Shown: piece by piece, positions 1 through 64,000 of the stretch
How the letters are laid out: each line of letters opens with the position of its first letter
How positions within the stretch are numbered: the first letter of the stretch is position 1
Source of the DNA: Polaromonas vacuolata
GTDB lineage: Bacteria > Pseudomonadota > Gammaproteobacteria > Burkholderiales > Burkholderiaceae_C
Reading direction: 5' to 3'
Assembly: GCF_012584515.1 (NCBI RefSeq)
Contig: NZ_CP051461.1
Span: forward strand, 1,855,501 to 1,919,500
Length of the DNA stretch: 64,000 nt
The notes under the pieces: model-generated
Database searches by the model: none
Told to the model about the DNA's origin: nothing
Seen by the model: the letters and a program-made list of their open reading frames with translations, nothing else
Program-made: the position numbers and the translations under genes

Positions 1-928
1 CCGAATCGAACTGTTTGCCTGTGTATTGCCTAGCCCAGTTGCGTGAGATGAACTCGCGCAAAAAATCAAATTCACCGGCTTTTAAGCCTTCAAAACGTGA
101 GGTCTCATCCAGATAAATCTTAAACGTCACCTTGTCAAAATTGAACTGACCTTTGCGGCTGGGTAAATCGCGCCCCCAATAGAGTGGATCACGCACATAA
201 CTCACGTCGCGCTTCATCTCGTTGGAGGTAAGTTTGTATGGGCCAGAGCCTATAGGGACATCGACCACTATCTGATCAAAAGCTTTGACCACCCCATCGG
301 ACTGCCCCCAGTCCCGGCTAAACACGGGCATCCCTCCTACCATTAGCGGTAGTTCAGGATTGGGCGTAGCAAAGTCAAAGCGGACCACGCGCTCTGACAG
401 GACTGTGGCATTTTTTACTTCAGCATAAAGCGTGCGAAATTGCGGCGCGGCAAGTTTGCTAGTGAGTTGCTTGAAGGAATACACGACATCCGCAGCCAGC
501 ACCGGCTTGCCGTTGTGAAAACGCGCTTTATCGTTCAGATGAAACGTCGCTGAGAGTTTGTTGGGTGCCACTACTACCGTGTCAGCCAGCAAGCCATAAG
601 CAGTAGTCGGCTCTTCAGAGTTGCCAACTAAAAGGCTTTCAATCATCAACAGGCCAATGCCGTAAGGCGCAGTGCCGCGCAAAGTGTAGGGGTTGAACTT
701 ATCAAAATTAGTCGGCCGCGTGGGCGGTACCATGCGTATCTCACCGCCCTTGGGTGCATTCGGATTGAGATAGGAAAAGTGATCAAAGCCGGCGGGATAC
801 TTAACATCGCCGAACTGGGCGTAAGCGTGTTGCGCTGAGGCTGACGACGAAAAAATGCACAAAGCCAAGGCCATGAAGGCAACGCCGGCGTCACTGGTCA
901 GGCCGCTTAAAAAAAGGAATTTCCGCAT
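1..928 (-). CDS. YejA-like oligopeptide ABC transporter substrate-binding protein, N-terminal part (runs off the window)
   Basis: Reading the minus strand from ATG 928-926 gives an open frame to base 1 with no stop, about 309 residues. The N-terminus is a signal peptide (hydrophobic stretch at about residues 14-32, with SASA before QHAYAQFG). The body is a family 5 solute-binding protein: it has [33 protein letters not shown] and [19 protein letters not shown]. That last stretch, followed by [12 protein letters not shown] and NWARQY segments, is typical of YejA, the periplasmic binding protein of the YejABEF peptide/microcin C importer. Partner permease and ATPase genes would lie outside the window, so YejA rather than another family 5 protein is an inference from motif spelling. 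It is divergent from fabI across 92 bp that must hold both promoters. Confidence 0.85.
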
Positions 929-1020
929 GCGACAATTCTGCCTTATTTGGGTGTCCACAAACGGGCCGGCAACTTGCAGACCGGCTACCCGCTTTTCTAT
1001 CAAAAACTGGAGCACAGCAC

Positions 1021-1806
1021 ATGGGTTTTCTTACTGGCAAAAAACTGTTGATTACTGGCGTCTTGTCAAATCGCTCGATTGCTTATGGCATCGCCAAAGC
1101 CTGTCATGCACAAGGCGCAGAACTGGCTTTTGGCTATGTGGGTGAGCGTTTTAAAGACCGTATTACCGAGTTTGCCGCCGACTTTGACTCAAAACTGATT
1201 TTTGACTGCGATGTGGGCAGCGACGAGCAAATCGAAAAAATGTTCAAGGACTTGTCCGCAACTTGGCCAACTTTTGACGGCTTTGTGCACAGTATTGGCT
1301 ACGCACCACGCGAAGCGATTGCTGGCGATTTCTTAGAAGGTTTGTCGCGCGAAGGCTACCGTATTGCGCACGATATCAGCGCCTACAGCTTTCCGGCCAT
1401 GGCAAAAGCTGCCCTTCCCTATCTCAACCAAAAGTCAGCGTTGCTAACGCTGACCTATTTAGGCGCGATACGCACAGTTCCGAACTACAACACCATGGGA
1501 CTGGCAAAAGCCAGTTTAGAAGCCTCAGTGCGTTACCTCGCCGAATCCTTGGGCCCCAAGGGCATGCGGGTTAACGGTATTAGCGCCGGCCCCATCAAAA
1601 CGCTGGCCGCTAGCGGCATCAAAGGTTTTGGAAAAATTCTTAGCGTGGTAGCAGAAGCAGCACCGATTCGCCGCAATGTGACGGTTGACGACGTGGGCAA
1701 TGTAGCCGCATTTTTACTCAGCGACTTGGCTGCTGGTGTGAGCGCTGAAATTACTTATGTGGATGGCGGTTTTAGCCATGTGGTGGGTGGGATTGCAGAG
1801 GCTTAA
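1021..1806 (+). CDS. fabI: Enoyl-[acyl-carrier-protein] reductase (NADH) FabI
   Basis: Catalyses the last reduction of each fatty acid elongation cycle, trans-2-enoyl-ACP to acyl-ACP, in the cytosol. The 261 residues match the usual FabI length and carry the family's SDR variant motifs: the dinucleotide-binding segment [13 protein letters not shown] (13-25), SIGYAP (91-96) with Gly93, and catalytic Tyr146, Tyr156 and Lys163 in YxxxxxxK spacing, which are the same numbers as in E. coli FabI. Gly93 is the residue whose change gives triclosan resistance in E. coli, so this copy looks like the sensitive type. A GGAG element lies 8 bases before the ATG. It is a single gene facing the YejA-like gene and followed by a hairpin. 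Confidence 0.97.
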
Positions 1807-1921
1807 ATTTTGAATTAAAGCTTTGACTCTTGAGAACGCTCTTTATGCCACCACAAGATTAAAAGAGACGCAGACTCATGAAATCTACGCCGCACCCCAG
1901 CTAAGTTAGATGTTTTCTTCA

Positions 1922-1951
1922 AAGTCTGCAGAAATAAATGTCTGCAGACTT
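1922..1951. terminator. Bidirectional hairpin between fabI and the decarboxylase
   Basis: A perfect 11-bp inverted repeat (1922-1932 with 1941-1951) around an 8-nt AT-rich loop lies between the convergent ends of fabI and the decarboxylase gene. There is no strong T-tract on either side, so it is a plausible shared terminator or mRNA-end stabiliser rather than a textbook intrinsic terminator. Confidence 0.6.
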
Positions 1952-1963
1952 CGTTAACCAAGC

Positions 1964-4234
1964 TTATTCTGGCCGCACACAATCCGCAAAATAATGAATC
2001 TTGCCAGCGGCATCAACCTCAGTTACCAATCCATGAATATCGGTGCCAAAACCTGGGCAAGCAGCGTTAAATTCGCGTGAAAACTTCAGGTAATCGACTA
2101 TTTTCTTGTTGAAAACTTCGCCTGGAATTAACAACGGAATACCCGGTGGGTAAGGCGTGAGCAGACCGACTGTGATTCGGCCTTCAAGCTTGTCAATTTC
2201 AACTCTGTCGGTTTTTCTGTGCGCGATATGGGCATAGGCGTCACTTGGCTTCATAGCTGGCGTGAGGTCACTTAAATAGATGTCAGTGGTCAAGCGTGCA
2301 ATGTCGTGCTTGGCATATTGCTCGTGAACGTAGTGGCATAAATCAGCCAAACCCATTTGTTCGTACTTGGGATTATTTTTGCAAAACTCCGGCAAGATGC
2401 GGTACATACGCTGGTTCTTGGCGTAGTCGTCTTTGAACTGTTGCAAAGCCGTCAGCAAAGTGTTCCATCGGCCTTTGGTAATACCAATAGTGAACATGAT
2501 GAAAAAACTATACAGACCGGTTTTCTCAACTATCACGCCATGCTCAGCTAAGAATTTGGTGACGATAGAAGCCGGTATGCCGGTTTTGGCAAACTTACCG
2601 CTCAAGTCCATACCCGGCGTGACGATAGTTGACTTGATAGGGTCCAGCATATTAAAGCCAGTTGCCATCTTGCCAAAGCCGTGCCACTTGGAGTTGCGAC
2701 CATCGGTTTTGATAACCCAATCGTCTGAGTGGCCTATGCCCTCATCGACGAGTTTTTCTGGGCCCCAAACTTTAAACCACCAGTCGTCTTTGCCGAATTC
2801 GTCTTCGATCTTGCGCATCGCGCGGCGAAAGTCCAGCGCTTCCAAAATACTTTCTTCGACCAGAGCAGTACCGCCGGGCGGCTCCATCATGGCTGCTGCC
2901 ACATCGCAGCTGGCAATGATGGCGTACTGCGGACTTGTCGACGTGTGCATTAAATAGGCCTCGTTAAATAACGGCCTATCGAGTTTGACAGTTTGTGAGT
3001 CTTGCACCAACACGTGACTGGCTTGGCTAATGCCAGCAAGCAACTTGTGAATCGACTGGGTTGCATAGACCACTGCTTTTTTCGGCCGAATGCGGTTCTT
3101 GCCCATGGCATGGTAACTGCCATAAAAGGGATGAAACGCTGCATGCGGCAACCAAGCTTCATCAAAATGCAAGTTGTCTATGTAGCCGTCCAACATGCCT
3201 TTAATTGTTTCGGTGTTGTAGAGCACGCCGTCGTAAGTCGACTGGGTCAATGTCATCACGCGCGGCTTTAGATCTTTTACATCCATGCCTTTGAGTAGAG
3301 GGTTGGCCTTGATCTTGGCCTTAATAGCTGCCGGCTCAAACTCGCTCTTTGGAATCGGTCCAATGATGCCGAAATGGTTGCGCGTAGGCTTGAGAAACAC
3401 CGGAATTGAGCCGGTCATGATGATGGCATGCAGCACGGACTTGTGACAGTTGCGATCGACAACGACGACATCGCCAGGCGCGACCGTATGGTGCCAAACA
3501 ATTTTATTACTCGTCGATGTGCCATTGGTTACAAAAAAGCAATGGTCGGCATTGAAGATGCGCGCGGCGTTGCGCTCGCTCGCCGCAATCGGACCAGTGT
3601 GGTCGAGTAACTGGCCCAATTCTTCGACGGCATTGCAGACGTCTGCACGCAGCATATTTTCACCAAAAAACTGGTGGAACATTTGTCCCACTGGGCTTTT
3701 CAAAAAGGCTACGCCGCCAGAGTGACCCGGGCAATGCCAAGAGTAAGAGCCGTCTTCTGCGTAATCAAGCAAGGCTTTAAAAAACGGTGGCTTGACGCCT
3801 TCGAGATAGCTTTTGGCTTCACGAATGATGTGACGCGCAACGAACTCGGGCGTGTCTTCAAACATGTGAATGAAGCCGTGAAGTTCACGCAGGATGTCAT
3901 TGGGAATATGCCGCGAAGTTTTGGTCTCGCCATAGACATAAATAGGAACATCCAAATTTTTACGCCGTACTTCAGCAATGAAGTTACGCAGATTGACAAC
4001 TGCTGGATCCAAATCTGGGCCGGGCGTGAATTCTTCATCGTCAATTGAGAGAATAAACGCGCTAGCTCGGCTTTGCTGCTGGGCGAACTGCGACAAATCA
4101 CCGTATGTGGTCACGCCCAAAACTTCCAGACCTTCTGTTTCTATGGCTTGAGCCAGTGCACGAATACCCAGGCCGGATGTATTCTCAGAACGAAAGTCTT
4201 CATCAATAATGACGATGGGGAAGCGAAATTTCAT
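1964..4234 (-). CDS. Orn/Lys/Arg decarboxylase (PLP fold I, inducible acid-resistance type)
   Basis: A 756-residue basic amino acid decarboxylase with the three-part architecture of AdiA/CadA/SpeF: an N-terminal receiver-like wing domain (about 1-140), the PLP-dependent aminotransferase-fold core (about 160-600) and the C-terminal domain. The core shows CPGHSGG (168-174), VVDRNCHKS (258-266), HFDEAW with the PLP-ring-binding Asp358, and ATQSIHK with the Schiff-base Lys397. Length is closest to AdiA (755), but substrate (arginine, lysine or ornithine) cannot be decided from motifs alone, so no symbol is given. Such enzymes consume a proton and release CO2, giving polyamine or its precursor. 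No antiporter gene sits next to it. It is a single gene with its own promoter in the 170-bp gap upstream. Confidence 0.92.
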   Translation of the reverse strand: MKFRFPIVIIDEDFRSENTSGLGIRALAQAIETEGLEVLGVTTYGDLSQFAQQQSRASAFILSIDDEEFTPGPDLDPAVVNLRNFIAEVRRKNLDVPIYVYGETKTSRHIPNDILRELHGFIHMFEDTPEFVARHIIREAKSYLEGVKPPFFKALLDYAEDGSYSWHCPGHSGGVAFLKSPVGQMFHQFFGENMLRADVCNAVEELGQLLDHTGPIAASERNAARIFNADHCFFVTNGTSTSNKIVWHHTVAPGDVVVVDRNCHKSVLHAIIMTGSIPVFLKPTRNHFGIIGPIPKSEFEPAAIKAKIKANPLLKGMDVKDLKPRVMTLTQSTYDGVLYNTETIKGMLDGYIDNLHFDEAWLPHAAFHPFYGSYHAMGKNRIRPKKAVVYATQSIHKLLAGISQASHVLVQDSQTVKLDRPLFNEAYLMHTSTSPQYAIIASCDVAAAMMEPPGGTALVEESILEALDFRRAMRKIEDEFGKDDWWFKVWGPEKLVDEGIGHSDDWVIKTDGRNSKWHGFGKMATGFNMLDPIKSTIVTPGMDLSGKFAKTGIPASIVTKFLAEHGVIVEKTGLYSFFIMFTIGITKGRWNTLLTALQQFKDDYAKNQRMYRILPEFCKNNPKYEQMGLADLCHYVHEQYAKHDIARLTTDIYLSDLTPAMKPSDAYAHIAHRKTDRVEIDKLEGRITVGLLTPYPPGIPLLIPGEVFNKKIVDYLKFSREFNAACPGFGTDIHGLVTEVDAAGKIHYFADCVRPE

Positions 4235-4404
4235 AATCGTTTAACGCTGCGCATGAACGCAGAATAAAGGTGTATCGGTTGGTATTAATCTAGCAGAAGC
4301 AGACTAGTTATTAGTAAAGTGTACGAAAATTAAATGTCAATTTGCAGACACGGTTATCTAGAAACCCACAAAATAGAAGTTCACCACTTATAAAGGAGTA
4401 AGCA

Positions 4405-4863
4405 ATGGAGCAATCGACCATTTGGTGGCTACTGACTGGAACCCTCATCGTAGTAGAACTGGCAACTGGCACGTTTTACTTGCTGATGATGGCCGTCGGT
4501 ATCGCCGCCGCCGCTATCGCCGCCCACTTGGGTTTGTCCGTAATTGAACAGATTATCACCGCTGCCGTTGTCGGTGGCGGTGCGGTAGCACTATGGCACT
4601 GGCGCAGGCTACAAGAACCTAAGCCAATCCACGCCAGTAGCAATCCAGACACGATCATAGATATAGGCCAAAGTGTGCATGTTGAACGTTGGCATGCAGA
4701 CGGCACGGCAACTGTCAAATACCGCGGCGCCAATTGGACGGCTATTTTGCCCGCATCTGAATCAACCAACACTACCGGTGCTGACACCGAAAACGGTCAT
4801 AAGACCGGCAACTTTCGAATCAAGGCTTTGCAAGGCAGTCGCTTGGTTCTGGAAAAAATCTAA
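4405..4863 (+). CDS. NfeD-like membrane protein (YbbJ family)
   Basis: A 152-residue protein with two or three hydrophobic segments in its first 75 residues (WWLLTGTLIVVE, FYLLMMAVGIAAAAIAA, IITAAVVGGGAVAL) and a C-terminal soluble part with the OB-fold pattern of NfeD proteins (SVHVERW, GTATVKYRGANWTAILPA, RLVLEKI). NfeD proteins pair with SPFH/stomatin proteins in membrane microdomains and quality control; here the partner gene follows directly, 51 bp downstream, as in E. coli ybbJ-qmcA but in the opposite gene order. It has a strong AAGGAG ribosome binding site. The function is inferred from family and neighbour. Confidence 0.85.
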   Translation: MEQSTIWWLLTGTLIVVELATGTFYLLMMAVGIAAAAIAAHLGLSVIEQIITAAVVGGGAVALWHWRRLQEPKPIHASSNPDTIIDIGQSVHVERWHADGTATVKYRGANWTAILPASESTNTTGADTENGHKTGNFRIKALQGSRLVLEKI

Positions 4864-4914
4864 ACCTTGGCATTTCGTCACGTATTAGATAGTTTTAATT
4901 TAAGGAGATAGTTT

Positions 4915-5832
4915 ATGGAAATTGCAATTGTCATCTTGGTCATTGCCTTTATTTTTATTGTGCGAAGCATCAAGGTAGTTCCTCAGCAAAACTCTTGGGT
5001 CGTAGAGCGTTTGGGAAAATACCATTCCTCACTCACACCAGGCCTGAACTTTCTGGTTCCCTTTATTGATAGCGTTGCCTATAAGCACAGCCTCAAAGAG
5101 ATTCCGCTGGACGTTCCCAGCCAAGTCTGTATCACCAAAGACAACACGCAGTTGCAAGTCGATGGCATTTTGTATTTTCAAGTCACTGACCCAATGCGTG
5201 CTAGCTATGGCTCATCAAACTACCTTATCGCTGTCACGCAGCTAGCCCAGACATCGCTGCGCTCTGTGATCGGTAAACTCGAACTGGATAAAACCTTTGA
5301 AGAGCGCAACTTGATCAATGCCCAAGTAGTCGCCGCGATTGACGAGGCTGCGCTCAATTGGGGTGTGAAAGTTCTGCGCTACGAGATCAAAGACTTGACC
5401 CCGCCAAAAGAAATTTTGTTGGCAATGCAGTCGCAAATTACAGCTGAGCGTGAAAAACGCGCCCTGATTGCAGCTTCTGAAGGTCGCCGCCAAGAGCAAA
5501 TCAATATTGCAACTGGCGAGCGCGAAGCATTCATTGCCCGCTCAGAAGGTGAAAAACTAGCCGCTATTAACAATGCAGAAGGTGAAGCCGCGGCGATTCT
5601 TGCAGTTGCAACCGCCAACGCACAAGCCATAGAACTGATCGCCTCTGCGATTAGCCAGCCAGGTGGTGAAAAAGCGGTGCAATTAAAGGTCGCAGAGCAA
5701 GCTGTCGAGGCCTACTCCAAAGTAGCCAAGGATGCCAAGACCACCTTGATAATACCGGGCAATATGACTGAAGTTTCCGCACTGGTCACCTCCGCCATGA
5801 CCATGATAGGCAGCGTTGGCGGCAAGGCATAA
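4915..5832 (+). CDS. qmcA: SPFH/stomatin family membrane protein QmcA
   Basis: A 305-residue band 7 protein. It has an N-terminal membrane anchor (IAIVILVIAFIFIVRSI), then the SPFH domain (VVPQQNSWVVERLGKYHSSL onward, about residues 22-185) and a C-terminal Ala/Glu-rich helical region (EKRALIAASEGRR, IATGEREAFIARSEGE, AEGEAAAILAVATANAQA) that oligomerises in this family. The closest recognised type is E. coli QmcA (YbbK), an inner membrane protein connected to FtsH/HflKC quality control. It forms an operon with the NfeD-like gene and has an AAGGAG ribosome binding site 7 bases before the ATG. Confidence 0.92.
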   Translation: MEIAIVILVIAFIFIVRSIKVVPQQNSWVVERLGKYHSSLTPGLNFLVPFIDSVAYKHSLKEIPLDVPSQVCITKDNTQLQVDGILYFQVTDPMRASYGSSNYLIAVTQLAQTSLRSVIGKLELDKTFEERNLINAQVVAAIDEAALNWGVKVLRYEIKDLTPPKEILLAMQSQITAEREKRALIAASEGRRQEQINIATGEREAFIARSEGEKLAAINNAEGEAAAILAVATANAQAIELIASAISQPGGEKAVQLKVAEQAVEAYSKVAKDAKTTLIIPGNMTEVSALVTSAMTMIGSVGGKA

Positions 5833-5853
5833 ATCTTTAAACGATAAGTTCGA

Positions 5854-6228
5854 ATGACAACACTCAATGTTTTAGGCACAGAACTTGTGCCCTGCTCTTA
5901 CGATCCGCTAACAGGCTATTTTCGGGACGGCTGTTGCACCACAGATGAAACAGACCAAGGTTCGCACTTGGTTTGCGTGCGGGTGACACAAGCGTTTTTA
6001 GAATTTTCTGCAGGACGCGGTAATGACCTCGTTACACCCAGGCCCGCTCACCGTTTTGCAGGACTTAAAGCCGGCGACCGCTGGTGCCTTTGCGCCAATC
6101 GCTGGATTGAAGCTTTGCAAGCGGGCATTGCGCCGCCTGTGGTGTTAGAGAGCACGCATCAAAAAACGCTGGAGTTCGTGGGTTTATCTGAGCTTGAAAA
6201 AAATCGATTTCAAGGTGTTGCTCAATAA
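5854..6228 (+). CDS. DUF2237 family protein
   Basis: A 124-residue cytosolic protein that is almost entirely a DUF2237 domain: LNVLGTELVPCSYDPLTGYFRDGCC (given in parts: LNVLGTELVPC, DPLTGYFRDGCC), the HLVCVRVTQAFLEFS segment, GNDLVTPRP and LKAGDRWCLCANRW. The conserved cysteines and the GDRWCLC motif are the family hallmarks, but no biochemical role is established that I can name. It starts 21 bp after qmcA with a weak ribosome binding site, so it may be a third operon member, and it ends 54 bp before tRNA-Ser. Confidence 0.85.
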   Translation: MTTLNVLGTELVPCSYDPLTGYFRDGCCTTDETDQGSHLVCVRVTQAFLEFSAGRGNDLVTPRPAHRFAGLKAGDRWCLCANRWIEALQAGIAPPVVLESTHQKTLEFVGLSELEKNRFQGVAQ

Positions 6229-6282
6229 GTAAGAGAAATTGGCAGATGTGAAGATTCTCACTGCTATACTTAGAGGCTAAGC

Positions 6283-6372
6283 GGAAGGGTGGATGAGCGG
6301 TTTAAGTCATACGCCTGGAAAGCGTACGTAGGGTTATACCTACCGCGGGTTCGAATCCCGCCTCTTCCGCCA
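6283..6372 (+). tRNA. tRNA-Ser (anticodon GGA)
   Basis: A 90-nt class II tRNA with encoded CCA. The acceptor stem 6283-6289 pairs with 6362-6368 (one G-T pair), the discriminator is G6369 and CCA is 6370-6372. The anticodon loop CTGGAAA (6315-6321) gives anticodon GGA, which reads UCC and UCU serine codons. A long variable arm (about 6325-6343, GTAGG...CCTAC) is as expected for serine, and the T arm has GCGGG-TTCGAAT-CCCGC. It resembles E. coli serW/serX in layout. It is followed by an intrinsic terminator and by a tandem array of copies of its own 3' part. Confidence 0.96.
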
Positions 6373-6422
6373 AAAGTTAATAACTTCACGAGTTTTCCAT
6401 GTGAGACTAAAAAACGCAAATT

Positions 6423-6446
6423 AGCCCAGAATTTCTGGGCTTTTTT
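6423..6446 (+). terminator. Intrinsic terminator of tRNA-Ser (first array unit)
   Basis: Stem AGCCCAG (6423-6429) pairs with CTGGGCT (6435-6441) over a 5-nt loop and runs into a six-T tract (6441-6446). It lies 50 bp after the tRNA CCA and is the expected end of the tRNA transcript. Confidence 0.85.
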
Positions 6447-6470
6447 GTGCCTGTTTGAAACGTGGTGGCA

Positions 6471-6528
6471 CTGGTAAGCGTGTATAGGGTGATGCCTAGC
6501 ACGGACTCAAACCCCGCCTCTTCCGCCA
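6471..6528 (+). pseudogene. tRNA-Ser 3'-part copy, array unit 1
   Basis: A 58-nt segment aligns without gaps to tRNA positions 6315-6372. The anticodon-side bases CTGG-AAGCGT, variable arm and acceptor 3' strand are kept, but the T arm is altered (ACTCAAAC in place of TTCGAATC). No acceptor 5' strand or D arm is present, so it cannot fold into a full tRNA. Confidence 0.85.
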
Positions 6529-6578
6529 AATGTCAATAACCTCGCGAGTTTTCCACGTGAGACTAGAAAACGCAAATT

Positions 6579-6602
6579 AGCCCAGAATTTCTGGGCTAAT
6601 TT
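6579..6602 (+). terminator. Array unit 2 hairpin with disrupted T-tract
   Basis: The same 7-bp stem as the tRNA terminator (6579-6585 with 6591-6597), but the six-T tract is replaced by TAATTT. It probably folds but should terminate poorly. Confidence 0.6.
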
Positions 6603-6626
6603 GTGCCTGTTTGAAACGTGGTGGCA

Positions 6627-6684
6627 CTGGTAAGCGTGCATAGGGTGATGCCTAGCACGGGTTAGAGTCCCGCCTCTTCCGCCA
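6627..6684 (+). pseudogene. tRNA-Ser 3'-part copy, array unit 2
   Basis: A 58-nt tRNA-like segment ending in the conserved CCTCTTCCGCCA. The T loop reads GTTAGAGTCCCG, closer to the parent tRNA than unit 1 on the 3' side of the T stem. The 5' half of the tRNA is missing. Confidence 0.85.
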
Positions 6685-6733
6685 AAAGTTAATAACTTCA
6701 CGAGTTTTCCATGTGAGACTAAAAACGCAAATT

Positions 6734-6757
6734 AGTCCAGAATTTCTGGGCTTTTTT
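6734..6757 (+). terminator. Array unit 3 terminator
   Basis: Stem 6734-6740 with 6746-6752. One C-to-T change makes a U-G pair, so the stem survives in RNA, and the six-T tract is intact. Likely a working second terminator. Confidence 0.6.
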
Positions 6758-6781
6758 GTGCCTGTTTGAAACCTAGTAGCA

Positions 6782-6839
6782 CTGGTAAGCGTGCATAGGG
6801 TGATGCCTAGCACGGGCTCAAACCCCGCCTCTTCCGCCA
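6782..6839 (+). pseudogene. tRNA-Ser 3'-part copy, array unit 3
   Basis: A 58-nt tRNA-like segment nearly identical to unit 1 (CTGGTAAGCGTG, GCTCAAAC in the T arm), ending in CCTCTTCCGCCA. The 5' half is missing. Confidence 0.85.
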
Positions 6840-6935
6840 AAAGTCAATGAATACATGAGATTCCACATGTAATCAAAAACGCAAATTAGCACAAAATCTC
6901 TGGGTTAATTTGTGCTCGCATCAAAAGAGATCGCA

Positions 6936-6993
6936 CTAATAAGTGTGCATAGGGTTATTCCTAGGACGAGTTCGAACCCCACCTCTTCCGCCA
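6936..6993 (+). pseudogene. tRNA-Ser 3'-part copy, array unit 4 (most diverged)
   Basis: A 58-nt segment beginning CTAATAAG with a T loop GTTCGAAC that is again tRNA-like, ending in the conserved CCTCTTCCGCCA. The surrounding spacer and hairpin of this unit are the most decayed of the four. Confidence 0.8.
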
Positions 6994-7071
6994 AAAGTCA
7001 ATGAATCTATGAGTCATCCACATGCATTCAAAAACGCAAACTAGCCCTGATGTGTTGAAGTGCTTCTCGTA

Positions 7072-8340
7072 TTAATCCACCAACGCCGCATAAACCAAAC
7101 TACGGAACAGCGGCCTGTAATACTCCCGCTGATTGGGGGCTTGGATCATCATCAGAGCAAATAAGTCTTGTGCTGGATCGACAAAGAAAGTGGTGCCAGC
7201 AATGCCGCCCCAGTAATACAAGCCTTGACTGCCTGGCACTGCAGCTAGGCCGCTGGCTAAACGTACTGCAAATCCTAAGCCAAATCCGTGTCCGGCTGGT
7301 AGCAACAGAGGTGATGCGCCGTGCGGATAAATTGGTAAGTTGCCTAGATGGTCGGCTGTCATAAAGTCCACCGTTTGCGGGCTTAATAGGCGTACTCCGC
7401 CCAACTCGCCGCGGTTGAGCATAAATTGTAAAAAGCGTGCGTAATCCATGGCCGTTGAGACCAATCCGCCGCCGCCAGACTCTAACAAAGTTCCGCTTGC
7501 GACGTCTTTGCGTACGTCAATTAGCATAGGTGGCGGGCCGCCATCTGGATCGCTTGCAAATGGTTCTGCAATACGGTGCTGCTGAGCCTGTGGCACTGAA
7601 AATGCGGTATCCACCATGCCCAATGGCATCAAAATTTGATGGCGCAAAAATGAACCCAATGTTTGTCCGCTGATGACTTCTACTAAACGCCCCAACACAT
7701 CAGTGGCGCGGCTGTACTCCCAAGCCGTACCGGGTTCTAACTGCAAAGGCAATGATGCCAAGGTCTCAGAAAATTCGGCATTGGTGCGTTGGCGCGAACC
7801 GATGCGCGCCTCAGCGTACTGTTTTTGCACCGTTGAAGTTCCTAAAAACTCATAGGTTAAACCGGCAGTATGGCGCAGTAAGTCGTGCACAGTAGCTGGC
7901 TTGGCTACTGCGTGTAATTTAACTTTTTTCTTGCCTTCTTCGGTGCGAGCTACTTTTTGTTCGGCGTACTCCGGTAAATACTTTTCTATCGGGTCGGCCA
8001 GCAACACACGACCCTGTTCCATCAACATCATGATGGCCAACGAGACCAAGGGTTTAGTCATTGAGTAGATACGGAAAATCGATGCCTTATCCATGGGCTG
8101 CGCCGTCTGCGGATCTTGCTCACCCAGACTTTCAAACAGCGCGATCTTGCCGCGCCGTGACACCAGCACCACCGCGCCAGGCAATCGTTGATTGTCAATT
8201 TCGCCTTGCAGCGTGGTTAGCAAATCTGCGGCACGCTGTGGGCATATGCCGACTGTTGCTGGGTTTGCAGTGGGCAGCTTTTTGACGTTGGCGATTTTGT
8301 TCATCTTAGATGTGGCGGTTGTGAATGAATGATTTGTCAT
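7072..8340 (-). CDS. Serine hydrolase, beta-lactamase class C / EstB-like family
   Basis: A 422-residue protein of the beta-lactamase-fold esterase family. The catalytic SxxK is SMTK (Ser93, Lys96) in FRIYSMTKPLVS, and the second motif tyrosine is Tyr209 in WEYSRATDVLG. It also has LLRHTAGLTYEF and a C-terminal YYWGGIAGTTFFVDP segment where the KTG-like HxG motif of true beta-lactamases is replaced by WGG, as in EstB-type esterases. No signal peptide is visible, which also speaks for a cytosolic esterase or transesterase rather than an antibiotic-resistance enzyme. Substrate unknown. Its 3' end abuts the tRNA-derived array, and it lies downstream of the FAD reductase on the same strand. Confidence 0.9.
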   Translation of the reverse strand: MTNHSFTTATSKMNKIANVKKLPTANPATVGICPQRAADLLTTLQGEIDNQRLPGAVVLVSRRGKIALFESLGEQDPQTAQPMDKASIFRIYSMTKPLVSLAIMMLMEQGRVLLADPIEKYLPEYAEQKVARTEEGKKKVKLHAVAKPATVHDLLRHTAGLTYEFLGTSTVQKQYAEARIGSRQRTNAEFSETLASLPLQLEPGTAWEYSRATDVLGRLVEVISGQTLGSFLRHQILMPLGMVDTAFSVPQAQQHRIAEPFASDPDGGPPPMLIDVRKDVASGTLLESGGGGLVSTAMDYARFLQFMLNRGELGGVRLLSPQTVDFMTADHLGNLPIYPHGASPLLLPAGHGFGLGFAVRLASGLAAVPGSQGLYYWGGIAGTTFFVDPAQDLFALMMIQAPNQREYYRPLFRSLVYAALVD

Positions 8341-8383
8341 GATAGGCGGATATTCAAACTAAGTTTTGTCGCGCAAGTTGGGC

Positions 8384-8524
8384 CTATAGCTTTTCACTTT
8401 GCATCGGCACGCAATAGTCATAAGTAATGCGCTTTTCATCTGTTTGATATAGCGCGTTAATTGAGCGCGGAATCTCAATGCGCAAACCATGCGCCTTCAG
8501 TTGGCTGACTCGCCACTTGCGCAA
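8384..8524 (-). CDS. Possible small ORF or gene remnant of unknown function
   Basis: In the 238-bp gap between the FAD reductase and the serine hydrolase, the minus strand carries an open frame of 46 codons from a TTG at 8524 to a TAG at 8384. It reads as ordinary protein (KAHGLRIEIPRSINALYQTD, ITYDYCVPM). The same frame stays open back to the stop codon of the FAD reductase at 8579-8581, with no ATG or GTG start at a good position. It could be a small gene with TTG start, or the end of a decayed gene. No family recognised. Confidence 0.3.
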   Translation of the reverse strand: MRKWRVSQLKAHGLRIEIPRSINALYQTDEKRITYDYCVPMQSEKL

Positions 8525-8578
8525 GTAGCTTGTGCATTGCCGTTTCTGTGGGCTAAGGCTTGAGCGCTTAAAGACGAC

Positions 8579-9958
8579 TCAAGCCGTCAGCGGTTTCAAA
8601 TTCCCCAGCAAGGTGGGAATAAGTTCTGACACCGTGGGGTGGATATGCACGGCGCGTTGAATCACCGTGTAGGGCGCACCTGCTGTCATCACGTCGACAA
8701 TGCAGTGGATCACCTCATCTGCCTCAATGCCTAGCAAAGCGGCACCCAAGATTTTTTTACTCTCAGCATCAACGATGACGCTCATCTCTCCTTGGGTTTC
8801 GCTGCGTTCACGGGCGCGCCCGACACGGGCCATGGACATTCGCCCCACCAAAGCGGGCTTGCCGGAAGCCAGTACTTCGCGTTCCGTCAATCCCACACGC
8901 GCTAGTGGTGGATCAATGAATAAAGCGTAAGTGGCAATCCGGTCATTGACTAAGCGCGGGTCTTTATCCAACAAGTTGGCCGCGACTATTTCAAAGTCGT
9001 TCCAAGCGGTATGGGTAAAAGCACCACGGCCATTGGCGTCGCCCATGGTCCAAATACCTTGGACGTTGGTGCGCAGTTGGTCATCAACCTCGATAAACCC
9101 GCGATCGTTGCTTTTCACACCGGCTAGGTCTAGCCCAAGGTCATCAGTATTTGGCTGGCGACCGACGGCTAACAATAAATGAGAGCCTGTCAGCTCTATC
9201 GGCTGGGCGTCAACATTTGCTGAGACAAAAACACCGTTAGCGTGCTTAGCAATGTGTAAGTCAGCGACATTGAGGTGAACCGCTATGCCTTCGTTTTGAA
9301 GAACTTCTTGCACCGCTAATGAGACCGCCGCATCTTCCCGAGCAATTAAGCGCGGACCCATTTCAAGTACTGTGACTTGGCTACCAAAACGCCGATACAT
9401 CTGGGCGAACTCCAAGCCGATATAGCTGCCGCCAATAATGATGAGGTGTCTTGGCAGGTAATCTATATCCAATATGCTGGAGCTGGTGAAAAATTTCACA
9501 TCGGCCAAGCCGTCTATCTTGGGCACCGATGGCCGCCCGCCTACATTGATAAAAATTTCTTTAGCTTGCAGTAGTGCTTGGTTTACCTTGATGGTGTTTG
9601 CGGATTCAAAGCGCGCATGACCTTCGATGATTTCGAGGTTGGGTGTGCTTTTTAACCAATCCGTTAGACCTTGGTTGGACTGCTTGACGACAGCATCTTT
9701 GCGCGCTTTGACGCGTTGCATATCGACTTCAATCGGGCCTGAAATCATGACGCCAAATTCGCTCGCATGTCGGGCGACGTGGGCGGCCCGTGCACTGGCG
9801 ATCAATGTTTTAGTCGGTGTGCAACCGACATTAACGCAAGTTCCACCCATCAGTTTTCGTTCAATAATGGCAGTTTTACGACCACTTTGAGCCAGTCGAA
9901 CGGCCAACGCAGGGCCGGCTTGGCCAGCGCCAATCACCACAGAGTCAAAGTTTTGCAT
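8579..9958 (-). CDS. FAD-dependent pyridine nucleotide-disulfide oxidoreductase (mercuric reductase/lipoamide dehydrogenase-like)
   Basis: A class I flavoprotein disulfide reductase of 459 residues. It has the FAD-binding GAGQAGPALA (10-19), the redox-active disulfide CVNVGC (Cys41, Cys46), a NAD(P)-binding GGSYIGLEFAQMYRRFG segment, the second FAD motif TMGDANGRGAFTH and the C-terminal HPTVSE motif (His about 440) that provides the catalytic base in the partner subunit. It lacks the N-terminal metal-binding domain and C-terminal vicinal cysteines of MerA, and no pyruvate or glycine cleavage genes are near, so the true substrate is open. I place the start at ATG 9958, with GAGGTG just before it; a GTG 12 bases upstream overlaps that ribosome binding site and is unlikely. 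Confidence 0.88.
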   Translation of the reverse strand: MQNFDSVVIGAGQAGPALAVRLAQSGRKTAIIERKLMGGTCVNVGCTPTKTLIASARAAHVARHASEFGVMISGPIEVDMQRVKARKDAVVKQSNQGLTDWLKSTPNLEIIEGHARFESANTIKVNQALLQAKEIFINVGGRPSVPKIDGLADVKFFTSSSILDIDYLPRHLIIIGGSYIGLEFAQMYRRFGSQVTVLEMGPRLIAREDAAVSLAVQEVLQNEGIAVHLNVADLHIAKHANGVFVSANVDAQPIELTGSHLLLAVGRQPNTDDLGLDLAGVKSNDRGFIEVDDQLRTNVQGIWTMGDANGRGAFTHTAWNDFEIVAANLLDKDPRLVNDRIATYALFIDPPLARVGLTEREVLASGKPALVGRMSMARVGRARERSETQGEMSVIVDAESKKILGAALLGIEADEVIHCIVDVMTAGAPYTVIQRAVHIHPTVSELIPTLLGNLKPLTA

Positions 9959-10214
9959 CGTACACCTCACGGTAAAACTCGACTCTACATCAACTTTTTA
10001 TCCAGACGGTGCACTGAATTTTTGTCTTGCAGTGCTAAAAATAGTCCCTGTTAATTAGGTTGAACGCCTCAAAAAAATCCCGGTATCTGCTTTGTAAACA
10101 GCGTTTTACAAGCTGTTTTTATGGGTCGAAAAAATCTTGATATTCTTAATTTAGCCACTACAAACGCTTACACATTTACGCAAATAATTTTTAATAGTGT
10201 TGTGAAATATCGTT

Positions 10215-11732
10215 TTACGGTGCGGTTGCTCGCCGCACAGCATGCTCCCACTCACCCATACGCTCTTGAGCTTTGCTGCGTGCCATAGTGGGCAAAAAAG
10301 TACGTTGAACCCGCCACTTAGCGCTCAACTCGTCTGTCCCAGCATATAAACCGGTACCCAAACCCGCCAAATAAGCCGCGCCCAGTGCTGTAGTTTCAAT
10401 TACCGCTGGTCGCACGACAGGTATGCCTAACAAATCGGCTTGAATCTGCAGCAACAAGTCGTTGGCACAAGCGCCGCCGTCGACGCGTAATTCATTGACC
10501 GGACGGCTGCCGTTAGCCACTGCATCACGGCTCATGGCGTTGAGTAAGGCTGCACTTTGAAAAGCGATGCTTTCAAGCGCTGCGCGCGCAATGTGTGCCA
10601 TGGTGGTGCCGCGCGTGATGCCAGTAATAGTGCCTCTGGCCTCGGGGTTCCAGTAAGGCGCGCCCAAGCCGGTAAAAGCCGGCACCATCATCACGCCACC
10701 GGAGTCCGGCACACTTTGGGCTAAAGCTTGTACTTCACCACTCGCTTGTATGGCTTGCAGGCCATCGCGCAACCACTGCACAACGGCACCGCCCACAAAA
10801 ACGCTGCCTTCGATTGCATAAGCTTGTGCCCGAGTGGGCTGGGCGGCGCTGGTGGTGAGCAAGCCGTTGGTTGAAGTCTGAAACTGATCACCCGTGTGCA
10901 TCAGCATAAAGCAGCCCGTACCATAGGTATTTTTAGCCATGCCGGCTTTAAAACAGGCTTGACCGAACAAGGCGCTTTGCTGATCACCCGCGACGCCGCC
11001 AATGCGAATCGCGCCGCCTAACAAAGCGCTGGAAACGCTGCCAAAGTCGGCGCTGGAGGCTTTTACCTTTGGCATTAAGTTGGCGGGGATGTCTAGCAAG
11101 GCCAGTAATTCTTCATCCCACTGATTGGTACGCACGTTAAACAGCATGGTGCGTGAAGCATTGCTCACATCGGTTAAGTGCAGCGCTTGTGATCGCGTAC
11201 TGCTATCGCTGCCGCCTGTGAGTTGCCACATCAGCCAGCTGTCGACGGTACCAAAAGCTAACTCTCCAGCCTCGGCCTGCTTGCGTGCATCAGGCACATT
11301 TTTTAACAGCCATTGCAGCTTGGTGCCGGAAAAATAAGCATCAACCAGCAAGCCAGTTTTAGCTTGAATCATGTCCGCCTTGCCTTGGGCACGCAGTTCA
11401 GCACAAACCGGTTCAGCCCGTCGATCTTGCCAGACGATGGCGTTGTGGATCGGCTGGCCAGTCTTGAGGTTCCAGACCACTGTGGTTTCGCGCTGGTTGG
11501 TAATGCCCACCGCATGAATGTCTTTGGCGGTTAAGCCGGCCTTGGCCATGACACGTTGGGCGGTGGCTAATTGGCTGCGCCAAATCACCATAGGGTCATG
11601 CTCTACCCAACCGGGTTGAGGATAGATTTGCGGCATTTCCTCTTGCGCCATGGCCACAATATGGCCGGCGTGGTCAAAAATTATGCTGCGCGAACTAGAA
11701 GTGCCTTGGTCAAGGGCCAATAAATAAGTCAT
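10215..11732 (-). CDS. glpK: Glycerol kinase GlpK
   Basis: A 505-residue FGGY-family kinase that phosphorylates glycerol to sn-glycerol 3-phosphate with ATP. It has the N-terminal phosphate-binding loop LDQGTSSSR (7-15), [48 protein letters not shown] and the C-terminal [12 protein letters not shown]. Length is that of E. coli GlpK. It lies 30 bp after glpR in the same direction, and divergent from the glpSTPQUV-D operon, so uptake, phosphorylation and oxidation of glycerol are all encoded here. Confidence 0.98.
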
Positions 11733-11762
11733 GGATGCATCTCTGGTGTTGGGTAGGCGTGC

Positions 11763-12530
11763 TCAGTTAAGACAGACGTCTAAGCGGACATCGGCTTCTT
11801 TGAGTAAGGCAGGAAATGGATCTGGCGGCATGGCCTCAGTGAAGATTCTGTCTATCTGCGACAGTGTGGTCACTTCAACCATTGCGGGGCGGTTAAATTT
11901 GCTGACGTCGGTGGCTACCCAAACCTCGCGCGCCTGAGTAATGATGGTTTGTGTGACTTTTACTTCTCGGTAGTCGTAGTCACGCAGCGAGCCATCGGAT
12001 TCAATGCCAGAAATTCCTATGACTGCGATATCCACTTTGAATTGGCGTATGAAGTCGACGGCAGACTCACCGACGATTCCGCGGTCGCGAGAGCGCACTA
12101 CCCCGCCAGTCACTATCACTTCAAAGTCGACATTACGACTCAAAATAGCCGCCACATTCAAATTATTAGTGATCACACGCAGACCGCGGTGATTTAGCAG
12201 CGCTTCGGCTATGGCCTCGGTAGTCGTGCCGATGTTGAGGATAAGCGAGCAATTATTCGGCACCTGACTGGCAACGCTGCGGGCAATGCGTTTTTTGCCA
12301 TCCGTATTGAGACTTTGACGTTGCAGGTGGGCAATGTTCTCTGTGGTCGAGCTAGGCACACGAACACCGCCGTGAAAACGCGTCAATGTACCGGCTTCTG
12401 CCAAACGCTGTACATCTCGGCGAACGGTTTGCAAAGTCACTGAAAGTTCGTCCGAAAGTTGCTCAACGGTTGTAGAGCCTTTGGCTTGCACGACAGCGAT
12501 TAGTTTGAGTTGGCGGGGATTTAGATTCAT
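11763..12530 (-). CDS. glpR: Glycerol-3-phosphate regulon repressor GlpR (DeoR family)
   Basis: A 255-residue DeoR-family regulator. It has an N-terminal winged helix-turn-helix (VEQLSDELSVTLQTVRRDVQRLAEAGTL in parts: EQLSDELSVTLQTVRRD, then LTRFHGGV, about residues 20-56) and a C-terminal sugar-phosphate-binding DeoR sensor domain (IGTTTEAIAEAL, VITNNLNVAAIL, DRGIVGESAVDFI, IGISGIESDGSLRDYD). GlpR repressors are released by glycerol 3-phosphate. It is the first gene of glpR-glpK and faces glpS across a 183-bp control region, so it most likely represses both directions. Confidence 0.93.
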   Translation of the reverse strand: MNLNPRQLKLIAVVQAKGSTTVEQLSDELSVTLQTVRRDVQRLAEAGTLTRFHGGVRVPSSTTENIAHLQRQSLNTDGKKRIARSVASQVPNNCSLILNIGTTTEAIAEALLNHRGLRVITNNLNVAAILSRNVDFEVIVTGGVVRSRDRGIVGESAVDFIRQFKVDIAVIGISGIESDGSLRDYDYREVKVTQTIITQAREVWVATDVSKFNRPAMVEVTTLSQIDRIFTEAMPPDPFPALLKEADVRLDVCLN

Positions 12531-12632
12531 TGCGAGTGCTTGGAAAAAAAGCGAATGACTTACTTTAAAAGGAAACTAAAAGAATCCTCTAAGGGGAAAC
12601 CATTATCAAATAAGAAAAAAAAGGAACAATAA

Positions 12633-12651
12633 TCGAAACATTACGAACATA
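12633..12651 (-). promoter_or_regulatory. Candidate GlpR operator
   Basis: On the minus strand, the glpR-glpS intergenic region has TATGTTCGTA, which fits the E. coli GlpR half-site consensus WATKYTCGWW at all ten positions, followed directly by ATGTTTCGA, a near copy. This gives a direct repeat of ATGTT(T)CG about 65 bp before glpS. It is a motif match only. Confidence 0.4.
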
Positions 12652-12713
12652 GCTGGGCATTTTAAAAAATCTGCCCGTATCAGCTGAGCCAACATAAGTG
12701 AAAGGCATGCGTC

Positions 12714-13796
12714 ATGCAGATGGTATTAGAAGGTATCCGTAAGAACGTGGGGAGAGAAACCTGGCTACACCCCATGAGTCTTGCGCTGCAAAGTGGTGCT
12801 GTCACGGTATTACTAGGCGCAACACAAGCGGGGAAAACCAGCTTGATGCGCATCATGGCCGGACTGGACAAACCCAGCCGCGGCAAGGTTCTGGTGGACG
12901 GTAAAGACGTCACTGAGGTATCGGTTCGCGAACGCGACATCTCCATGGTTTACCAACAATTCATTAACTACCCATCGTTGACAGTGGCGCGCAATATTGC
13001 ATCGCCGCTACGTCTGCGAAAGGAAGAGAACATAGACGAACGTGTACGCGAAGTTGCTGAGCGTTTGCACATAGAAATGTTTTTAGACCGCTTGCCCGCT
13101 GAACTCTCGGGTGGACAACAGCAACGCGTGGCGCTGGCACGTGCTTTGATCAAAAAAGCACCGTTAATGTTGCTGGACGAGCCGCTTGTAAACCTAGATT
13201 ACAAACTGCGCGAAGAATTGCGCTTAGAGCTTTCCGCTTTATTTGCCACCGGCGAGTCGACAGTGGTTTACGCTACGACCGAGCCCGGTGAAGCTTTGCT
13301 GTTGGGCGGCTACACAGCGGTACTCGATTGCGGCGAATTGCTGCAATACGGTCCAACCGCAGAGGTTTTTCACCAACCGATTTCACTTCGTGTCGCGCGC
13401 GCTTTTAGTGACCCACCCATGAATTTATTGCTCGCAGATGCTTCAGCGCAGGGCGTGCAACTACGTGGTGGGCCCGAGTGCCCGTTAGACAACGCATCAA
13501 TACCGGCTAAAAAAGCGACTGATATCACCATGGGTTTGCGCGCGATTGCACTACGTGTAACCCCACGCCCAGGCGATGTGGCATTGACCGGTACTGTCGA
13601 TCTGGCCGAAATTTCTGGCTCTGACACTTTTGTTCACGTACACAGCTCGGTTGGTGACTTGGTTGCGCAGTTAACCGGTGTTCATTATTTTCAACTCGGC
13701 GCACCCATCACACTGCACTTTAGCCCGCAAGAGGCTTATTTGTTCGACGCGACTGGCGCGTTACAGCTCGCCCCTAAGCGCGCGAAAGGAGAATAA
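12714..13796 (+). CDS. glpS: Glycerol ABC transporter ATP-binding protein GlpS
   Basis: A 360-residue MalK-type ATPase with a C-terminal TOBE-like region. Walker A is GATQAGKT (35-42), the Q loop is Gln81, the signature is canonical LSGGQQQR (131-138) and Walker B is LMLLDEP with Asp155-Glu156. The switch histidine of the H loop is missing: the segment reads YATTEPGEA, with Thr189 at the expected His. This half should therefore contribute a good signature motif but a weakened catalytic site. It is the first gene of the operon glpS-T-P-Q-U-V-D, 2 bp before glpT. GlpSTPQUV is the glycerol importer described in Rhizobium leguminosarum. Confidence 0.9.
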   Translation: MQMVLEGIRKNVGRETWLHPMSLALQSGAVTVLLGATQAGKTSLMRIMAGLDKPSRGKVLVDGKDVTEVSVRERDISMVYQQFINYPSLTVARNIASPLRLRKEENIDERVREVAERLHIEMFLDRLPAELSGGQQQRVALARALIKKAPLMLLDEPLVNLDYKLREELRLELSALFATGESTVVYATTEPGEALLLGGYTAVLDCGELLQYGPTAEVFHQPISLRVARAFSDPPMNLLLADASAQGVQLRGGPECPLDNASIPAKKATDITMGLRAIALRVTPRPGDVALTGTVDLAEISGSDTFVHVHSSVGDLVAQLTGVHYFQLGAPITLHFSPQEAYLFDATGALQLAPKRAKGE

Positions 13797-13798
13797 AT

Positions 13799-14875
13799 AT
13801 GGCTCGTATAGAACTTGATTTGGCTCACGCTTACGCACCGAATCCGCAGCAAGACAGTGATTACGCCTTATTGCCGTTAAAAATGACATTTGAAGATGGC
13901 GGCGCTTACGCCTTGTTGGGGCCATCGGGCTGCGGCAAGACGACCATGCTCAACGTCATGTCGGGCTTGCTGGTACCGTCACACGGCAAAGTACTTTTTG
14001 ATGGCAAAGATGTCACTAGCAAAAGTCCACAGGAACGCAATATCGCCCAGGTGTTTCAGTTCCCGGTGATTTACGACACCATGACGGTGGCTGAAAACTT
14101 GGCCTTTCCCCTGCGTAACCGCAAGATGCCGGAAGACCAAATTCGCAAACGCGTAGGCGTGATCGCCGAGATGTTGGATATGAGCGCAGAGCTCGATAAA
14201 CGCGCAGCTGGTTTGGCCGCTGATGCGAAACAAAAAATATCGCTGGGTCGAGGCTTGGTAAGAGCCGACGTATCTGCAGTGTTATTTGACGAGCCTTTGA
14301 CAGTGATTGATCCTTTGCTCAAGTGGCAACTGCGCAGAAAACTCAAGCAAATTCACCAAGAACTCAAACTCACTTTCATCTATGTCACCCATGATCAGGT
14401 AGAAGCGTTGACATTTGCCGAACAAGTACTGGTGATGATGCGTGGGCGCGCCGTACAGGTAGGCCCAGCAGACGCGCTGTTTGAGCGGCCAGAGCACACT
14501 TTTGTCGGGCATTTTATCGGCTCACCCGGCATGAATTTTTTACTCGCCGATGTCACCGCGCAAGGTCTGGAAGTAGCGGGTCAAGTCTTGCCCTTACCGG
14601 CTGAACCGCAATTGCCGCTCGGACCACTCAAACTCGGCATTCGTCCAGAGTACATCGATCTGGCGCCTGAAAACACCCTTGGCTCAGTACGCGGCACAGT
14701 CAAACAATTGCAAGACGTTGGCACTTATTTAATGCTGACCGTGCTAATTGATGGACAACAGGTCAAGGTGCGTCAGAGCCCACAAGCGGATCGCCTAACG
14801 CCAGGCGATACGGTGTACGTACAGCTACTGAGCGAGCACAGCTGTTTTTATATTAACGAGGAGCGGGTGTCATGA
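13799..14875 (+). CDS. glpT: Glycerol ABC transporter ATP-binding protein GlpT
   Basis: The second, 358-residue ATPase of the glycerol importer; this is not the glycerol-3-phosphate antiporter also called GlpT in E. coli. Walker A is GPSGCGKT (41-48), the Q loop is Gln87, Walker B is AVLFDEP (Asp164-Glu165) and the H loop is intact in YVTHDQVEA (His198). The signature motif is degenerate: LAADAKQK (139-146) stands where LSGGQxQR is expected. This is complementary to the defect in GlpS. The C-terminal third is a TOBE-type domain. Its end overlaps glpP by 4 bp (ATGA), showing translational coupling. Confidence 0.9.
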   Translation: MARIELDLAHAYAPNPQQDSDYALLPLKMTFEDGGAYALLGPSGCGKTTMLNVMSGLLVPSHGKVLFDGKDVTSKSPQERNIAQVFQFPVIYDTMTVAENLAFPLRNRKMPEDQIRKRVGVIAEMLDMSAELDKRAAGLAADAKQKISLGRGLVRADVSAVLFDEPLTVIDPLLKWQLRRKLKQIHQELKLTFIYVTHDQVEALTFAEQVLVMMRGRAVQVGPADALFERPEHTFVGHFIGSPGMNFLLADVTAQGLEVAGQVLPLPAEPQLPLGPLKLGIRPEYIDLAPENTLGSVRGTVKQLQDVGTYLMLTVLIDGQQVKVRQSPQADRLTPGDTVYVQLLSEHSCFYINEERVS

Positions 14876-15768
14876 GCGCCATTAATAAACCGGTGAACCA
14901 GAAAGCCTGGTTCTTAATTTTGCCCGTCATCTTGTGCGTGGCTTTTTCAGCCATTATTCCTTTGATGACGGTGGTCAACTATTCCGTGCAAGACATCATC
15001 TCGCCCGAGCGTCATGTGTTTGTTGGCACTGAATGGTTCACTTCTGTTATGCGTGATGAAGAGCTACACAGTGCTTTGATACGTCAGATATTGTTCTCTT
15101 TATCGGTCTTGGCAGTTGAAATCCCTCTAGGCGTTTTACTGGCTTTGTCCATGCCAGCTCAGGGCTGGAAATCTTCCGCCGTGCTGGTATTGGTGTCGCT
15201 CTCATTACTAATTCCATGGAACGTGGTTGGCACGATTTGGCAGATTTTTGGTCGCAGCGATATTGGTTTATTTGGTGTCATGCTGCACCGAATGGGTTTT
15301 GAATACAGCTACACCGGTAATGCCACCCATGCGTGGTTAACGGTATTGCTGATGGATGTGTGGCACTGGACGCCACTGGTTGCGTTGCTGGCTTTTGCCG
15401 GTCTGCGCAGTATTCCAGACGCTTATTACCAAGCGGCCAGAATTGACGGCGCATCTAAGTTTGCGGTGTTTCGCTACATTCAGTTGCCGAAAATGCGCGG
15501 CGTATTAGTCATTGGTGTGCTGCTGCGTTTTATGGACAGCTTCATGATTTACACCGAACCGTTTGTACTAACTGGCGGTGGCCCCGGCAATGCCACCACT
15601 TTTTTAAGCCAGTACCTGACACAAAAAGCCGTCGGTCAGTTTGACCTAGGCCCAGCGGCCGCATTCTCACTGATTTATTTTCTGATCATTTTGCTGATTT
15701 GCTTCATTCTCTATAACTGGATGCAAAGCGTCGGCAACCAAACTACCAAGGAGTCTGGTCATGCATGA
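14872..15768 (+). CDS. glpP: Glycerol ABC transporter permease GlpP
   Basis: A 298-residue inner membrane permease of the MalF/UgpA type with about six membrane helices (first: WFLILPVILCVAFSAIIPLM). The EAA loop that contacts the ATPases is YYQAARIDGASKFAVFRYIQLPKM, here cited in parts as YYQAARIDGAS and FRYIQLPKM, at about residues 184-207. It pairs with GlpQ to form the channel. It overlaps glpT by 4 bp and glpQ by 8 bp, so the three are translationally coupled. Confidence 0.9.
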   Translation: MSAINKPVNQKAWFLILPVILCVAFSAIIPLMTVVNYSVQDIISPERHVFVGTEWFTSVMRDEELHSALIRQILFSLSVLAVEIPLGVLLALSMPAQGWKSSAVLVLVSLSLLIPWNVVGTIWQIFGRSDIGLFGVMLHRMGFEYSYTGNATHAWLTVLLMDVWHWTPLVALLAFAGLRSIPDAYYQAARIDGASKFAVFRYIQLPKMRGVLVIGVLLRFMDSFMIYTEPFVLTGGGPGNATTFLSQYLTQKAVGQFDLGPAAAFSLIYFLIILLICFILYNWMQSVGNQTTKESGHA

Positions 15769-16573
15769 AAATCGTTTTCATAAACGCAGCATTTTCTTAA
15801 TGCTGTATCTGGTATTTGCTTTGTTGCCCATCTACTGGATGATCAATATGAGCTTTAAAACCAATGAAGAAATTGTCTCGGTGTTTTCGTTCTTTCCGCA
15901 GAACTTCACTTGGGACAACTACCACACGATTTTCACTGATCCGTCTTGGTACATGGGCTACGTCAATTCAATGATTTATGTGGCAATGAACACGGTCATA
16001 TCAGTCGCAGTTGCCCTACCCGCTGCGTATGCGTTTTCACGCTACCGTTTTTTGGGTGATAAGCATGTGTTTTTCTGGTTGCTGACCAATCGCATGACAC
16101 CGCCGGCGGTGTTTTTGCTGCCCTTTTTTCAGCTCTATTCAACCGTCGGTTTGATGGACACCCATATTGCAGTAGCGCTGGCGCACTTACTTTTTAACGT
16201 GCCCTTGGCGGTCTGGATTTTGGAAGGTTTTATGGGCGGTATACCGCGCGAAATTGACGAGACAGCTTATATCGACGGCTATTCTTTTCCACGTTTTTTC
16301 ATGACAGTTTTCTTGCCATTGATTAAAGCCGGTGTCGGCGTAGCCGCATTCTTTTGCTTTATGTTTAGTTGGGTGGAGTTACTGCTGGCACGCACTTTAA
16401 CCAGTGTCGATGCAAAGCCGATTGTGGCCACGATGACGCGTACCGTGTCTGCATCCGGTATGGATTGGGCGACGCTGGCCGCCGCCGGCGCACTGACCAT
16501 AGTGCCCGGCGCCATCGTGATTTGGTTTGTTCGTAACTACATCGCCAAAGGTTTCGCGATGGGTCGCGTTTAA
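15761..16573 (+). CDS. glpQ: Glycerol ABC transporter permease GlpQ
   Basis: A 270-residue permease of the MalG/UgpE type with six predicted membrane helices. The EAA loop is EIDETAYIDGYSFPRFFMTV (about 165-184), followed by FLPLIKAG. The name follows the Rhizobium glycerol transporter, not the E. coli glycerophosphodiesterase. It follows glpP with an 8-bp overlap and is followed within 10 bp by the small membrane protein gene. Confidence 0.9.
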   Translation: MHENRFHKRSIFLMLYLVFALLPIYWMINMSFKTNEEIVSVFSFFPQNFTWDNYHTIFTDPSWYMGYVNSMIYVAMNTVISVAVALPAAYAFSRYRFLGDKHVFFWLLTNRMTPPAVFLLPFFQLYSTVGLMDTHIAVALAHLLFNVPLAVWILEGFMGGIPREIDETAYIDGYSFPRFFMTVFLPLIKAGVGVAAFFCFMFSWVELLLARTLTSVDAKPIVATMTRTVSASGMDWATLAAAGALTIVPGAIVIWFVRNYIAKGFAMGRV

Positions 16574-16583
16574 GGAGAAAAAT

Positions 16584-16892
16584 ATGCTGGGATGGATGGC
16601 TTGGACCTTACCGGTCGCTGTATTTTTTATTTCTATTGCGCTGATGCTAGTCGGTATGACGATCTGGGAGATCCGCTCGCCTACGGTGGAGCGGCGCGGC
16701 TTTCTACCTATGAAAACCACTCGTGGTGACCGCTTATTTATTGGTCTACTCGCGGCGGCATATTTAAATCTACTGTTCTTGGGCTTTGGCTCTCGAATCG
16801 AAGCCTTGCTTAATCTTCAAGCCGAACCATCGATTTGGATTAGCTTTGTGCTTTCTATGGGACTGTTAGGCCTGATCATGAATAAGGGCTAA
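16584..16892 (+). CDS. glpU: Small membrane protein of the glycerol transporter operon (DUF2160 type, GlpU)
   Basis: A 102-residue protein with three hydrophobic segments (MAWTLPVAVFFISIALMLVG, LFIGLLAAAYLNLLFLG, ISFVLSMGLLGLIM) and the motif TIWEIRSPTVERRGFLP between the first two, as in DUF2160 proteins of glycerol-type ABC operons. The start is ATG 16584 because AAGGAG sits 5-6 bases before it; an upstream in-frame ATG lies inside glpQ. Its role is unknown, probably an accessory or stabilising subunit; placement between permease and binding protein matches glpU of Rhizobium. Confidence 0.8.
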   Translation: MLGWMAWTLPVAVFFISIALMLVGMTIWEIRSPTVERRGFLPMKTTRGDRLFIGLLAAAYLNLLFLGFGSRIEALLNLQAEPSIWISFVLSMGLLGLIMNKG

Positions 16893-16978
16893 CAGGCATG
16901 CAAGCATTTGGTTCAATCTATCCCCGGAGCCAGATTACTTTTATTAAAAATGGGGATGTGAATTCGAGGAGACATGTT

Positions 16979-18709
16979 ATGAGATTTCGATATTCGGCAA
17001 TTGCGTTCACAGTGGCTCTGGCTACTGGTCAGCTCGCACATGCGGGTGAAGCAGAGGCTAAAAAATGGATAGACAGCGAGTTCCAGCCTTCTACGTTAAG
17101 CAAAGACAAACAACTCGCTGAAATGAAGTGGTTTATTGACGCGGCGAAAAAACTCAAAGCCAAAGGCGTGACTGAGATTTCCACCGTATCGGAAACACTG
17201 ACGGTGCACGAGTACGAATCTAAAACGCTGGCCAAAGCGTTTGAAGAAATTACCGGCATCAAGGTCAAGCACGACATCATCCAAGAAGGCGATGTGATTG
17301 AAAAACTGCAAACTTCTATGCAGTCGGGCAAAAGTATTTACGACGGTTGGGTCACTGACTCAGACCTGATTGGTACCCACTACCGCTACGGCGATATCAT
17401 GTCGCTGACCAAATACATGAAAGAAGCTGGCAAGCCCTACACCAGTCCAACGCTGGATTTAAAAGACTTCATCGGCACCAGCTTTACCACCGCTCCAGAT
17501 GGTCAGCTCTACCAATTACCAACGCAGCAGTTTGCTAACCTGTACTGGTTCCGCGCCGATCTTTTTGCGCGCAAAGACTTGCAAGAAAAATTTAAAGCTA
17601 AGTATGGGTACGAATTAGGCGTTCCACAAAACTGGTCAGCCTATGAAGACATCGCCGCATTCTTTACGGATGACGTCAAAAGCATAGACGGCAAGCCAAT
17701 TTATGGTCACATGGATTACGGCAAAAAAGACCCATCGCTGGGCTGGCGCTTTACCGATGCATGGCTGTCTATGGCCGGTGCTGCCGATATCGGCATTCCA
17801 AACGGCATGCCAGTAGACGAATGGGGCATCAAAGTTGGCGCTGACAAGTGCACACCGGTTGGCGCATCTGTCTCGCGCGGTGGTGCAACCAATTCGCCAG
17901 CTTCTGTTTACGCATTGACCAAGTACATCGAATGGATGAAAAAGTACGCACCTAAAGAAGCCATGGGTATGACTTTCGGCGAGTCTGGTCCTGTGCCAGC
18001 GCAAGGCCAAATCGCTCAGCAGATTTTTTGGTACACAGCATTTACTGCTGACATGGTCAAAAAAGGTTTGCCAGTTGTGAACGACGACGGCACACCGAAG
18101 TGGCGCATGGCCCCCGGCCCTAACGGCCCGTACTGGAAGCAAGGCATGCAAAACGGCTACCAAGACGTAGGTTCATGGACTTTCTTTAAAAACCATGATG
18201 CCGACAAAACTGCTGCTGCTTGGTTGTACGCGCAGTTTGTCACCAGCAAAACTGTCTCGCTTAAAAAATCGATTGTCGGTCTGACCTTTATTCGCGACAG
18301 CGACATTCGCGCTGACTACTTCACCAAAAATGCCAACAAGTACGGCGGTTTGATTGAGTTCTACCGTAGCCCAGCGCGCGTCGCATGGACACCTACTGGT
18401 ACCAACGTGCCTGACTATCCAAAGCTGGCTCAGCTGTGGTGGAAAAACGTGGCTGTAGCGGTAACTGGCGAGAAGACACCGCAAGCTGCGATGGATAACT
18501 TGGCTGAAGAAATGGATGCTGTGATGGCACGTCTGGAACGCGCAGGCATGGCGCATTGCGCACCAAAACTTGCTGCTAAACAAGATCCAGCCAAAATGCT
18601 GAGCGACACACATGCGCCTTGGAAGAAGTTAGCCAATGAAAAAGTCAAGGGTGAAACCGTTGCCTATGACAAGTTATTACAAGCATGGAAAGACGGCAAA
18701 GTTCGTTAA
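16979..18709 (+). CDS. glpV: Glycerol ABC transporter periplasmic binding protein GlpV
   Basis: A 576-residue family 1-type extracellular binding protein, unusually large as is typical for GlpV. The signal peptide ends at LAHA (residues about 1-23), before GEAEAKKW. The start is ATG 16979, with GAGGAG 7 bases upstream; an upstream in-frame ATG at 16898 would add 27 residues before the signal peptide and is rejected. The mature part contains FEEITGIKVKHDIIQEGDV, TDSDLIGTHYRYGDI and WRFTDAWLSMAG. It captures glycerol in the periplasm for GlpPQ/GlpST. A pair of hairpins separates it from glpD. Confidence 0.9.
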   Translation: MRFRYSAIAFTVALATGQLAHAGEAEAKKWIDSEFQPSTLSKDKQLAEMKWFIDAAKKLKAKGVTEISTVSETLTVHEYESKTLAKAFEEITGIKVKHDIIQEGDVIEKLQTSMQSGKSIYDGWVTDSDLIGTHYRYGDIMSLTKYMKEAGKPYTSPTLDLKDFIGTSFTTAPDGQLYQLPTQQFANLYWFRADLFARKDLQEKFKAKYGYELGVPQNWSAYEDIAAFFTDDVKSIDGKPIYGHMDYGKKDPSLGWRFTDAWLSMAGAADIGIPNGMPVDEWGIKVGADKCTPVGASVSRGGATNSPASVYALTKYIEWMKKYAPKEAMGMTFGESGPVPAQGQIAQQIFWYTAFTADMVKKGLPVVNDDGTPKWRMAPGPNGPYWKQGMQNGYQDVGSWTFFKNHDADKTAAAWLYAQFVTSKTVSLKKSIVGLTFIRDSDIRADYFTKNANKYGGLIEFYRSPARVAWTPTGTNVPDYPKLAQLWWKNVAVAVTGEKTPQAAMDNLAEEMDAVMARLERAGMAHCAPKLAAKQDPAKMLSDTHAPWKKLANEKVKGETVAYDKLLQAWKDGKVR

Positions 18710-18771
18710 GTTTTAGACTTGTAAAAAAGCTCCGGCGGCTAGATTTTTTAGCAGTCGGATTCAAACAATAC

Positions 18772-18792
18772 GGTGCGTTGACTCAACGCACC
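18772..18792 (+). other. Intercistronic hairpin 1 between glpV and glpD
   Basis: Perfect 9-bp stem GGTGCGTTG (18772-18780) with CAACGCACC (18784-18792), loop ACT. No T-tract follows, so it is more likely a 3' stabiliser or processing signal for the glpV message than a full terminator. Confidence 0.65.
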
Positions 18793-18806
18793 CCATAACG
18801 GTACTG

Positions 18807-18835
18807 GATACTTCAGAGCTTGGCTCTGAAGTATC
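18807..18835 (+). other. Intercistronic hairpin 2 just upstream of glpD
   Basis: Perfect 13-bp stem (18807-18819 with 18823-18835) with a 3-nt TTG loop, 11 bases before the chosen glpD ATG at 18847. No T-tract follows. It would sit over the ribosome-binding region of glpD and could set glpD translation or mRNA decay. Confidence 0.7.
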
Positions 18836-18846
18836 AGTCTGAAGAT

Positions 18847-20439
18847 ATGCGCGACAACTCTCAACCTTTTCTTACTGAACGCGCCACATTAATAGCGCAG
18901 TTGGCGCAGCCGCGTCAATATGATTTAGCCATTATTGGCGGCGGCGCCACGGGTCTGGGCGTGGCGCTTGACGCGGCCCTGCGCGGTTTGAGCGTGGTAC
19001 TAATTGAGTCGCATGACTTTGCCAAGGGCACGTCGTCACGCTCAACAAAATTAGTACACGGCGGCGTACGTTACTTGGCGCAAGGCAATATTTCTCTGGT
19101 GCGTGAGGCGTTGCACGAACGCTCTAGCTTGCTGCACAATGCACCGCATTTGGCCCAACCCCTGCCCTTTGTGATGCCAGCTTACCGCTGGTGGGAAGCG
19201 CCGTTTTATGGCATTGGCCTTAAAGCCTACGACGTCTTGGCCGGTAAATCTGGACTCGGTCCTACAGAATTTTTAGGCCGCGCACAAACCCGCACTTGTT
19301 TGCCATCGGTGAGTGAGAAAAATTTATGGGGTGGCGTTAAATACTGGGATGGTCAGTTTGACGACGCGCGTTTGGCGTTGGCTCTTGCGCGCACCGCAGC
19401 TGCGAAAGGCGCACTTTTAATTAATTACTGTGAAGCCGTTGGCCTGATTCATACCGACGGAAAAGTCGCTGGCCTACATTGCCGCGATACTGAAACTGGG
19501 CAAGCCATAGAGATCAAAGCTAAATGCGTGGTCAACGCTACTGGTGTTTGGGTGGATGCTTTGCGCGCACTCGACGGTCAAGCCGTAGGGCAAGTCAGCG
19601 CGCCAATGGTTGCGCCCAGCCAAGGCGTTCACCTAGTCGTTGATCGCGAATTTTTCCCTGGCGACCACGCCTTGCTAGTGCCCAAAACAGCCGACGGCCG
19701 CGTTTTATTTGCCGTGCCCTGGCTAGGCAAAGTCATACTCGGCACAACCGATACCCCGCGAAATGATTTGTCACGCGAGCCGGATCCGTTTGCACAAGAA
19801 GTCGCTTTTATTCTTGGCGAATCTGCCCGCTATTTAAAACGTGCACCGCGCCGCGAAGATGTGCGCAGCGTTTGGGTAGGTTTAAGGCCTTTGGTCAAAC
19901 CGCCAGAAGAAGATGGCGGCAATACAAAAGGCATTAGCCGTGAACACACAGTAGCCGTGAGTCAAACTGGTTTGGTCACCGTGACGGGTGGCAAGTGGAC
20001 GACTTACCGCGCAATGGCTGAGGACGTGTTGGAAAAATGCCAGACCTCGGGCTTGCTGCCTGCACTGCCCGCCTCTACCACCTCTGACTGCCTGTTGGTT
20101 GGTGCACCGCCTAAAGGCTCAACAACAACGCGCATCAGCGAGGAGCCGGGCGCCCACCTCTACGGTCAAGAGCAAGATGCCTTAAGCAAATTACCTGGCG
20201 CAGAAGTAATGGTGGCACCCAATTTAAGCGAAGCCATGGTGCGTTTTGCAGCGCGTTTTGAATATGCGCGCACGGTTGAAGATGTGTTGGCGCGGCGCAG
20301 CCGACTGCTGTTTCTCGATGCTCGCGCTGCAGCGACAGCCGCCCCAGCAGTTGCGGCCATATTGGCGGATGAGTTGGGCGCACCTATAACCACTAGCGAA
20401 TTTTTAGCCTTGACTGAGCGTTACCTCAGCTTGCCTTGA
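18847..20439 (+). CDS. glpD: Aerobic glycerol-3-phosphate dehydrogenase GlpD
   Basis: A 530-residue FAD enzyme that oxidises sn-glycerol 3-phosphate to dihydroxyacetone phosphate at the inner membrane and passes electrons to quinone. It has the FAD-binding motif LAIIGGGATGLGVALDAA (about 27-44), the GTSSRSTKLVHGGVRYL motif of GlpD, NATGVWVD, LGTTDTPR and VTVTGGKWTTYRAMAED. The start is ATG 18847 (MRDNSQPF); a TTG at 18820 is in frame but lies in the loop of a hairpin. It is the last gene of the glycerol operon and completes the route glycerol to glycerol 3-phosphate to DHAP. Confidence 0.95.
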   Translation: MRDNSQPFLTERATLIAQLAQPRQYDLAIIGGGATGLGVALDAALRGLSVVLIESHDFAKGTSSRSTKLVHGGVRYLAQGNISLVREALHERSSLLHNAPHLAQPLPFVMPAYRWWEAPFYGIGLKAYDVLAGKSGLGPTEFLGRAQTRTCLPSVSEKNLWGGVKYWDGQFDDARLALALARTAAAKGALLINYCEAVGLIHTDGKVAGLHCRDTETGQAIEIKAKCVVNATGVWVDALRALDGQAVGQVSAPMVAPSQGVHLVVDREFFPGDHALLVPKTADGRVLFAVPWLGKVILGTTDTPRNDLSREPDPFAQEVAFILGESARYLKRAPRREDVRSVWVGLRPLVKPPEEDGGNTKGISREHTVAVSQTGLVTVTGGKWTTYRAMAEDVLEKCQTSGLLPALPASTTSDCLLVGAPPKGSTTTRISEEPGAHLYGQEQDALSKLPGAEVMVAPNLSEAMVRFAARFEYARTVEDVLARRSRLLFLDARAAATAAPAVAAILADELGAPITTSEFLALTERYLSLP

Positions 20440-20448
20440 TGGTTAAAT

Positions 20449-20519
20449 CGCTAAATTTTCAAGCAATGGCAAGACGCTTTAAGCGCTGAAAAGCCGTGAA
20501 AATTTAGCGCTGATTTTTT
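20449..20519 (+). terminator. Probable glpD terminator with long stem
   Basis: A perfect 13-bp inverted repeat (20449-20461 with 20497-20509) encloses a 35-nt loop that can form a smaller CGCTT/AAGCG hairpin, and a six-T tract follows at 20514-20519. Position just after glpD and strand fit the end of the glp operon. Confidence 0.65.
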
Positions 20520-20572
20520 GGCGGCTGATAAAAAAAACGTCTCAGCGCTAGTTCATCGCCAGTTCATCGCCA

Positions 20573-21277
20573 TCAGGAAAACCAAGTAACTTTTCCGCTT
20601 GAAATGTCGTGCATTGCACCGACAACCTTAACCTTTCCCTGTGCCACCAAATTTTTAATTAGCGGACTATTCTGCGTTACATTCATCACCGCATCCTCAA
20701 CGTTTTGAGCAGCGAGTTTTTGTACTAAATCTTTGTTTTTAGAACTGACAACGCCTTTGTAATTGAGCTTGTCTAAGGAGGGTCGAATGTTCTCCAGCAA
20801 GGCTGTCAAGTTGCCGAGTTTGGCGTTATCTGCAGCGCCTTTGATGGCGCCACATTCGGTATGGCCCAACACTACAACAAGCTTAGCGCCGGCGAGTTGC
20901 GTCGCAAACTCTAAGCTTCCCAGAATGTCCTCATTGACAAAATTACCGGCGATACGCGCAGCGAAGATATCACCCAACCGCTGGTCAAATATCAATTCCG
21001 GAGGAACTCGGCTATCGATACAACCTACCACTACCGCAAATGGAGACTGCTGATTGGCAGTGTCCTTAACTTGTTTAAGCATGTCGCAATTGCGCATGGT
21101 TCCTGCAAGAAAACGGTCGTTACCAGTCTTGAGAAATTCCAAAGCTTCATCGGGTGTGGTGGCTTTTTGTGTGGTGGCGGTAAATGCCTCACAGCTTTGT
21201 GCAGCATTGGCGCGGCCAACTAAGCTTGCAGCGGATAACGCAAAAAGTGATTGCAAAGCAAAACGTCTGGGTAACAT
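20573..21277 (-). CDS. Beta-class carbonic anhydrase with N-terminal export signal
   Basis: Interconverts CO2 and bicarbonate. The 234-residue protein has all zinc ligands of a beta-carbonic anhydrase: Cys86 and Asp88 in CIDSR with Arg90, and His139 and Cys142 in GHTECGAIKGA. An N-terminal segment with PRR, a hydrophobic run LFALSAASLV and a GRANA site reads as an export signal, either Sec or a non-standard Tat signal because the residue order after the twin arginines (FAL) does not fit the usual RRxFLK. It would thus act in the periplasm, unlike E. coli Can/CynT. It is alone, with an AT-rich 200-bp promoter region upstream. Confidence 0.9.
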   Translation of the reverse strand: MLPRRFALQSLFALSAASLVGRANAAQSCEAFTATTQKATTPDEALEFLKTGNDRFLAGTMRNCDMLKQVKDTANQQSPFAVVVGCIDSRVPPELIFDQRLGDIFAARIAGNFVNEDILGSLEFATQLAGAKLVVVLGHTECGAIKGAADNAKLGNLTALLENIRPSLDKLNYKGVVSSKNKDLVQKLAAQNVEDAVMNVTQNSPLIKNLVAQGKVKVVGAMHDISSGKVTWFS

Positions 21278-21478
21278 GGATTGACCTTTTTTAGATAGTT
21301 TTGTATCAGTAATTAAAAAAATATTGGCTCCTTAAAAATAAATTTAATTTAAAGCTGTGAAGATTCAAATTTGAATCATCGTGTACGACTAAGTGCAGGA
21401 ACTTTGATTCCTCAGCACGTTATTTAAAATTGTAAAAATTAACCTAAATACAGAATTGTGTAGAAGTCATTAATTTTT

Positions 21479-21868
21479 TTAGACCAAAAATCGACTCTTA
21501 TAGTCCTCTGGCGGCACAGCACAAGTGGTTAAGCTGCCGAACAATTTATAGCGATTGCGCGCCCCTAATCGATAGGCTGCATCTCTAAGAGGTGCGGGAA
21601 CAATCCAGCCAATCCACGCAAGTCGCCAAGGCCAACCAAGCTTATGCAGCACACGAAAAATGGCGGCTGTGTGCTGCCACGATTGCTGACCGTCAACTAG
21701 TAATATGGTCTCTAACTTATCGACTCTTAGTCCTGCTTGGAGTAGTAGCGCCTTACCACTTTCGCTTTGAATTGAAGCGAACTGAAAAACCTTTTGATGG
21801 TCGTGCTTGAGCAAAAATTTCACCGAACCATTGCATAACAGACATTGGGCGTCGAATACAAGAATCAT
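21479..21868 (-). CDS. DCC-family thiol-disulfide protein (DUF393)
   Basis: A 129-residue protein beginning MILVFDAQCLLCNGSVKF, which holds the family DxxCxxC motif (Asp6, Cys9, Cys12), followed by FQFASIQSESGKALL, RVLHKLGWPWRL and the C-terminal RDAAYRLGARNRYKLFG, all typical of DUF393/YuxK proteins. The CxxC suggests a redox role, but a substrate is not established. It starts 31 bp after the putP terminator, so it is a separate unit. Confidence 0.87.
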   Translation of the reverse strand: MILVFDAQCLLCNGSVKFLLKHDHQKVFQFASIQSESGKALLLQAGLRVDKLETILLVDGQQSWQHTAAIFRVLHKLGWPWRLAWIGWIVPAPLRDAAYRLGARNRYKLFGSLTTCAVPPEDYKSRFLV

Positions 21869-21898
21869 GTGAATTCCTTTATATAAATAAATAAATAA

Positions 21899-21929
21899 AA
21901 AAAAGAGCCATTTGTAATGGCTCTTTTTT
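21899..21929 (-). terminator. Intrinsic terminator of putP
   Basis: Stem AGAGCCATT (21904-21912) with AATGGCTCT (21916-21924), loop TGT, flanked by an A-run on one side and a T-run on the other, so it can act in both directions. It lies 158 bp after the putP stop on the minus strand. Confidence 0.85.
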
Positions 21930-22086
21930 TACTCAAATCAAACCGGTCTAAATCTTTAAAGGCCTAAATTATATTTTCTTAAAGTATCAAAGCAAGAGCT
22001 ACTCAGCTCAAACGGTTATTGCTATTGGCCAGAGTTACTTGGATTTCAATCTCACACTTGAAATCCAAGAACTGTACTGAGTCTTC

Positions 22087-23571
22087 TTAAACTGACAACA
22101 GTTCTGTTTCAACTGCCTGGTGTTTTTTCACCATGCTGGCAGATGGTTGGCCAAAACGGCTGACCACAACAGTTACTAGCCAGGAAAGAATAAAACCAGG
22201 AACGATTTCATACAATCCAAACCAGCCGTTTTGCTTCCAAACTAACACCGTGATGGCGCCCACTAAAATGCCCGCCAATGCGCCGTTACGCGTCATGCGT
22301 GACCAGAACAATGACAAGATGATGACTGAGCCAAAGGCCGCACCAAAACCGGCCCATGCATAGCTAACCATGCCCAAAACTTTGGCCTCAGGATCGCTGG
22401 CAATGCCTATTGCAATCAGTGACACAGACAAGACCATCGCCCGACCAATCCAGACCAGTTCTTTTTGCGTGGCGTTTTTGCGTATGAAGGTGTGATAAAT
22501 ATCTTCAGTTAAAGCACTAGAGCAAACCAGCAACTGGCAAGACAAAGTGCTCATCACAGCGCCCAAGATAGCGGCGAGCAAGACACCGGCTACCCACGGA
22601 TTAAACAACTGTTTAGCCAGCTCGATAAACACGGTTTCTGAGTTGGCCTTTACAGCAACGGCTGCATCAGCGTTAGCTAGAAAATAAGGAATACCAACAA
22701 ATCCGACCCCCACCGCACCGGCTAAACACAAGATCATCCAAGTCATGCTGATGCGGCGCGCTGTTGGAATAATTGACACCGATTCGGCCGCCATAAAACG
22801 CACCAAGATATGCGGTTGACCAAAATAACCAAGGCCCCAAGCAATTAGCGAGACAATGCCGACAAACGAGGCGCCTTGCATCATGTCTAGCTGCGCTGGC
22901 TTCATCAATTCAACGATTGTCTGAGCTGGCTGTAAATCTCCGCTCACAGCGAAGTACGCGACTACCGGCGTGACGATTAAAGCAGTGATCATCAATGATG
23001 CTTGGATAGTGTCCGTCCAACTGACAGCCAGAAAGCCACCAATAAACACGTATGCAATTGTGCAAGCTGCACCGACCCATAAAGCGGTGTCATAAGGCAG
23101 GCCAAACATATTTTCAAACAGTCTTGCACCAGCGACTACGCCGGAGGCGCAATAAACGGTGAAAAACACCAAAATCACCAACGTCGTGAGTATGCGCAGC
23201 AAATTAGCCTTGTCCTCAAAACGGTTGGCGAAGTAGTCGGGCAGCGTTAACGCGTTACCGGCTCGTTCGGTGTAAAGCCGTAACCGTGCGGCGACAAAAC
23301 GCCAATTGAGGTATGCGCCAATGATTAAACCCACACCAATCCAAGCTTCGCTTAGCCCGGATAAATAAATTGCACCTGGTAGACCCAGAAGCAGCCAGCC
23401 GCTCATGTCAGAAGCCCCGGCTGACAGCGCAGTGACAAAGCTGCCAAGACTTCGGCCGCCCAAAATGTAGTCGTCTAAGTTTTGAGTGCCGCGATAGCCT
23501 AAAAAGCCTATGCCAAGCATTGCAAGCAAATAGATGCCGAAGGTGATTAGGGTGGGATCCGTTAAGTTCAT
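22087..23571 (-). CDS. putP: Sodium/proline symporter PutP
   Basis: A 494-residue member of the solute:sodium symporter family with about 13 membrane helices. It shows DYILGGRSLGSFVTALSAGASDMSGWLLLG (here in parts: DDYILGGRSLG, SAGASDMSGWLLLG), whose Asp in ASDMSG corresponds to the Na+-site region of E. coli PutP, then GLSEAWIGVGL and GLGYFGQPHILVRFMA. It imports proline with Na+. It lies 141 bp after putA on the same strand and ends before a strong terminator, so the two are probably one transcription unit under PutA control. Confidence 0.95.
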   Translation of the reverse strand: MNLTDPTLITFGIYLLAMLGIGFLGYRGTQNLDDYILGGRSLGSFVTALSAGASDMSGWLLLGLPGAIYLSGLSEAWIGVGLIIGAYLNWRFVAARLRLYTERAGNALTLPDYFANRFEDKANLLRILTTLVILVFFTVYCASGVVAGARLFENMFGLPYDTALWVGAACTIAYVFIGGFLAVSWTDTIQASLMITALIVTPVVAYFAVSGDLQPAQTIVELMKPAQLDMMQGASFVGIVSLIAWGLGYFGQPHILVRFMAAESVSIIPTARRISMTWMILCLAGAVGVGFVGIPYFLANADAAVAVKANSETVFIELAKQLFNPWVAGVLLAAILGAVMSTLSCQLLVCSSALTEDIYHTFIRKNATQKELVWIGRAMVLSVSLIAIGIASDPEAKVLGMVSYAWAGFGAAFGSVIILSLFWSRMTRNGALAGILVGAITVLVWKQNGWFGLYEIVPGFILSWLVTVVVSRFGQPSASMVKKHQAVETELLSV

Positions 23572-23712
23572 GAAGGTCTCCTCTAGGTGGGAAGTGATGG
23601 CTCAAAAAATTGAGTCTTATGACTGCGGCAAAGCAGTTAGTGTCAAGCCATCCCTTGCTATGAGGATGGCTGTTGTTGGGAATGCTGATTAGCCAAAGCC
23701 AATATTAAATAT

Positions 23713-26700
23713 CTACCCCATGGTCATGAGTTGCGCATTACCACCTGCCGCTGCAGTGTTGGTACTGATGCTTTGCTCGTGCATTAAGGCACTTACGTCG
23801 TATACGCCGCCCGAAGCCAGTTGTGCCGAGGTCAAGTTTTCAACCCGCACGATGGCACCAGAGCGCTCGGCAATGCGCGGTAACAAGGCATGCAGCGTAT
23901 CGCTATCGCCTTCAAATAAGAGTGCGCTCAAATGTTGCTGCTCTAAAAGTTGTCCCACTTTATGAGCCCGCACAAAGGCTTGCACATCAGCTGGAAATAT
24001 CGCCAACGCTAGCGCGACTGGACTACCGGCAATAGGTGTTTCTAACCAGCACGGGTTGCCACTGGCCAATGCTGCTGCGACTTGTTGCACCAAACCTAGC
24101 GCGGTTTGTGGCATGGCCCAGACAGCGCCGCGGGGCAGTAGCTGGTAACGATTCGCCTCCCCCGTTGGGCCTGGCATGGTAAAGATTTGGCCTAGTACGT
24201 TGCTTGCTGTGTAAGCATCGCAAGCGGTCACGGCTTTAGCCATATCGCCGCTGGTTTGCCAGCCGTCTAGCGCCAAAAATGCGGGACTCACTAACGCTGA
24301 GTTCAAACTTTGCAAGGCCTTTAAGGCTAGCGTAGCTGCTGGGTTAGGCAGCTTAATCAGCGCTGCACTAGGACTAACTGGCATGGTTGGCAGAGCGGTG
24401 AGTGCTTGGTTGCCTTGTGAGGGATTGGCTTGCAGCAAGCGGTACAGATAAAGCGGGCCGCCCGCCTTGGGACCAGTACCCGACAAACCCATGCCGCCAA
24501 AAGGCTGGACGCCGACCACAGCGCCAATTACGTTGCGGTTAACGTACACGTTGCCGGCTTGGACTTTTTGCGTCACTTGAGCAATCGTCTCGTCGATACG
24601 GCTGTGCACCCCAAAGGTCAGGCCGTAGCCGGTTGCGTTCAGCGCGTCCAACACTTCACCCAGTTGATCACGGCGGTAACGCAGCACATGCAGCACTGGC
24701 CCAAAGACTTCGCGCTGCAAGCGTTTTATGTCATCAATTTCGATCAGTGCTGGCATCACAAAATGCCCTTGCACCGCGCTTTCATTGCGCCCCACACGGG
24801 TCACGCTTTGACCTTCGGATTGCATACGTGCAATGTGCGCTTCAATTTGGATACGGGCGTCCTCATCTATCACTGGGCCGACGTCAGTTTGCATGCGGTC
24901 TGGGTTACCCATAACCCATTCGCGCATGGCATGTTTGATCATCTCCACTACTCTATCCGCTCCGTCTTCTTGCAGGCACAACAAGCGCAGTGCAGAGCAA
25001 CGTTGACCAGCTGAATCAAAAGCCGATGACAACACGTCACCTACCAATTGTTCTGCCAATGCCGACGAATCCGCCACCAGTGCATTTTGGCCACCGGTCT
25101 CCGCAATCAATGTAATCGGTCTGCCTTGAGGACTCAGACGTTTGGCCAAGGTTTGCGCAATCATGCGCGACACTTCGGTCGAACCGGTGAACATCACACC
25201 CGCTATTTGGCGGTGTGCAACCAGTGCTGCACCGACTGTCTCGCCAGTGCCGGGCACTAATTGCACGGCATCAACAGGAACACCGGCTTCGTGCAAAATT
25301 TTGACCATCACGTCAGCAATCAGTGAGGTCTGCTCGGCCGGTTTGGCCAAAGCGCAATTACCACTGGCTAAGGCAGCGGCGACTTGGCCGGTAAAAATTG
25401 CCAGCGGAAAATTCCACGGACTGATGCACAGCACCACGCCTAGTGGTCGGTGCGTAGCGTTATCAAACGTAGCGGATACCTGAGCAGCGTAGTAGCGCAA
25501 AAAGTCCACTGCTTCGCGTATTTCGGCTATCGCGTTTGGTATCGACTTGCCAGCCTCACGCACGATGAGACCGAGTAAGCTTTGCGTGCGCTGCTCCAAC
25601 AAGTCGGCGGCGCGACTCAAACAGGCGGCACGCTCTTCTTGTGGCGTACCCTGCCAAATTTGTGCGGCGCGGGCGGCGCGGCTAATGGCCAGTTCGACAT
25701 CTTCTGCGCTAGCCGGTCGCATCCAACCGACTTGATCACGCGTATCCGCTGGATTCAAAACCGCGTGCCAGCCGCCATCAGTATTGGGCGCATCCGTTGC
25801 GGCTATGTCAGCCACCGTACTAGAGGCGGTGTATAAATTCTGCGTACTGCGCAGTAAGCCAGCGGACAAGGACGCCAGTTGTTGCTCGTTGGCTAAATTT
25901 AAACCGGTCGAATTTTGCCGTGATTGCTCACCTAAATCGGCAAACATCTGGCGCGGCAGAGGAATTTTGTCGTGTGGAGCACCTAAGCGACCAGTCTCAA
26001 ATTCAGTTTGCTGAACTTGGAACACGGGATCCACCACCAATTCAGCCACCGGAATATTGGCATCGCCAATGCGGTTAACAAATGAGGTGTTAGCGCCGTT
26101 TTCTAATAAACGCCGCACCAAGTAGGCCAACAGCGTTTCGTGCGTGCCAACCGGCGCATAAATGCGGCAAGGCCGGGCAAGTTTTCCGTTGGCGACACTG
26201 CCTGTGACTTGGTCATAGAGTGGCTCGCCCATGCCGTGCAGGCATTGGAATTCATACTGCCCGCTGTAGTAATTGCCGCCAGCCATGTGGTAGATAGTGG
26301 CGAGCGTCTGCGCATTGTGGGTAGCGAATTGTGGATAGATCGCATCTGGCGCATCCAGCAGTTTTCTTGCACAGGCCAAAAAGGCGACATCGGTGTGCAC
26401 CTTTCGGGTGTAGACCGGATAGCCTTCATGGCCATCGAGTTGGGCGCGTTTGATTTCACTGTCCCAGTAAGCGCCTTTGACCAGTCGAATCATTAACCGG
26501 TGGCCGCTGCGTCTAGCCAAATCGATGGCGTAATCAATCACAAATGGGCAGCGTTTTTGATACGCTTGCACCACAAAACCGATACCGTTCCAGCCTTTTA
26601 GCGCGGGCTCAAAACACAGGCATTCGAGTAAATCAAGCGACAACTCTAAGCGGTCGGCTTCTTCAGCATCAATGTTCAATCCAATGTCGTATTTGCGCGC

Positions 26701-27798
26701 TAACAGAGTTAGATGCAGTAGCCGCGGCAGCAACTCCGTCATGACACGGTCGCGCTGAGCGCGGCTGTAGCGGGGGTGTAGCGCCGAGAGTTTGACCGAT
26801 ATACCAGGTCCTTCATGAATGCCGCGTCCGTTAGAAGCCTTGCCGATAGCGTGAATAGCCTGCTCGTAAGACACCATATAACCCTCAGCATCCTGCTCTG
26901 TCACAGCCGCTTCACCCAGCATGTCGTAGGAATAACGAAAGCCCGATTTCTCTAATGTCCGGCTGTTGGCCAGCGCTTCGGAAATGGTCTGACCGGTCAC
27001 GAACTGCTCACCCATGAGTTTCATCGCACGGTGCACACCTTGACGAATCAAGGGTTCACCGCCTTTGCCAATCAAACGTGTGAGTGACGCACCCAGGCTT
27101 TTTTCGCTACTACTAGACGTCAACTTGCCGGTCAACATCAGGCCCCAAACAGCTGCATTAACGAACATTGAAGGCGAGTTGCCTAAATGCGAATGCCAGT
27201 CGCCATGACTAATTTTGTCGCGAATCAATGCGTCGCGGGTGGCGTTATCGGGAATTCGCAGCAGCGCTTCGGCTAAACACATCAGCGCCACGCCTTCTTG
27301 GCTGGAAAGCGAAAACTCTTGCACCAGTGCTTCAACGCCACCGCTGTCTTTTTTACCGCGCAAACCTTCGACCAGTTTTGTTGCCTGTGTTTCTATCGCA
27401 GTGCGCTGTACGGCGTCTGATGTATGCGCCAGTTGCACTAGCAGCGGCAGGCATTCTTCTTCGGGTCTGTGCCAAGCGGCGGTAATAGCCGCTCTAAGGT
27501 CAGTCTGCGGCAATACATTTTGAGCCCAATCGAGAAACGGCTGCGGCTGCGGCAACGGCATCAAACTGCTAGTTGGCTCATCGCTTTCATCGATCTCATT
27601 TATTTCCGGCATCTCGCCGAGAGCGGTTGCACCTAAATTAGCGCCCAAAGGTGAAAGACCGCGTTCAAGACTTTCAACATAATGCAAAACAGCTTGCTTG
27701 ATCAGCCAATGTGGTGTTCGACCTTGTTGTGTAGCCGCTTCGCGAATGCGGGCTCGCAGCGCCTCATCGACCTTAAGACCTAGCGTGACTGTAGACAT
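23713..27798 (-). CDS. putA: Trifunctional PutA: repressor / proline dehydrogenase / P5C dehydrogenase
   Basis: A 1361-residue protein that oxidises proline to glutamate in two steps and represses its own operon. The N-terminal ribbon-helix-helix domain (residues 2-45: TVTLGLKVDEALRARIREAA, RTPHWLIKQAVLHYVE) closely follows E. coli PutA. The FAD-dependent proline dehydrogenase barrel follows (about 250-590; EGPGISVKLSALHPRY, RLVKGAYWDSEIKRAQ). Then comes the NAD-dependent aldehyde dehydrogenase (about 650-1120) with the Glu of LIAETGGQNA and catalytic Cys of SAGQRCSALR. The C-terminal remainder is the usual oligomerisation-flap type extension. I choose ATG 27798, with AAGGTG 6 bases before it. 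A GTG at 27807 is in frame but sits in the operator. putP follows. Confidence 0.96.
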   Translation of the reverse strand: MSTVTLGLKVDEALRARIREAATQQGRTPHWLIKQAVLHYVESLERGLSPLGANLGATALGEMPEINEIDESDEPTSSLMPLPQPQPFLDWAQNVLPQTDLRAAITAAWHRPEEECLPLLVQLAHTSDAVQRTAIETQATKLVEGLRGKKDSGGVEALVQEFSLSSQEGVALMCLAEALLRIPDNATRDALIRDKISHGDWHSHLGNSPSMFVNAAVWGLMLTGKLTSSSSEKSLGASLTRLIGKGGEPLIRQGVHRAMKLMGEQFVTGQTISEALANSRTLEKSGFRYSYDMLGEAAVTEQDAEGYMVSYEQAIHAIGKASNGRGIHEGPGISVKLSALHPRYSRAQRDRVMTELLPRLLHLTLLARKYDIGLNIDAEEADRLELSLDLLECLCFEPALKGWNGIGFVVQAYQKRCPFVIDYAIDLARRSGHRLMIRLVKGAYWDSEIKRAQLDGHEGYPVYTRKVHTDVAFLACARKLLDAPDAIYPQFATHNAQTLATIYHMAGGNYYSGQYEFQCLHGMGEPLYDQVTGSVANGKLARPCRIYAPVGTHETLLAYLVRRLLENGANTSFVNRIGDANIPVAELVVDPVFQVQQTEFETGRLGAPHDKIPLPRQMFADLGEQSRQNSTGLNLANEQQLASLSAGLLRSTQNLYTASSTVADIAATDAPNTDGGWHAVLNPADTRDQVGWMRPASAEDVELAISRAARAAQIWQGTPQEERAACLSRAADLLEQRTQSLLGLIVREAGKSIPNAIAEIREAVDFLRYYAAQVSATFDNATHRPLGVVLCISPWNFPLAIFTGQVAAALASGNCALAKPAEQTSLIADVMVKILHEAGVPVDAVQLVPGTGETVGAALVAHRQIAGVMFTGSTEVSRMIAQTLAKRLSPQGRPITLIAETGGQNALVADSSALAEQLVGDVLSSAFDSAGQRCSALRLLCLQEDGADRVVEMIKHAMREWVMGNPDRMQTDVGPVIDEDARIQIEAHIARMQSEGQSVTRVGRNESAVQGHFVMPALIEIDDIKRLQREVFGPVLHVLRYRRDQLGEVLDALNATGYGLTFGVHSRIDETIAQVTQKVQAGNVYVNRNVIGAVVGVQPFGGMGLSGTGPKAGGPLYLYRLLQANPSQGNQALTALPTMPVSPSAALIKLPNPAATLALKALQSLNSALVSPAFLALDGWQTSGDMAKAVTACDAYTASNVLGQIFTMPGPTGEANRYQLLPRGAVWAMPQTALGLVQQVAAALASGNPCWLETPIAGSPVALALAIFPADVQAFVRAHKVGQLLEQQHLSALLFEGDSDTLHALLPRIAERSGAIVRVENLTSAQLASGGVYDVSALMHEQSISTNTAAAGGNAQLMTMG

Positions 27799-27800
27799 GG

Positions 27801-27850
27801 GTTGCACCTTTTGACTGAGTTAGTGCAACCCATTTTATAGATAGTGCAAC
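27801..27850 (-). promoter_or_regulatory. Probable PutA autoregulatory operator (three GTTGCA sites)
   Basis: E. coli PutA binds GTTGCA. Three copies lie within 50 bp upstream of the putA ATG: GTTGCA at 27801-27806 (+ strand), and TGCAAC at 27824-27829 and 27845-27850 (GTTGCA on the minus strand). The last two are 21 bp apart, two helical turns. The first overlaps the ribosome binding site. Confidence 0.7.
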
Positions 27851-27946
27851 CAAATCAAAATCCGGGTTAACCCTCAACCCATAAATCCATAAGCGATTGC
27901 AAATAATGGTTTGGCGTCTGTGCTTATATGGGTGCAGATTTAGAAT

Positions 27947-27976
27947 AAAAAAAGCCACCGAAAGGTGGCTTTTTAA
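27947..27976 (-). terminator. Intrinsic terminator of the LivK-type gene
   Basis: Stem with GCCACC (27954-27959) and GGTGGC (27964-27969), a GAAA tetraloop, and A/T runs on both sides; on the minus strand it ends in a T-tract, 27 bp after the stop of the binding protein gene. Confidence 0.9.
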
Positions 27977-28002
27977 ATCAATCTAAAAGATCAATTCATG
28001 AA

Positions 28003-29133
28003 TTAATTCAGCGGTGTTTTCTTACCGTCTTTGTAGACGTAAAGAGTAATCGCTGGGTTCTTCAATTCGCCGTTAGGCTCAAAAGCGATGGTGGTGGTCA
28101 CGCCCTTGTAGTTAGTCTTCATCAACTCTGGCAAATAGACTTTTGGATCGCTAGACTTTGCACGTTTCATCGCGTCGACCAAAACGAAAGTAGCGTCATA
28201 GGTGTATGGGCTGTAGACCTGGAACTGGTTTGGATACTTGGCGTCGTAACGCTTTTTCCATGCTTCGCCGCCTGGCATTTTTGCCAGCGATGCACCGCCT
28301 TCAGCGCAAACAATGTTCTCAACTGTTTTAGCGCCGGCTGCGAGCTTGGCGACTTCTGTCGTGCAGATGCCGTCACCACCGAAAAACTTGACGTTGCTCA
28401 TGCCGAGTTGTTCCATCTGACGCAGCATTGGTCCAGCTTGTGGATCCATACCGCCGAAGAAAATCGCATCGGGCTTCTTGGCTTTGACGGCTGTCAAAAT
28501 GGCCATGAAGTCAGTGGCTTTATCGGTGGTGAACTGCTCGTCAACAACCTTCATGCCTTTGGACAAAGCGGTGCGTTTGAACACTTCAGCAACGCCTTGG
28601 CCATAAGCTGTACGGTCATCAATGACGGCGACAGTTTTGAGCTTGAGTCCATCAATCGCGTAGAAAGCCAGACCAGCGCCAAGAGCGTTGTCGTTGGCAA
28701 TGATACGGAAGGTGGTGTTGTAGCCTGGCTTGGTCAGATTAGGGTTGGTTGCAGCGCCGGTGATATGGGGAATACCGCAGTCGTTGTAAATCTTAGAAGC
28801 AGGAATCGTGGTGCCGGAATTGAGGTGACCGACTACGCCAGCGACTTTTGCATCGCACAACTTTTGTGCAGCAGCCGTGCCTTGTTTTGGATCGGCGGCA
28901 TCATCTTCAGCCACGATTTCAAACTTGGCTTTCTTGCCGCCAATCATGATGTTCTGAGCGTTCAGATCTTCAATGGCCATGCGGACGCCATTTTCATTAT
29001 CTTTTCCGTAGTGGGCTTGCGAGCCGGAAAGCGGGGCAACATGGCCGATTTTTACGATCAGGTCCTCAGCCGAAGCCATGCCAGCCAAGCTAGCCAGTGC
29101 CGCAATCACTGTCAGTTTAAATTTCATCTGCAT
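28003..29133 (-). CDS. Branched-chain amino acid ABC transporter substrate-binding protein (LivJ/LivK type)
   Basis: A 376-residue periplasmic binding protein, with a signal peptide ending at GMASA before EDLIVKIGHV. It has the family's HVAPLSGSQAHYGKD, VVGHLNSGTTIPASKIY and AYGQGVAEVFKR segments. It probably binds branched-chain or related amino acids; exact ligand unknown. The start is ATG 29133 with GGAG 7 bases before. It is an orphan: no livHMGF permease or ATPase genes are near, and it has its own terminator. Orphan Liv-type binding proteins in Burkholderiales commonly serve a transporter encoded elsewhere. Confidence 0.9.
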   Translation of the reverse strand: MQMKFKLTVIAALASLAGMASAEDLIVKIGHVAPLSGSQAHYGKDNENGVRMAIEDLNAQNIMIGGKKAKFEIVAEDDAADPKQGTAAAQKLCDAKVAGVVGHLNSGTTIPASKIYNDCGIPHITGAATNPNLTKPGYNTTFRIIANDNALGAGLAFYAIDGLKLKTVAVIDDRTAYGQGVAEVFKRTALSKGMKVVDEQFTTDKATDFMAILTAVKAKKPDAIFFGGMDPQAGPMLRQMEQLGMSNVKFFGGDGICTTEVAKLAAGAKTVENIVCAEGGASLAKMPGGEAWKKRYDAKYPNQFQVYSPYTYDATFVLVDAMKRAKSSDPKVYLPELMKTNYKGVTTTIAFEPNGELKNPAITLYVYKDGKKTPLN

Positions 29134-29308
29134 AAAAACACTCCGATTAGGAAATTACCGTTAAAGGTTGAGAACAAAATTTTTGCTCAACGGCACGTAA
29201 CATAACGCAATTTTCGCGCCTGCCGTATAGCAATATCCCTAGGTTTAATCGATTGGATTAAAACATCCGATGTAAATTAACCTGGAAGTATTGTGTCATC
29301 AAATAAAG

Positions 29309-29719
29309 TTAAAAAACTTTTGGATACAACTCTTGTGAAACCGCTTGCATGACCGTCTCGCGGACCACAGATTCGATCTCTTCGCGCAAGCGTGGTGCCA
29401 GTGTTTGGGTATGCGCCAGAACGATTTGTGAAACGGCATCTTGCAAGCGCGATTCAAGCGCGCTGTCGACGCGCTGCATCACGCGGTGGAGAATTTCATT
29501 TTCAAGTTTTAGCTGGGTCTCAAATGTCATTGCTTGCGACATTTGAGGCAGCTCTTGCTCTTGCGCTTGCTCTGAATTAATGATCGGCGGCTGAATTGGC
29601 TGGGCTGCCGTCAATACCGCAGACTGCTTGAGGCCTGTTAATGCAGGAATAGCCACCCCGAGTTGAACCACATCTGTGAGCGTGGGCACAAAACGCGGCG
29701 GCATGGGTGAGTCGCTCAT
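29309..29719 (-). CDS. Hypothetical protein of the pepA-holC operon
   Basis: A 136-residue protein not assigned to a family here. The first 50 residues are proline-rich and low in structure (MSDSPMPPRFVPTLTDVV, PIQPPIINSEQAQEQE); residues 55-132 read as long amphipathic helices with heptad-like spacing (ETQLKLENEILHRVMQRV, LESRLQDAVSQIVLAH, LREEIESVVRETVMQAV), so a coiled coil or helical bundle is likely. It has no signal peptide or membrane segment. Its start overlaps the holC stop by 4 bp, which shows translational coupling and suggests a role tied to HolC or to DNA replication, but this is inference. Confidence 0.7.
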   Translation of the reverse strand: MSDSPMPPRFVPTLTDVVQLGVAIPALTGLKQSAVLTAAQPIQPPIINSEQAQEQELPQMSQAMTFETQLKLENEILHRVMQRVDSALESRLQDAVSQIVLAHTQTLAPRLREEIESVVRETVMQAVSQELYPKVF

Positions 29720-30177
29720 GCGTTAGTTCCTGCGGCAGATGTTTCGTGTTTTTTCAGCGGATAGCCTCTGTCGGCGTAATGCTTCCAGCGGCGGCGCGCG
29801 GCCGAGAGTTCTGGAGGTGCTTGACCCACTAACTCGATGAGACGCTCGAAGCGTTCGAAATTCTCAGGTATTTCTTCTCCGAGATTGACCAACACCTGCC
29901 AGTGTTGACTGCTAGCCGTCGATTGCGCCAGCACTATGGGGCTGGCTGCAAGTGTGATGGCGTGCAGTTCAGGATTGGCAGATGAGGCCGCTGTTGCCGC
30001 GCAATGCGGCACAAAATCTGTACTGGAAAACTGCCAGAGTAAGCGGTCTAACTCATGCAATTGATCAGGCTGCCCTGTCACCAGCACTTTTGCGCCCCCG
30101 GCGTAAGCCTTGCGCAACAAGCGGCAGGCGTAGCCTAGCTTGTCGGCCAGATTGACGTGGAAGGCTACCTCAGTCAT
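29716..30177 (-). CDS. holC: DNA polymerase III subunit chi HolC
   Basis: A 153-residue protein with the HolC layout: EVAFHVNLADKLGYACRLLRK at the N-terminus, GAKVLVTGQPDQLHELDRLLW, FVPHC, then the later VLVNLGEEIPENFERFERLIEL and RRRWKHYADRGYPLKKH (quoted in parts below 20 residues). Chi links the clamp loader, through psi, to single-stranded DNA-binding protein. The gene overlaps pepA by 4 bp upstream and the hypothetical gene by 4 bp downstream; pepA-holC adjacency is common in proteobacteria. Confidence 0.9.
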   Translation of the reverse strand: MTEVAFHVNLADKLGYACRLLRKAYAGGAKVLVTGQPDQLHELDRLLWQFSSTDFVPHCAATAASSANPELHAITLAASPIVLAQSTASSQHWQVLVNLGEEIPENFERFERLIELVGQAPPELSAARRRWKHYADRGYPLKKHETSAAGTNA

Positions 30178-31775
30178 GCCGAGCGGATCAGACTTGCTTG
30201 ACGAGGTTTGGCGACGCGCTTAACCGGTGCTTTCGGCACTTTCAGCGCGGTCGTCTGGGCGCTATTTGCTGCTGATTTAGCGCTGGCTTTAGTCGCGGCT
30301 TTAGGTAATTGCTGCGCAGGAAGTGCCGCAGTTGCCAACAAAAATTCAACCAATAAACCGACTGGGCGACCGGTAGAGCCTTTGACCTTACCGCTTTTCC
30401 AAGCGGTGCCGGCTATATCCAAATGTGCCCAAGGGTACTTAGTCGTAAAACGTTGCAAAAATTTTGCCGCTGTCACTGCACCGCCAGCACGCCCGGCGAC
30501 ATTCGCAACGTCAGCAAAATTGCTTTTCAAGCCTTCAGCGTAATCGTCATCTAGCGGCATGCGCCAGCACAAATCTAATGCGCTATCACCTGCATCTAAC
30601 AGGCGTTTAACCAATTGCTCGTCCGCAGAGAAAACACCGCTGCGCACACCACCAAGAGCGACTACGCAAGCACCGGTTAGGGTGGCAATATCGACTACAG
30701 CAGCGGGTTTAAAGCGTTCGGCATAAGTCAGTGCGTCGCATAAAACCAGTCGGCCTTCGGCATCGGTATTGAGGTTTTCAATCGTCTGTCCGCTCATGCT
30801 GGTGACCACATCACCAGGTTTGACTGCGTTGCCATCTGGCATGTTCTCGCAAGCAGGTATCAAACCGACCACATTGATGGCAGGCTTGAGATCGGCGAGT
30901 GTGCGAAAGGTGCCCAACACGCTGGCAGCACCGCACATATCAAACTTCATCTCATCCATATCGGCCGAAGGCTTAATAGAAATGCCGCCAGTATCAAAGG
31001 TAATACCTTTACCGACCAACACCACTGGTGCTGCTGTTTTTGCCGCACCGTTGTAATGCAGAACAATAAAGCGTAGTTCTTCGCGTGAGCCTTTGGCCAC
31101 AGACATAAAGCTACCCATACCTAGCTTGGCAACTTCTTTAGGGCCCAGCACTTCAACTTTGATACCGGGTAATTTTCCTAATTCTTTAGCTGCATTTGCC
31201 AGCATAGTGGGCGTTGCATGATTGGCAGGACGGTTGCCCCACTCTTTGGCTAAGTCAATACCTTTAGCGAGCGCAATACCGGCCTCAAAACCAGCTTTCA
31301 TCGCTGTCACGGCTGGCGCAGTGGCGGCTGTGAAAACTATGCGCTCAATTGCACTGACGCTGGCTTTTGGTTTGGTAGTAGTAAAGACGTAGCAAGCATC
31401 TGCGCAAGCCAAAACAGCTGCACTGGCTTGGGCGTTAGCCGCAGTGCTGAGAAAATTTAGATCTAACAACACGCGTTTAGCGTTGCTTCCCTTAAGGCTG
31501 GAGATGGCGGCATTAACTGCTGAGCGCACGCTTTTGGCGCTGCCGTCGCCGGCACCGACCAGAACCAAGCGAGTAGCCGCCATGTCCGTGGGTCGGTAGG
31601 TTGTGAGCAACTGACCGGTTTTAGCCTGAAGGTCGCCAGACTTTAAGGCCAAGCTTGCAAGCGCTGATACGGCATCTTCTCCCGCTTGAAAGTTATGCGG
31701 CAACAAAACCACCAGAGCATCACATTTTTCAGCGCACACACGCTCATTACTTAAAGGTTTAATTTCAAAGTTCAT
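30174..31775 (-). CDS. pepA: Leucyl aminopeptidase PepA (M17) with a basic C-terminal tail
   Basis: A cytosolic two-metal aminopeptidase. The catalytic domain has the M17 ligands Lys256 and Asp261 in GKGITFDTGG, Asp279 in KFDMCGA, and Asp338 and Glu340 in the signature NTDAEGRL (336-343) with Arg342. The conserved domain ends near residue 480 (GLLVEFLL). The last 53 residues are a low-complexity Ala/Lys/Pro tail (KAATKASAKSAANSAQ, KVPKAPVKRVAKPRQ) not seen in E. coli PepA (503 residues). E. coli PepA also binds DNA in carAB control and Xer recombination, so a basic tail could add nucleic acid contact; this is inference. The gene is divergent from lptF and first in pepA-holC-hypothetical. Confidence 0.95.
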   Translation of the reverse strand: MNFEIKPLSNERVCAEKCDALVVLLPHNFQAGEDAVSALASLALKSGDLQAKTGQLLTTYRPTDMAATRLVLVGAGDGSAKSVRSAVNAAISSLKGSNAKRVLLDLNFLSTAANAQASAAVLACADACYVFTTTKPKASVSAIERIVFTAATAPAVTAMKAGFEAGIALAKGIDLAKEWGNRPANHATPTMLANAAKELGKLPGIKVEVLGPKEVAKLGMGSFMSVAKGSREELRFIVLHYNGAAKTAAPVVLVGKGITFDTGGISIKPSADMDEMKFDMCGAASVLGTFRTLADLKPAINVVGLIPACENMPDGNAVKPGDVVTSMSGQTIENLNTDAEGRLVLCDALTYAERFKPAAVVDIATLTGACVVALGGVRSGVFSADEQLVKRLLDAGDSALDLCWRMPLDDDYAEGLKSNFADVANVAGRAGGAVTAAKFLQRFTTKYPWAHLDIAGTAWKSGKVKGSTGRPVGLLVEFLLATAALPAQQLPKAATKASAKSAANSAQTTALKVPKAPVKRVAKPRQASLIRSA

Positions 31776-31840
31776 AATTGGGGGTTTGTCAGTCTATATT
31801 TTTAAGTAAAGCGCTAAGCGCAAAAACACGCCACGTGTCA

Positions 31841-32962
31841 ATGTTATTCCAATCTTCGATCCGCAAAGAATTAGCCCGCAGTTTCGGTGCCACGTTGGTG
31901 GTTTTAATCACTATCGTGATGACTATTGTGCTTATCCGCACGCTTGGCCAAGCCTCGCGCGGTTCAATAGACCCACAAGACGTGATGCTGTTCATGGCCT
32001 ATTCGGCTATGGGACGGCTGCCGACCATACTCTCGCTGTCTCTTTTTATCGCCATGGTGAGCACACTCTCGCGCATGTATAGGGACAGCGAAATGGTGGT
32101 CTGGTTCACCAGCGGCCAGGGCTTATGGGGATTTTTACGGCCACTGTACCGCTTTGCTTGGCCGGTTTTACTCATCATTACCCTGATGTCAATGTTCGTT
32201 TGGCCTTGGGCCAACCAGCAAACCCAAGACATGCGTGAACGTTACGAAAGTCGCAGTGATTTAGACCGTATCGCGCCTGGGCAATTCCAAGAATCATCCA
32301 ACGGAAGTAGGGTGTTTTTTATTGATGCGGGAACCGAGTCAGCAAAAAAAACCAGTAACAATGTTTTTATTTCGGCAAACACCAACGGCAAGAACACTGT
32401 AATCACAGCCAACTCCGGACGCATTGAAATGCGTGGGAAAGACCAACTGCTGCTTTTAGAAAACGGTCAGAGAGTCGAACGTATTGAAGGCAAAAATGCA
32501 CTAAAAATCAGTGAGTTTCAAGAATATGGCACGAATACTGGCACGACAAACACCTTGGCAGCGGAAGCTACTGAAGCCAAGCTTTTGTCTACGCGCGATC
32601 TGCTCAAGGCGCCGTCTCTGGTTAACCGAAGTGAATTAGCTTGGCGACTAGGTCTTTTGCTTTCAGCCCTCAATCTTGTGGTTTTGGCCGTAGCACTCGC
32701 TAGCGTCAACCCGCGCGGCGGTCGCAGTGGCAACATGATATTTGTACTTCTGACTTTTATCGTCTACAACAATTTACTCAACCTCGGCCAAAATTGGATT
32801 TATAGCGGCTTGGTGAGTTTTGGTGGATTTCTAATCACGCTACATGGCGGTGTGTTGCTGCTTGGCTTGGCATGGCTGGCTAAGCGCCATAGCAACTGGA
32901 CACTCAAATCAATGCTGCGCATGAACAGTCGCAACCCAGTCACCGAGAAAACTTCAGTATGA
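31841..32962 (+). CDS. lptF: LPS export permease LptF
   Basis: A 373-residue inner membrane permease of the LptB2FG lipopolysaccharide extractor (YjgP/YjgQ family). Six membrane helices are expected: three near the N-terminus (ATLVVLITIVMTIVLI; LPTILSLSLFIAMVSTL; LYRFAWPVLLIITLMSMFVW) and three at the C-terminus, with a periplasmic beta-jellyroll between (SSNGSRVFFIDAG to GQRVERIEG). The start ATG 31841 gives MLFQSSIRKELARSF, the usual LptF N-terminus; an upstream TTG at 31778 would add 21 unlikely residues. It overlaps lptG by 4 bp. Confidence 0.93.
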   Translation: MLFQSSIRKELARSFGATLVVLITIVMTIVLIRTLGQASRGSIDPQDVMLFMAYSAMGRLPTILSLSLFIAMVSTLSRMYRDSEMVVWFTSGQGLWGFLRPLYRFAWPVLLIITLMSMFVWPWANQQTQDMRERYESRSDLDRIAPGQFQESSNGSRVFFIDAGTESAKKTSNNVFISANTNGKNTVITANSGRIEMRGKDQLLLLENGQRVERIEGKNALKISEFQEYGTNTGTTNTLAAEATEAKLLSTRDLLKAPSLVNRSELAWRLGLLLSALNLVVLAVALASVNPRGGRSGNMIFVLLTFIVYNNLLNLGQNWIYSGLVSFGGFLITLHGGVLLLGLAWLAKRHSNWTLKSMLRMNSRNPVTEKTSV

Positions 32963-34107
32963 AAACCATAAGACGTCTGATTTATGGTGAAGTTATTAGC
33001 TCTATCGCCCTAGTGGCATTGGGTTTTTTATCACTGTTTTATTTTTTTGATCTAGTTGACGAGTTGCAATACATTGGCAAAAACAATGGCTTAGCGGGCT
33101 TGGGCGAAATCTATCAAATCAAGCACGCGCTGCTTTACGTGACTTTGCTAGTACCCAATCACCTCTACGAGTTACTCCCGATCTCAGTATTGATAGGCAC
33201 AATCTTCGTGATGGCTAGACTGGCACAAAGTTCTGAATTCACGATTTTGCGCACCAGCGGTTTAGGGCCTTGGCGTGCACTGCGGTTGCTGCTGGGCATT
33301 GGTTTATTTTTTGTTGTCTTTAGTTTTGTCGTGGGTGATTACCTTGCGCCGCTTTCAGACCGCACAGCGCAATTGCTGAAGGGTCGCTACCAAAACAGCA
33401 TCACGGTAGGTCAAACAGGCGCTTGGCTGCGTGAGAAAAAGGCCTACAACAGTTACGTCGCCAATATCAAAATCCTCACACCCAATAATGAAATGCAAGG
33501 TGTTCAGATTCTGGAATTCAACAACCAGGGCTTTATGGTCTCCATCACCAAAGCACCTAAAGCTGTTTTCTCAGACGGCAACGCGTGGATACTTGAACAA
33601 GCTACTCGCACCGAGCTAGCCATACCCAAACAAAGTGCTGGCGAGGTCAGCAGCAGCAAAGCGCCGCCGCGGGTGAACAATAGTGAAATCGCAAATTACC
33701 GCTGGGCCACTGACTTGACCGAAGAAATGGTCTCAGTTGCCCTGCTCAAACCTGATCGCATGGCTACGCTGGACTTGCTTAACTACATTCGACATCTAGA
33801 TGCTAATGGTCAAACCGCTCAGCGCTATGAGATTGAATTTTGGAAAAAAGTTTTCTACCCGCTTAGCTGTCTTGTGATGGTGATACTTGCCCTACCGTTT
33901 GCTTACCTGCACTTTCGCTCGGGTGGAATAGCCGGCTATGTCTTTGCCGGTGTGATGTTGGGTATCAGCTTCTTTTTGCTTAACAATGTTTTTGGTTATG
34001 TCGGCAATTTGCGCAACTGGCAGCCATGGATTGCGGCGGCAGCGCCAGGCCTACTTTATATGGCCGCATCGCTGGGTGCGTTCAGTGTTTTAGTGCTCAG
34101 ACGATAA
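32959..34107 (+). CDS. lptG: LPS export permease LptG
   Basis: The partner of LptF, 382 residues, with six membrane helices around a periplasmic jellyroll. It shows IRRLIYGEVISSIALVALGF at the N-terminus, FDLVDELQYIGK, LVPNHLYELLPISVLIGTIF, ILRTSGLGPWRALRLL and the C-terminal FWKKVFYPLSCLVMVILALPFAYL (the last in parts: FWKKVFYPLSCLVM, ILALPFAYL), all typical. The ATGA overlap with lptF ensures equal production of the two halves. Confidence 0.94.
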   Translation: MKTIRRLIYGEVISSIALVALGFLSLFYFFDLVDELQYIGKNNGLAGLGEIYQIKHALLYVTLLVPNHLYELLPISVLIGTIFVMARLAQSSEFTILRTSGLGPWRALRLLLGIGLFFVVFSFVVGDYLAPLSDRTAQLLKGRYQNSITVGQTGAWLREKKAYNSYVANIKILTPNNEMQGVQILEFNNQGFMVSITKAPKAVFSDGNAWILEQATRTELAIPKQSAGEVSSSKAPPRVNNSEIANYRWATDLTEEMVSVALLKPDRMATLDLLNYIRHLDANGQTAQRYEIEFWKKVFYPLSCLVMVILALPFAYLHFRSGGIAGYVFAGVMLGISFFLLNNVFGYVGNLRNWQPWIAAAAPGLLYMAASLGAFSVLVLRR

Positions 34108-34118
34108 TACGAACACAC

Positions 34119-34517
34119 ATGAATAGCCTTACCTCAAATCCACAAATAAAGCCTGCTTCACAGCTGGGCATAGTACTTTTCGGTCACGGCTCGCGTGACC
34201 CCAACTGGCGCTTACCCATGGAAGCCGTGGCGGCGCAAATTCGCAGTCGTGAGCCAGCCACACCGGTTGTTTGTGCTTATCTCGAACTGTGTGAACCTAG
34301 TCTGCCAGCTGCTGCTGCGGCCTTAATTAAAGACGGCGCTGAACGGGTAAAGATATTTCCGCTGTTTTTAGGCGTTGGCAAACATGCGCGTGAGGATTTA
34401 CCACTGCTGGTTAGTGAAATCCGCGCCACCCATCCGCAAACCGAGGTTGAATTAATGGCCACAGCGGGCGAAAACCCCGCCTTAATCGCGTTAATGGCGG
34501 ATTTAGCACTGGCTTAA
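34119..34517 (+). CDS. cbiX: CbiX-type sirohydrochlorin chelatase
   Basis: A 132-residue short-form (CbiXS/SirB-like) chelatase. His23 in LFGHGSRDPNW and a second His in FPLFLGVGKHAREDLP (about residue 86-88) are the metal-site histidines. Short CbiX proteins act as homodimers that insert Co2+, Fe2+ or Ni2+ into sirohydrochlorin. The start ATG 34119 follows lptG by 11 bp; a longer frame from 34026 would overlap lptG by 82 bp and is rejected. The next gene is cysB, so a role in making siroheme for sulfite reductase is plausible. Confidence 0.85.
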   Translation: MNSLTSNPQIKPASQLGIVLFGHGSRDPNWRLPMEAVAAQIRSREPATPVVCAYLELCEPSLPAAAAALIKDGAERVKIFPLFLGVGKHAREDLPLLVSEIRATHPQTEVELMATAGENPALIALMADLALA

Positions 34518-34607
34518 TTAGAATTTAAGAGCTACAAGGACTAGATCAACGCTTGTGTGAGAAATGCGAAAAGGCATAATGAAATCAAACATTAGCCTAC
34601 TTTTGAT

Positions 34608-35552
34608 ATGAACCTCCATCAATTTCGATTCGTCCAAGAAGCCGTTAGGCGAAACCTCAATCTGACCGAAACGGCCAGAGCACTGCACACCTCACAGCCC
34701 GGGGTTTCAAAAGCCATTATTGAGCTGGAGGAAGAACTTGGTGTCGAGATTTTTGCGCGTCACGGCAAACGCCTTAAAAGAGTCACAGAGCCCGGCGAGC
34801 ATGTGCTCAAAAGCATAGCCCTGATCATGCGCGAGGTAGGTAATTTACGCCGTATCGGCGAGCAATATTCAGCCCAAGACACGGGTACGCTTTCAATCGC
34901 CACCACCCACACTCAAGCGCGCTATGTGTTGCCGCAACCAGTAGCACGCTTGCGCGAAGCCTTTCCCAAAGTCAATGTCAGCCTGCATCAAGGCTCGCCC
35001 GATCAAGTCGCACGCATGGTGATAGATGAAGTTGCAGAAATCGGTATCGCCACCGAGTCACTCACCCAATACGACGAGCTCATCACTCTACCCTGTTACG
35101 AATGGCAGCATGTATTGGTCATGCCTTTAGCGCATCCGCTGGCGGGTAAAACCGACATCACGCTAGAAGAATTAGCGCTTGAGCCGCTAATCACCTACCA
35201 CCCTTCTTTTACTGGCCGCACCAAGATTGACTTAGCGTTTGCTGCCGCTCGCTTGCAGCCGCGTATAGCGTTGGAAGCCATTGATTCCGACGTGATTAAA
35301 ACTTATGTACGGCTGGGCTTGGGCGTGGGAATAGTCGCTGAAATGGCCATGCACGATGACGGCACTAACGCTGACTTGGTGGCTATTCCTGTGGGCACAT
35401 TGTTTGGCGTGAACGTGGCCCGCATTGCCTTTAAGCGCAGCGCTTACTTGAGAAATTTTGTCTATAAATTTGCCGAGTTGCTCAGTGATAAGTTAGACAG
35501 AAAATTAGTTACCCGAGCCATGGCCGGTCATTTGACCGAAGACGATTTTTAA
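34608..35552 (+). CDS. cysB: LysR-type regulator of sulfur assimilation CysB
   Basis: A 314-residue LysR-type activator very like CysB/Cbl. It has MNLHQFRFVQEAVRRNLNLT and the HTH around LHTSQPGVSKAIIELEEELG (about 27-46), then TTHTQARYVLP, FPKVNVSLHQGSP, YEWQHVLVMPLAHPL, YHPSFTGRTKID and LGLGVGIVAEMAM. In enteric bacteria CysB activates sulfate transport and cysteine biosynthesis with N-acetylserine as inducer. It is read as a single gene 90 bp after cbiX. Confidence 0.93.
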   Translation: MNLHQFRFVQEAVRRNLNLTETARALHTSQPGVSKAIIELEEELGVEIFARHGKRLKRVTEPGEHVLKSIALIMREVGNLRRIGEQYSAQDTGTLSIATTHTQARYVLPQPVARLREAFPKVNVSLHQGSPDQVARMVIDEVAEIGIATESLTQYDELITLPCYEWQHVLVMPLAHPLAGKTDITLEELALEPLITYHPSFTGRTKIDLAFAAARLQPRIALEAIDSDVIKTYVRLGLGVGIVAEMAMHDDGTNADLVAIPVGTLFGVNVARIAFKRSAYLRNFVYKFAELLSDKLDRKLVTRAMAGHLTEDDF

Positions 35553-35601
35553 ATCTTTGTCATCTAAAAGTCACTGAGTAAATCAATCAATAAGCGAACT
35601 T

Positions 35602-36795
35602 ATGCAAACGCAAAACACGCAGCAAAACACATCGCCAAGAACACCGTTGTTGACCACCAAGCTTCCGGCCGTGGGCACAACTATTTTTACGGTAATGTCC
35701 AGCTTGGCCCAGGAAAGTGGTGCGGTCAATCTAGGTCAAGGTTTTCCTGATTTCAATTGCGATCCCAAGCTGGTCGCAGATGTCACACAGGCTATGACAC
35801 AAGGTCTGAATCAATACCCGCCCATGGCTGGTGTTCCGGTTTTGCGCCAAGCGATTTCAGACAAGCTGCAGTTGCTGTACGGCGGAAAATACAGTGCAGA
35901 CAGTGAAATAACCGTCACCGCGGGTGCGACCCAAGCCATCATCACCATCATATTGGCCGTCGTGCATGCCGGTGACGAAGTCATAGTGTTAGAGCCCTGC
36001 TACGACAGCTATGTACCGAATATCGAACTGGCCGGTGGTGTGGTTGTGCGCGTGCCGTTAGTACCGGGTAGTTTCAGGCCAGACTTTGACAAGATCAGTG
36101 CCGCCATCACGCCCAAAACACGCGCCATCATCATCAACTCACCGCACAACCCCAGCGCCACTGTCTGGACTAAAGCGGACATGCTTAGATTAGAAGAAAT
36201 CCTCGCGCCGACTGAAGTTTTATTAATCAGCGACGAGGTCTATGAGCACATGGTTTTTGACGCCGACAAGGGCTGTGCACACCAAAGTGCGATTCTTTTT
36301 TCAAGGCTCGCTGCACGTGCTTTTATTGTCAGCAGCTTTGGTAAAACCTATCACGTCACTGGCTGGAAAGTCGGCTATGTTGCAGCCCCCGCTGCTTTAA
36401 CGGCCGAGTTTCGCAAGGTCCACCAATTCAATGTTTTCACCGTCAATACGCCCGTGCAGTATGCGCTGGCGGCCTATATGGCGGACGCAAAACCTTATCT
36501 AGACTTACCGGCTTTTTATCAACGCAAACGAGACCTTTTTCGCAGTGGATTGGCCGGCTCACGTTTTAAATTACTGCCTAGTGAGGGAACATACTTTCAG
36601 TGCGTAGACATCTCAGCTGTGAGTAGTTTGAACGAGGCTGATTTTTGCAAATGGCTGACCACAGAAATCGGTGTGGCAGCCATTCCGCTATCGGCTTTTT
36701 ATGGCGACGGTTTCGATCAGCGTGTGGTGCGCTTTTGCTTTGCCAAAAAAGACCAAACGTTAGAAGCTGCACTAGCGCGCTTAGCCAAACTGTAG
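35602..36795 (+). CDS. Methionine-type aminotransferase (class I PLP, YbdL/kynurenine aminotransferase group)
   Basis: A 397-residue fold I aminotransferase. The PLP lysine is Lys248 in SSFGKTYHVTGWKVGY; Asp211 and Tyr214 in ISDEVYEHM contact the cofactor; the SPHNPSAT segment (180-187) and the C-terminal RVVRFCFAKKDQTL with the carboxylate-binding Arg complete the site. NLGQGFPDFNCD near the N-terminus and the overall spelling fit E. coli YbdL, which prefers methionine. It follows cysB, consistent with sulfur amino acid metabolism, though it might also be annotated as aspartate or kynurenine aminotransferase. Confidence 0.88.
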   Translation: MQTQNTQQNTSPRTPLLTTKLPAVGTTIFTVMSSLAQESGAVNLGQGFPDFNCDPKLVADVTQAMTQGLNQYPPMAGVPVLRQAISDKLQLLYGGKYSADSEITVTAGATQAIITIILAVVHAGDEVIVLEPCYDSYVPNIELAGGVVVRVPLVPGSFRPDFDKISAAITPKTRAIIINSPHNPSATVWTKADMLRLEEILAPTEVLLISDEVYEHMVFDADKGCAHQSAILFSRLAARAFIVSSFGKTYHVTGWKVGYVAAPAALTAEFRKVHQFNVFTVNTPVQYALAAYMADAKPYLDLPAFYQRKRDLFRSGLAGSRFKLLPSEGTYFQCVDISAVSSLNEADFCKWLTTEIGVAAIPLSAFYGDGFDQRVVRFCFAKKDQTLEAALARLAKL

Positions 36796-36797
36796 GA

Positions 36798-36837
36798 TTG
36801 CTGCAAAGATTCAAACTACAAAAGTAGCAATTTTTTT
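36798..36837 (+). terminator. Weak terminator after the aminotransferase
   Basis: ATTGCT (36798-36803) can pair with AGCAAT (36826-36831), with an inner CTAC/GTAG hairpin, and seven Ts follow (36831-36837). It lies between convergent genes. Confidence 0.45.
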
Positions 36838-36845
36838 AGTTAAAG

Positions 36846-37241
36846 TTATGGCCGCATAACTTGCGATACCGTCACAATAATTTCCAGTATTTGATCTTGG
36901 TTAGATGTATTTTTTTTCACGGTGACGAAGCGAATAGGCATTCCCGGCTTGAGATCGGAAAGCCCTAGGGTCGACTCAAATTGGCTTGTCTTTAATCCAT
37001 TCGAAGCCGACGCAATGCCTTTGACGGATGCGTCCGCCAGCGACCAACTTACGCCGTCAACCAGTATTAATTTTTTCTTTAAATCTATGCTGTTAATCGT
37101 GCCGCCTCTTTCAATTTTAATAACTGCAAGCGCAGAAGGTGAGCTAGCTTGAGACGAACTCGGCCCTGTCGTCACGGCATGAGCCGGTAATTGAATCCAG
37201 TTAAATACTGATATGACAGCGAGCAGTGAAATTTTAGTCAT
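36846..37241 (-). CDS. Small secreted protein at the end of the minor pilin operon (PilY2-like)
   Basis: A 131-residue protein with a signal peptide (ISLLAVISVFNWIQ, ending LPAHA) and a small beta-rich domain (IKIERGGTINSIDLKKKLIL, VDGVSWSLAD, GMPIRFVTVKK, ILEIIVTVSQV). The position, directly after pilY1, and size resemble Pseudomonas PilY2, but I can only claim likeness by position and general shape. ATG 37241 is preferred because AAGGA is 8 bases upstream; ATG 37247 is too close to it. It starts 40 bp after pilY1. Confidence 0.65.
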   Translation of the reverse strand: MTKISLLAVISVFNWIQLPAHAVTTGPSSSQASSPSALAVIKIERGGTINSIDLKKKLILVDGVSWSLADASVKGIASASNGLKTSQFESTLGLSDLKPGMPIRFVTVKKNTSNQDQILEIIVTVSQVMRP

Positions 37242-37281
37242 AGACATATTCCTTAGAATTTCAAACGGCCAAAGCGAGTAA

Positions 37282-40200
37282 TCAATTAAATAATTCGCGC
37301 CAAGAGGTTCTTTTTGGGATGAAAGCAATGCTTGAGACAGGCACATCTTGCTTAATAGTCTGGGCGTCTGATGTTCTAACCAGCGAGACAATTTTTCCGC
37401 TGGGTAGTTGAATTAACACCGGTCGACTGGCCAAAGCATTACCCAAAAATACACCAGACCAGCTCAGCGTTGAATTCTCAACCAAGCCGCCAGTTCTAAT
37501 ATTAAGAAAATATGCCCAACTACTACCGCCAGGCTGGCAGACGGTTAGGTTAGGGATATTGCTGCTAAAGACCAGCGTCTTACCCGCTAGTGCAGGATTA
37601 GTATTTATACGCTCACCGCTACTGGGTAAGTCTATAAACCAGCCTTTTTTAACTGCGTAATCGACGCTGTTGTTAGAGCTGACACGGTTGTTGCCGCTAG
37701 TCGTAAAAGTCTGTTGCTGCAATACCGAACGCACCGGGTCTGTCAGTGCCACAAATGAGTCCTTCAAACCATAAATCGTTTGCGTCTGGCTGGCGTTACT
37801 GTTCGCACCGATTGAACCGGCAATATCAGTTGAACCTAAATATTGACCCGTTCCCACATAAACCATACGACCGTCGCTGGTCAATGTCAGCTCAGGCGCA
37901 GTGGTGATGGGCTGCGCAACTGCATTGCCGTCTTTCAGAGTCGCAAATTTAGCGACTTGCCATTGATTGACGGTGTTTCCACTTAAGTCAAAGCGCCACA
38001 GATTGCCTTTAAGGTCTCCGCCATAAACATAGTCAGTGGTATTGTCGATGTCACCGTTGGAGACGTAAGCACTGAGCTCCGACAAACCGCAGGGATTAAT
38101 GTTTGGACTAGTGGTACAGCCTGTAGTTGGAATGTCAGCGATCAAATCCCCTGTTTTAGGATTGAGCACATACAAATGTCCCAAGCCGTCCCCGCCACTT
38201 TCTCCGCTATTTGTACCGTTGTTATAGCCAGAACTCACGAGGACTACCCAACCCTTGGCCAGCGTTTTGACAATCACCGGTCTACCAAATGAGTAGCCCA
38301 TATTGAGCTTGGCAGTGCTGCGAATACCCGCATTCGATACGCTGTTGGGAAACTCCCAAAGCACTTTTCCGCTTACCGCGGCTTCACTTGCCGCATTGGC
38401 GTTAGTGACATCAAGGGCATAGTAACCACGTCCACCTTTGGCCAATCCACCCACCAAAATTGTTCGCCAATCAACCGTGTTGTTGTTACCGCCTACGTTA
38501 TTGAAATCAACATCGCCAGACACTGGCGTGCCATCGACTGTGTATTGGTGTGAAAAGCCGCTGCTTCGGCTGAGATTGTTAAGACTTGAGAGTACTAAAT
38601 TTGGCACGAAAGCCCAAAGTTCAGCGCCGCTAGCCGCAGCAAACGCGTGCAGCATACCGTCGTTAGCGGCCTGGTAAAGCACGCGGCTTCTTGCGCTATT
38701 GGTTTGCTTGAAACTGGTGTAGCCGGTGTCTGAATAACTGGCGCTTGGCTCGCGCACCAGCAGTGGTTCAGCATTAATGATGTCGCCTAACAAATGCGCG
38801 CGAGCGCGGTAAGTTAGCGCGGTCTCACCGCTGCGGTCTCCACGTAAATAAGCCAGCACTGCCGCACCGTCAATGCTGGCCGTTGTATTTAACAAGGTCT
38901 GCTGTGAAGCGCTTAATTTAGTCGTGCTCAATGCATTGCTGGGTTGAAACTGTATGCCGCCTATAGCGCCCGCAGCGTCTGGAGATGAAACTATGTATCG
39001 GCTGGAGGCTTGGCGAAGATCGAGTTGCGTAGCCGCTGAACCTGCACTCCAAAGAGAAACAGTAGACGGCAGACCTGTCGTTAAATCAATCGAGTAGGCA
39101 TTGACATCTCCGCTCCACGTTCCAGAGTTGTAGCTAGACGCATAAGATGCGTTATCCGTGGAAGTAACGTGCGCATTGGCTACGGCTACTGCAGACGCTG
39201 CACCTACTTTGGCAATTATGTCTTCAGTCACGCTGGTAATGGCGGCTTGAAATGTAGCCGAATCCGACGCCGCAATAGAAGCATCTGTACCGCCACCATA
39301 GGCCATCGCATCCATGACCGATAAAGCATTGGGGTTTGCCAGAGTATCGCCCAACGCCACGACATAAGTTTGCACATCGAATTTACCGGTTACCAATCCG
39401 GTACCGTCTTTCCTAGTCGAACTCAAACTACCCGCTATAAGGGTGCGTAAATCTTGTACGGATTGAATCGCATCATTTGCCGCCACACCCAACACGCCAC
39501 CGGTGCAAGAGTTGGTCACCTTACTCCATAGACAAGTGTTGGTTCTATCGCTCTCTGAGTAGAGTGCACCACTGGCATTGCCTGTGGGTAGGCCGTCGGT
39601 CACTAGCATGACGAAATTTTGCTGGCAACTTTGTGTGATGGGTGAAAAATTCGGGCTACCCAGGCCGCTAGAAAAATAAGTCTTTGCTGAATTTAGTGTG
39701 CCTTTAAGCGTGGTGAAGATTGCGCTATTTTTAATTTCACCGGTCGCACTACTGGTCTCATTGCCAAGCAGCGATTGGAGTTTATTGAAATGAGTTGTTG
39801 AGTCCGTCATCACCGCCTCATTAAGCGTTCCACCACCACTAACGTTAGCGAGATAACCCCAACCCCTGGGCAGATACAGTGAGCGTGAAATATTGTTTGG
39901 TGAACTTGCACCAGAGTTACTGGGAACAAAACCAGCATCGGTGGGGGTGAGAGTAGACGAAAAAATAGGATTATTAAAATCCGCAGGAACATTCCAAGTC
40001 GACACATTGCTAGTGTGATTTTCATACCAGCTATAAGTCGTCGGATTGGATGAATTAATCGCTGGTGCCCACAGTTGCGCGTATGTGGGCAAACCTGAAT
40101 AGCTGCCGTAATACAAAACGTCGACGATATTTGAATCATCCGAGCTGAGATTAAAAGTGACGAACTCACGCCCTGTTGAGGGCTGAGGGTTGGCGATACA

Positions 40201-40665
40201 TTTACCGCCGCCAGAAGTTGACGTGCCTGCTTGTGCCGGCACACCGTTGAAAACACCGGCGCTATAACCGGTGCAGTTACTGGTAAAAACCATCCCTAAC
40301 GTACTGCCCAAATAGTATGCATAGGTGCTGTAAGGGCCGTTATTACTGGTTACTGCGTATGTCATCAAACCCCAGTTAAAAGCATTTCGATAAGTCAAAA
40401 ATGCATTGCGCATAACAGCACGACCAATATTGCCACGCGTGTTGGGATTGTTGCCAGAGACCATAACGCCATTCATAAAGGCATCCATGGATTGAGAGTT
40501 ATCGTAAATCACCAGCACATTTGGCGTCACCATGGTGGTGGTGGCCATAGGTGTGTTGGCAATGTCAGTCGTTGCGGCAAGGGCTAATTTCACATCACCC
40601 GCGCAGATTAGGAAAAGACACAGCACAAGGTTGAACGGATGGGGTTTAAATAAGTTCTTATTCAT
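37282..40665 (-). CDS. pilY1: Type IV pilus tip adhesin/assembly protein PilY1
   Basis: A 1127-residue secreted protein. The signal peptide (LVLCLFLICAG to LALA, about 1-30) is followed by a von Willebrand A-like domain with a MIDAS motif DNSQS (Asp55, Ser57, Ser59). The C-terminal half is the PilY1 beta-propeller (VLYQAANDGMLHAFAAASG, VLVGGLAKGGRGYYALD, GRMVYVGTGQYLG) with the calcium-loop region NGDIDNTTDYVYGGDLKGNL at about residues 868-887 and a C-terminal RTSWRELF. PilY1 acts at the pilus tip in adhesion, surface sensing and pilus extension. The calcium loop is shorter than DxDxDGxxDY of P. aeruginosa, keeping three Asp. Upstream is an AT-rich 119-bp leader. Confidence 0.93.
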   Translation of the reverse strand: MNKNLFKPHPFNLVLCLFLICAGDVKLALAATTDIANTPMATTTMVTPNVLVIYDNSQSMDAFMNGVMVSGNNPNTRGNIGRAVMRNAFLTYRNAFNWGLMTYAVTSNNGPYSTYAYYLGSTLGMVFTSNCTGYSAGVFNGVPAQAGTSTSGGGKCIANPQPSTGREFVTFNLSSDDSNIVDVLYYGSYSGLPTYAQLWAPAINSSNPTTYSWYENHTSNVSTWNVPADFNNPIFSSTLTPTDAGFVPSNSGASSPNNISRSLYLPRGWGYLANVSGGGTLNEAVMTDSTTHFNKLQSLLGNETSSATGEIKNSAIFTTLKGTLNSAKTYFSSGLGSPNFSPITQSCQQNFVMLVTDGLPTGNASGALYSESDRTNTCLWSKVTNSCTGGVLGVAANDAIQSVQDLRTLIAGSLSSTRKDGTGLVTGKFDVQTYVVALGDTLANPNALSVMDAMAYGGGTDASIAASDSATFQAAITSVTEDIIAKVGAASAVAVANAHVTSTDNASYASSYNSGTWSGDVNAYSIDLTTGLPSTVSLWSAGSAATQLDLRQASSRYIVSSPDAAGAIGGIQFQPSNALSTTKLSASQQTLLNTTASIDGAAVLAYLRGDRSGETALTYRARAHLLGDIINAEPLLVREPSASYSDTGYTSFKQTNSARSRVLYQAANDGMLHAFAAASGAELWAFVPNLVLSSLNNLSRSSGFSHQYTVDGTPVSGDVDFNNVGGNNNTVDWRTILVGGLAKGGRGYYALDVTNANAASEAAVSGKVLWEFPNSVSNAGIRSTAKLNMGYSFGRPVIVKTLAKGWVVLVSSGYNNGTNSGESGGDGLGHLYVLNPKTGDLIADIPTTGCTTSPNINPCGLSELSAYVSNGDIDNTTDYVYGGDLKGNLWRFDLSGNTVNQWQVAKFATLKDGNAVAQPITTAPELTLTSDGRMVYVGTGQYLGSTDIAGSIGANSNASQTQTIYGLKDSFVALTDPVRSVLQQQTFTTSGNNRVSSNNSVDYAVKKGWFIDLPSSGERINTNPALAGKTLVFSSNIPNLTVCQPGGSSWAYFLNIRTGGLVENSTLSWSGVFLGNALASRPVLIQLPSGKIVSLVRTSDAQTIKQDVPVSSIAFIPKRTSWRELFN

Positions 40666-40784
40666 GATTTTTCTTCTTCATTGAATTTGAAATTTGCCTT
40701 TAGAGCAGCTATAGAAAAAATAGCTTAAAAAAATTTAAAAATAATAAAAAATAATAAAAAATAATTAAGAGTTTTGCCTAAGTT
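40666..40784 (-). promoter_or_regulatory. AT-rich intercistronic leader of pilY1
   Basis: In an operon whose other genes overlap, pilX and pilY1 are separated by 119 bp of nearly pure A/T. On the minus strand the RNA begins with three near copies of a UUAUUAUUUU-type unit (40735-40766), then an AGCTAT/ATAGCT hairpin near 40708-40726, then a weak GAAGAAG ribosome binding site. A possible internal promoter, Hfq-binding region or ribosomal S1 enhancer. Confidence 0.5.
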
Positions 40785-41378
40785 TTAAACCGCATAAATA
40801 ACTTGCACAAAACTATTCGTATTGCGCGGTCCGGTAACGCGAACAGTGGCCCGATAAAAAACCTGATTTGCTGAGCTAAAAGTCACGGCACCGGCTTTTT
40901 TACTACCTACCGCTTGACTGGCGTTATTCATACATTTACTGGCAATATCGGTAACTGGTGTAGGGCCATCACACAGCCTATCAATCACGTATTGCACGCT
41001 ATAACTTTGATTCAACGTTGCCTTGGGCACTAGGCTCCAGTCGATTAATGTCGGTATACCTGAGGTACTTAAACTATCGAGTCGGGTCGAATAATAATTG
41101 CAAGTACCCAACACACAATTAACTGGGAAATTGGCATCTGGCGCAGTGATAGCTAGGCCGGATAACAAGGTAAATGCTGCTTCAACGCCAACATCAGTGG
41201 CTTGCAATGTTGCTTGCCGGAAAGCTAAGTTTCCAGAAATTACATTGCCAGTGTTTACCGATCGCATTAAGGCCAAGCCAGCTAGCGTCATGGCGATTAA
41301 TGCGATCAAGGAAATTACCAGCGCTACGCCGTGTTGTGCGCTTTTAAAAAAGGGTAAATGTTTGTGCAAGGTTTTCAT
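40785..41378 (-). CDS. pilX: Minor pilin assembly protein PilX
   Basis: A 197-residue PilX-type protein with a prepilin-like N-terminus: after a basic leader (MKTLHKHLPFF), QHGVALVISLIALIAMTLAGLALMR (cited as GVALVISLIALIAM and LAGLALMRSV) is the N-terminal helix. Several cysteines (CVLGTCNYY, LCDGP, KCMN) could form periplasmic disulfides. ATG 41378 overlaps the pilW stop as ATGA, so I reject the longer frame from 41447. PilX is part of the minor pilin complex that primes pilus assembly and carries PilY1. Confidence 0.87.
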   Translation of the reverse strand: MKTLHKHLPFFKSAQHGVALVISLIALIAMTLAGLALMRSVNTGNVISGNLAFRQATLQATDVGVEAAFTLLSGLAITAPDANFPVNCVLGTCNYYSTRLDSLSTSGIPTLIDWSLVPKATLNQSYSVQYVIDRLCDGPTPVTDIASKCMNNASQAVGSKKAGAVTFSSANQVFYRATVRVTGPRNTNSFVQVIYAV

Positions 41379-42508
41379 CAGCTGGCCCAGATGATGTTGC
41401 GAATCGGAATAATGGTTTGGTAAACCCGGTAGCGATATTGCTGCCAATCAGTACTGCCGCTCAGATTAATTAAAGGCTCGCTATCGGACCAAGCACATGG
41501 CCCGTTTGCATTGAGCACTGTGCCGGTGCTGTTGGTACAGGGAAAACTAACGTTAGTCGCTTCTTTTTTCGTACTTCTGGAAACCACTACGAGACGAATG
41601 GCCTTGATGCGCATGACCTTGTCAGCGTTAAGCACATTCCAGCCGCTAGCGGCATCGGCCTTGACCCAAGCGCTGACATTTTGACTACCCGTATTGGCCA
41701 CGCCATACTGGGCCTTGATAGTGACAATATCGGGTGCAAGTGCCGATGTAGTCGCGACCAAAGCATCGGTATAGTCCACCAAAGACAATTCATTCTTGAT
41801 GTTCACGGCATAGACATGGGAGAGCAATTCACCGACCTTAAACAGTTGCGCACCACTAGGATATGCCGGCCAACCGTTAGTGTTTTGAAACGAGTTAGAC
41901 GGGTTGTTAGAAGGTGTTCCACCAGGATTGTGTTGCAGTTTAGACGCTGAGGCCTGCACTTGCGTGAGCTTCATAACAGTGCAAACTCCGCTGCTACTGT
42001 CAACTGCCACAACTACATCATCGACAAAGAAACCGGCTGTTGAACTAACATTGAGTTCTGACGAAGACGACGGCATGGTGGTCGTAATCGTCGTGGCGAT
42101 AGAGCCGAGAAAATCAGCGCCACGCTTGACAATTAAAGTGTCAGAACTATTAGCGCCGCTGCCACCGTCCGTGATCTGCACCGGAATCAAACCCAGAGCA
42201 CCTGCATAGGCGGGTATGGGTGAGACAGAAACATTACCATTTTGAAAGTAGCTATAAACATTGGCACAGGAAAATGCCAATGAATTATTAAGTCCCGCAC
42301 CAGCACTGCGAATATCTTGTTCAAGCTCAGTCATTGCCAGCAAACCGCTAGACTGAGCCGACGTGCTGCTAATGCTGCGTTGTTTTTGGCTTTCAAATAA
42401 ACCCCAGACTTGGGTGATGACTAATGTGACCAAAATACCCAGCACTAACCCAACCATGGTCTCTATCAAGCTAACGCCGTTTTGGTTCGAAGCGGTAAAT
42501 TTTTTCAT
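41378..42508 (-). CDS. pilW: Minor pilin PilW
   Basis: A 376-residue minor pilin. The prepilin peptidase site is NG-VSLIETMVG with the mature Glu5, followed by a hydrophobic helix (LVLGILVTLVITQVWGLF). MTELEQDIRSAGAGLNN is typical of PilW. The long C-terminal region ends IRLVVVSRSTKK and YRVYQTIIPIRNIIW. It overlaps pilV upstream and pilX downstream by 4 and 1 bp. Confidence 0.9.
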   Translation of the reverse strand: MKKFTASNQNGVSLIETMVGLVLGILVTLVITQVWGLFESQKQRSISSTSAQSSGLLAMTELEQDIRSAGAGLNNSLAFSCANVYSYFQNGNVSVSPIPAYAGALGLIPVQITDGGSGANSSDTLIVKRGADFLGSIATTITTTMPSSSSELNVSSTAGFFVDDVVVAVDSSSGVCTVMKLTQVQASASKLQHNPGGTPSNNPSNSFQNTNGWPAYPSGAQLFKVGELLSHVYAVNIKNELSLVDYTDALVATTSALAPDIVTIKAQYGVANTGSQNVSAWVKADAASGWNVLNADKVMRIKAIRLVVVSRSTKKEATNVSFPCTNSTGTVLNANGPCAWSDSEPLINLSGSTDWQQYRYRVYQTIIPIRNIIWAS

Positions 42509-42987
42509 GGATTAATTTGCGCAGTCGCTACTTGGTTGTGGGTAGTCGTTTCCTGCGGTCCTTTCCAACAAATAGTCACCGAAACTTGCTTGGTGCTGCC
42601 AGAGTTACTAACCAATATCTGCGTTGTATTCACAGCACTTCCCGGCAGTGCCAGATTTACTTGGGTAAGCCAAGCGGTCACAGGTGAGGTCCATCCCGAT
42701 ACGTTTGCCGAGGCCGAACCCGTAAAGCCACAAACTGGGCCGGTTTGGTAGTGGCCGTAGTTATCAATATTGGAGCGATCTACCCACATCTGCGCAATGA
42801 TTTGGTTAATCAGTAAAGACGCATCGGCACGGTATTTGGCATCAATGCTGTTCTTGATAGAAACCACTTGCAGGGCGATCAGTGCCAACAAGCCAATAGA
42901 GAAAATCAAAACCGCAAATAAAGCCTCTAGCAACGCACTACCGGTTTGCGGCTTTAGATTAGTTTTTATCTTGGTAAGGTAATTCAT
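42505..42987 (-). CDS. pilV: Minor pilin PilV
   Basis: A 160-residue minor pilin with prepilin site TG-SALLEALFAVLIFSIG (mature Glu5) and the family segment LQVVSIKNSIDAKYRADASLL (quoted under the limit as SIKNSIDAKYRADASLL). The start is ATG 42987, which overlaps the fimT stop as ATGA; the TTG 6 bases upstream is less likely. Confidence 0.88.
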   Translation of the reverse strand: MNYLTKIKTNLKPQTGSALLEALFAVLIFSIGLLALIALQVVSIKNSIDAKYRADASLLINQIIAQMWVDRSNIDNYGHYQTGPVCGFTGSASANVSGWTSPVTAWLTQVNLALPGSAVNTTQILVSNSGSTKQVSVTICWKGPQETTTHNQVATAQINP

Positions 42988-43517
42988 AAGCAAGCCGTCC
43001 CCGCACCGACAGGTGCATTCGGATCACACAACCTAATCGCACCACCGCTGTTGGTAGTGATGCGCAAAGGTCGCGCATCAGCAGCAGCAATAAGCGTGAT
43101 GGGTACACTGATGTCCAACTGCGTCAGCGTGCTGCTTAAATCTGTGTTGGTTTTGACTCGCCCCAAACCGTCGAAAGTCATTTGGGTTGCAGCACTGGGC
43201 GTAACGGTAACCAGTGCGGCACTTGATCCTTCTGTGAAAACACGGCTCTGCACGATTACAAGTAGTGCGCTTTCAACCTTCACCGTCCATCCGCTCTGAG
43301 TGTCTTTAGTGAAAATCACCCGTTCATTGAGCCGTATCGCTTGAACCCTTGCCAGTTGCATACCATCTAGCAAACCTTGACCTGCCGTGCGTATCTGAGC
43401 GTTGGCCAGCATGATTTTGAAAGACGGTACGGCCAAGGCTATCAAGATAGCAACAATTGAGATGCTAATCATCATCTCAATCATCGTAAAACCGTGACGT
43501 CGTGGATTGATTAGCAT
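42984..43517 (-). CDS. Minor pilin FimT/FimU (GspH family)
   Basis: A 177-residue pseudopilin with prepilin site HG-FTMIEMMISISIVAILIAL (mature Glu5) and a GspH/FimT domain (VPSFKIMLANAQIRTAGQ, LLDGMQLARVQAIRLNERV). FimT proteins in some Gammaproteobacteria bind DNA for uptake; a role here is unproved. Position in the operon matches fimU of Pseudomonas. Its ATG overlaps the end of pilE by 7 bp. Confidence 0.87.
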   Translation of the reverse strand: MLINPRRHGFTMIEMMISISIVAILIALAVPSFKIMLANAQIRTAGQGLLDGMQLARVQAIRLNERVIFTKDTQSGWTVKVESALLVIVQSRVFTEGSSAALVTVTPSAATQMTFDGLGRVKTNTDLSSTLTQLDISVPITLIAAADARPLRITTNSGGAIRLCDPNAPVGAGTACL

Positions 43518-43954
43518 TCGTTGCCTTTAACTAGCCAGCAATTTTTACTCAGCGTCGCACCTTCAAAACGGTTGCTGGTCTTGGCGTTGGACTGATTAAT
43601 CGTGTAGCGGTAGTCAGCAGCCGTTGTACCCAAAGCGCCGGCAATGCTGCTCGCGGTGGCGATATAAGAATCGCTAGGTGTTGTTGCACCAACTTGGCAC
43701 GAATAAACAAAGTAAAGGCTGTTGGCCGCCGTCACAGGGCAGGCGGTATTGGCGCTGCCGTAGTTGCGATTGTCCTGAAAGTATTGCTCCATCTTGACGC
43801 TGTAATCGGCCAGCGCGGCCATTGCGTCAGTGATTTTTCCACGCGCGATATAGCGTGAGTAAGACGGCAATGCGATGGATGTCAAAATTCCAACCACTGC
43901 CACTGTGATTAACAGCTCTATGAGCGTGAACCCATTGATGTACTTAGTTTTCAT
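43511..43954 (-). CDS. pilE: Type IV minor pilin PilE-like
   Basis: A 147-residue pilin with prepilin site NG-FTLIELLITVAVVGILTSIA (mature Glu5), SYSRYIARGKITDAMAALADY and MEQYFQDNRNYG, as in PilE minor pilins of Pseudomonas and Burkholderiales. A C-terminal cysteine pair (CQVG...CWLVKGNEC) could form the D-loop. ATG 43954 gives MKTKYINGFTLIE; the 9-residue upstream extension is rejected. It is the first gene of the minor pilin operon here, whereas in P. aeruginosa pilE is last. Confidence 0.88.
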   Translation of the reverse strand: MKTKYINGFTLIELLITVAVVGILTSIALPSYSRYIARGKITDAMAALADYSVKMEQYFQDNRNYGSANTACPVTAANSLYFVYSCQVGATTPSDSYIATASSIAGALGTTAADYRYTINQSNAKTSNRFEGATLSKNCWLVKGNEC

Positions 43955-44151
43955 CACGTATCTAAGCCTTTGCGAAGCCATTTAGTTGCGCCCAATTAAA
44001 TTGGGAGAACTAAGCAATTTAAACGCGTCTTTGTGCAATCATGTTACACAAAATAGTTTAGTGCAAATTTATAAGACGGTTTTAAATTCAGGCTATCTGG
44101 GTTGCCAGACAAACGGCTTAAAAGCAGCGATCAACGGCAAATCTACGCGTA

Positions 44152-47100
44152 CTAACTATTGAGTTGCACCCACAATTTTTCCAATCGCTTAATACTGACT
44201 GGCTGCGGTGTGCGTAATTCTTGGGCGAAAAAACTCACCCTAATTTCTTCAAGCAACCAGCGAAACTCTTGCATACGCGCATCCAATGCGCCTTTGCGCT
44301 CGGCCACTAAACGCCAATAGCGTTGCTCTTGCGGCTTTAGTTCTGCCATCCTGGCAGTATCTCTTGCTGGGTCTGCGCGCCATTTTTCAAGCCGTGCAGT
44401 AATCGCTTTAAGGTAACGCGGAAAGTGCTGCAATTGCAAATAAGGGCTGGTTGTTAAAAAGCGCTTAGGCATTAGGCGTTGCAATTGGGCGGCTGCGTCG
44501 GCTGCGGCATCGACTGCGTTTTTACTGTCTTTGATTTTTCGCTGTGCGGCAGAAAATTCAGTCAATATGCCAGCGGCCATGCGTGAGACTTCGCTGGCGA
44601 TCAAAGTCAGACGCCCTCGCCCTTCATCCACGCGCTTTTTAAACTCTAGCTCAGTAGTCGGCAAGGGCTCTAGCAAAAAGGCCCGGTCTAGCGCGACTTC
44701 TAGAATTTGCACGCGCAACTCCTCTATCGTGCCGCCGCCTGAATTATCTGCATGGCGACCAACCAGCATGTAAGCCGCTGCCATTTTTTGTAAATCCGGC
44801 AGATTTTTTTCAAGATATTTAAGCGCGTCTTTAATTTGCAAAGAAAATAATCGTCGCAGACCGGCGCGGTGCCGCTGCATGGCGATATCGGGTTCGTCAA
44901 ACACTTCAATCGTAACGGCGTCTTGCAGATCAATAAGAGCCGGAAAGCCAATCAAGGTTTGCTTGCCTTTGCGGATTTCCATGAGTTCTGGCAACTCACC
45001 AAAAGTCCAATTGGTGTAGCGCTCTGCGACTTTTGCGACTACTGGCTCAGGCTGCGCTCTAGCGGAACTTTTGGGAACGCCTTGCGCTGCTATCGCTGTC
45101 GAGTTTACGGCCGAAGTTGCAGGCATTTTTTGCACGGCAAGGTTTAAGTTTTTAAGCCCGGCCAAAGCCTGAAATGCACCCCGCGCTTGGCTACCCAACT
45201 CGCCCTTTAGTCCTGCGAGAGAGCGACCCGAGCCCAGTTGCCGACCATGCTCATCGACGACCCTAAAGTTCATGAACAAATGTGGCGCCAGCATTTCGAG
45301 TTTTAAGTCGCCGCGTTTGATCTCTACCGCAGTCGCTTCCCGCACTAACTTCAGTACCGCATCGGTCAAAGAACCGCTGCCAAACAGCTCCGGTGTATTG
45401 AGCTGGGCAGCCATGCGCGTGGCCGTGTCCGGCAAGGGCACTAAGCGCGAGCGCGGCCGTTGATGCAAGGTTTTGATCAAGGCTTGGATTTTGTCTTTGA
45501 GCATGCCTGGCACAAGCCATTCACAGCGGTCTTCGTTGACTTGATTCAGTGCAAACAGCGGCACTTCTACCGTCACACCATCTTTTGCGTCGCCCGGCTC
45601 ATGCAGATAAGTGGCGCTGCAATCAACGCCGCCCAAGCGCATGGTTTTGGGAAAAGAATCGGTGGTTATGCCAGCCGCTTCATGGCGCATCAGCTCTTCT
45701 TGGGTCAGCAGCAAGAGCTTAGGCTGCTTTTTCACCTCATCTTTAAACCAGCTCTCACAGCCCGCGCCGGTGCAAATGTCATGCGGCAATTGTTGGTCGT
45801 AGAACGCATAAATCAGCTCTTCGTCAACCAGCACGTCTTGGCGTCTAGCCTTGTGCTCTATGTCTTGGACTTTTTCGACTAGACGCTGGTTGGCGGTTAA
45901 AAATGCCAGTTTGGTTTCCCAGTTGCCAGCGACCAAGGCTTCGCGTATGAAAATCTCGCGTGCTGTAACCGGATCAACCCGGCCAAAATTAACCCGTCTG
46001 CCGTTATAGACCACCAAACCGTATAGCGTGGCGCGCTCAAGTGCGGTGACTTGCGCCGCTTTTTTCTCCCAGTGCGGGTCTAGTAGTTGCTTGCGCAGCA
46101 AATGACCGCCGACTTGTTCCATCCAAGCGGGGTCAATATTGGCTAAACCCCGACCGAACACGCGAGTAGTTTCAACCAATTCAGCAGCGACCAACCAGCG
46201 ACCGGGTTTTTTGCTTAATTTGGCGCCCGGGTGCCGATAAAACTTAATCCCGCGCGCGCCCAAATACCAATCGTCTTCATCGCTTTTGCAACCGATATTG
46301 CCGAGCAAACCGCAGAGCATTGACAGGTGTAATTGCTCATAGCTGGCCGGTCTGTCGTTGATAACCCAGCCCTGCTCTGCCACCACGCTGAGCAGTTGGG
46401 AATGGATGTCGCGCCACTCGCGCAAGCGCCTGACGTTGATGAAGTTCTCGCGCAATAAGTTTTCATGCTGGCGGTTGCTGAGCTTGTGCTCTGCATCATG
46501 GCCACCTCGGGAATCACCCAGCCACTTCCACAGCTTTAAGTAGCCAGAGAATTCACTTTTTTCATCTTCAAACTTGGCATGCGCTTGATCGGCTTGGGAC
46601 TGTTTATCCATTGGGCGGTCGCGCACATCTTGCACGCTCAGCGCGCTGGCAATCACCAAGACTTCATCTAGCGCTTGTCGGTCTTTGGCTTCCAAAATCA
46701 TGCGGCCCACTCTAGGGTCTAGCGGCAATTTGGCCAAGGTCCAACCGGTTGGGGTCAGCACGTTGTCGTCGTTGACAGCACCTAATTCATTGAGCAATTG
46801 ATAGCCATCAGTAATCGCTCGGCGCTGCGGCATGTCTATGAATTGAAAGTCTTCAATCGCCCCTAAGTGGAGTGACTTCATGCGCAAAATCACGCCCGCT
46901 AAAGAGCTACGCAAAATCTCAGGATCAGAAAAACGCGGCCGGCCTAAATAGTCTTGCTCGTCAAACAGGCGTATACAAATACCGTCAGCAACACGGCCGC
47001 AGCGGCCCGCGCGCTGGTTCGCAGCCGCTTGCGAGACTGGCTCGACCATGAGTTGCTCGACCTTGCTTCTAAAGCTGTAGCGCTTGACGCGGGCAGTCCC

Positions 47101-48042
47101 CGCATCGACCACATAGCGTATGCCGGGTACGGTGAGCGAGGTCTCGGCTACGTTGGTGGCCAGCACAATGCGTCTGCCGGTGTGGCCGTCAAAAATCCGG
47201 TCTTGCTCGGCCGGGCTTAAACGCGCGAACAAGGGTAAGACTTCGGCGTTGCGGTTCAGCGGTTGATGCGACAAATGCTTGCGCAAATGGTCTGCAGCTT
47301 CGCGAATTTCGCGCTCGCCGGGCAAAAACACCAAGATATCACCGGCGCTGTGCGGGCTAAGCCACAACTCATCGACCGCATCGGCAATCGCATTGTTAAG
47401 GTCATAGTCACGCGACTCCTCAAACGGCCGATAACGCTGCTCGACCGGAAACATGCGGCCAGACACCATGATGGTGGGCGCAGGCCCTTTGCTAGAGGCA
47501 AAGTAGTCGGCAAAGCGCTGCGCATCAATGGTGGCCGATGTAATCACGACTTTAAGATCCGGCCGACGCGGCAACAACTGGCGCAGGTAGCCGAGTAAAA
47601 AATCGATGTTTAGGCTGCGCTCATGGGCCTCGTCGATGATGATGGTGTCATACGCTTGCAGCAAAGGGTCAGTCTGTGTCTCGGCCAGCAAGATACCGTC
47701 TGTCATCAGCTTGACTGAGGCGTCGCGGCTTAACCTGTCTGCAAATCGCACTTTGTAGCCCACCACATCGCCGAGTGGGGTTTTAAGTTCTTCTGCGATT
47801 CGTTTGGCAACGCTAGACGCGGCAATCCGTCGTGGCTGGGTGTGGCCAATCATGCGGGCACGCTGACCGGCCGGGTAATTGAGTTTGCCACGCCCCATGG
47901 ATAAGGCTATTTTGGGCAGTTGGGTGGTCTTACCCGAGCCCGTTTCGCCGCACACGATGATGACTTGATGGGCCGCCATGGCGGCCATGATTTCTTCGCG
48001 TTTGCCAGAGACGGGGAGTGATTCGGGGAACTCAATAATCAT
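44152..48042 (-). CDS. hrpA: ATP-dependent RNA helicase HrpA (DEAH box)
   Basis: A 1296-residue DEAH/RHA helicase close in length to E. coli HrpA (1300). Walker A is GETGSGKTT (32-40), the DEAH box is 137-140 in IIIDEAHERS, TSATID is motif III, and motif VI is QRAGRCGR. The ratchet and OB regions follow, and the C-terminal half is the large HrpA-specific DUF3418 region. HrpA resolves stalled or collided ribosomes in E. coli. It reads toward the pil operon with 197 bp between; no clear intrinsic terminator is visible there. Confidence 0.96.
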   Translation of the reverse strand: MIIEFPESLPVSGKREEIMAAMAAHQVIIVCGETGSGKTTQLPKIALSMGRGKLNYPAGQRARMIGHTQPRRIAASSVAKRIAEELKTPLGDVVGYKVRFADRLSRDASVKLMTDGILLAETQTDPLLQAYDTIIIDEAHERSLNIDFLLGYLRQLLPRRPDLKVVITSATIDAQRFADYFASSKGPAPTIMVSGRMFPVEQRYRPFEESRDYDLNNAIADAVDELWLSPHSAGDILVFLPGEREIREAADHLRKHLSHQPLNRNAEVLPLFARLSPAEQDRIFDGHTGRRIVLATNVAETSLTVPGIRYVVDAGTARVKRYSFRSKVEQLMVEPVSQAAANQRAGRCGRVADGICIRLFDEQDYLGRPRFSDPEILRSSLAGVILRMKSLHLGAIEDFQFIDMPQRRAITDGYQLLNELGAVNDDNVLTPTGWTLAKLPLDPRVGRMILEAKDRQALDEVLVIASALSVQDVRDRPMDKQSQADQAHAKFEDEKSEFSGYLKLWKWLGDSRGGHDAEHKLSNRQHENLLRENFINVRRLREWRDIHSQLLSVVAEQGWVINDRPASYEQLHLSMLCGLLGNIGCKSDEDDWYLGARGIKFYRHPGAKLSKKPGRWLVAAELVETTRVFGRGLANIDPAWMEQVGGHLLRKQLLDPHWEKKAAQVTALERATLYGLVVYNGRRVNFGRVDPVTAREIFIREALVAGNWETKLAFLTANQRLVEKVQDIEHKARRQDVLVDEELIYAFYDQQLPHDICTGAGCESWFKDEVKKQPKLLLLTQEELMRHEAAGITTDSFPKTMRLGGVDCSATYLHEPGDAKDGVTVEVPLFALNQVNEDRCEWLVPGMLKDKIQALIKTLHQRPRSRLVPLPDTATRMAAQLNTPELFGSGSLTDAVLKLVREATAVEIKRGDLKLEMLAPHLFMNFRVVDEHGRQLGSGRSLAGLKGELGSQARGAFQALAGLKNLNLAVQKMPATSAVNSTAIAAQGVPKSSARAQPEPVVAKVAERYTNWTFGELPELMEIRKGKQTLIGFPALIDLQDAVTIEVFDEPDIAMQRHRAGLRRLFSLQIKDALKYLEKNLPDLQKMAAAYMLVGRHADNSGGGTIEELRVQILEVALDRAFLLEPLPTTELEFKKRVDEGRGRLTLIASEVSRMAAGILTEFSAAQRKIKDSKNAVDAAADAAAQLQRLMPKRFLTTSPYLQLQHFPRYLKAITARLEKWRADPARDTARMAELKPQEQRYWRLVAERKGALDARMQEFRWLLEEIRVSFFAQELRTPQPVSIKRLEKLWVQLNS

Positions 48043-48211
48043 TGCGGCGGGGCTGACTCAATACGGGGATAAAAAAAGATGGTTGAGCTCACGCTCACCG
48101 TAACGCTTGATTATCGGCTCTGGGCGCATGCAAGCCCGGCAGCGGTAAGCAATGTCAGTAAGAAAAAGCCTTGAATCGAGTTGCCAGCCAGTCGCTAAAC
48201 GCTAAGCTTTA

Positions 48212-48990
48212 TTAAATGCTGCTGGGACTAAAGGCCTCTGACAACTCAACGATTTGTGCACTACCGTGGTCAAACCAAGCAATCCGGCTGGCGTAACTCG
48301 CCGCTGTGTGCGAATTGCCGGGCCATTCCAATAGCGCTAGCGCCGCGTACCGCAGGATTAGAAATTAACAGCAAACCCGTGCCAATATCCGCAACCCAGG
48401 GTTTGCCGCTGGACTCAATCTGACTAGCATGACTATTGGTTTTAAGTTCAATGACTAGGCGTAATTGATGAATCAAAAATTGCGCCAAACCTATGAGTTG
48501 GCCGCTATTACGGCAGTTGGGCATGATGAGCGCAAAACTATCGGCGGATAGCCGACCCATCTCAATCGAGTCAGGCACTTAACGCTTTAAACGCCCTGCA
48601 CAAACAAATAGCGCATGATTGACCGCCGCTTTTCCGTAAAGTTTTTCAAGTGAAAGCAAGTTCCCTATGCTCAAAACAATAATGCCCATGGGTGCGGGGT
48701 TGAGCTCAAACTGTTTGAAAATCTCATCAACCAGCCAGCGGGTTTGTTTCGGGGAACGCATGCGAATCACAGGATTCGTAACATGAGCCGTAGCTCATGA
48801 TGCGGCGCAGCTCAATCAGAGCGAAGTAGCGAGCCATCATTTCGGCTGCAATGCAAAGTAGGCTAAGCGTGGCCACTAGCGCACTGAGCGCATGCATAGC
48901 AGCAGGTACCAACGCGGCAAATTTTGTCTCCGTGATGAAACGCAGCCTTGACTTACACTTATTGCTGGTAATTCGTTTGATCTGCGGCAT
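48212..48990 (-). pseudogene. Broken GGDEF-domain (diguanylate cyclase-like) membrane protein gene
   Basis: Three frames on the minus strand join into one protein. From ATG 48990: a basic N-terminus, one membrane helix (FAALVPAAMHALSALVATLS) and EMMARYFALIELRRIM. A frameshift near 48800 leads to ATHVTNPVIRMRSPKQTRWL, then GIIVLSIGNLLSLEKLYGKA, which aligns with the GGDEF fold segments for DxxTGLxNR and DxDxFKxxNDxxGHxxGD. An in-frame TAA (48581-48579) follows GRLKR; after it comes MGRLSADSFALIMPN, where SADSF replaces GGDEF. A second frameshift near 48298 gives RIAWFDHGSAQIVELSEAF to a stop at 48212. The signature, the I-site and metal-binding residues are lost, so even the ancestor may have been a degenerate domain. 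Confidence 0.75.
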
Positions 48991-49090
48991 AAGGTCCTCA
49001 CCTGTGCTATCGCCCGTTCAATCTTTACAGCCTCTGGCGTTCAAGGCCATATGTCTTTTTTCTAATCTGCCCGCACCCGAAAGCGCCCGC

Positions 49091-50440
49091 ATGTCAGCCG
49101 TCTTTAATTTCACCTTTGTGCCCTGGTTCCGTTCAGTTGCACCGTATATACATTTGCACCGCGGCAAAACTGTAGTCATAGGTATGGCTGGCGAGGCGGT
49201 TGCAGCCGGCAAACTTCAGCACATTGCACAAGACTTGGCCTTAATTCAAAGCATGGGCGTGAAAATTGTTCTGGTGCATGGCTTTAGGCCCCAGGCCAAT
49301 GAGCAGTTGCTAGCCAAAGGTCATCACGCAAGATACTCGCACGGCATACGTATTACTGATGAAGTGGCACTCGACTGCGCCCAAGAAGCGGCTGGCCAAC
49401 TCCGCTACGAAATTGAAGCCGCGTTTAGCCAAGGTCTTCCCAACACACCCATGTCAGGCGCCACAGTGCGCGTGATATCGGGCAACTTCATCACCGCAAG
49501 GCCTATAGGCATACTTGATGGCGTTGACTTTATGCACTCGGGCATGGTGCGCAAAGTCGACGTGGCTGGCATCATGCAGACGCTGGACATGGGAGCCATG
49601 GTGTTAATTTCACCGTTTGGCTTTTCACCGACAGGCGAGGCTTTCAACCTAGGCATGGAGGAAGTGGCAACCTCGGTCGCATTGGCGATACAGGCCGACA
49701 AACTGATGTTTCTCACAGAAGTTGCCGGCATACGCAATGATCCCATGCAGCCAGAAAGTGATGACAATCCGATTGACACCGAGTTGCCGCTAGCCGCTGC
49801 AGAAAAACTGCTTTCAACTTTGGCACCAGCGAGCATCCCGACCGACACCGCTTTTTACCTGCAGCACTGTGTCAAAGCCTGCAAGGGCGGCGTAGAGCGG
49901 AGCCACATATTGCCGTTTGCCGTCGATGGCTCAGTGCTGTTAGAAATTTATATGCACGACGGCATAGGCACCATGGTGATTGACGAAAAGCTCGAAAGCC
50001 TGCGCGAAGCCACCTCCGACGATGTGGGCGGAATTTTGCAGCTGATCGAGCCGTTTGAGAAAGACGGCACCTTAGTCAAACGCAGCCCAACCGAAATCGA
50101 GCGTGACGCCGACCACTACACCGTGGTTGAACACGATGGTGTGATTTTTGCCTGCGCCGCGCTCTACCCCTACCCGGAAGCGAAAACAGCAGAGATGGCC
50201 GCACTCACCGTCTCGCCGCAAAGCCAAGGCCAAGGCGATGGCGAGAAAATCTTAAAACGCATAGAACAGCGCGCCCGCGCCAGCGGCCTGCAAAGCATAT
50301 TTGTGCTGACAACCCGCACCCGGCATTGGTTTATCAAACGCGGCTTTGTGCAAGTTGACCCGGACTGGTTGCCTGAAGCACGTAAACGCAAATACAACTG
50401 GGATCGAAAGAGCCAGGTATTGGTTAAGAAGCTGAACTAA
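49091..50440 (+). CDS. argA: N-acetylglutamate synthase ArgA
   Basis: A 449-residue two-domain enzyme that makes N-acetylglutamate from glutamate and acetyl-CoA, the first step of arginine biosynthesis. The N-terminal amino acid kinase-fold domain (about 15-290; GKTVVIGMAGEAV, GVKIVLVHGFRPQ, AVDGSVLLEI) senses arginine, and the C-terminal GNAT domain (about 300-449; SPQSQGQGDGEKILKRIE, FVLTTRTRHWFIKRGF) is catalytic. The start ATG 49091 (MSAVFNFTFVPWFRS) gives the usual length (E. coli 443); a longer frame from 48851 would overlap the upstream pseudogene. Confidence 0.95.
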   Translation: MSAVFNFTFVPWFRSVAPYIHLHRGKTVVIGMAGEAVAAGKLQHIAQDLALIQSMGVKIVLVHGFRPQANEQLLAKGHHARYSHGIRITDEVALDCAQEAAGQLRYEIEAAFSQGLPNTPMSGATVRVISGNFITARPIGILDGVDFMHSGMVRKVDVAGIMQTLDMGAMVLISPFGFSPTGEAFNLGMEEVATSVALAIQADKLMFLTEVAGIRNDPMQPESDDNPIDTELPLAAAEKLLSTLAPASIPTDTAFYLQHCVKACKGGVERSHILPFAVDGSVLLEIYMHDGIGTMVIDEKLESLREATSDDVGGILQLIEPFEKDGTLVKRSPTEIERDADHYTVVEHDGVIFACAALYPYPEAKTAEMAALTVSPQSQGQGDGEKILKRIEQRARASGLQSIFVLTTRTRHWFIKRGFVQVDPDWLPEARKRKYNWDRKSQVLVKKLN

Positions 50441-50457
50441 GCCATGACTAAACGCTT

Positions 50458-51372
50458 ATGAATCTTAGGTTTGTCGAAGCCTTTTACTGGGTGGCCGCTC
50501 TTAAAAGCATATCCCGCGCCGCTGAAAAACTGTTTTTAACCCAGTCAGCCATGTCTAGCCGGATTGCCAAGTTAGAAGAAGAACTTGGCGTGCTGCTGCT
50601 AGACCGCAACGACAAACAATTCAAGCTCACCACAGCCGGTACGCGGTTTTTAGTCCACGCCAACAAGTTGCTAGAGCTGCAACGTGATGCCAAGGCCGAA
50701 ATGGGCTCGGGTGAATCTGCCGCTATATCTTTGCGCATAGGCGCGATTGAATCGGTGCTGCATTCTTGGCTGATACCGTGGTTAGAGCAGCTAAGACTAG
50801 ACCATCCCAGTCTAGAGCTGGATTTGACCGTTGAGACCACACCGATTCTCAATGAGCAAATTCAGCGCGGCACGCTGGACTTGGCATTTGCTGTACTGCC
50901 TTCTTCTGCGGATGGTGTACGGAATAAGGAGCTAACGCCGATGGAAATGGCTTTCGTCGGCCATCCCGAGCGTCATCCGAAAGTAAAATATCTGCTCGAT
51001 GACTTGGCCAGCATGGATCTTTTGACCTTTCAAAAAGGCTCACAACCCAACCTCACTTTGTTAGATCTGTTTCGCCAGCACCGCTTGCAAGCCAAAAAAG
51101 TGCATGCGATTTCATCCATCTCAGCCATGGTTCAACTGGTTCAAGGCGGCTTTGGTGTGGCCTTGTTGCCAGTCGCGGCGGTCGAGCGCTTAACCGGCTT
51201 TACCAGCCTGAGAATACTGCCCTGTGAGGTCACCGTGCAGTCACTTCCCATCCATGCCAGTTACCGTACAAACCCAAGCAGTAACTTACTAGAGACGGTT
51301 GTGCAATCGGCGCTTATGTTCGCTGAAGGTGCACGCAATGCACCAAAAAAATTAATGAAGGGTAAACCCTAG
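50458..51372 (+). CDS. LysR-type regulator, probably of the downstream oxoproline/TRAP cluster
   Basis: A 304-residue LysR-type regulator: N-terminal winged HTH (MNLRFVEAFYWVAALKSISR, EKLFLTQSAMSSRIAKLEEE, about 1-60) and a periplasmic-binding-fold effector domain (LRIGAIESVLHSWLIPWLEQ, LELDLTVETTPILNEQIQRG, VQGGFGVALLPVAAVERL). It starts 18 bp after argA in the same direction, but the next five genes form a catabolic cluster, so local control of that cluster is the best guess. The effector is unknown; 5-oxoproline or D-glutamate would be candidates. Confidence 0.85.
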   Translation: MNLRFVEAFYWVAALKSISRAAEKLFLTQSAMSSRIAKLEEELGVLLLDRNDKQFKLTTAGTRFLVHANKLLELQRDAKAEMGSGESAAISLRIGAIESVLHSWLIPWLEQLRLDHPSLELDLTVETTPILNEQIQRGTLDLAFAVLPSSADGVRNKELTPMEMAFVGHPERHPKVKYLLDDLASMDLLTFQKGSQPNLTLLDLFRQHRLQAKKVHAISSISAMVQLVQGGFGVALLPVAAVERLTGFTSLRILPCEVTVQSLPIHASYRTNPSSNLLETVVQSALMFAEGARNAPKKLMKGKP

Positions 51373-51485
51373 TCATCGAAAAAATCGATGCTGAAACCAG
51401 TATATTTTGAGTTTGCTCAAGCAGCGAACGGCCAACACAATCCGTGCACTGTCAAACAAATGACTCACTCAATCCAAGGAAACCC

Positions 51486-52310
51486 GTGCTGGCTACATCG
51501 ATGACTGCTTCTACTGTTTTTGGCGCTCAGGGCATAGCTGATGTCAACCATGTTCGCCAGCTCATTCGCCAAGGCGTTTGGCAATCACACACCAGTGGTC
51601 TAGCGGGCGATCATGTACAAGGCAATCTGGTGATTCTTCCTGAGGCAGAGGCGAATGACTTTCTGCGCTTTTGCCAACGCAATCCCAAACCATGCCCAGT
51701 GCTTGCAGTGTCTGAGCCGGGTCAGCCGCAATTGCCCACGCTGGGTCAAGATATTGACATTCGCACAGACCTGCCCAAGTACCACGTCTGGCGCAATGGC
51801 GAGATGGTTGGCGCGATCAGCGACATCACCGACTTATGGCGTGACGATTTGGTGAGCTTTGTACTGGGTTGCTCGTTTTCGTTTGAGTTTGCCTTGCTAG
51901 AAGCTGGCCTGCGGCTTAGGCATATCGACGAAGGTAAAAACGTAGCCATGTACCGCACGAATATTCCAACCCAGGCCGCCGGCCTTTTCCACGGCCCCAT
52001 GGTTGTATCTATGCGCCCGATGTTGGCCAAAGATGCGATTCGCGCAATTCAGGTCACATCGCGCTTTCCAAATGTGCACGGCGCACCGGTGCATTTGGGT
52101 GACCCATCCCTGATCGGCATTGCCGACCTACAACAACCCGATTACGGCGATGCAGTGAGCATAAAAGCGGGTGAGATCCCGGTTTTTTGGGCTTGTGGCG
52201 TCACACCGCAAGCGGCGATTGTTCAAGCACGACCCGCGTTCTGCATTACCCACGCCCCAGGCGCAATGCTGATCACAGACCTTTTAAATCAACAACTCGC
52301 CTCGTTTTGA
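51486..52310 (+). CDS. DUF1445 / UPF0317 family protein (putative hydro-lyase, D-glutamate cyclase-like)
   Basis: A 274-residue protein of the YcsI/DUF1445 family, with [77 protein letters not shown] and the strongly conserved [14 protein letters not shown]. In mammals, DGLUCY contains a DUF1445 region and converts D-glutamate to 5-oxo-D-proline; in Bacillus subtilis ycsI sits with the pxpABC 5-oxoprolinase genes. The start GTG 51486 has AAGGA 5 bases before it; GTG 51444 and ATG 51501 are in frame but have poorer ribosome binding sites. It is 23 bp from dctP. A link to 5-oxoproline metabolism is inferred from family and context. Confidence 0.85.
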
Positions 52311-52333
52311 GCGAGTAAAACCCCGGGGCTCCC

Positions 52334-53305
52334 ATGAAATTACTGTCCATGACTCTCGCCTGTGCGGCCACTTTGGCCACACCTTTTGCGCACGCTCAAG
52401 CCAATTGGGATTTGCCCACGGGTTACGCCAGCAATACGTTTCAGACCGAAAACGTGCAGCAGTTTGCTGACGACGTGGCCAAAGCCACTGGCGGCAAGCT
52501 GAAAATTACCGTGCATTCGGGTGCGTCCCTATACAAAATGCCGGAGATCAAACGCGCAGTGCAAACCGGCCAAACTCAAGCCGGTGAATTTATTTTGTCA
52601 GGCCTGTCAAATGAGAATCCTTTGTTTGGCATTGACTCCATTCCCTTTCTAGCGACTAGTTACGACCAAGCGCAAAAGCTTTACACCGCCGCAAAACCTG
52701 CTACCGAAAAGCTACTGGCTGACCAAGGCATGAAGCTTTTGTTCTCAGTGCCATGGCCTGGTCAGTCGCTCTACTCAGTCAAGCCAATTACCACTATGGA
52801 TGACTTTAAAGGCACAAAAATGCGTGCTTACAATCCTGCGACCACCAAAATTGCACAGTTGGCTAAAGCCCAACCCGTGACGATTCAGTTGGCTGAATTA
52901 GGTCAAGCCTTAGCCACTGGCGCAGCGGAGAACTTCTTGACCTCTAGCGCTAGCGGCATGGACAGCAAGCTGTATGAGCAAACCAAATACTTTTATATCG
53001 TCAACGCTTGGTTGCCGCGCAACGCCACAGTGGTGAACAAAAAAGTTTTTGAAGCGCTGGATAAAACCACTCAAGACGCCGTGTTGGCTGCAGCCAAGGC
53101 CGCCGAAGCTCGCGGTTGGGCCGCTAGCCGCAGCAAAGACGCGGCTTATGTCAAAGATCTGACAAAAAATGGCATGACTGTTGCTCAACCTACTGAGGCG
53201 GTACGTGCTGGTCTAAGCAAAATCGGTGACACCATGATTCAAGACTGGTTGAAGTCAGCCGGTAGCGAAGGCAAAACCATTATTGACGCCTACAAAAAGA
53301 TGTAA
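52334..53305 (+). CDS. TRAP transporter periplasmic binding protein (DctP family)
   Basis: A 323-residue DctP-type binding protein with signal peptide ending FAHA before QANWDLPTG. Family segments include NVQQFADDVAKATGGKLKI, VHSGASLYKMPEIKRAVQTG, LFSVPWPGQSLYSVKPI, GTKMRAYNPATTKIA and the end AGSEGKTIIDAYKKM. TRAP systems use a Na+ gradient. The carboxylate-binding Arg is expected in KMRAYNPA. Ligand not known; the context (DUF1445 and 5-oxoprolinase) suggests 5-oxoproline or D-glutamate. A hairpin separates it from dctQ. Confidence 0.9.
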   Translation: MKLLSMTLACAATLATPFAHAQANWDLPTGYASNTFQTENVQQFADDVAKATGGKLKITVHSGASLYKMPEIKRAVQTGQTQAGEFILSGLSNENPLFGIDSIPFLATSYDQAQKLYTAAKPATEKLLADQGMKLLFSVPWPGQSLYSVKPITTMDDFKGTKMRAYNPATTKIAQLAKAQPVTIQLAELGQALATGAAENFLTSSASGMDSKLYEQTKYFYIVNAWLPRNATVVNKKVFEALDKTTQDAVLAAAKAAEARGWAASRSKDAAYVKDLTKNGMTVAQPTEAVRAGLSKIGDTMIQDWLKSAGSEGKTIIDAYKKM

Positions 53306-53310
53306 GTCTT

Positions 53311-53348
53311 GCGGTGCTGCGTGTGAGTCAGATCACTTTCAGCACCGT
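53311..53348 (+). other. Intercistronic hairpin between dctP and dctQ
   Basis: CGGTGCTG (53312-53319) pairs perfectly with CAGCACCG (53340-53347), extended by a G-T pair, and an inner GTGA/TCAC hairpin (53323-53326 with 53333-53336) fits in the loop. No T-tract follows; likely a 3' stabiliser that keeps binding protein mRNA in excess. Confidence 0.55.
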
Positions 53349-53425
53349 TATTTCAACTTCTTTATTTCACCAGCATGCGTAAGCTGGCCCATGATTTTTT
53401 GTCTCCACCCAAAACCTAGTGTTTC

Positions 53426-53938
53426 ATGAACAAACTCGTCAACAATATTTACAAAATGCTGATGCTCGGTGCCTGCCTGTCCATGGTCTCGGCTTTTGGC
53501 ATTATCTTGCTGGGTATTGCCGCGCGTGAGTTCGTCTGGGATATTCCCGGCCTGGATGCCTATGCAGGCTACGCAATCGCCGGTACTTTATTTTTAGCCC
53601 TGCCCAGCACGCTGCGCCAAGGCGACCATATTCGAGTCAGCATGGTGTTGCAAAAATTGTCACCACGCGCTCAATCCATTCTTGAATACTGGTGCCTAGG
53701 CGCAGGTACTGTTTTAAGTAGCTATTTCGCTTGGTACGCGATTCGCATGGCGTGGATTTCCTATACCTTTCACGACGTTTCCCCAGCTGCTGACGCTAGC
53801 CCGCTGTGGATACCGCAAATTTTGATGGTGTTGGGCAGTCTTGGCTTTGTGGTGGCGTTTGCTGACGCCTTCATCAGCCATGTTCTGGGCCGCCCTTTCT
53901 TTCAAGTGCAAGACGGCGAAGCCGCTCGCACAGAATAA
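53426..53938 (+). CDS. TRAP transporter small permease subunit (DctQ family)
   Basis: A 170-residue protein with four membrane helices (MLMLGACLSMVSAFGIILLG; YAGYAIAGTLFLALPSTL; TVLSSYFAWYAIRMAWI; ILMVLGSLGFVVAFADAFI) and the DctQ-type segment LRQGDHIRVSMVLQKLS between the second and third. It is the accessory membrane subunit of the TRAP transporter and lies 27 bp before dctM. Confidence 0.88.
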   Translation: MNKLVNNIYKMLMLGACLSMVSAFGIILLGIAAREFVWDIPGLDAYAGYAIAGTLFLALPSTLRQGDHIRVSMVLQKLSPRAQSILEYWCLGAGTVLSSYFAWYAIRMAWISYTFHDVSPAADASPLWIPQILMVLGSLGFVVAFADAFISHVLGRPFFQVQDGEAARTE

Positions 53939-53965
53939 ATCACCGCCACTTACTGAAAGACCGAT

Positions 53966-55261
53966 ATGGATATTTGGATTGCTGGCGCGCTGATCGTCAC
54001 GCTGTTTGTTGTTTTAGGTTCAGGCCTGTGGATTGGCTTGTCCTTGTTAGGCGTCGCCATCATCGCCATGGAGTTGTTTACTCAGCGCCCTGTAGGCGAT
54101 GCGATGTCACTGACGATTTGGGGAACGACATCGAGTTGGACATTGACGGCATTACCATTGTTTCTCTGGATGGGAGAAATTCTTTTTCGCAGCAAACTCT
54201 CGGATGGTTTGTTCAAGGGCTTGGCGCCTTGGCTGAACCACTTGCCGGGTCGAGTGCTACACGTCAATGTAGTCGGTAGTGCGATTTTTGCGGTCGTTTC
54301 AGGCTCGTCCGCCGCCACCTGCGCGACGATTGGAAAAATCGCTCTGCCAGAGCTTAAAAAACGCGGCTACCCCGACAACATGGCCATCGGTACGCTGGCT
54401 GGCGCCAGCACACTCGGACTGTTAATTCCACCCTCCATCATCATGATTGTGTATGGGGTTGCGGCCAACGTTTCTATTGCCAAGTTATTCGTTGCCGGAG
54501 TCATTCCAGGCATTGTTCTGGCCTGTCTTTTTAGCGGCTACATAGTGATTTGGTCTTTGCTCAACAAAGACAAAATACCGGCGCCAGATGCACCCACTAG
54601 TTTTGCTCAAAAGCTCTATGCTTCGCGTCACCTGATTCCAGTGGTCTCGCTGATTGCCTTGGTTTTAGGTTCCATTTATTCCGGTATTGCTACCGCTACA
54701 GAGGCCGCAGCGTTGGGTGTGGGCGGCTCATTACTGCTGTCTTTGATTGAACGCACGTTAACTTGGGCGTCGTTTAAATCTGGCCTTCAAGCGGCATGCC
54801 GGGTTTATTGCATGATTGGTTTGATTCTGGCCGGCGCTGCATTCTTAACGCTGGCCATGGGCTTTATTGGCTTGCCGCGCCATCTGGCTGAGTATGTCGG
54901 CTCACTTGCGTTGTCGCCTTTCATGCTGATGGTTTTGTTGGTGGGATTTTTCATCGTATTGGGCTGCTTTTTAGACGGTATCTCTATGGTGGTGCTAACC
55001 ATGTCGGTCTTGTTGCCGACGGTTGAAGCCGCTGGCTTTGACCTGATTTGGTTTGGTATCTTCATCGTCATAGTGGTTGAGATGGCGCAAATCACGCCGC
55101 CGGTAGGCTTTAACTTATTTGTTTTGCAAGGCTTGACCAAACGCCAGTTGAGTTACCTTGGATGGGTAGCTTTTCCATTTTTCATGGTCATGGTTTTGAT
55201 GGTGTTGCTGACTTACTTTGTGCCCGATGTCGTGCTGTGGTTGCCTAGAAACATGCGCTAA
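53966..55261 (+). CDS. TRAP transporter large permease subunit (DctM family)
   Basis: A 431-residue inner membrane protein with about 12 membrane helices. It shows the DctM hallmarks FAVVSGSSAATCATIGKIALPE, cited as GSSAATCATIG, GTLAGASTLGLLIPPSIIM, ATATEAAALGVGGSLLLSL and EMAQITPPVGFNLFVLQGLT (quoted as ITPPVGFNLFVL). It forms the Na+-coupled translocation pathway with the DctQ subunit. Next comes the 5-oxoprolinase gene after a 171-bp gap in which I see no gene or clear hairpin. Confidence 0.92.
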   Translation: MDIWIAGALIVTLFVVLGSGLWIGLSLLGVAIIAMELFTQRPVGDAMSLTIWGTTSSWTLTALPLFLWMGEILFRSKLSDGLFKGLAPWLNHLPGRVLHVNVVGSAIFAVVSGSSAATCATIGKIALPELKKRGYPDNMAIGTLAGASTLGLLIPPSIIMIVYGVAANVSIAKLFVAGVIPGIVLACLFSGYIVIWSLLNKDKIPAPDAPTSFAQKLYASRHLIPVVSLIALVLGSIYSGIATATEAAALGVGGSLLLSLIERTLTWASFKSGLQAACRVYCMIGLILAGAAFLTLAMGFIGLPRHLAEYVGSLALSPFMLMVLLVGFFIVLGCFLDGISMVVLTMSVLLPTVEAAGFDLIWFGIFIVIVVEMAQITPPVGFNLFVLQGLTKRQLSYLGWVAFPFFMVMVLMVLLTYFVPDVVLWLPRNMR

Positions 55262-55432
55262 CGCGCTTAAACAAAAAACCAACGCCTCGCTGCGAATTAA
55301 CCAATTGCCAAACAAAGACGGCTGCCTCACACGTAGCCAAGGCTTATTCACGCCTCTTGTTAAGCCATCGCTTCGCATAGCTTTTCTTTCCTACAACAGA
55401 CGCTTACGTCTTTTCATGAATTGACTCACACC

Positions 55433-58400
55433 ATGCCAAACACCCCCCACACCCTAGACAGCAAACTCTGGCAATTCTGGATTGACCGCGGCGGCACTTT
55501 CACCGACGTGGTCGGTAAACGGCCAGATGGCTCGCTGGTCACGCATAAGCTACTCAGCGAAAACCCAGAACAATACAAAGACGCAGCCGTCGCAGGTATT
55601 CGCCATTTGCTAGGTCTTAAAAAAGGCGAGCCCGTCACACCCGATCTAGTCGCCTGCGTCAAGATGGGCACGACGGTCGCCACCAACGCTTTACTAGAGC
55701 GTAAAGGAGAGCCAACCCTGCTGGTGACCACCAAAGGTTTTAGAGATGCTTTGCGAATTGCCTACCAAAATCGCCCACGTATTTTTGACCGCAATATTCA
55801 ACTGCCAGAGCTGCTTTATTCAGCCGTCATAGAAGCACAAGAACGCGTTGGCGCGCATGGCGATGTGATTGAGCCGCTAGACGAGGCGCTGTTAAAAAAA
55901 GCCCTACAGGACCAGTACCAACAAGGACTTAGAAGCCTAGCGATTGTCTTCATGCACGGCTACCGTTACACCGACCACGAGTTGGCGGCCAAGCGTTTGG
56001 CGCAAGAAATCGGTTTCACGCAAATCAGTACCTCGCACGAAACCAGCCCGATGATGAAGTTTGTTAGCCGCGGCGACACCACGGTGGTGGACGCCTACTT
56101 GTCACCGATATTGCGCCGCTACGTCGCGCAAGTTGCTAGTGAAATGCCAGGCGTTAAGTTGTTTTTTATGCAGTCTTCTGGCGGCTTGAGCGACGCCCGT
56201 GTGTTCCAAGGCAAAGATGCAATTTTGAGCGGCCCGGCAGGCGGCATTGTCGGCATGGCGCGTACCGCAGCGATTGCTGGCATTGAAAAAATCATTGGCT
56301 TTGACATGGGCGGCACTTCTACCGATGTGTCGCACTATGCGGGTGAATTCGAGCGTGAATTTGAAACCCAAGTCGCAGGTGTGCGTATGCGCGCACCGAT
56401 GATGAGTATTCACACTGTAGCGGCCGGCGGTGGCTCATTGCTAGCGTTTGACGGCGCCCGCTTTAGGGTCGGCCCACAAAGCGCTGGCGCCAATCCTGGC
56501 CCAGCCAGTTACCGCCGCGGCGGCTCCTTGGCCGTCACCGATGCCAACGTGATGCTGGGCAAGATTCAACCTCACTTTTTTCCTAAAGTATTTGGCCCGA
56601 ATGCGGATGAAGCGCTCAGCATAGAAGCGGTCGAGCAGCAGTTTGAAGCACTGGCTCAGCAATCGCAGCGCACGGCCGAAGATGTCGCTGAAGGCTTTAT
56701 CAACATCGCAGTGCAGCAAATGGCTAACGCGATCAAAAAAATCTCTGTGGCCCGCGGCTACGACGTCACCAACTACACCTTGCAATGCTTTGGAGGTGCC
56801 GGCGGTCAACACGCGTGTTTGGTGGCTGATGCGCTGGGCATGAGCCGGGTTTTTGTCCATCCACTGGCCGGTGTACTGAGTGCCTACGGCATGGGGCTGG
56901 CGGATCAAACCGTCATTCGTGAACAAGCCGTTGAAGTCACATTAACGCCTGCCGCCTTGGCAGACGTCAGCGCTGCGCTGGACGCCTTAGCCAGCCAAGC
57001 AGAAGAAGAACTCATGGGCCAGCAGGTCAACCAAGGCAGTATGACAACGCAGCGGCGCGTTCATGTGCGCTACCAAGGCAGCGACGCCGCATTGGTCGTA
57101 GCCTTCCCGACTGAGGCTAGCGATGCGCAAGCCGCAATCGATTTAATTACCAGTCGTTTTGAAGCGGCTTATCGCCAGCGCTTTGCGTTCTTAATGCAAG
57201 GCAAGGGTTTGACCGTCGAAGCCGTGTCGGTGGAAGCGGCTATTGCCGGTGATGCACCGCAAGAGCCCAAGCACACACTTCACCCAGTTCGTGATTTGAA
57301 GCAAGCTCAACTGATACGCGAGAGTGTGCGCATGTATACCGGAGGAAAATGGTTGCAAGCGGCCTTAGTGGTGCGCGAAGACTTGCGCCCCGGAGACGTC
57401 ATCCCCGGTCCCGCCATCATTGCCGAGAAAAATGCCACCACTGTGGTGGAGCCGGGCTGGCAAGCCACGCTGACCGAGTTTGATCACCTTAATTTAGTCC
57501 GTACCGAAAAACGTGTCGTTCATTTCGCCGTCGGCACAAGCGTAGACCCGGTGTTGTTAGAAGTCTTTAACAACCTCTTCATGAATATCGCCGAGCAGAT
57601 GGGCTTGCAACTGCAAAATACCGCCTACTCAGTCAACATCAAGGAGCGCCTTGACTTTAGTTGCGCCCTCTTCGACGCTGCCGGCCACTTAATTGCCAAT
57701 GCGCCGCATATGCCGGTTCACTTGGGTTCAATGGGTGAGAGCATTAAAACCGTGGTGCGTGAAAACGCTGCCAGCATGAAACCCGGCGATGTATATGTCT
57801 TAAATGACCCCTACCACGGCGGCACGCATTTGCCCGACATAACAGTGATCACACCGGTCTATCTCAACGGCAAAGCTACTTTTTACGTCGGCTCACGCGG
57901 ACACCATGCCGATGTAGGTGGCACTACACCCGGTTCTATGCCACCGTTTTCTACCAGGATTGAAGAAGAAGGCGTGCAAATTAATAACTTCAAGCTAGTG
58001 GATCAAGGCCATTTACGCGAAGCCGAAATGGTGGCACTACTCAGCAGCGGCGCCTACCCATCGCGCAACACACAGCAAAACATGGCCGACCTCAAAGCCC
58101 AAATTGCGGCGAATGAAAAAGGCGTGCAAGAGCTAGGCAAGATGGTGGCGCATTACGGTTTGGAGGTTGTAGAGGCTTATATGAGCCACGTCCAAGCCAA
58201 CGCAGAAGAATCAGTGCGTCGAGTGATTACGCGTTTAAAAGACGGTGAATTCACCTTAGCTCTAGACAATGGTGCGCAGATTAAAGTGGCGATTCGGGTT
58301 AATCGAGATGCGCGCAGCGCAGTAGTTGATTTCACCGGCACATCAGCCCAGCAGCTGAATAATTTCAATGCCCCGACGGCGGTGTGTATGGCCGCTGTGC

Positions 58401-59113
58401 TGTATGTTTTCCGTAGTTTGGTCGATGACGACATTCCGCTTAACGCCGGTTGTCTGAAACCGCTGGAAGTCATCATCCCTGCCGGCTCTATGCTGAACCC
58501 AAATCCACCGGCATCCGTCGTAGCAGGCAATGTGGAGACCTCAAGCTGCATCACGAATGCTCTTTTTGGCGCGCTAGGTGCGATGGCCGCTAGCCAATGC
58601 ACCATGAATAACTTCACCTTTGGCAATGCTAATTATCAGTATTACGAAACCATTTCTGGCGGCTCAGGCGCAGGCATTAACACCGACGCAGCAGGCCAAC
58701 AAAGCGGTGGCTTTAATGGCACTAGCGTGGTGCAAACGCATATGACTAACTCACGTTTGACTGATCCTGAAATACTCGAGTTTAGATTTCCCGTGCGTTT
58801 GGAAAATTACGAAATCCGGCAAAACTCTGGCGGTGCCGGTCAGTGGCATGGCGGCAATGGCGGTGTGCGGCGAATTCGATTTTTAGAAGCGATGACGGCC
58901 AGCATTTTGTCAAACGGAAGAGTCCATGGCGCTTTTGGTTTAGCCGGCGGCGCGCCCGGTCAAGTCGGCTCTAACCGGGTGCTTCGCAGCGATGGCAGTG
59001 TTGAGGAGTTGGGCCACATTGGTCAGGCCGAGATGCAGGCCGGCGACATATTTGAAATCACAACCCCGGGTGGTGGTGGCTACGGAGCGTCGACTTCACC
59101 TAACCTGACCTGA
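55433..59113 (+). CDS. Fused hydantoinase A/B protein, 5-oxoprolinase (OPLAH type)
   Basis: A 1226-residue fusion of HyuA-like and HyuB-like parts. The N-terminal half has [16 protein letters not shown] (about 16-31), [33 protein letters not shown] and [14 protein letters not shown]; the C-terminal half (about 700-1220) has [20 protein letters not shown], cited as [34 protein letters not shown] and a glycine-rich end [10 protein letters not shown]. This follows eukaryotic-type OPLAH (human 1288 residues), which hydrolyses 5-oxo-L-proline to L-glutamate with ATP. Fused Hyu proteins can also act on hydantoins. The neighbours, DUF1445 and a TRAP transporter, favour 5-oxoproline. ATG 55433 is chosen over TTG 55421; neither has a strong ribosome binding site. 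Confidence 0.87.
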
Positions 59114-59180
59114 AGTGATAGCGGCCAAATAAAAAGCCTAGAGATGAAACGCGTCACCTGCCTAGGTGGCCTTATCATGC

Positions 59181-59230
59181 AAGCTGATCCCGATTGATTG
59201 GGCGCACCTTTTGGCGGTGCGTGATCGGCT
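59181..59230 (+). promoter_or_regulatory. Structured leader upstream of the ParA-like gene
   Basis: An outer stem AGCTGATC (59181-59188) with GATCGGCT (59223-59230; one G-T pair) encloses an inner stem GCGCACC (59202-59208) with GGTGCGT (59216-59222). It ends 30 bp before the ATG. It could be the 5' leader fold of this gene; I recognise no known riboswitch. Confidence 0.4.
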
Positions 59231-59260
59231 ACGAATTCATCCATTTATTTCAGGGCAAAC

Positions 59261-59959
59261 ATGGCATCTATCAACTTCATTGGCGGCGAAAAAGGTGGCG
59301 TTGGCAAGTCAGTCACCGCGCGCGTGCTGGCCCAGTACTTCATCGACAAGGGCCTCGCGTTCACCGGCTTTGACACTGACCGCTCACACCATTCTTTCAA
59401 CCGCTTTTATGCCGACTACGCCTCACCCGTGATGGTCGATAACTACGAAGGTCTAGACCTGATTGTCTCGGCGTTTGAAGACAATCCCCAGCAAAACGTG
59501 ATCGTCGACTTGGCCGCGCAAACTTCATCGCCTTTGGCTAAATGGATAGGCGACGCCAGCTTGTTAGAGTTGTTTGTTGAAATGGGTATTCGCGTGAACT
59601 TCTGGCACGTCATGGACGATGGCCGCGATGCAGTTGATCTGCTGGGTAAACTCATAGACACCTATGGCAAGGGGCCTAACTATATAGTGGTCAAAAATCA
59701 AGGCCGCGGCACAGATTTCGTTTTACTAAAAAATTCTTATGCGCTGCAAAAAGCCGAATCAGTAGGCGCACAAGTCATAGAGTTGCCGCGTTTGCACGAC
59801 GCCAGCATGCGCAAAATTGACCAGCACAACACCAGTTTTTGGAAAGCCGTCAACGACAGGGAAAGTCCGCATTCGCTGGGTATTTTAGAGCGCCAACGGG
59901 TTAAGACTTGGCTGAAAAACTGCTACCAAGTTTTTGATCAAATACCGGGTTTGAAATAA
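59261..59959 (+). CDS. Solitary ParA/MinD-like deviant Walker ATPase
   Basis: A 232-residue P-loop ATPase. The deviant Walker A is GGEKGGVGKSV (about 7-17), followed by LAQYFIDKGLAFTGFDTDRS, and the Walker B region is NVIVDLAAQTSSPLAKWI. The middle (NFWHVMDDGRDAVDLLGKL, NYIVVKNQGRGTDFVLLKNS) is not that of chromosomal ParA. There is no ParB or parS-like partner nearby, so plasmid partition is unlikely; similar solitary ParA-like proteins are often annotated as mobilisation or nucleotide-binding proteins. Function unknown. It lies 147 bp after the 5-oxoprolinase gene on the same strand and is convergent with the SDR gene. Confidence 0.8.
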   Translation: MASINFIGGEKGGVGKSVTARVLAQYFIDKGLAFTGFDTDRSHHSFNRFYADYASPVMVDNYEGLDLIVSAFEDNPQQNVIVDLAAQTSSPLAKWIGDASLLELFVEMGIRVNFWHVMDDGRDAVDLLGKLIDTYGKGPNYIVVKNQGRGTDFVLLKNSYALQKAESVGAQVIELPRLHDASMRKIDQHNTSFWKAVNDRESPHSLGILERQRVKTWLKNCYQVFDQIPGLK

Positions 59960-60000
59960 AAAAAAGCGCTCTTAAACGCAGAACTACGATTAAGAGCGCT
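59957..60000 (-). terminator. Intrinsic terminator of the SDR-to-PaaI operon
   Basis: AGCGCTCTTAA (59965-59975) pairs with TTAAGAGCGCT (59990-60000) around a 14-nt loop. On the minus strand the stem is followed by eight Ts, 21 bp past the SDR stop codon. Confidence 0.85.
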
Positions 60001-60021
60001 GAGCATCGCGTGAATGATTCT

Positions 60022-60927
60022 TTAGACTTTGCGCAAAGCCGTTTTAAGTTGCTCGCCAATCTCTGGCTTATCGGCAAACGGACTGGTTGGGTTTCGTGCT
60101 TGCAAAATATCTTCCATACGGGTTTGCACTGAGCGTATGGCTTTGGGGTGGCTGTAAATATAAAAGCGGTTTTGTTCCACCGCTTCAAAAACCATAGCCG
60201 CCACATCGGCCGCACTAACCTTACCTGAATCTACTGCTTTACCGGTCATAGCTTGCTGGATTTTCTGACTCGCCGTTGGTTTATCGGATGCCATTGAAGA
60301 GGGCCGGTTTCTGTGGCTTTTGCTAATGCCAGTGGCCACAAAAAATGGGCATAAAACCGAAGCACCAACTTGGTCGCTGACTAAGGACAAGTCTTGGTAC
60401 AAGGTTTCACTCAAAGCCACGACCGCGTGCTTGCTGACGTTGTAAATCCCCATATTGGGAGGGCTAAGCAAACCCGCCATGCTGGCGGTATTGACGATGT
60501 GGCCTTGCCATGTGGGATCGTTTTTTGCGGCCTCTAGCATCATGGGCGTGAACAGGCGAATGCCATGCACCACACCCATCACGTTAACGCCCAAAACCCA
60601 TTCCCAATCTTTAACCGAGTTTTCCCAGATCAGTCCACCCGAGCCAACACCGGCATTGTTAAACACCAAATGCGGTGCGCCAAAGCGCTGTTTAACTTCT
60701 TCGGCGAGTGCTTGCATTTGCACAGCATCAGACACATCAACTTGGCGCGCAAGGACTTGAACACCGGCCGCCTGCATTTCAGCTGACGCCATCTCTAGCG
60801 CATCTTTTTGCACATCAATAAGCACTAAGTTCATGCCGAGTTTGGCGCCTATACGCGCACACTCCAAACCAAAACCGGAACCTGCGCCCGTTAAAACCGC
60901 CGTCTTACCTTTGAAATCAGTGATCAT
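60022..60927 (-). CDS. SDR family NAD(P)-dependent oxidoreductase
   Basis: A 301-residue classical short-chain dehydrogenase. The dinucleotide motif is TGAGSGFG (13-20), NNAG is at 90-93, and the catalytic residues are Ser149 (NTASMAG), Tyr162 and Lys166 (YNVSK). IDVQ after the second strand (38-41) favours NAD. The extra 50 C-terminal residues (YIYSHPKAIRSVQTRMEDIL) are like those of a subgroup often found in lipid or xenobiotic operons. Substrate unknown. AGGAGAG precedes the ATG. It is the last gene of a minus-strand operon. Confidence 0.9.
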   Translation of the reverse strand: MITDFKGKTAVLTGAGSGFGLECARIGAKLGMNLVLIDVQKDALEMASAEMQAAGVQVLARQVDVSDAVQMQALAEEVKQRFGAPHLVFNNAGVGSGGLIWENSVKDWEWVLGVNVMGVVHGIRLFTPMMLEAAKNDPTWQGHIVNTASMAGLLSPPNMGIYNVSKHAVVALSETLYQDLSLVSDQVGASVLCPFFVATGISKSHRNRPSSMASDKPTASQKIQQAMTGKAVDSGKVSAADVAAMVFEAVEQNRFYIYSHPKAIRSVQTRMEDILQARNPTSPFADKPEIGEQLKTALRKV

Positions 60928-60945
60928 TTTTTGTCTCTCCTGTTA

Positions 60946-61440
60946 TTAGTTCTTGGGCGGGCGCAACATTTCGACATGCATTATTCCGTCCTCAAGATAG
61001 GGCTCACCGGTTTTAACAAACCCGTGGGCAGCATAAAAATTGTCTAAATGCATTTGCGCACCAATGCGAATGCTTTGCTTACCCCACCTGGCCTCAAGAG
61101 CGCAGATAGCCTGACGCATTAACGCATGGCCTTGACCAACGCCAACAGCACTGCCTCTTATGCTGGGATGTGCGACCACCCGGCCAATGCTGGCTTCAAG
61201 ATATTTAATTCCTGGGCCAAAACAACGCGCACTGGCGACTAGTTGACCTGCGCGCCGGCCCAGTACATGCAGGGCTTGGGCGTCACTGCCGTCTAAGTCA
61301 AGAAAAACGCAGTTTTGTTCGACGACAAACACCTCAGAGCGCAATTGCAGCAAGGCATACAGTTCGGCTACCGTCAGCGCATCAAAGGCTTTACACGTCC
61401 AGTCAAGTGCTAATGCAATCGGATTAGCAATTGCACTCAA
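60946..61440 (-). CDS. elaA: ElaA-like GNAT N-acetyltransferase
   Basis: A 164-residue GNAT protein of the ElaA type. It has LTVAELYALLQLRSEVFVVE and QNCVFLDLDGSD, then RVVAHPSIRGSAVGVGQGHA (acetyl-CoA-binding region), QMHLDNFYAAHGFVKTGEPY and YLEDGIMHVEML. Substrate not known. No ATG is available; the start is a TTG at 61440 whose TTGA overlaps the GST gene's TGA stop, which indicates translational coupling. Confidence 0.87.
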   Translation of the reverse strand: MSAIANPIALALDWTCKAFDALTVAELYALLQLRSEVFVVEQNCVFLDLDGSDAQALHVLGRRAGQLVASARCFGPGIKYLEASIGRVVAHPSIRGSAVGVGQGHALMRQAICALEARWGKQSIRIGAQMHLDNFYAAHGFVKTGEPYLEDGIMHVEMLRPPKN

Positions 61441-62369
61441 TCGACGACCTTGAGTTGAAAACCGATGCGCGGAAAATGCACATTGACAAGGCCGGCGCGC
61501 TCGTCGGTGCGGGCAATCGTGAAATGCATGCGGGTAGCTGCGAGCAATACACCTTCAGTCGGCTCAAGGCCAAAACTCTCGCTGCAAATACTTACCTTGC
61601 TGCCCAATGCAATGCCGTGATCATCTTGAAAAATCTCATCTTTAAGCGGTGCTGGTGAATAAGCGGCGGCCACTTCAATGGCTTGGCTGGCGCTAAATTT
61701 CTCCATCTTTCCGTGCCCTAGCTCGTGCATGCGGTCCATCCACTCCAGCACTGCTGGCGTGGCTTGCAAAATATCGGCCACGATAGGTGTGCGGGTGCGG
61801 GTAAACCAAAGCGGGTGATAGGTTGAAAAGTCTGCAATCGAAGGCTGCTCGCCGAGTAAAAACGGCCAGTCATCCAGCATGTCAGAAAAACGCCTAAGGT
61901 AAGACTTATAGGCTGCTGTCGCATCGGCTGGGCGCAATCTAGCGGCGCCAGAAAACATCGCTTTGCGGTCTGCACCGAACGCTTGTGCGGCTTCGGGTGG
62001 CAGCTGATCGAACATCTGCGCCAAGCCTTTTGGCTGGGTGTTGTAGGCCATAGCAGTCCAGAACAGTGTCGAGTCAGCCCACTGCGCCAAGGTTCTAGCC
62101 ATTCCCTTGCTGGGCTCGGGATAGAGACTAGCTTCGGGTTGAATATGCTCAAGCACATCACAGATTAAGGCGGAGTCACAGTAAATGTCCGCGCCTATTT
62201 GCAGCACCGGCGTTTTACGATAGCCGCCCGTCAGGCTGAGTAAATCAGGCTTGGGGCTGATGCTAGGGATCAGCACAGACTTCCACGCAAGTTGTTTATA
62301 GCCCAACACCAAGCGCACTTTTTCAGAAAAAGGCGAATTAGGATAGTGGTGAAAAATCAAGTCTTGCAT
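61437..62369 (-). CDS. Glutathione S-transferase family protein
   Basis: A 310-residue protein with an N-terminal thioredoxin-like GST domain (IFHHYPNSPFSEKVRLVLGY, YRKTPVLQIGADIYCDSALI; the Ser in PNSPFSEKVR is the likely glutathione-site residue and TPVLQIG the cis-proline) and a helical C-terminal domain (about 90-210). It is about 90 residues longer than usual GSTs; the extra C-terminal part (about 225-310) is beta-rich and unassigned. AAGGA lies before ATG 62369. It is in an operon with a CurA-type reductase. Confidence 0.85.
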   Translation of the reverse strand: MQDLIFHHYPNSPFSEKVRLVLGYKQLAWKSVLIPSISPKPDLLSLTGGYRKTPVLQIGADIYCDSALICDVLEHIQPEASLYPEPSKGMARTLAQWADSTLFWTAMAYNTQPKGLAQMFDQLPPEAAQAFGADRKAMFSGAARLRPADATAAYKSYLRRFSDMLDDWPFLLGEQPSIADFSTYHPLWFTRTRTPIVADILQATPAVLEWMDRMHELGHGKMEKFSASQAIEVAAAYSPAPLKDEIFQDDHGIALGSKVSICSESFGLEPTEGVLLAATRMHFTIARTDERAGLVNVHFPRIGFQLKVVD

Positions 62370-62396
62370 ATCAGTCCTTTTTAAACAAAGTGAAAA

Positions 62397-63413
62397 TTAC
62401 CCGAGTTTGACCAGTTGTTTGCCAAAGTTTTTACCTTTGAGCAGGCCTAAGAATGCCTCTGGCGCTGACGCCAAACCCATAGCGACAGTCTCGCGCGGTT
62501 TGAGTTTTCCGGTCGCGACCAGCTGGCCTAATTCAGCCAAAGCTTCTGGCCAAATATCCATATGCTCACTGACAATAAAGCCTTGAATTTTCAAGCGGCT
62601 CAGCAACATCAATGAAGGGTTGCTCATGGGCACTGGCTTGCCGTCGTAGCCAGCAATCATGCCGCACAGCGCAATACTGGCAAACGCATTCAAGCAAGGC
62701 ATGACAGCGTTAAGCACCATGCTGCCTACGTTTTCGTAGTAACCGTCAACGCCATCTGGGCAAGCCAGTTTGATGGCGGCGCTGAGCGATGCAGCATCCT
62801 GATAAAGCTTGTAATCGACGCAGGCATCAAAGCCCAATTCATTAACCGCATAAGCGCATTTTTCGGGGCCGCCTGCAATACCAACTGTGCGGCAACCGCG
62901 GGCTTTGGAAAGCGCTGCAAACGCACTACCAACAGCACCAGTCGCAGCGCTCACCAGCAAGGTTTGTCCAGCTTTGGGATCAATGATTTTGACCAGTCCA
63001 TACCATGCGGTGACGCCCGGCATACCGACAGCGCCTAAGTAATGCGACAAAGCCACGTGGGTGGTGTCGACCTTGCGCAGTGCGCCTACTTGGGTTGCGT
63101 CAACTATGCTGTATTCCTGCCAGCCACCCATGCCAACGACTTTATCGCCGGGGTGAAATTTATCTGAGCGACTATCCAAAACTTGGCCAACCGTACCGCC
63201 ACCCATGACTTGGCCTAGGGCCTGCGGCACGGCGTAACTTTTGCTGTCATTCATACGGCCGCGCATGTACGGGTCAAGACTTAAAAAGTCATGCCGTACC
63301 AACACCTGATTGGCTTTGAGTTCTGGCAATTCGTTTTTAACCAGCTTGAAGTTGCTAGTAGATGCCTCGCCGGTTGGGCGGTTATCCAGAAGAATTTGGT
63401 GATTGATTGGCAT
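62397..63413 (-). CDS. NADP-dependent medium-chain reductase (CurA/leukotriene B4 dehydrogenase type)
   Basis: A 338-residue zinc-free MDR enzyme that reduces carbon-carbon double bonds of alpha,beta-unsaturated ketones or aldehydes in this family. It has FLSLDPYMRGRMNDSKSY, GQVMGGGTVGQVLDS, GMPGVTAWYGLVKI and the NADP-binding region VSAATGAVGSAFAALSKARG followed by IAGGPEKCAY, then DGYYENVGSMVLNAVMPCL and ALCGMIAGYDG. The likeness to E. coli CurA (YncB) is clear but the substrate here is not. AAGGAA is 6 bases before the ATG. Confidence 0.92.
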   Translation of the reverse strand: MPINHQILLDNRPTGEASTSNFKLVKNELPELKANQVLVRHDFLSLDPYMRGRMNDSKSYAVPQALGQVMGGGTVGQVLDSRSDKFHPGDKVVGMGGWQEYSIVDATQVGALRKVDTTHVALSHYLGAVGMPGVTAWYGLVKIIDPKAGQTLLVSAATGAVGSAFAALSKARGCRTVGIAGGPEKCAYAVNELGFDACVDYKLYQDAASLSAAIKLACPDGVDGYYENVGSMVLNAVMPCLNAFASIALCGMIAGYDGKPVPMSNPSLMLLSRLKIQGFIVSEHMDIWPEALAELGQLVATGKLKPRETVAMGLASAPEAFLGLLKGKNFGKQLVKLG

Positions 63414-63430
63414 AGTATTTCCTTGAAAAT

Positions 63431-63913
63431 TTAATCAGTGGATAACTGTGGATTGGCGGGTACTTGCGCTGGTGTCGTCCCATTAGCCGTATCTGCGACT
63501 AAGCGTTTGACGTATTTAAACGTGCCGGTCGAGTGTGTGCAGGCTTGACCCTGGCTGTTGTAAATCGTGGCTTCAGTAAAAGCCAAACTAGCCGTTCTGT
63601 GCATCAGTCGGCCTTTGGCGATCAATGCGCTGCCGTCGCCGGGCGCTGGCCGCATAAAACTGGTTTTCATTTCAATCGTGACCACACCCATGTCTTTTTG
63701 TACGCTGCGCGCAGCCGTTGCCATGCTCACGTCTAGCAAAGTCATGCAAGCACCACCGTGGGTGACAGCAAAAGAATTAAGGTGCTCTGCTAGTGGCGTG
63801 TAGCTAATGACGGATTCGCCGGCATCGAACTCTACAAGCGTAAAACCAAGATGCGTGACGAAGGGAATCTCAGCACCAAAACCAAAGTCCAGCGCAGTTG
63901 AATCGTTCTGCAT
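63431..63913 (-). CDS. PaaI-family hotdog thioesterase
   Basis: A 160-residue single hotdog protein with LAEHLNSFAVTHGGACMTLL, in which HGGA (52-55) forms the oxyanion-side helix, and Asp61 at the usual acidic position. VTIEMKTSFMRPAPGDG and TEATIYNSQGQ complete the fold. PaaI-type enzymes hydrolyse acyl- or aryl-CoA esters. Its ATG follows the stop codon of the upstream SDR gene without a gap, and the CurA-type gene is 17 bp downstream. Confidence 0.9.
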   Translation of the reverse strand: MQNDSTALDFGFGAEIPFVTHLGFTLVEFDAGESVISYTPLAEHLNSFAVTHGGACMTLLDVSMATAARSVQKDMGVVTIEMKTSFMRPAPGDGSALIAKGRLMHRTASLAFTEATIYNSQGQACTHSTGTFKYVKRLVADTANGTTPAQVPANPQLSTD

Positions 63914-64000
63914 TTAGCCGCCCGTCACAACCGACACACCGCCATCGACAGCCATCCACTGACCAGTGATGTGCTTGCCGGCACCGGACGCGAACAGCAC
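63914..64000 (-). CDS. SDR family oxidoreductase, C-terminal end (runs off the window)
   Basis: The last 28 codons read VLFASGAGKHITGQWMAVDG followed by GVSVVTGG and TAA. This is the classic C-terminus of a short-chain dehydrogenase, where ITGQxxxVDGG closes the fold. The stop is directly next to the PaaI-type ATG, so it belongs to the same operon. The active site and start lie beyond base 64000. Confidence 0.85.
   Translation of the reverse strand: MLFASGAGKHITGQWMAVDGGVSVVTGG

Follow-up and report, generated by a model that had tools for sequence, protein, structure and literature searches.

The best-known tRNA-tail arrays are those of E. coli tyrT. In E. coli K-12, the tails that follow tyrV lie 178 bp apart and have about 19 tRNA bases in common, and passages of PMC4986893 describe the release of RtT RNAs from tRNA transcripts. 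A structured piece of tRNA trailer, the 3′ external transcribed spacer (3′ ETS) of E. coli leuZ, acts as an sRNA sponge according to excerpts of PMC8166272. The array described here also contains a structured piece of tRNA trailer, but it is repeated, whereas the leuZ 3′ ETS is a single copy whose sponge activity was shown experimentally, as those excerpts report. A literature search returned no title describing this array.

The array lies within a 64,000-nt stretch of DNA (the window) in which ARAGORN called a single tRNA, the intact tRNA-Ser(GGA) at 6283–6372 on the plus strand (Rfam RF00005, 51.4 bits). Behind it, on the same strand, four additional 58-nt copies of the part from the anticodon loop to the CCA end (6471–6528, 6627–6684, 6782–6839 and 6936–6993, the last being the most diverged) each start with the anticodon loop (CTGGAAA), at its 5′ edge. 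Homologous trailers of 96–98 nt follow the tRNA (6373–6470) and copies 2 to 4 (6529–6626, 6685–6781 and 6840–6935), and the trailer of copy 5 ends early, near 7046, leaving a remnant at 6994–7046 whose end is approximate. The units align from starts at 6315 (within the tRNA), 6471, 6627, 6782 and 6936, with start-to-start spacings of 156, 156, 155 and 154 bp, and Tandem Repeats Finder reported 6315–7002 with a period of 156, 4.4 copies and a score of 914. The repetition is not due to chance, and an assembly artefact is unlikely because pairs of units differ at 14 to 58 of the 156 alignment columns, counting gaps, and the genome is a single contig. The unit alignment and Tandem Repeats Finder bear out the preliminary description of an intact tRNA-Ser(GGA) with four head-to-tail units of about 155 bp, and the alignment likewise upholds its observation that the last 12 bases, CCTCTTCCGCCA, are the same in all five units. 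This 12-base end has one further occurrence in the 3,837,686-base genome, in DNA that by eye resembles repetitive coding sequence. The copies do lack the D arm and the acceptor 5′ strand, as had been stated: only the first unit was called a tRNA by ARAGORN and Rfam, and a complete cloverleaf in every unit, as expected of tandem tRNA genes, was not found. Small ORFs of 62–64 aa overlie the array.

In layout, tandem units behind an intact tRNA that each carry the tRNA 3′ end, the array resembles the rtT units of E. coli tyrT/tyrV (RttR RNA; Rfam RF00391), but by the tests made it is no RtT member. RtT was not among the 15 Rfam matches that 6200–7200 gave with an E cutoff of 10, whereas the same model gave four matches of 132.9–137.5 bits in an E. 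coli control. The rtT units are also longer (178 bp, compared with 154–156 bp here), and their copies start by eye in the T loop rather than in the anticodon loop. A further difference is the inverted piece of tRNA tail in the E. coli rtT spacer, matched by 1 of 2000 dinucleotide shuffles; in spacers 1 to 4 of the present array, shuffles scored as high in 1038, 1182, 982 and 1685 of 2000 cases, counts that do not support an inverted tail. The inverted-tail criterion is a feature observed in E. coli in this analysis rather than a printed definition of RtT. The E. coli array had been described earlier as comparable but unrelated, with 178-bp units and 19 tRNA bases each, which agrees with the E. 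coli measurements and the missing Rfam match.

Pairs of CCTCTTCCGCCA spaced 125–155 bases apart occurred in 18 stretches of the genome collection, two of which contained a tRNA by ARAGORN, and these two are true analogues: one in Lacisediminimonas profundi behind tRNA-Ser(UGA) (L051) and one in a Clostridia MAG behind tRNA-Ser(CGA) (L041). As in the present array, a tail and a terminator are repeated behind an intact tRNA-Ser; unlike it, each analogue has one extra tail in the stretch read, a copy that starts by eye in the T loop, and an inverted tail in the spacer (11 of 2000 shuffles as high for L051 and 1 of 2000 for L041). The trailers are unlike one another, so separate origins are probable for the L051 and L041 repeats. 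Together with the present array, the two analogues in unrelated bacteria suggest that tRNA-tail arrays arise repeatedly, with copies that begin in tRNA loops. The inverted tail piece lies about 40–60 nt past the CCA in E. coli tyrV (L128), in L051 (2361–2500) and, on the minus strand, in L041. Two further repeated stretches, in Aquiflexum lacus (L044) and Merdimonas (L040), carry CCTCTTCCGCCA about 150–177 bp apart with no tRNA called.

To place the array among its relatives, we examined the tRNA region, which was matched in 53 of 61 genomes, its own genome counted. Among 36 same-genus genomes, 28 gave the locus, 3 gave short matches only and 5 gave no match. All 28 loci have a single tRNA tail (at most 9 of 28 mismatches, both strands), the one exception being a weak extra opposite-strand match in L023; tail-like words at 1468 nt in L014 and 534 nt away in L034 are chance. 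Since L017 stops 3 nt past the CCA, 27 loci are informative, and the array was absent from all 27 within right flanks of 631–1580 nt, which is one half of what the preliminary description had said would mark an inert duplication. In a family sample of 399 genomes from at least 141 genera, the tandem-tail pattern matched 20 genomes, with four in-register matches in this genome and one in each of the 19 others, and a reversed-pattern control matched 14 of the same 399 (counted by hand). ARAGORN called a tRNA in just one of the 19 other loci (L061), which has no array. Within this genome, the array occurs at 1 of 44 tRNAs examined (from 45 rows, after dropping one truncated duplicate and merging identical copies), and where the tail is matched behind its Lys, Gly and Pro tRNAs, the match is an intact neighbouring tRNA. 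The best reading is probably a lineage-specific tandem amplification. The proposed history of repeated duplication is supported, and parts of the units show conflicting kinship: spacer 1 is nearest to spacer 3, from which it differs at 2 of 77 columns, and tRNA part 2 is nearest to tRNA part 4, with 2 differences in 44, by which the units appear as mosaics.

A terminator-like hairpin had been proposed for every unit. The hairpin is present in all four spacers, but a T-run behind it and a plus-strand terminator score are found only in spacers 1 and 3, whose terminators lie at 6423–6441 and 6734–6752. Spacer 2 instead forms a perfect palindrome at 6573–6603 with 15-nt arms and the end TAATTTG, having lost its T-run, spacer 4 has an imperfect terminator-like hairpin at about 6880–6912, and behind copy 5 the terminator hairpin has been lost from the remnant. 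The first terminator, with its full stem and T-run (6423–6447), lies upstream of all copies. No sigma-70-like promoter was found in 6150–7150, which is weak evidence because the scan also missed the tRNA’s own promoter. A consensus fold pairs 6471–6481 with ACGCAAATTAG of each spacer (a conserved ACGCAAA block before the terminator) through mostly invariant pairs. The long-range stem drawn from this fold, in which the unit start (CUGGU-AA-GCGU) pairs with ACGC-AA-AUUAG, was rejected, as its pairs are mostly invariant and single-unit minimum-energy folds lack it. A minus-strand Rfam match to asX2 was dismissed as chance (24 bits, the gathering score being 70).

A single genome with five diverged copies of the same trailer provides a natural test of which trailer parts are kept. 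A hairpin between each tRNA part and the terminator position (6385–6405, 6541–6561, 6697–6717, 6852–6871 and 7006–7026) keeps 29 of 30 pair cells across the five units, including unit 4, where two-sided changes occur, and the remnant behind copy 5, where the terminator is gone. Two-sided changes are found at 3 of 6 pairs (as many in 32 of 500 shuffles), the covariation score was matched by 1 of 500 shuffles, and slides of 2 columns pair 60–67% of cells. When five relatives, picked for visibly homologous trailers, were added, 98.3% of the hairpin cells are paired, and two-sided changes are seen at 5 of 6 pairs; taken jointly with the terminator, 97.6% of cells are paired versus 24–46% in slid versions. 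Retention of the hairpin taken alone has a P of 0.02 for unit 4 and 0.10 for unit 5 if two-thirds of changes are transitions, and of 0.16 and 0.46 if all are. The native trailer hairpin looks selected, because it covaries between species that lack the array as well. Its UCCA loop is complementary to U33–A36 of the tRNA-Ser(GGA) anticodon loop, and it sits between tRNA and terminator (here at 6385–6405). A hairpin with at least 4 pairs and a TCCA loop occurs in 22 of 43 distinct same-genus trailers with quite different stems (loci L008–L035 and L146–L159; raw counts that ignore species kinship), or in 20 of 42 after removal of the 3-nt L017 and the terminator or flank hairpins of L009 and L149. 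Elsewhere, such a loop hairpin is found in 3 of 43 other tRNA trailers of this genome and in 3 of 18 out-of-genus loci (L133, L136 and L061). If this evidence holds, the hairpin would point to structure conserved within the trailer of a bacterial tRNA.

The tRNA-derived parts have fared unequally. Copies 2 to 5 keep 3, 4, 4 and 2 of 5 T-stem pairs, and their variable-arm hairpins form 9, 9, 9 and 8 of 9 pairs versus 7 in the tRNA; on the best reading of these losses, the copies can presumably no longer be tRNAs. The contrast in retention between T-stem and trailer hairpin has a P of 0.015, or 0.28 without the shared change at position 49. The longest invariant run of the five-unit alignment spans 14 columns, made up of the 12-base end and AA, and by column shuffling its P is 0.0037 for five rows and all columns, 0.0064 for the first 145 columns and 0.0086 for copies 2–5, but 0.076 for copies 2–5 over the first 110 columns only. 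Units 1–4 alone share an invariant run of 18 columns (P 0.029, column shuffling), and in copies 2–4 alone the longest run lies elsewhere, in the variable-arm part (21 columns, 14–34; P 0.028). The 12-base end was chosen as a feature after the fact, and P depends on the rows and columns used. Of the earlier proposal that selection acts on this end, the invariant run and its low P in some settings stand, but the high P in another setting, the run elsewhere in copies 2–4 and the post hoc choice weigh against it, and selection, for which the trailer hairpin adds an argument, is suggested rather than demonstrated. By these comparisons, the invariant tail run combined with retention of the trailer hairpin through two-sided changes would exceed what plain decay predicts. 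Template-switch mutation could be an alternative source of such palindromes.

The tandem amplification is observed directly; its role we infer. We give about even odds to a lineage-specific amplification on which selection is weak or absent. Specifically, duplication would have taken in tRNA-Ser(GGA) from its anticodon loop on, together with trailer and terminator, and unequal crossing-over with patchwise conversion would have produced the four extra units. Most transcripts from the tRNA promoter would stop at the first terminator, the second terminator with a T-run, that of unit 3, would catch rare read-through, and the copies would supply at most back-up termination and spare trailer RNA. 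This reading is favored because the array occurs at a single tRNA of this genome and at none of the informative relatives, because the kinship of its parts conflicts, because tRNA features are lost and because the first terminator is complete in stem and T-run. Against it speak the invariant tail run, the nearly complete set of trailer-hairpin pairs and the improved variable-arm hairpin. These same features, together with the two-sided hairpin changes in the array and the five relatives, favor the main rival, a processed RNA array like E. coli rtT or the leuZ 3′ ETS, in which read-through would be cut at each CCA into several RNAs that carry the tail CCUCUUCCGCCA flanked by two hairpins and would titrate either an RNase or some other RNA. 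The leuZ sponge and the release of RtT RNAs, as described in passages of PMC8166272 and PMC4986893, are precedents. Nevertheless, a good terminator stands ahead of all copies and the weak scan found no promoter, the P of hairpin retention in units 4 and 5 loses strength if all changes are transitions, and the T-stem contrast vanishes without the position-49 change; we consider processing possible but rather doubtful. It is unlikely that short trailer RNAs from the one tRNA promoter set, through copy number, the dose of a decoy or tRNA-Ser sensor, with each unit presenting an invariant CCUCUUCCGCCA strand between the remodelled variable-arm hairpin and the UCCA-loop trailer hairpin. Slightly less probable still is an effect purely at the DNA level, in which template switching and conversion at quasi-palindromes would perfect hairpins that have no RNA function and would hold parts of the units similar. 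It would account for the mosaic units and for unit 2, where the terminator became a perfect palindrome at the expense of its T-run, the opposite of selection for termination; it does not explain a trailer hairpin that covaries between species lacking the array, and its conversion tracts would need to terminate inside a span of about 14 bases around the tail.

The least probable account, in our estimate, treats the copies as scars of site-specific integration, attachment sites left by islands that targeted the tRNA-Ser(GGA) anticodon loop. Passages of PMC4383910 list the anticodon loop, the T loop and the T/acceptor junction as crossover subsites of tRNA-targeting integrases, and the copies begin exactly at the anticodon loop. 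tRNA-integrated genomic islands (Islander) likewise leave tRNA fragments from the anticodon loop downstream of an intact gene, according to the same passages, but here the fragments lie 96–98 bp apart with no integrase between them and the repeated unit holds the whole trailer, beyond tRNA sequence. In 26 of the 28 same-genus loci, this tRNA is preceded by an SPFH-domain or DUF2237 gene. The right side speaks for such an account, as it varies among relatives and a livK-type gene on the opposite strand, 88–751 nt past the tRNA in 11 of 27 loci, lies about 21 kb from the array in the window (28003–29133, minus strand; PF13458; 85% identical to the tRNA neighbor in L008). By gene order in relatives, the separating segment is 7072–27807, which encodes a beta-lactamase-family hydrolase, a pyridine nucleotide-disulphide oxidoreductase, an FGGY kinase, a DeoR-type regulator, an ABC transporter, an FAD-dependent oxidoreductase, a carbonic anhydrase, a DCC1-like protein, a sodium:solute symporter and PutA (the domain scan covered the 21 kb except ORF 16527–16892, with two ORFs outside its focus). 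DNA has been inserted or rearranged beside tRNA-Ser(GGA), and nothing marks the array as its attachment site. The proposed role as an integration target was not borne out: the genome has 7 integrases of family PF00589, none in the window, and a search for array-like sequence or a far copy of the tail in 7076–34000, including the vicinity of the livK-type gene, gave nothing better than E 2.8. A phage or plasmid origin was rejected as well, as 6411–7071 had no match in either collection and the tandem-tail pattern did not occur in viral contigs. Copy starts coincide with integrase crossover subsites in the other arrays too, at the T loop in E. coli, L051 and L041. Elsewhere in the window, a short A/T-rich tandem repeat with a period of 10 or 20 lies at 40715–40765.
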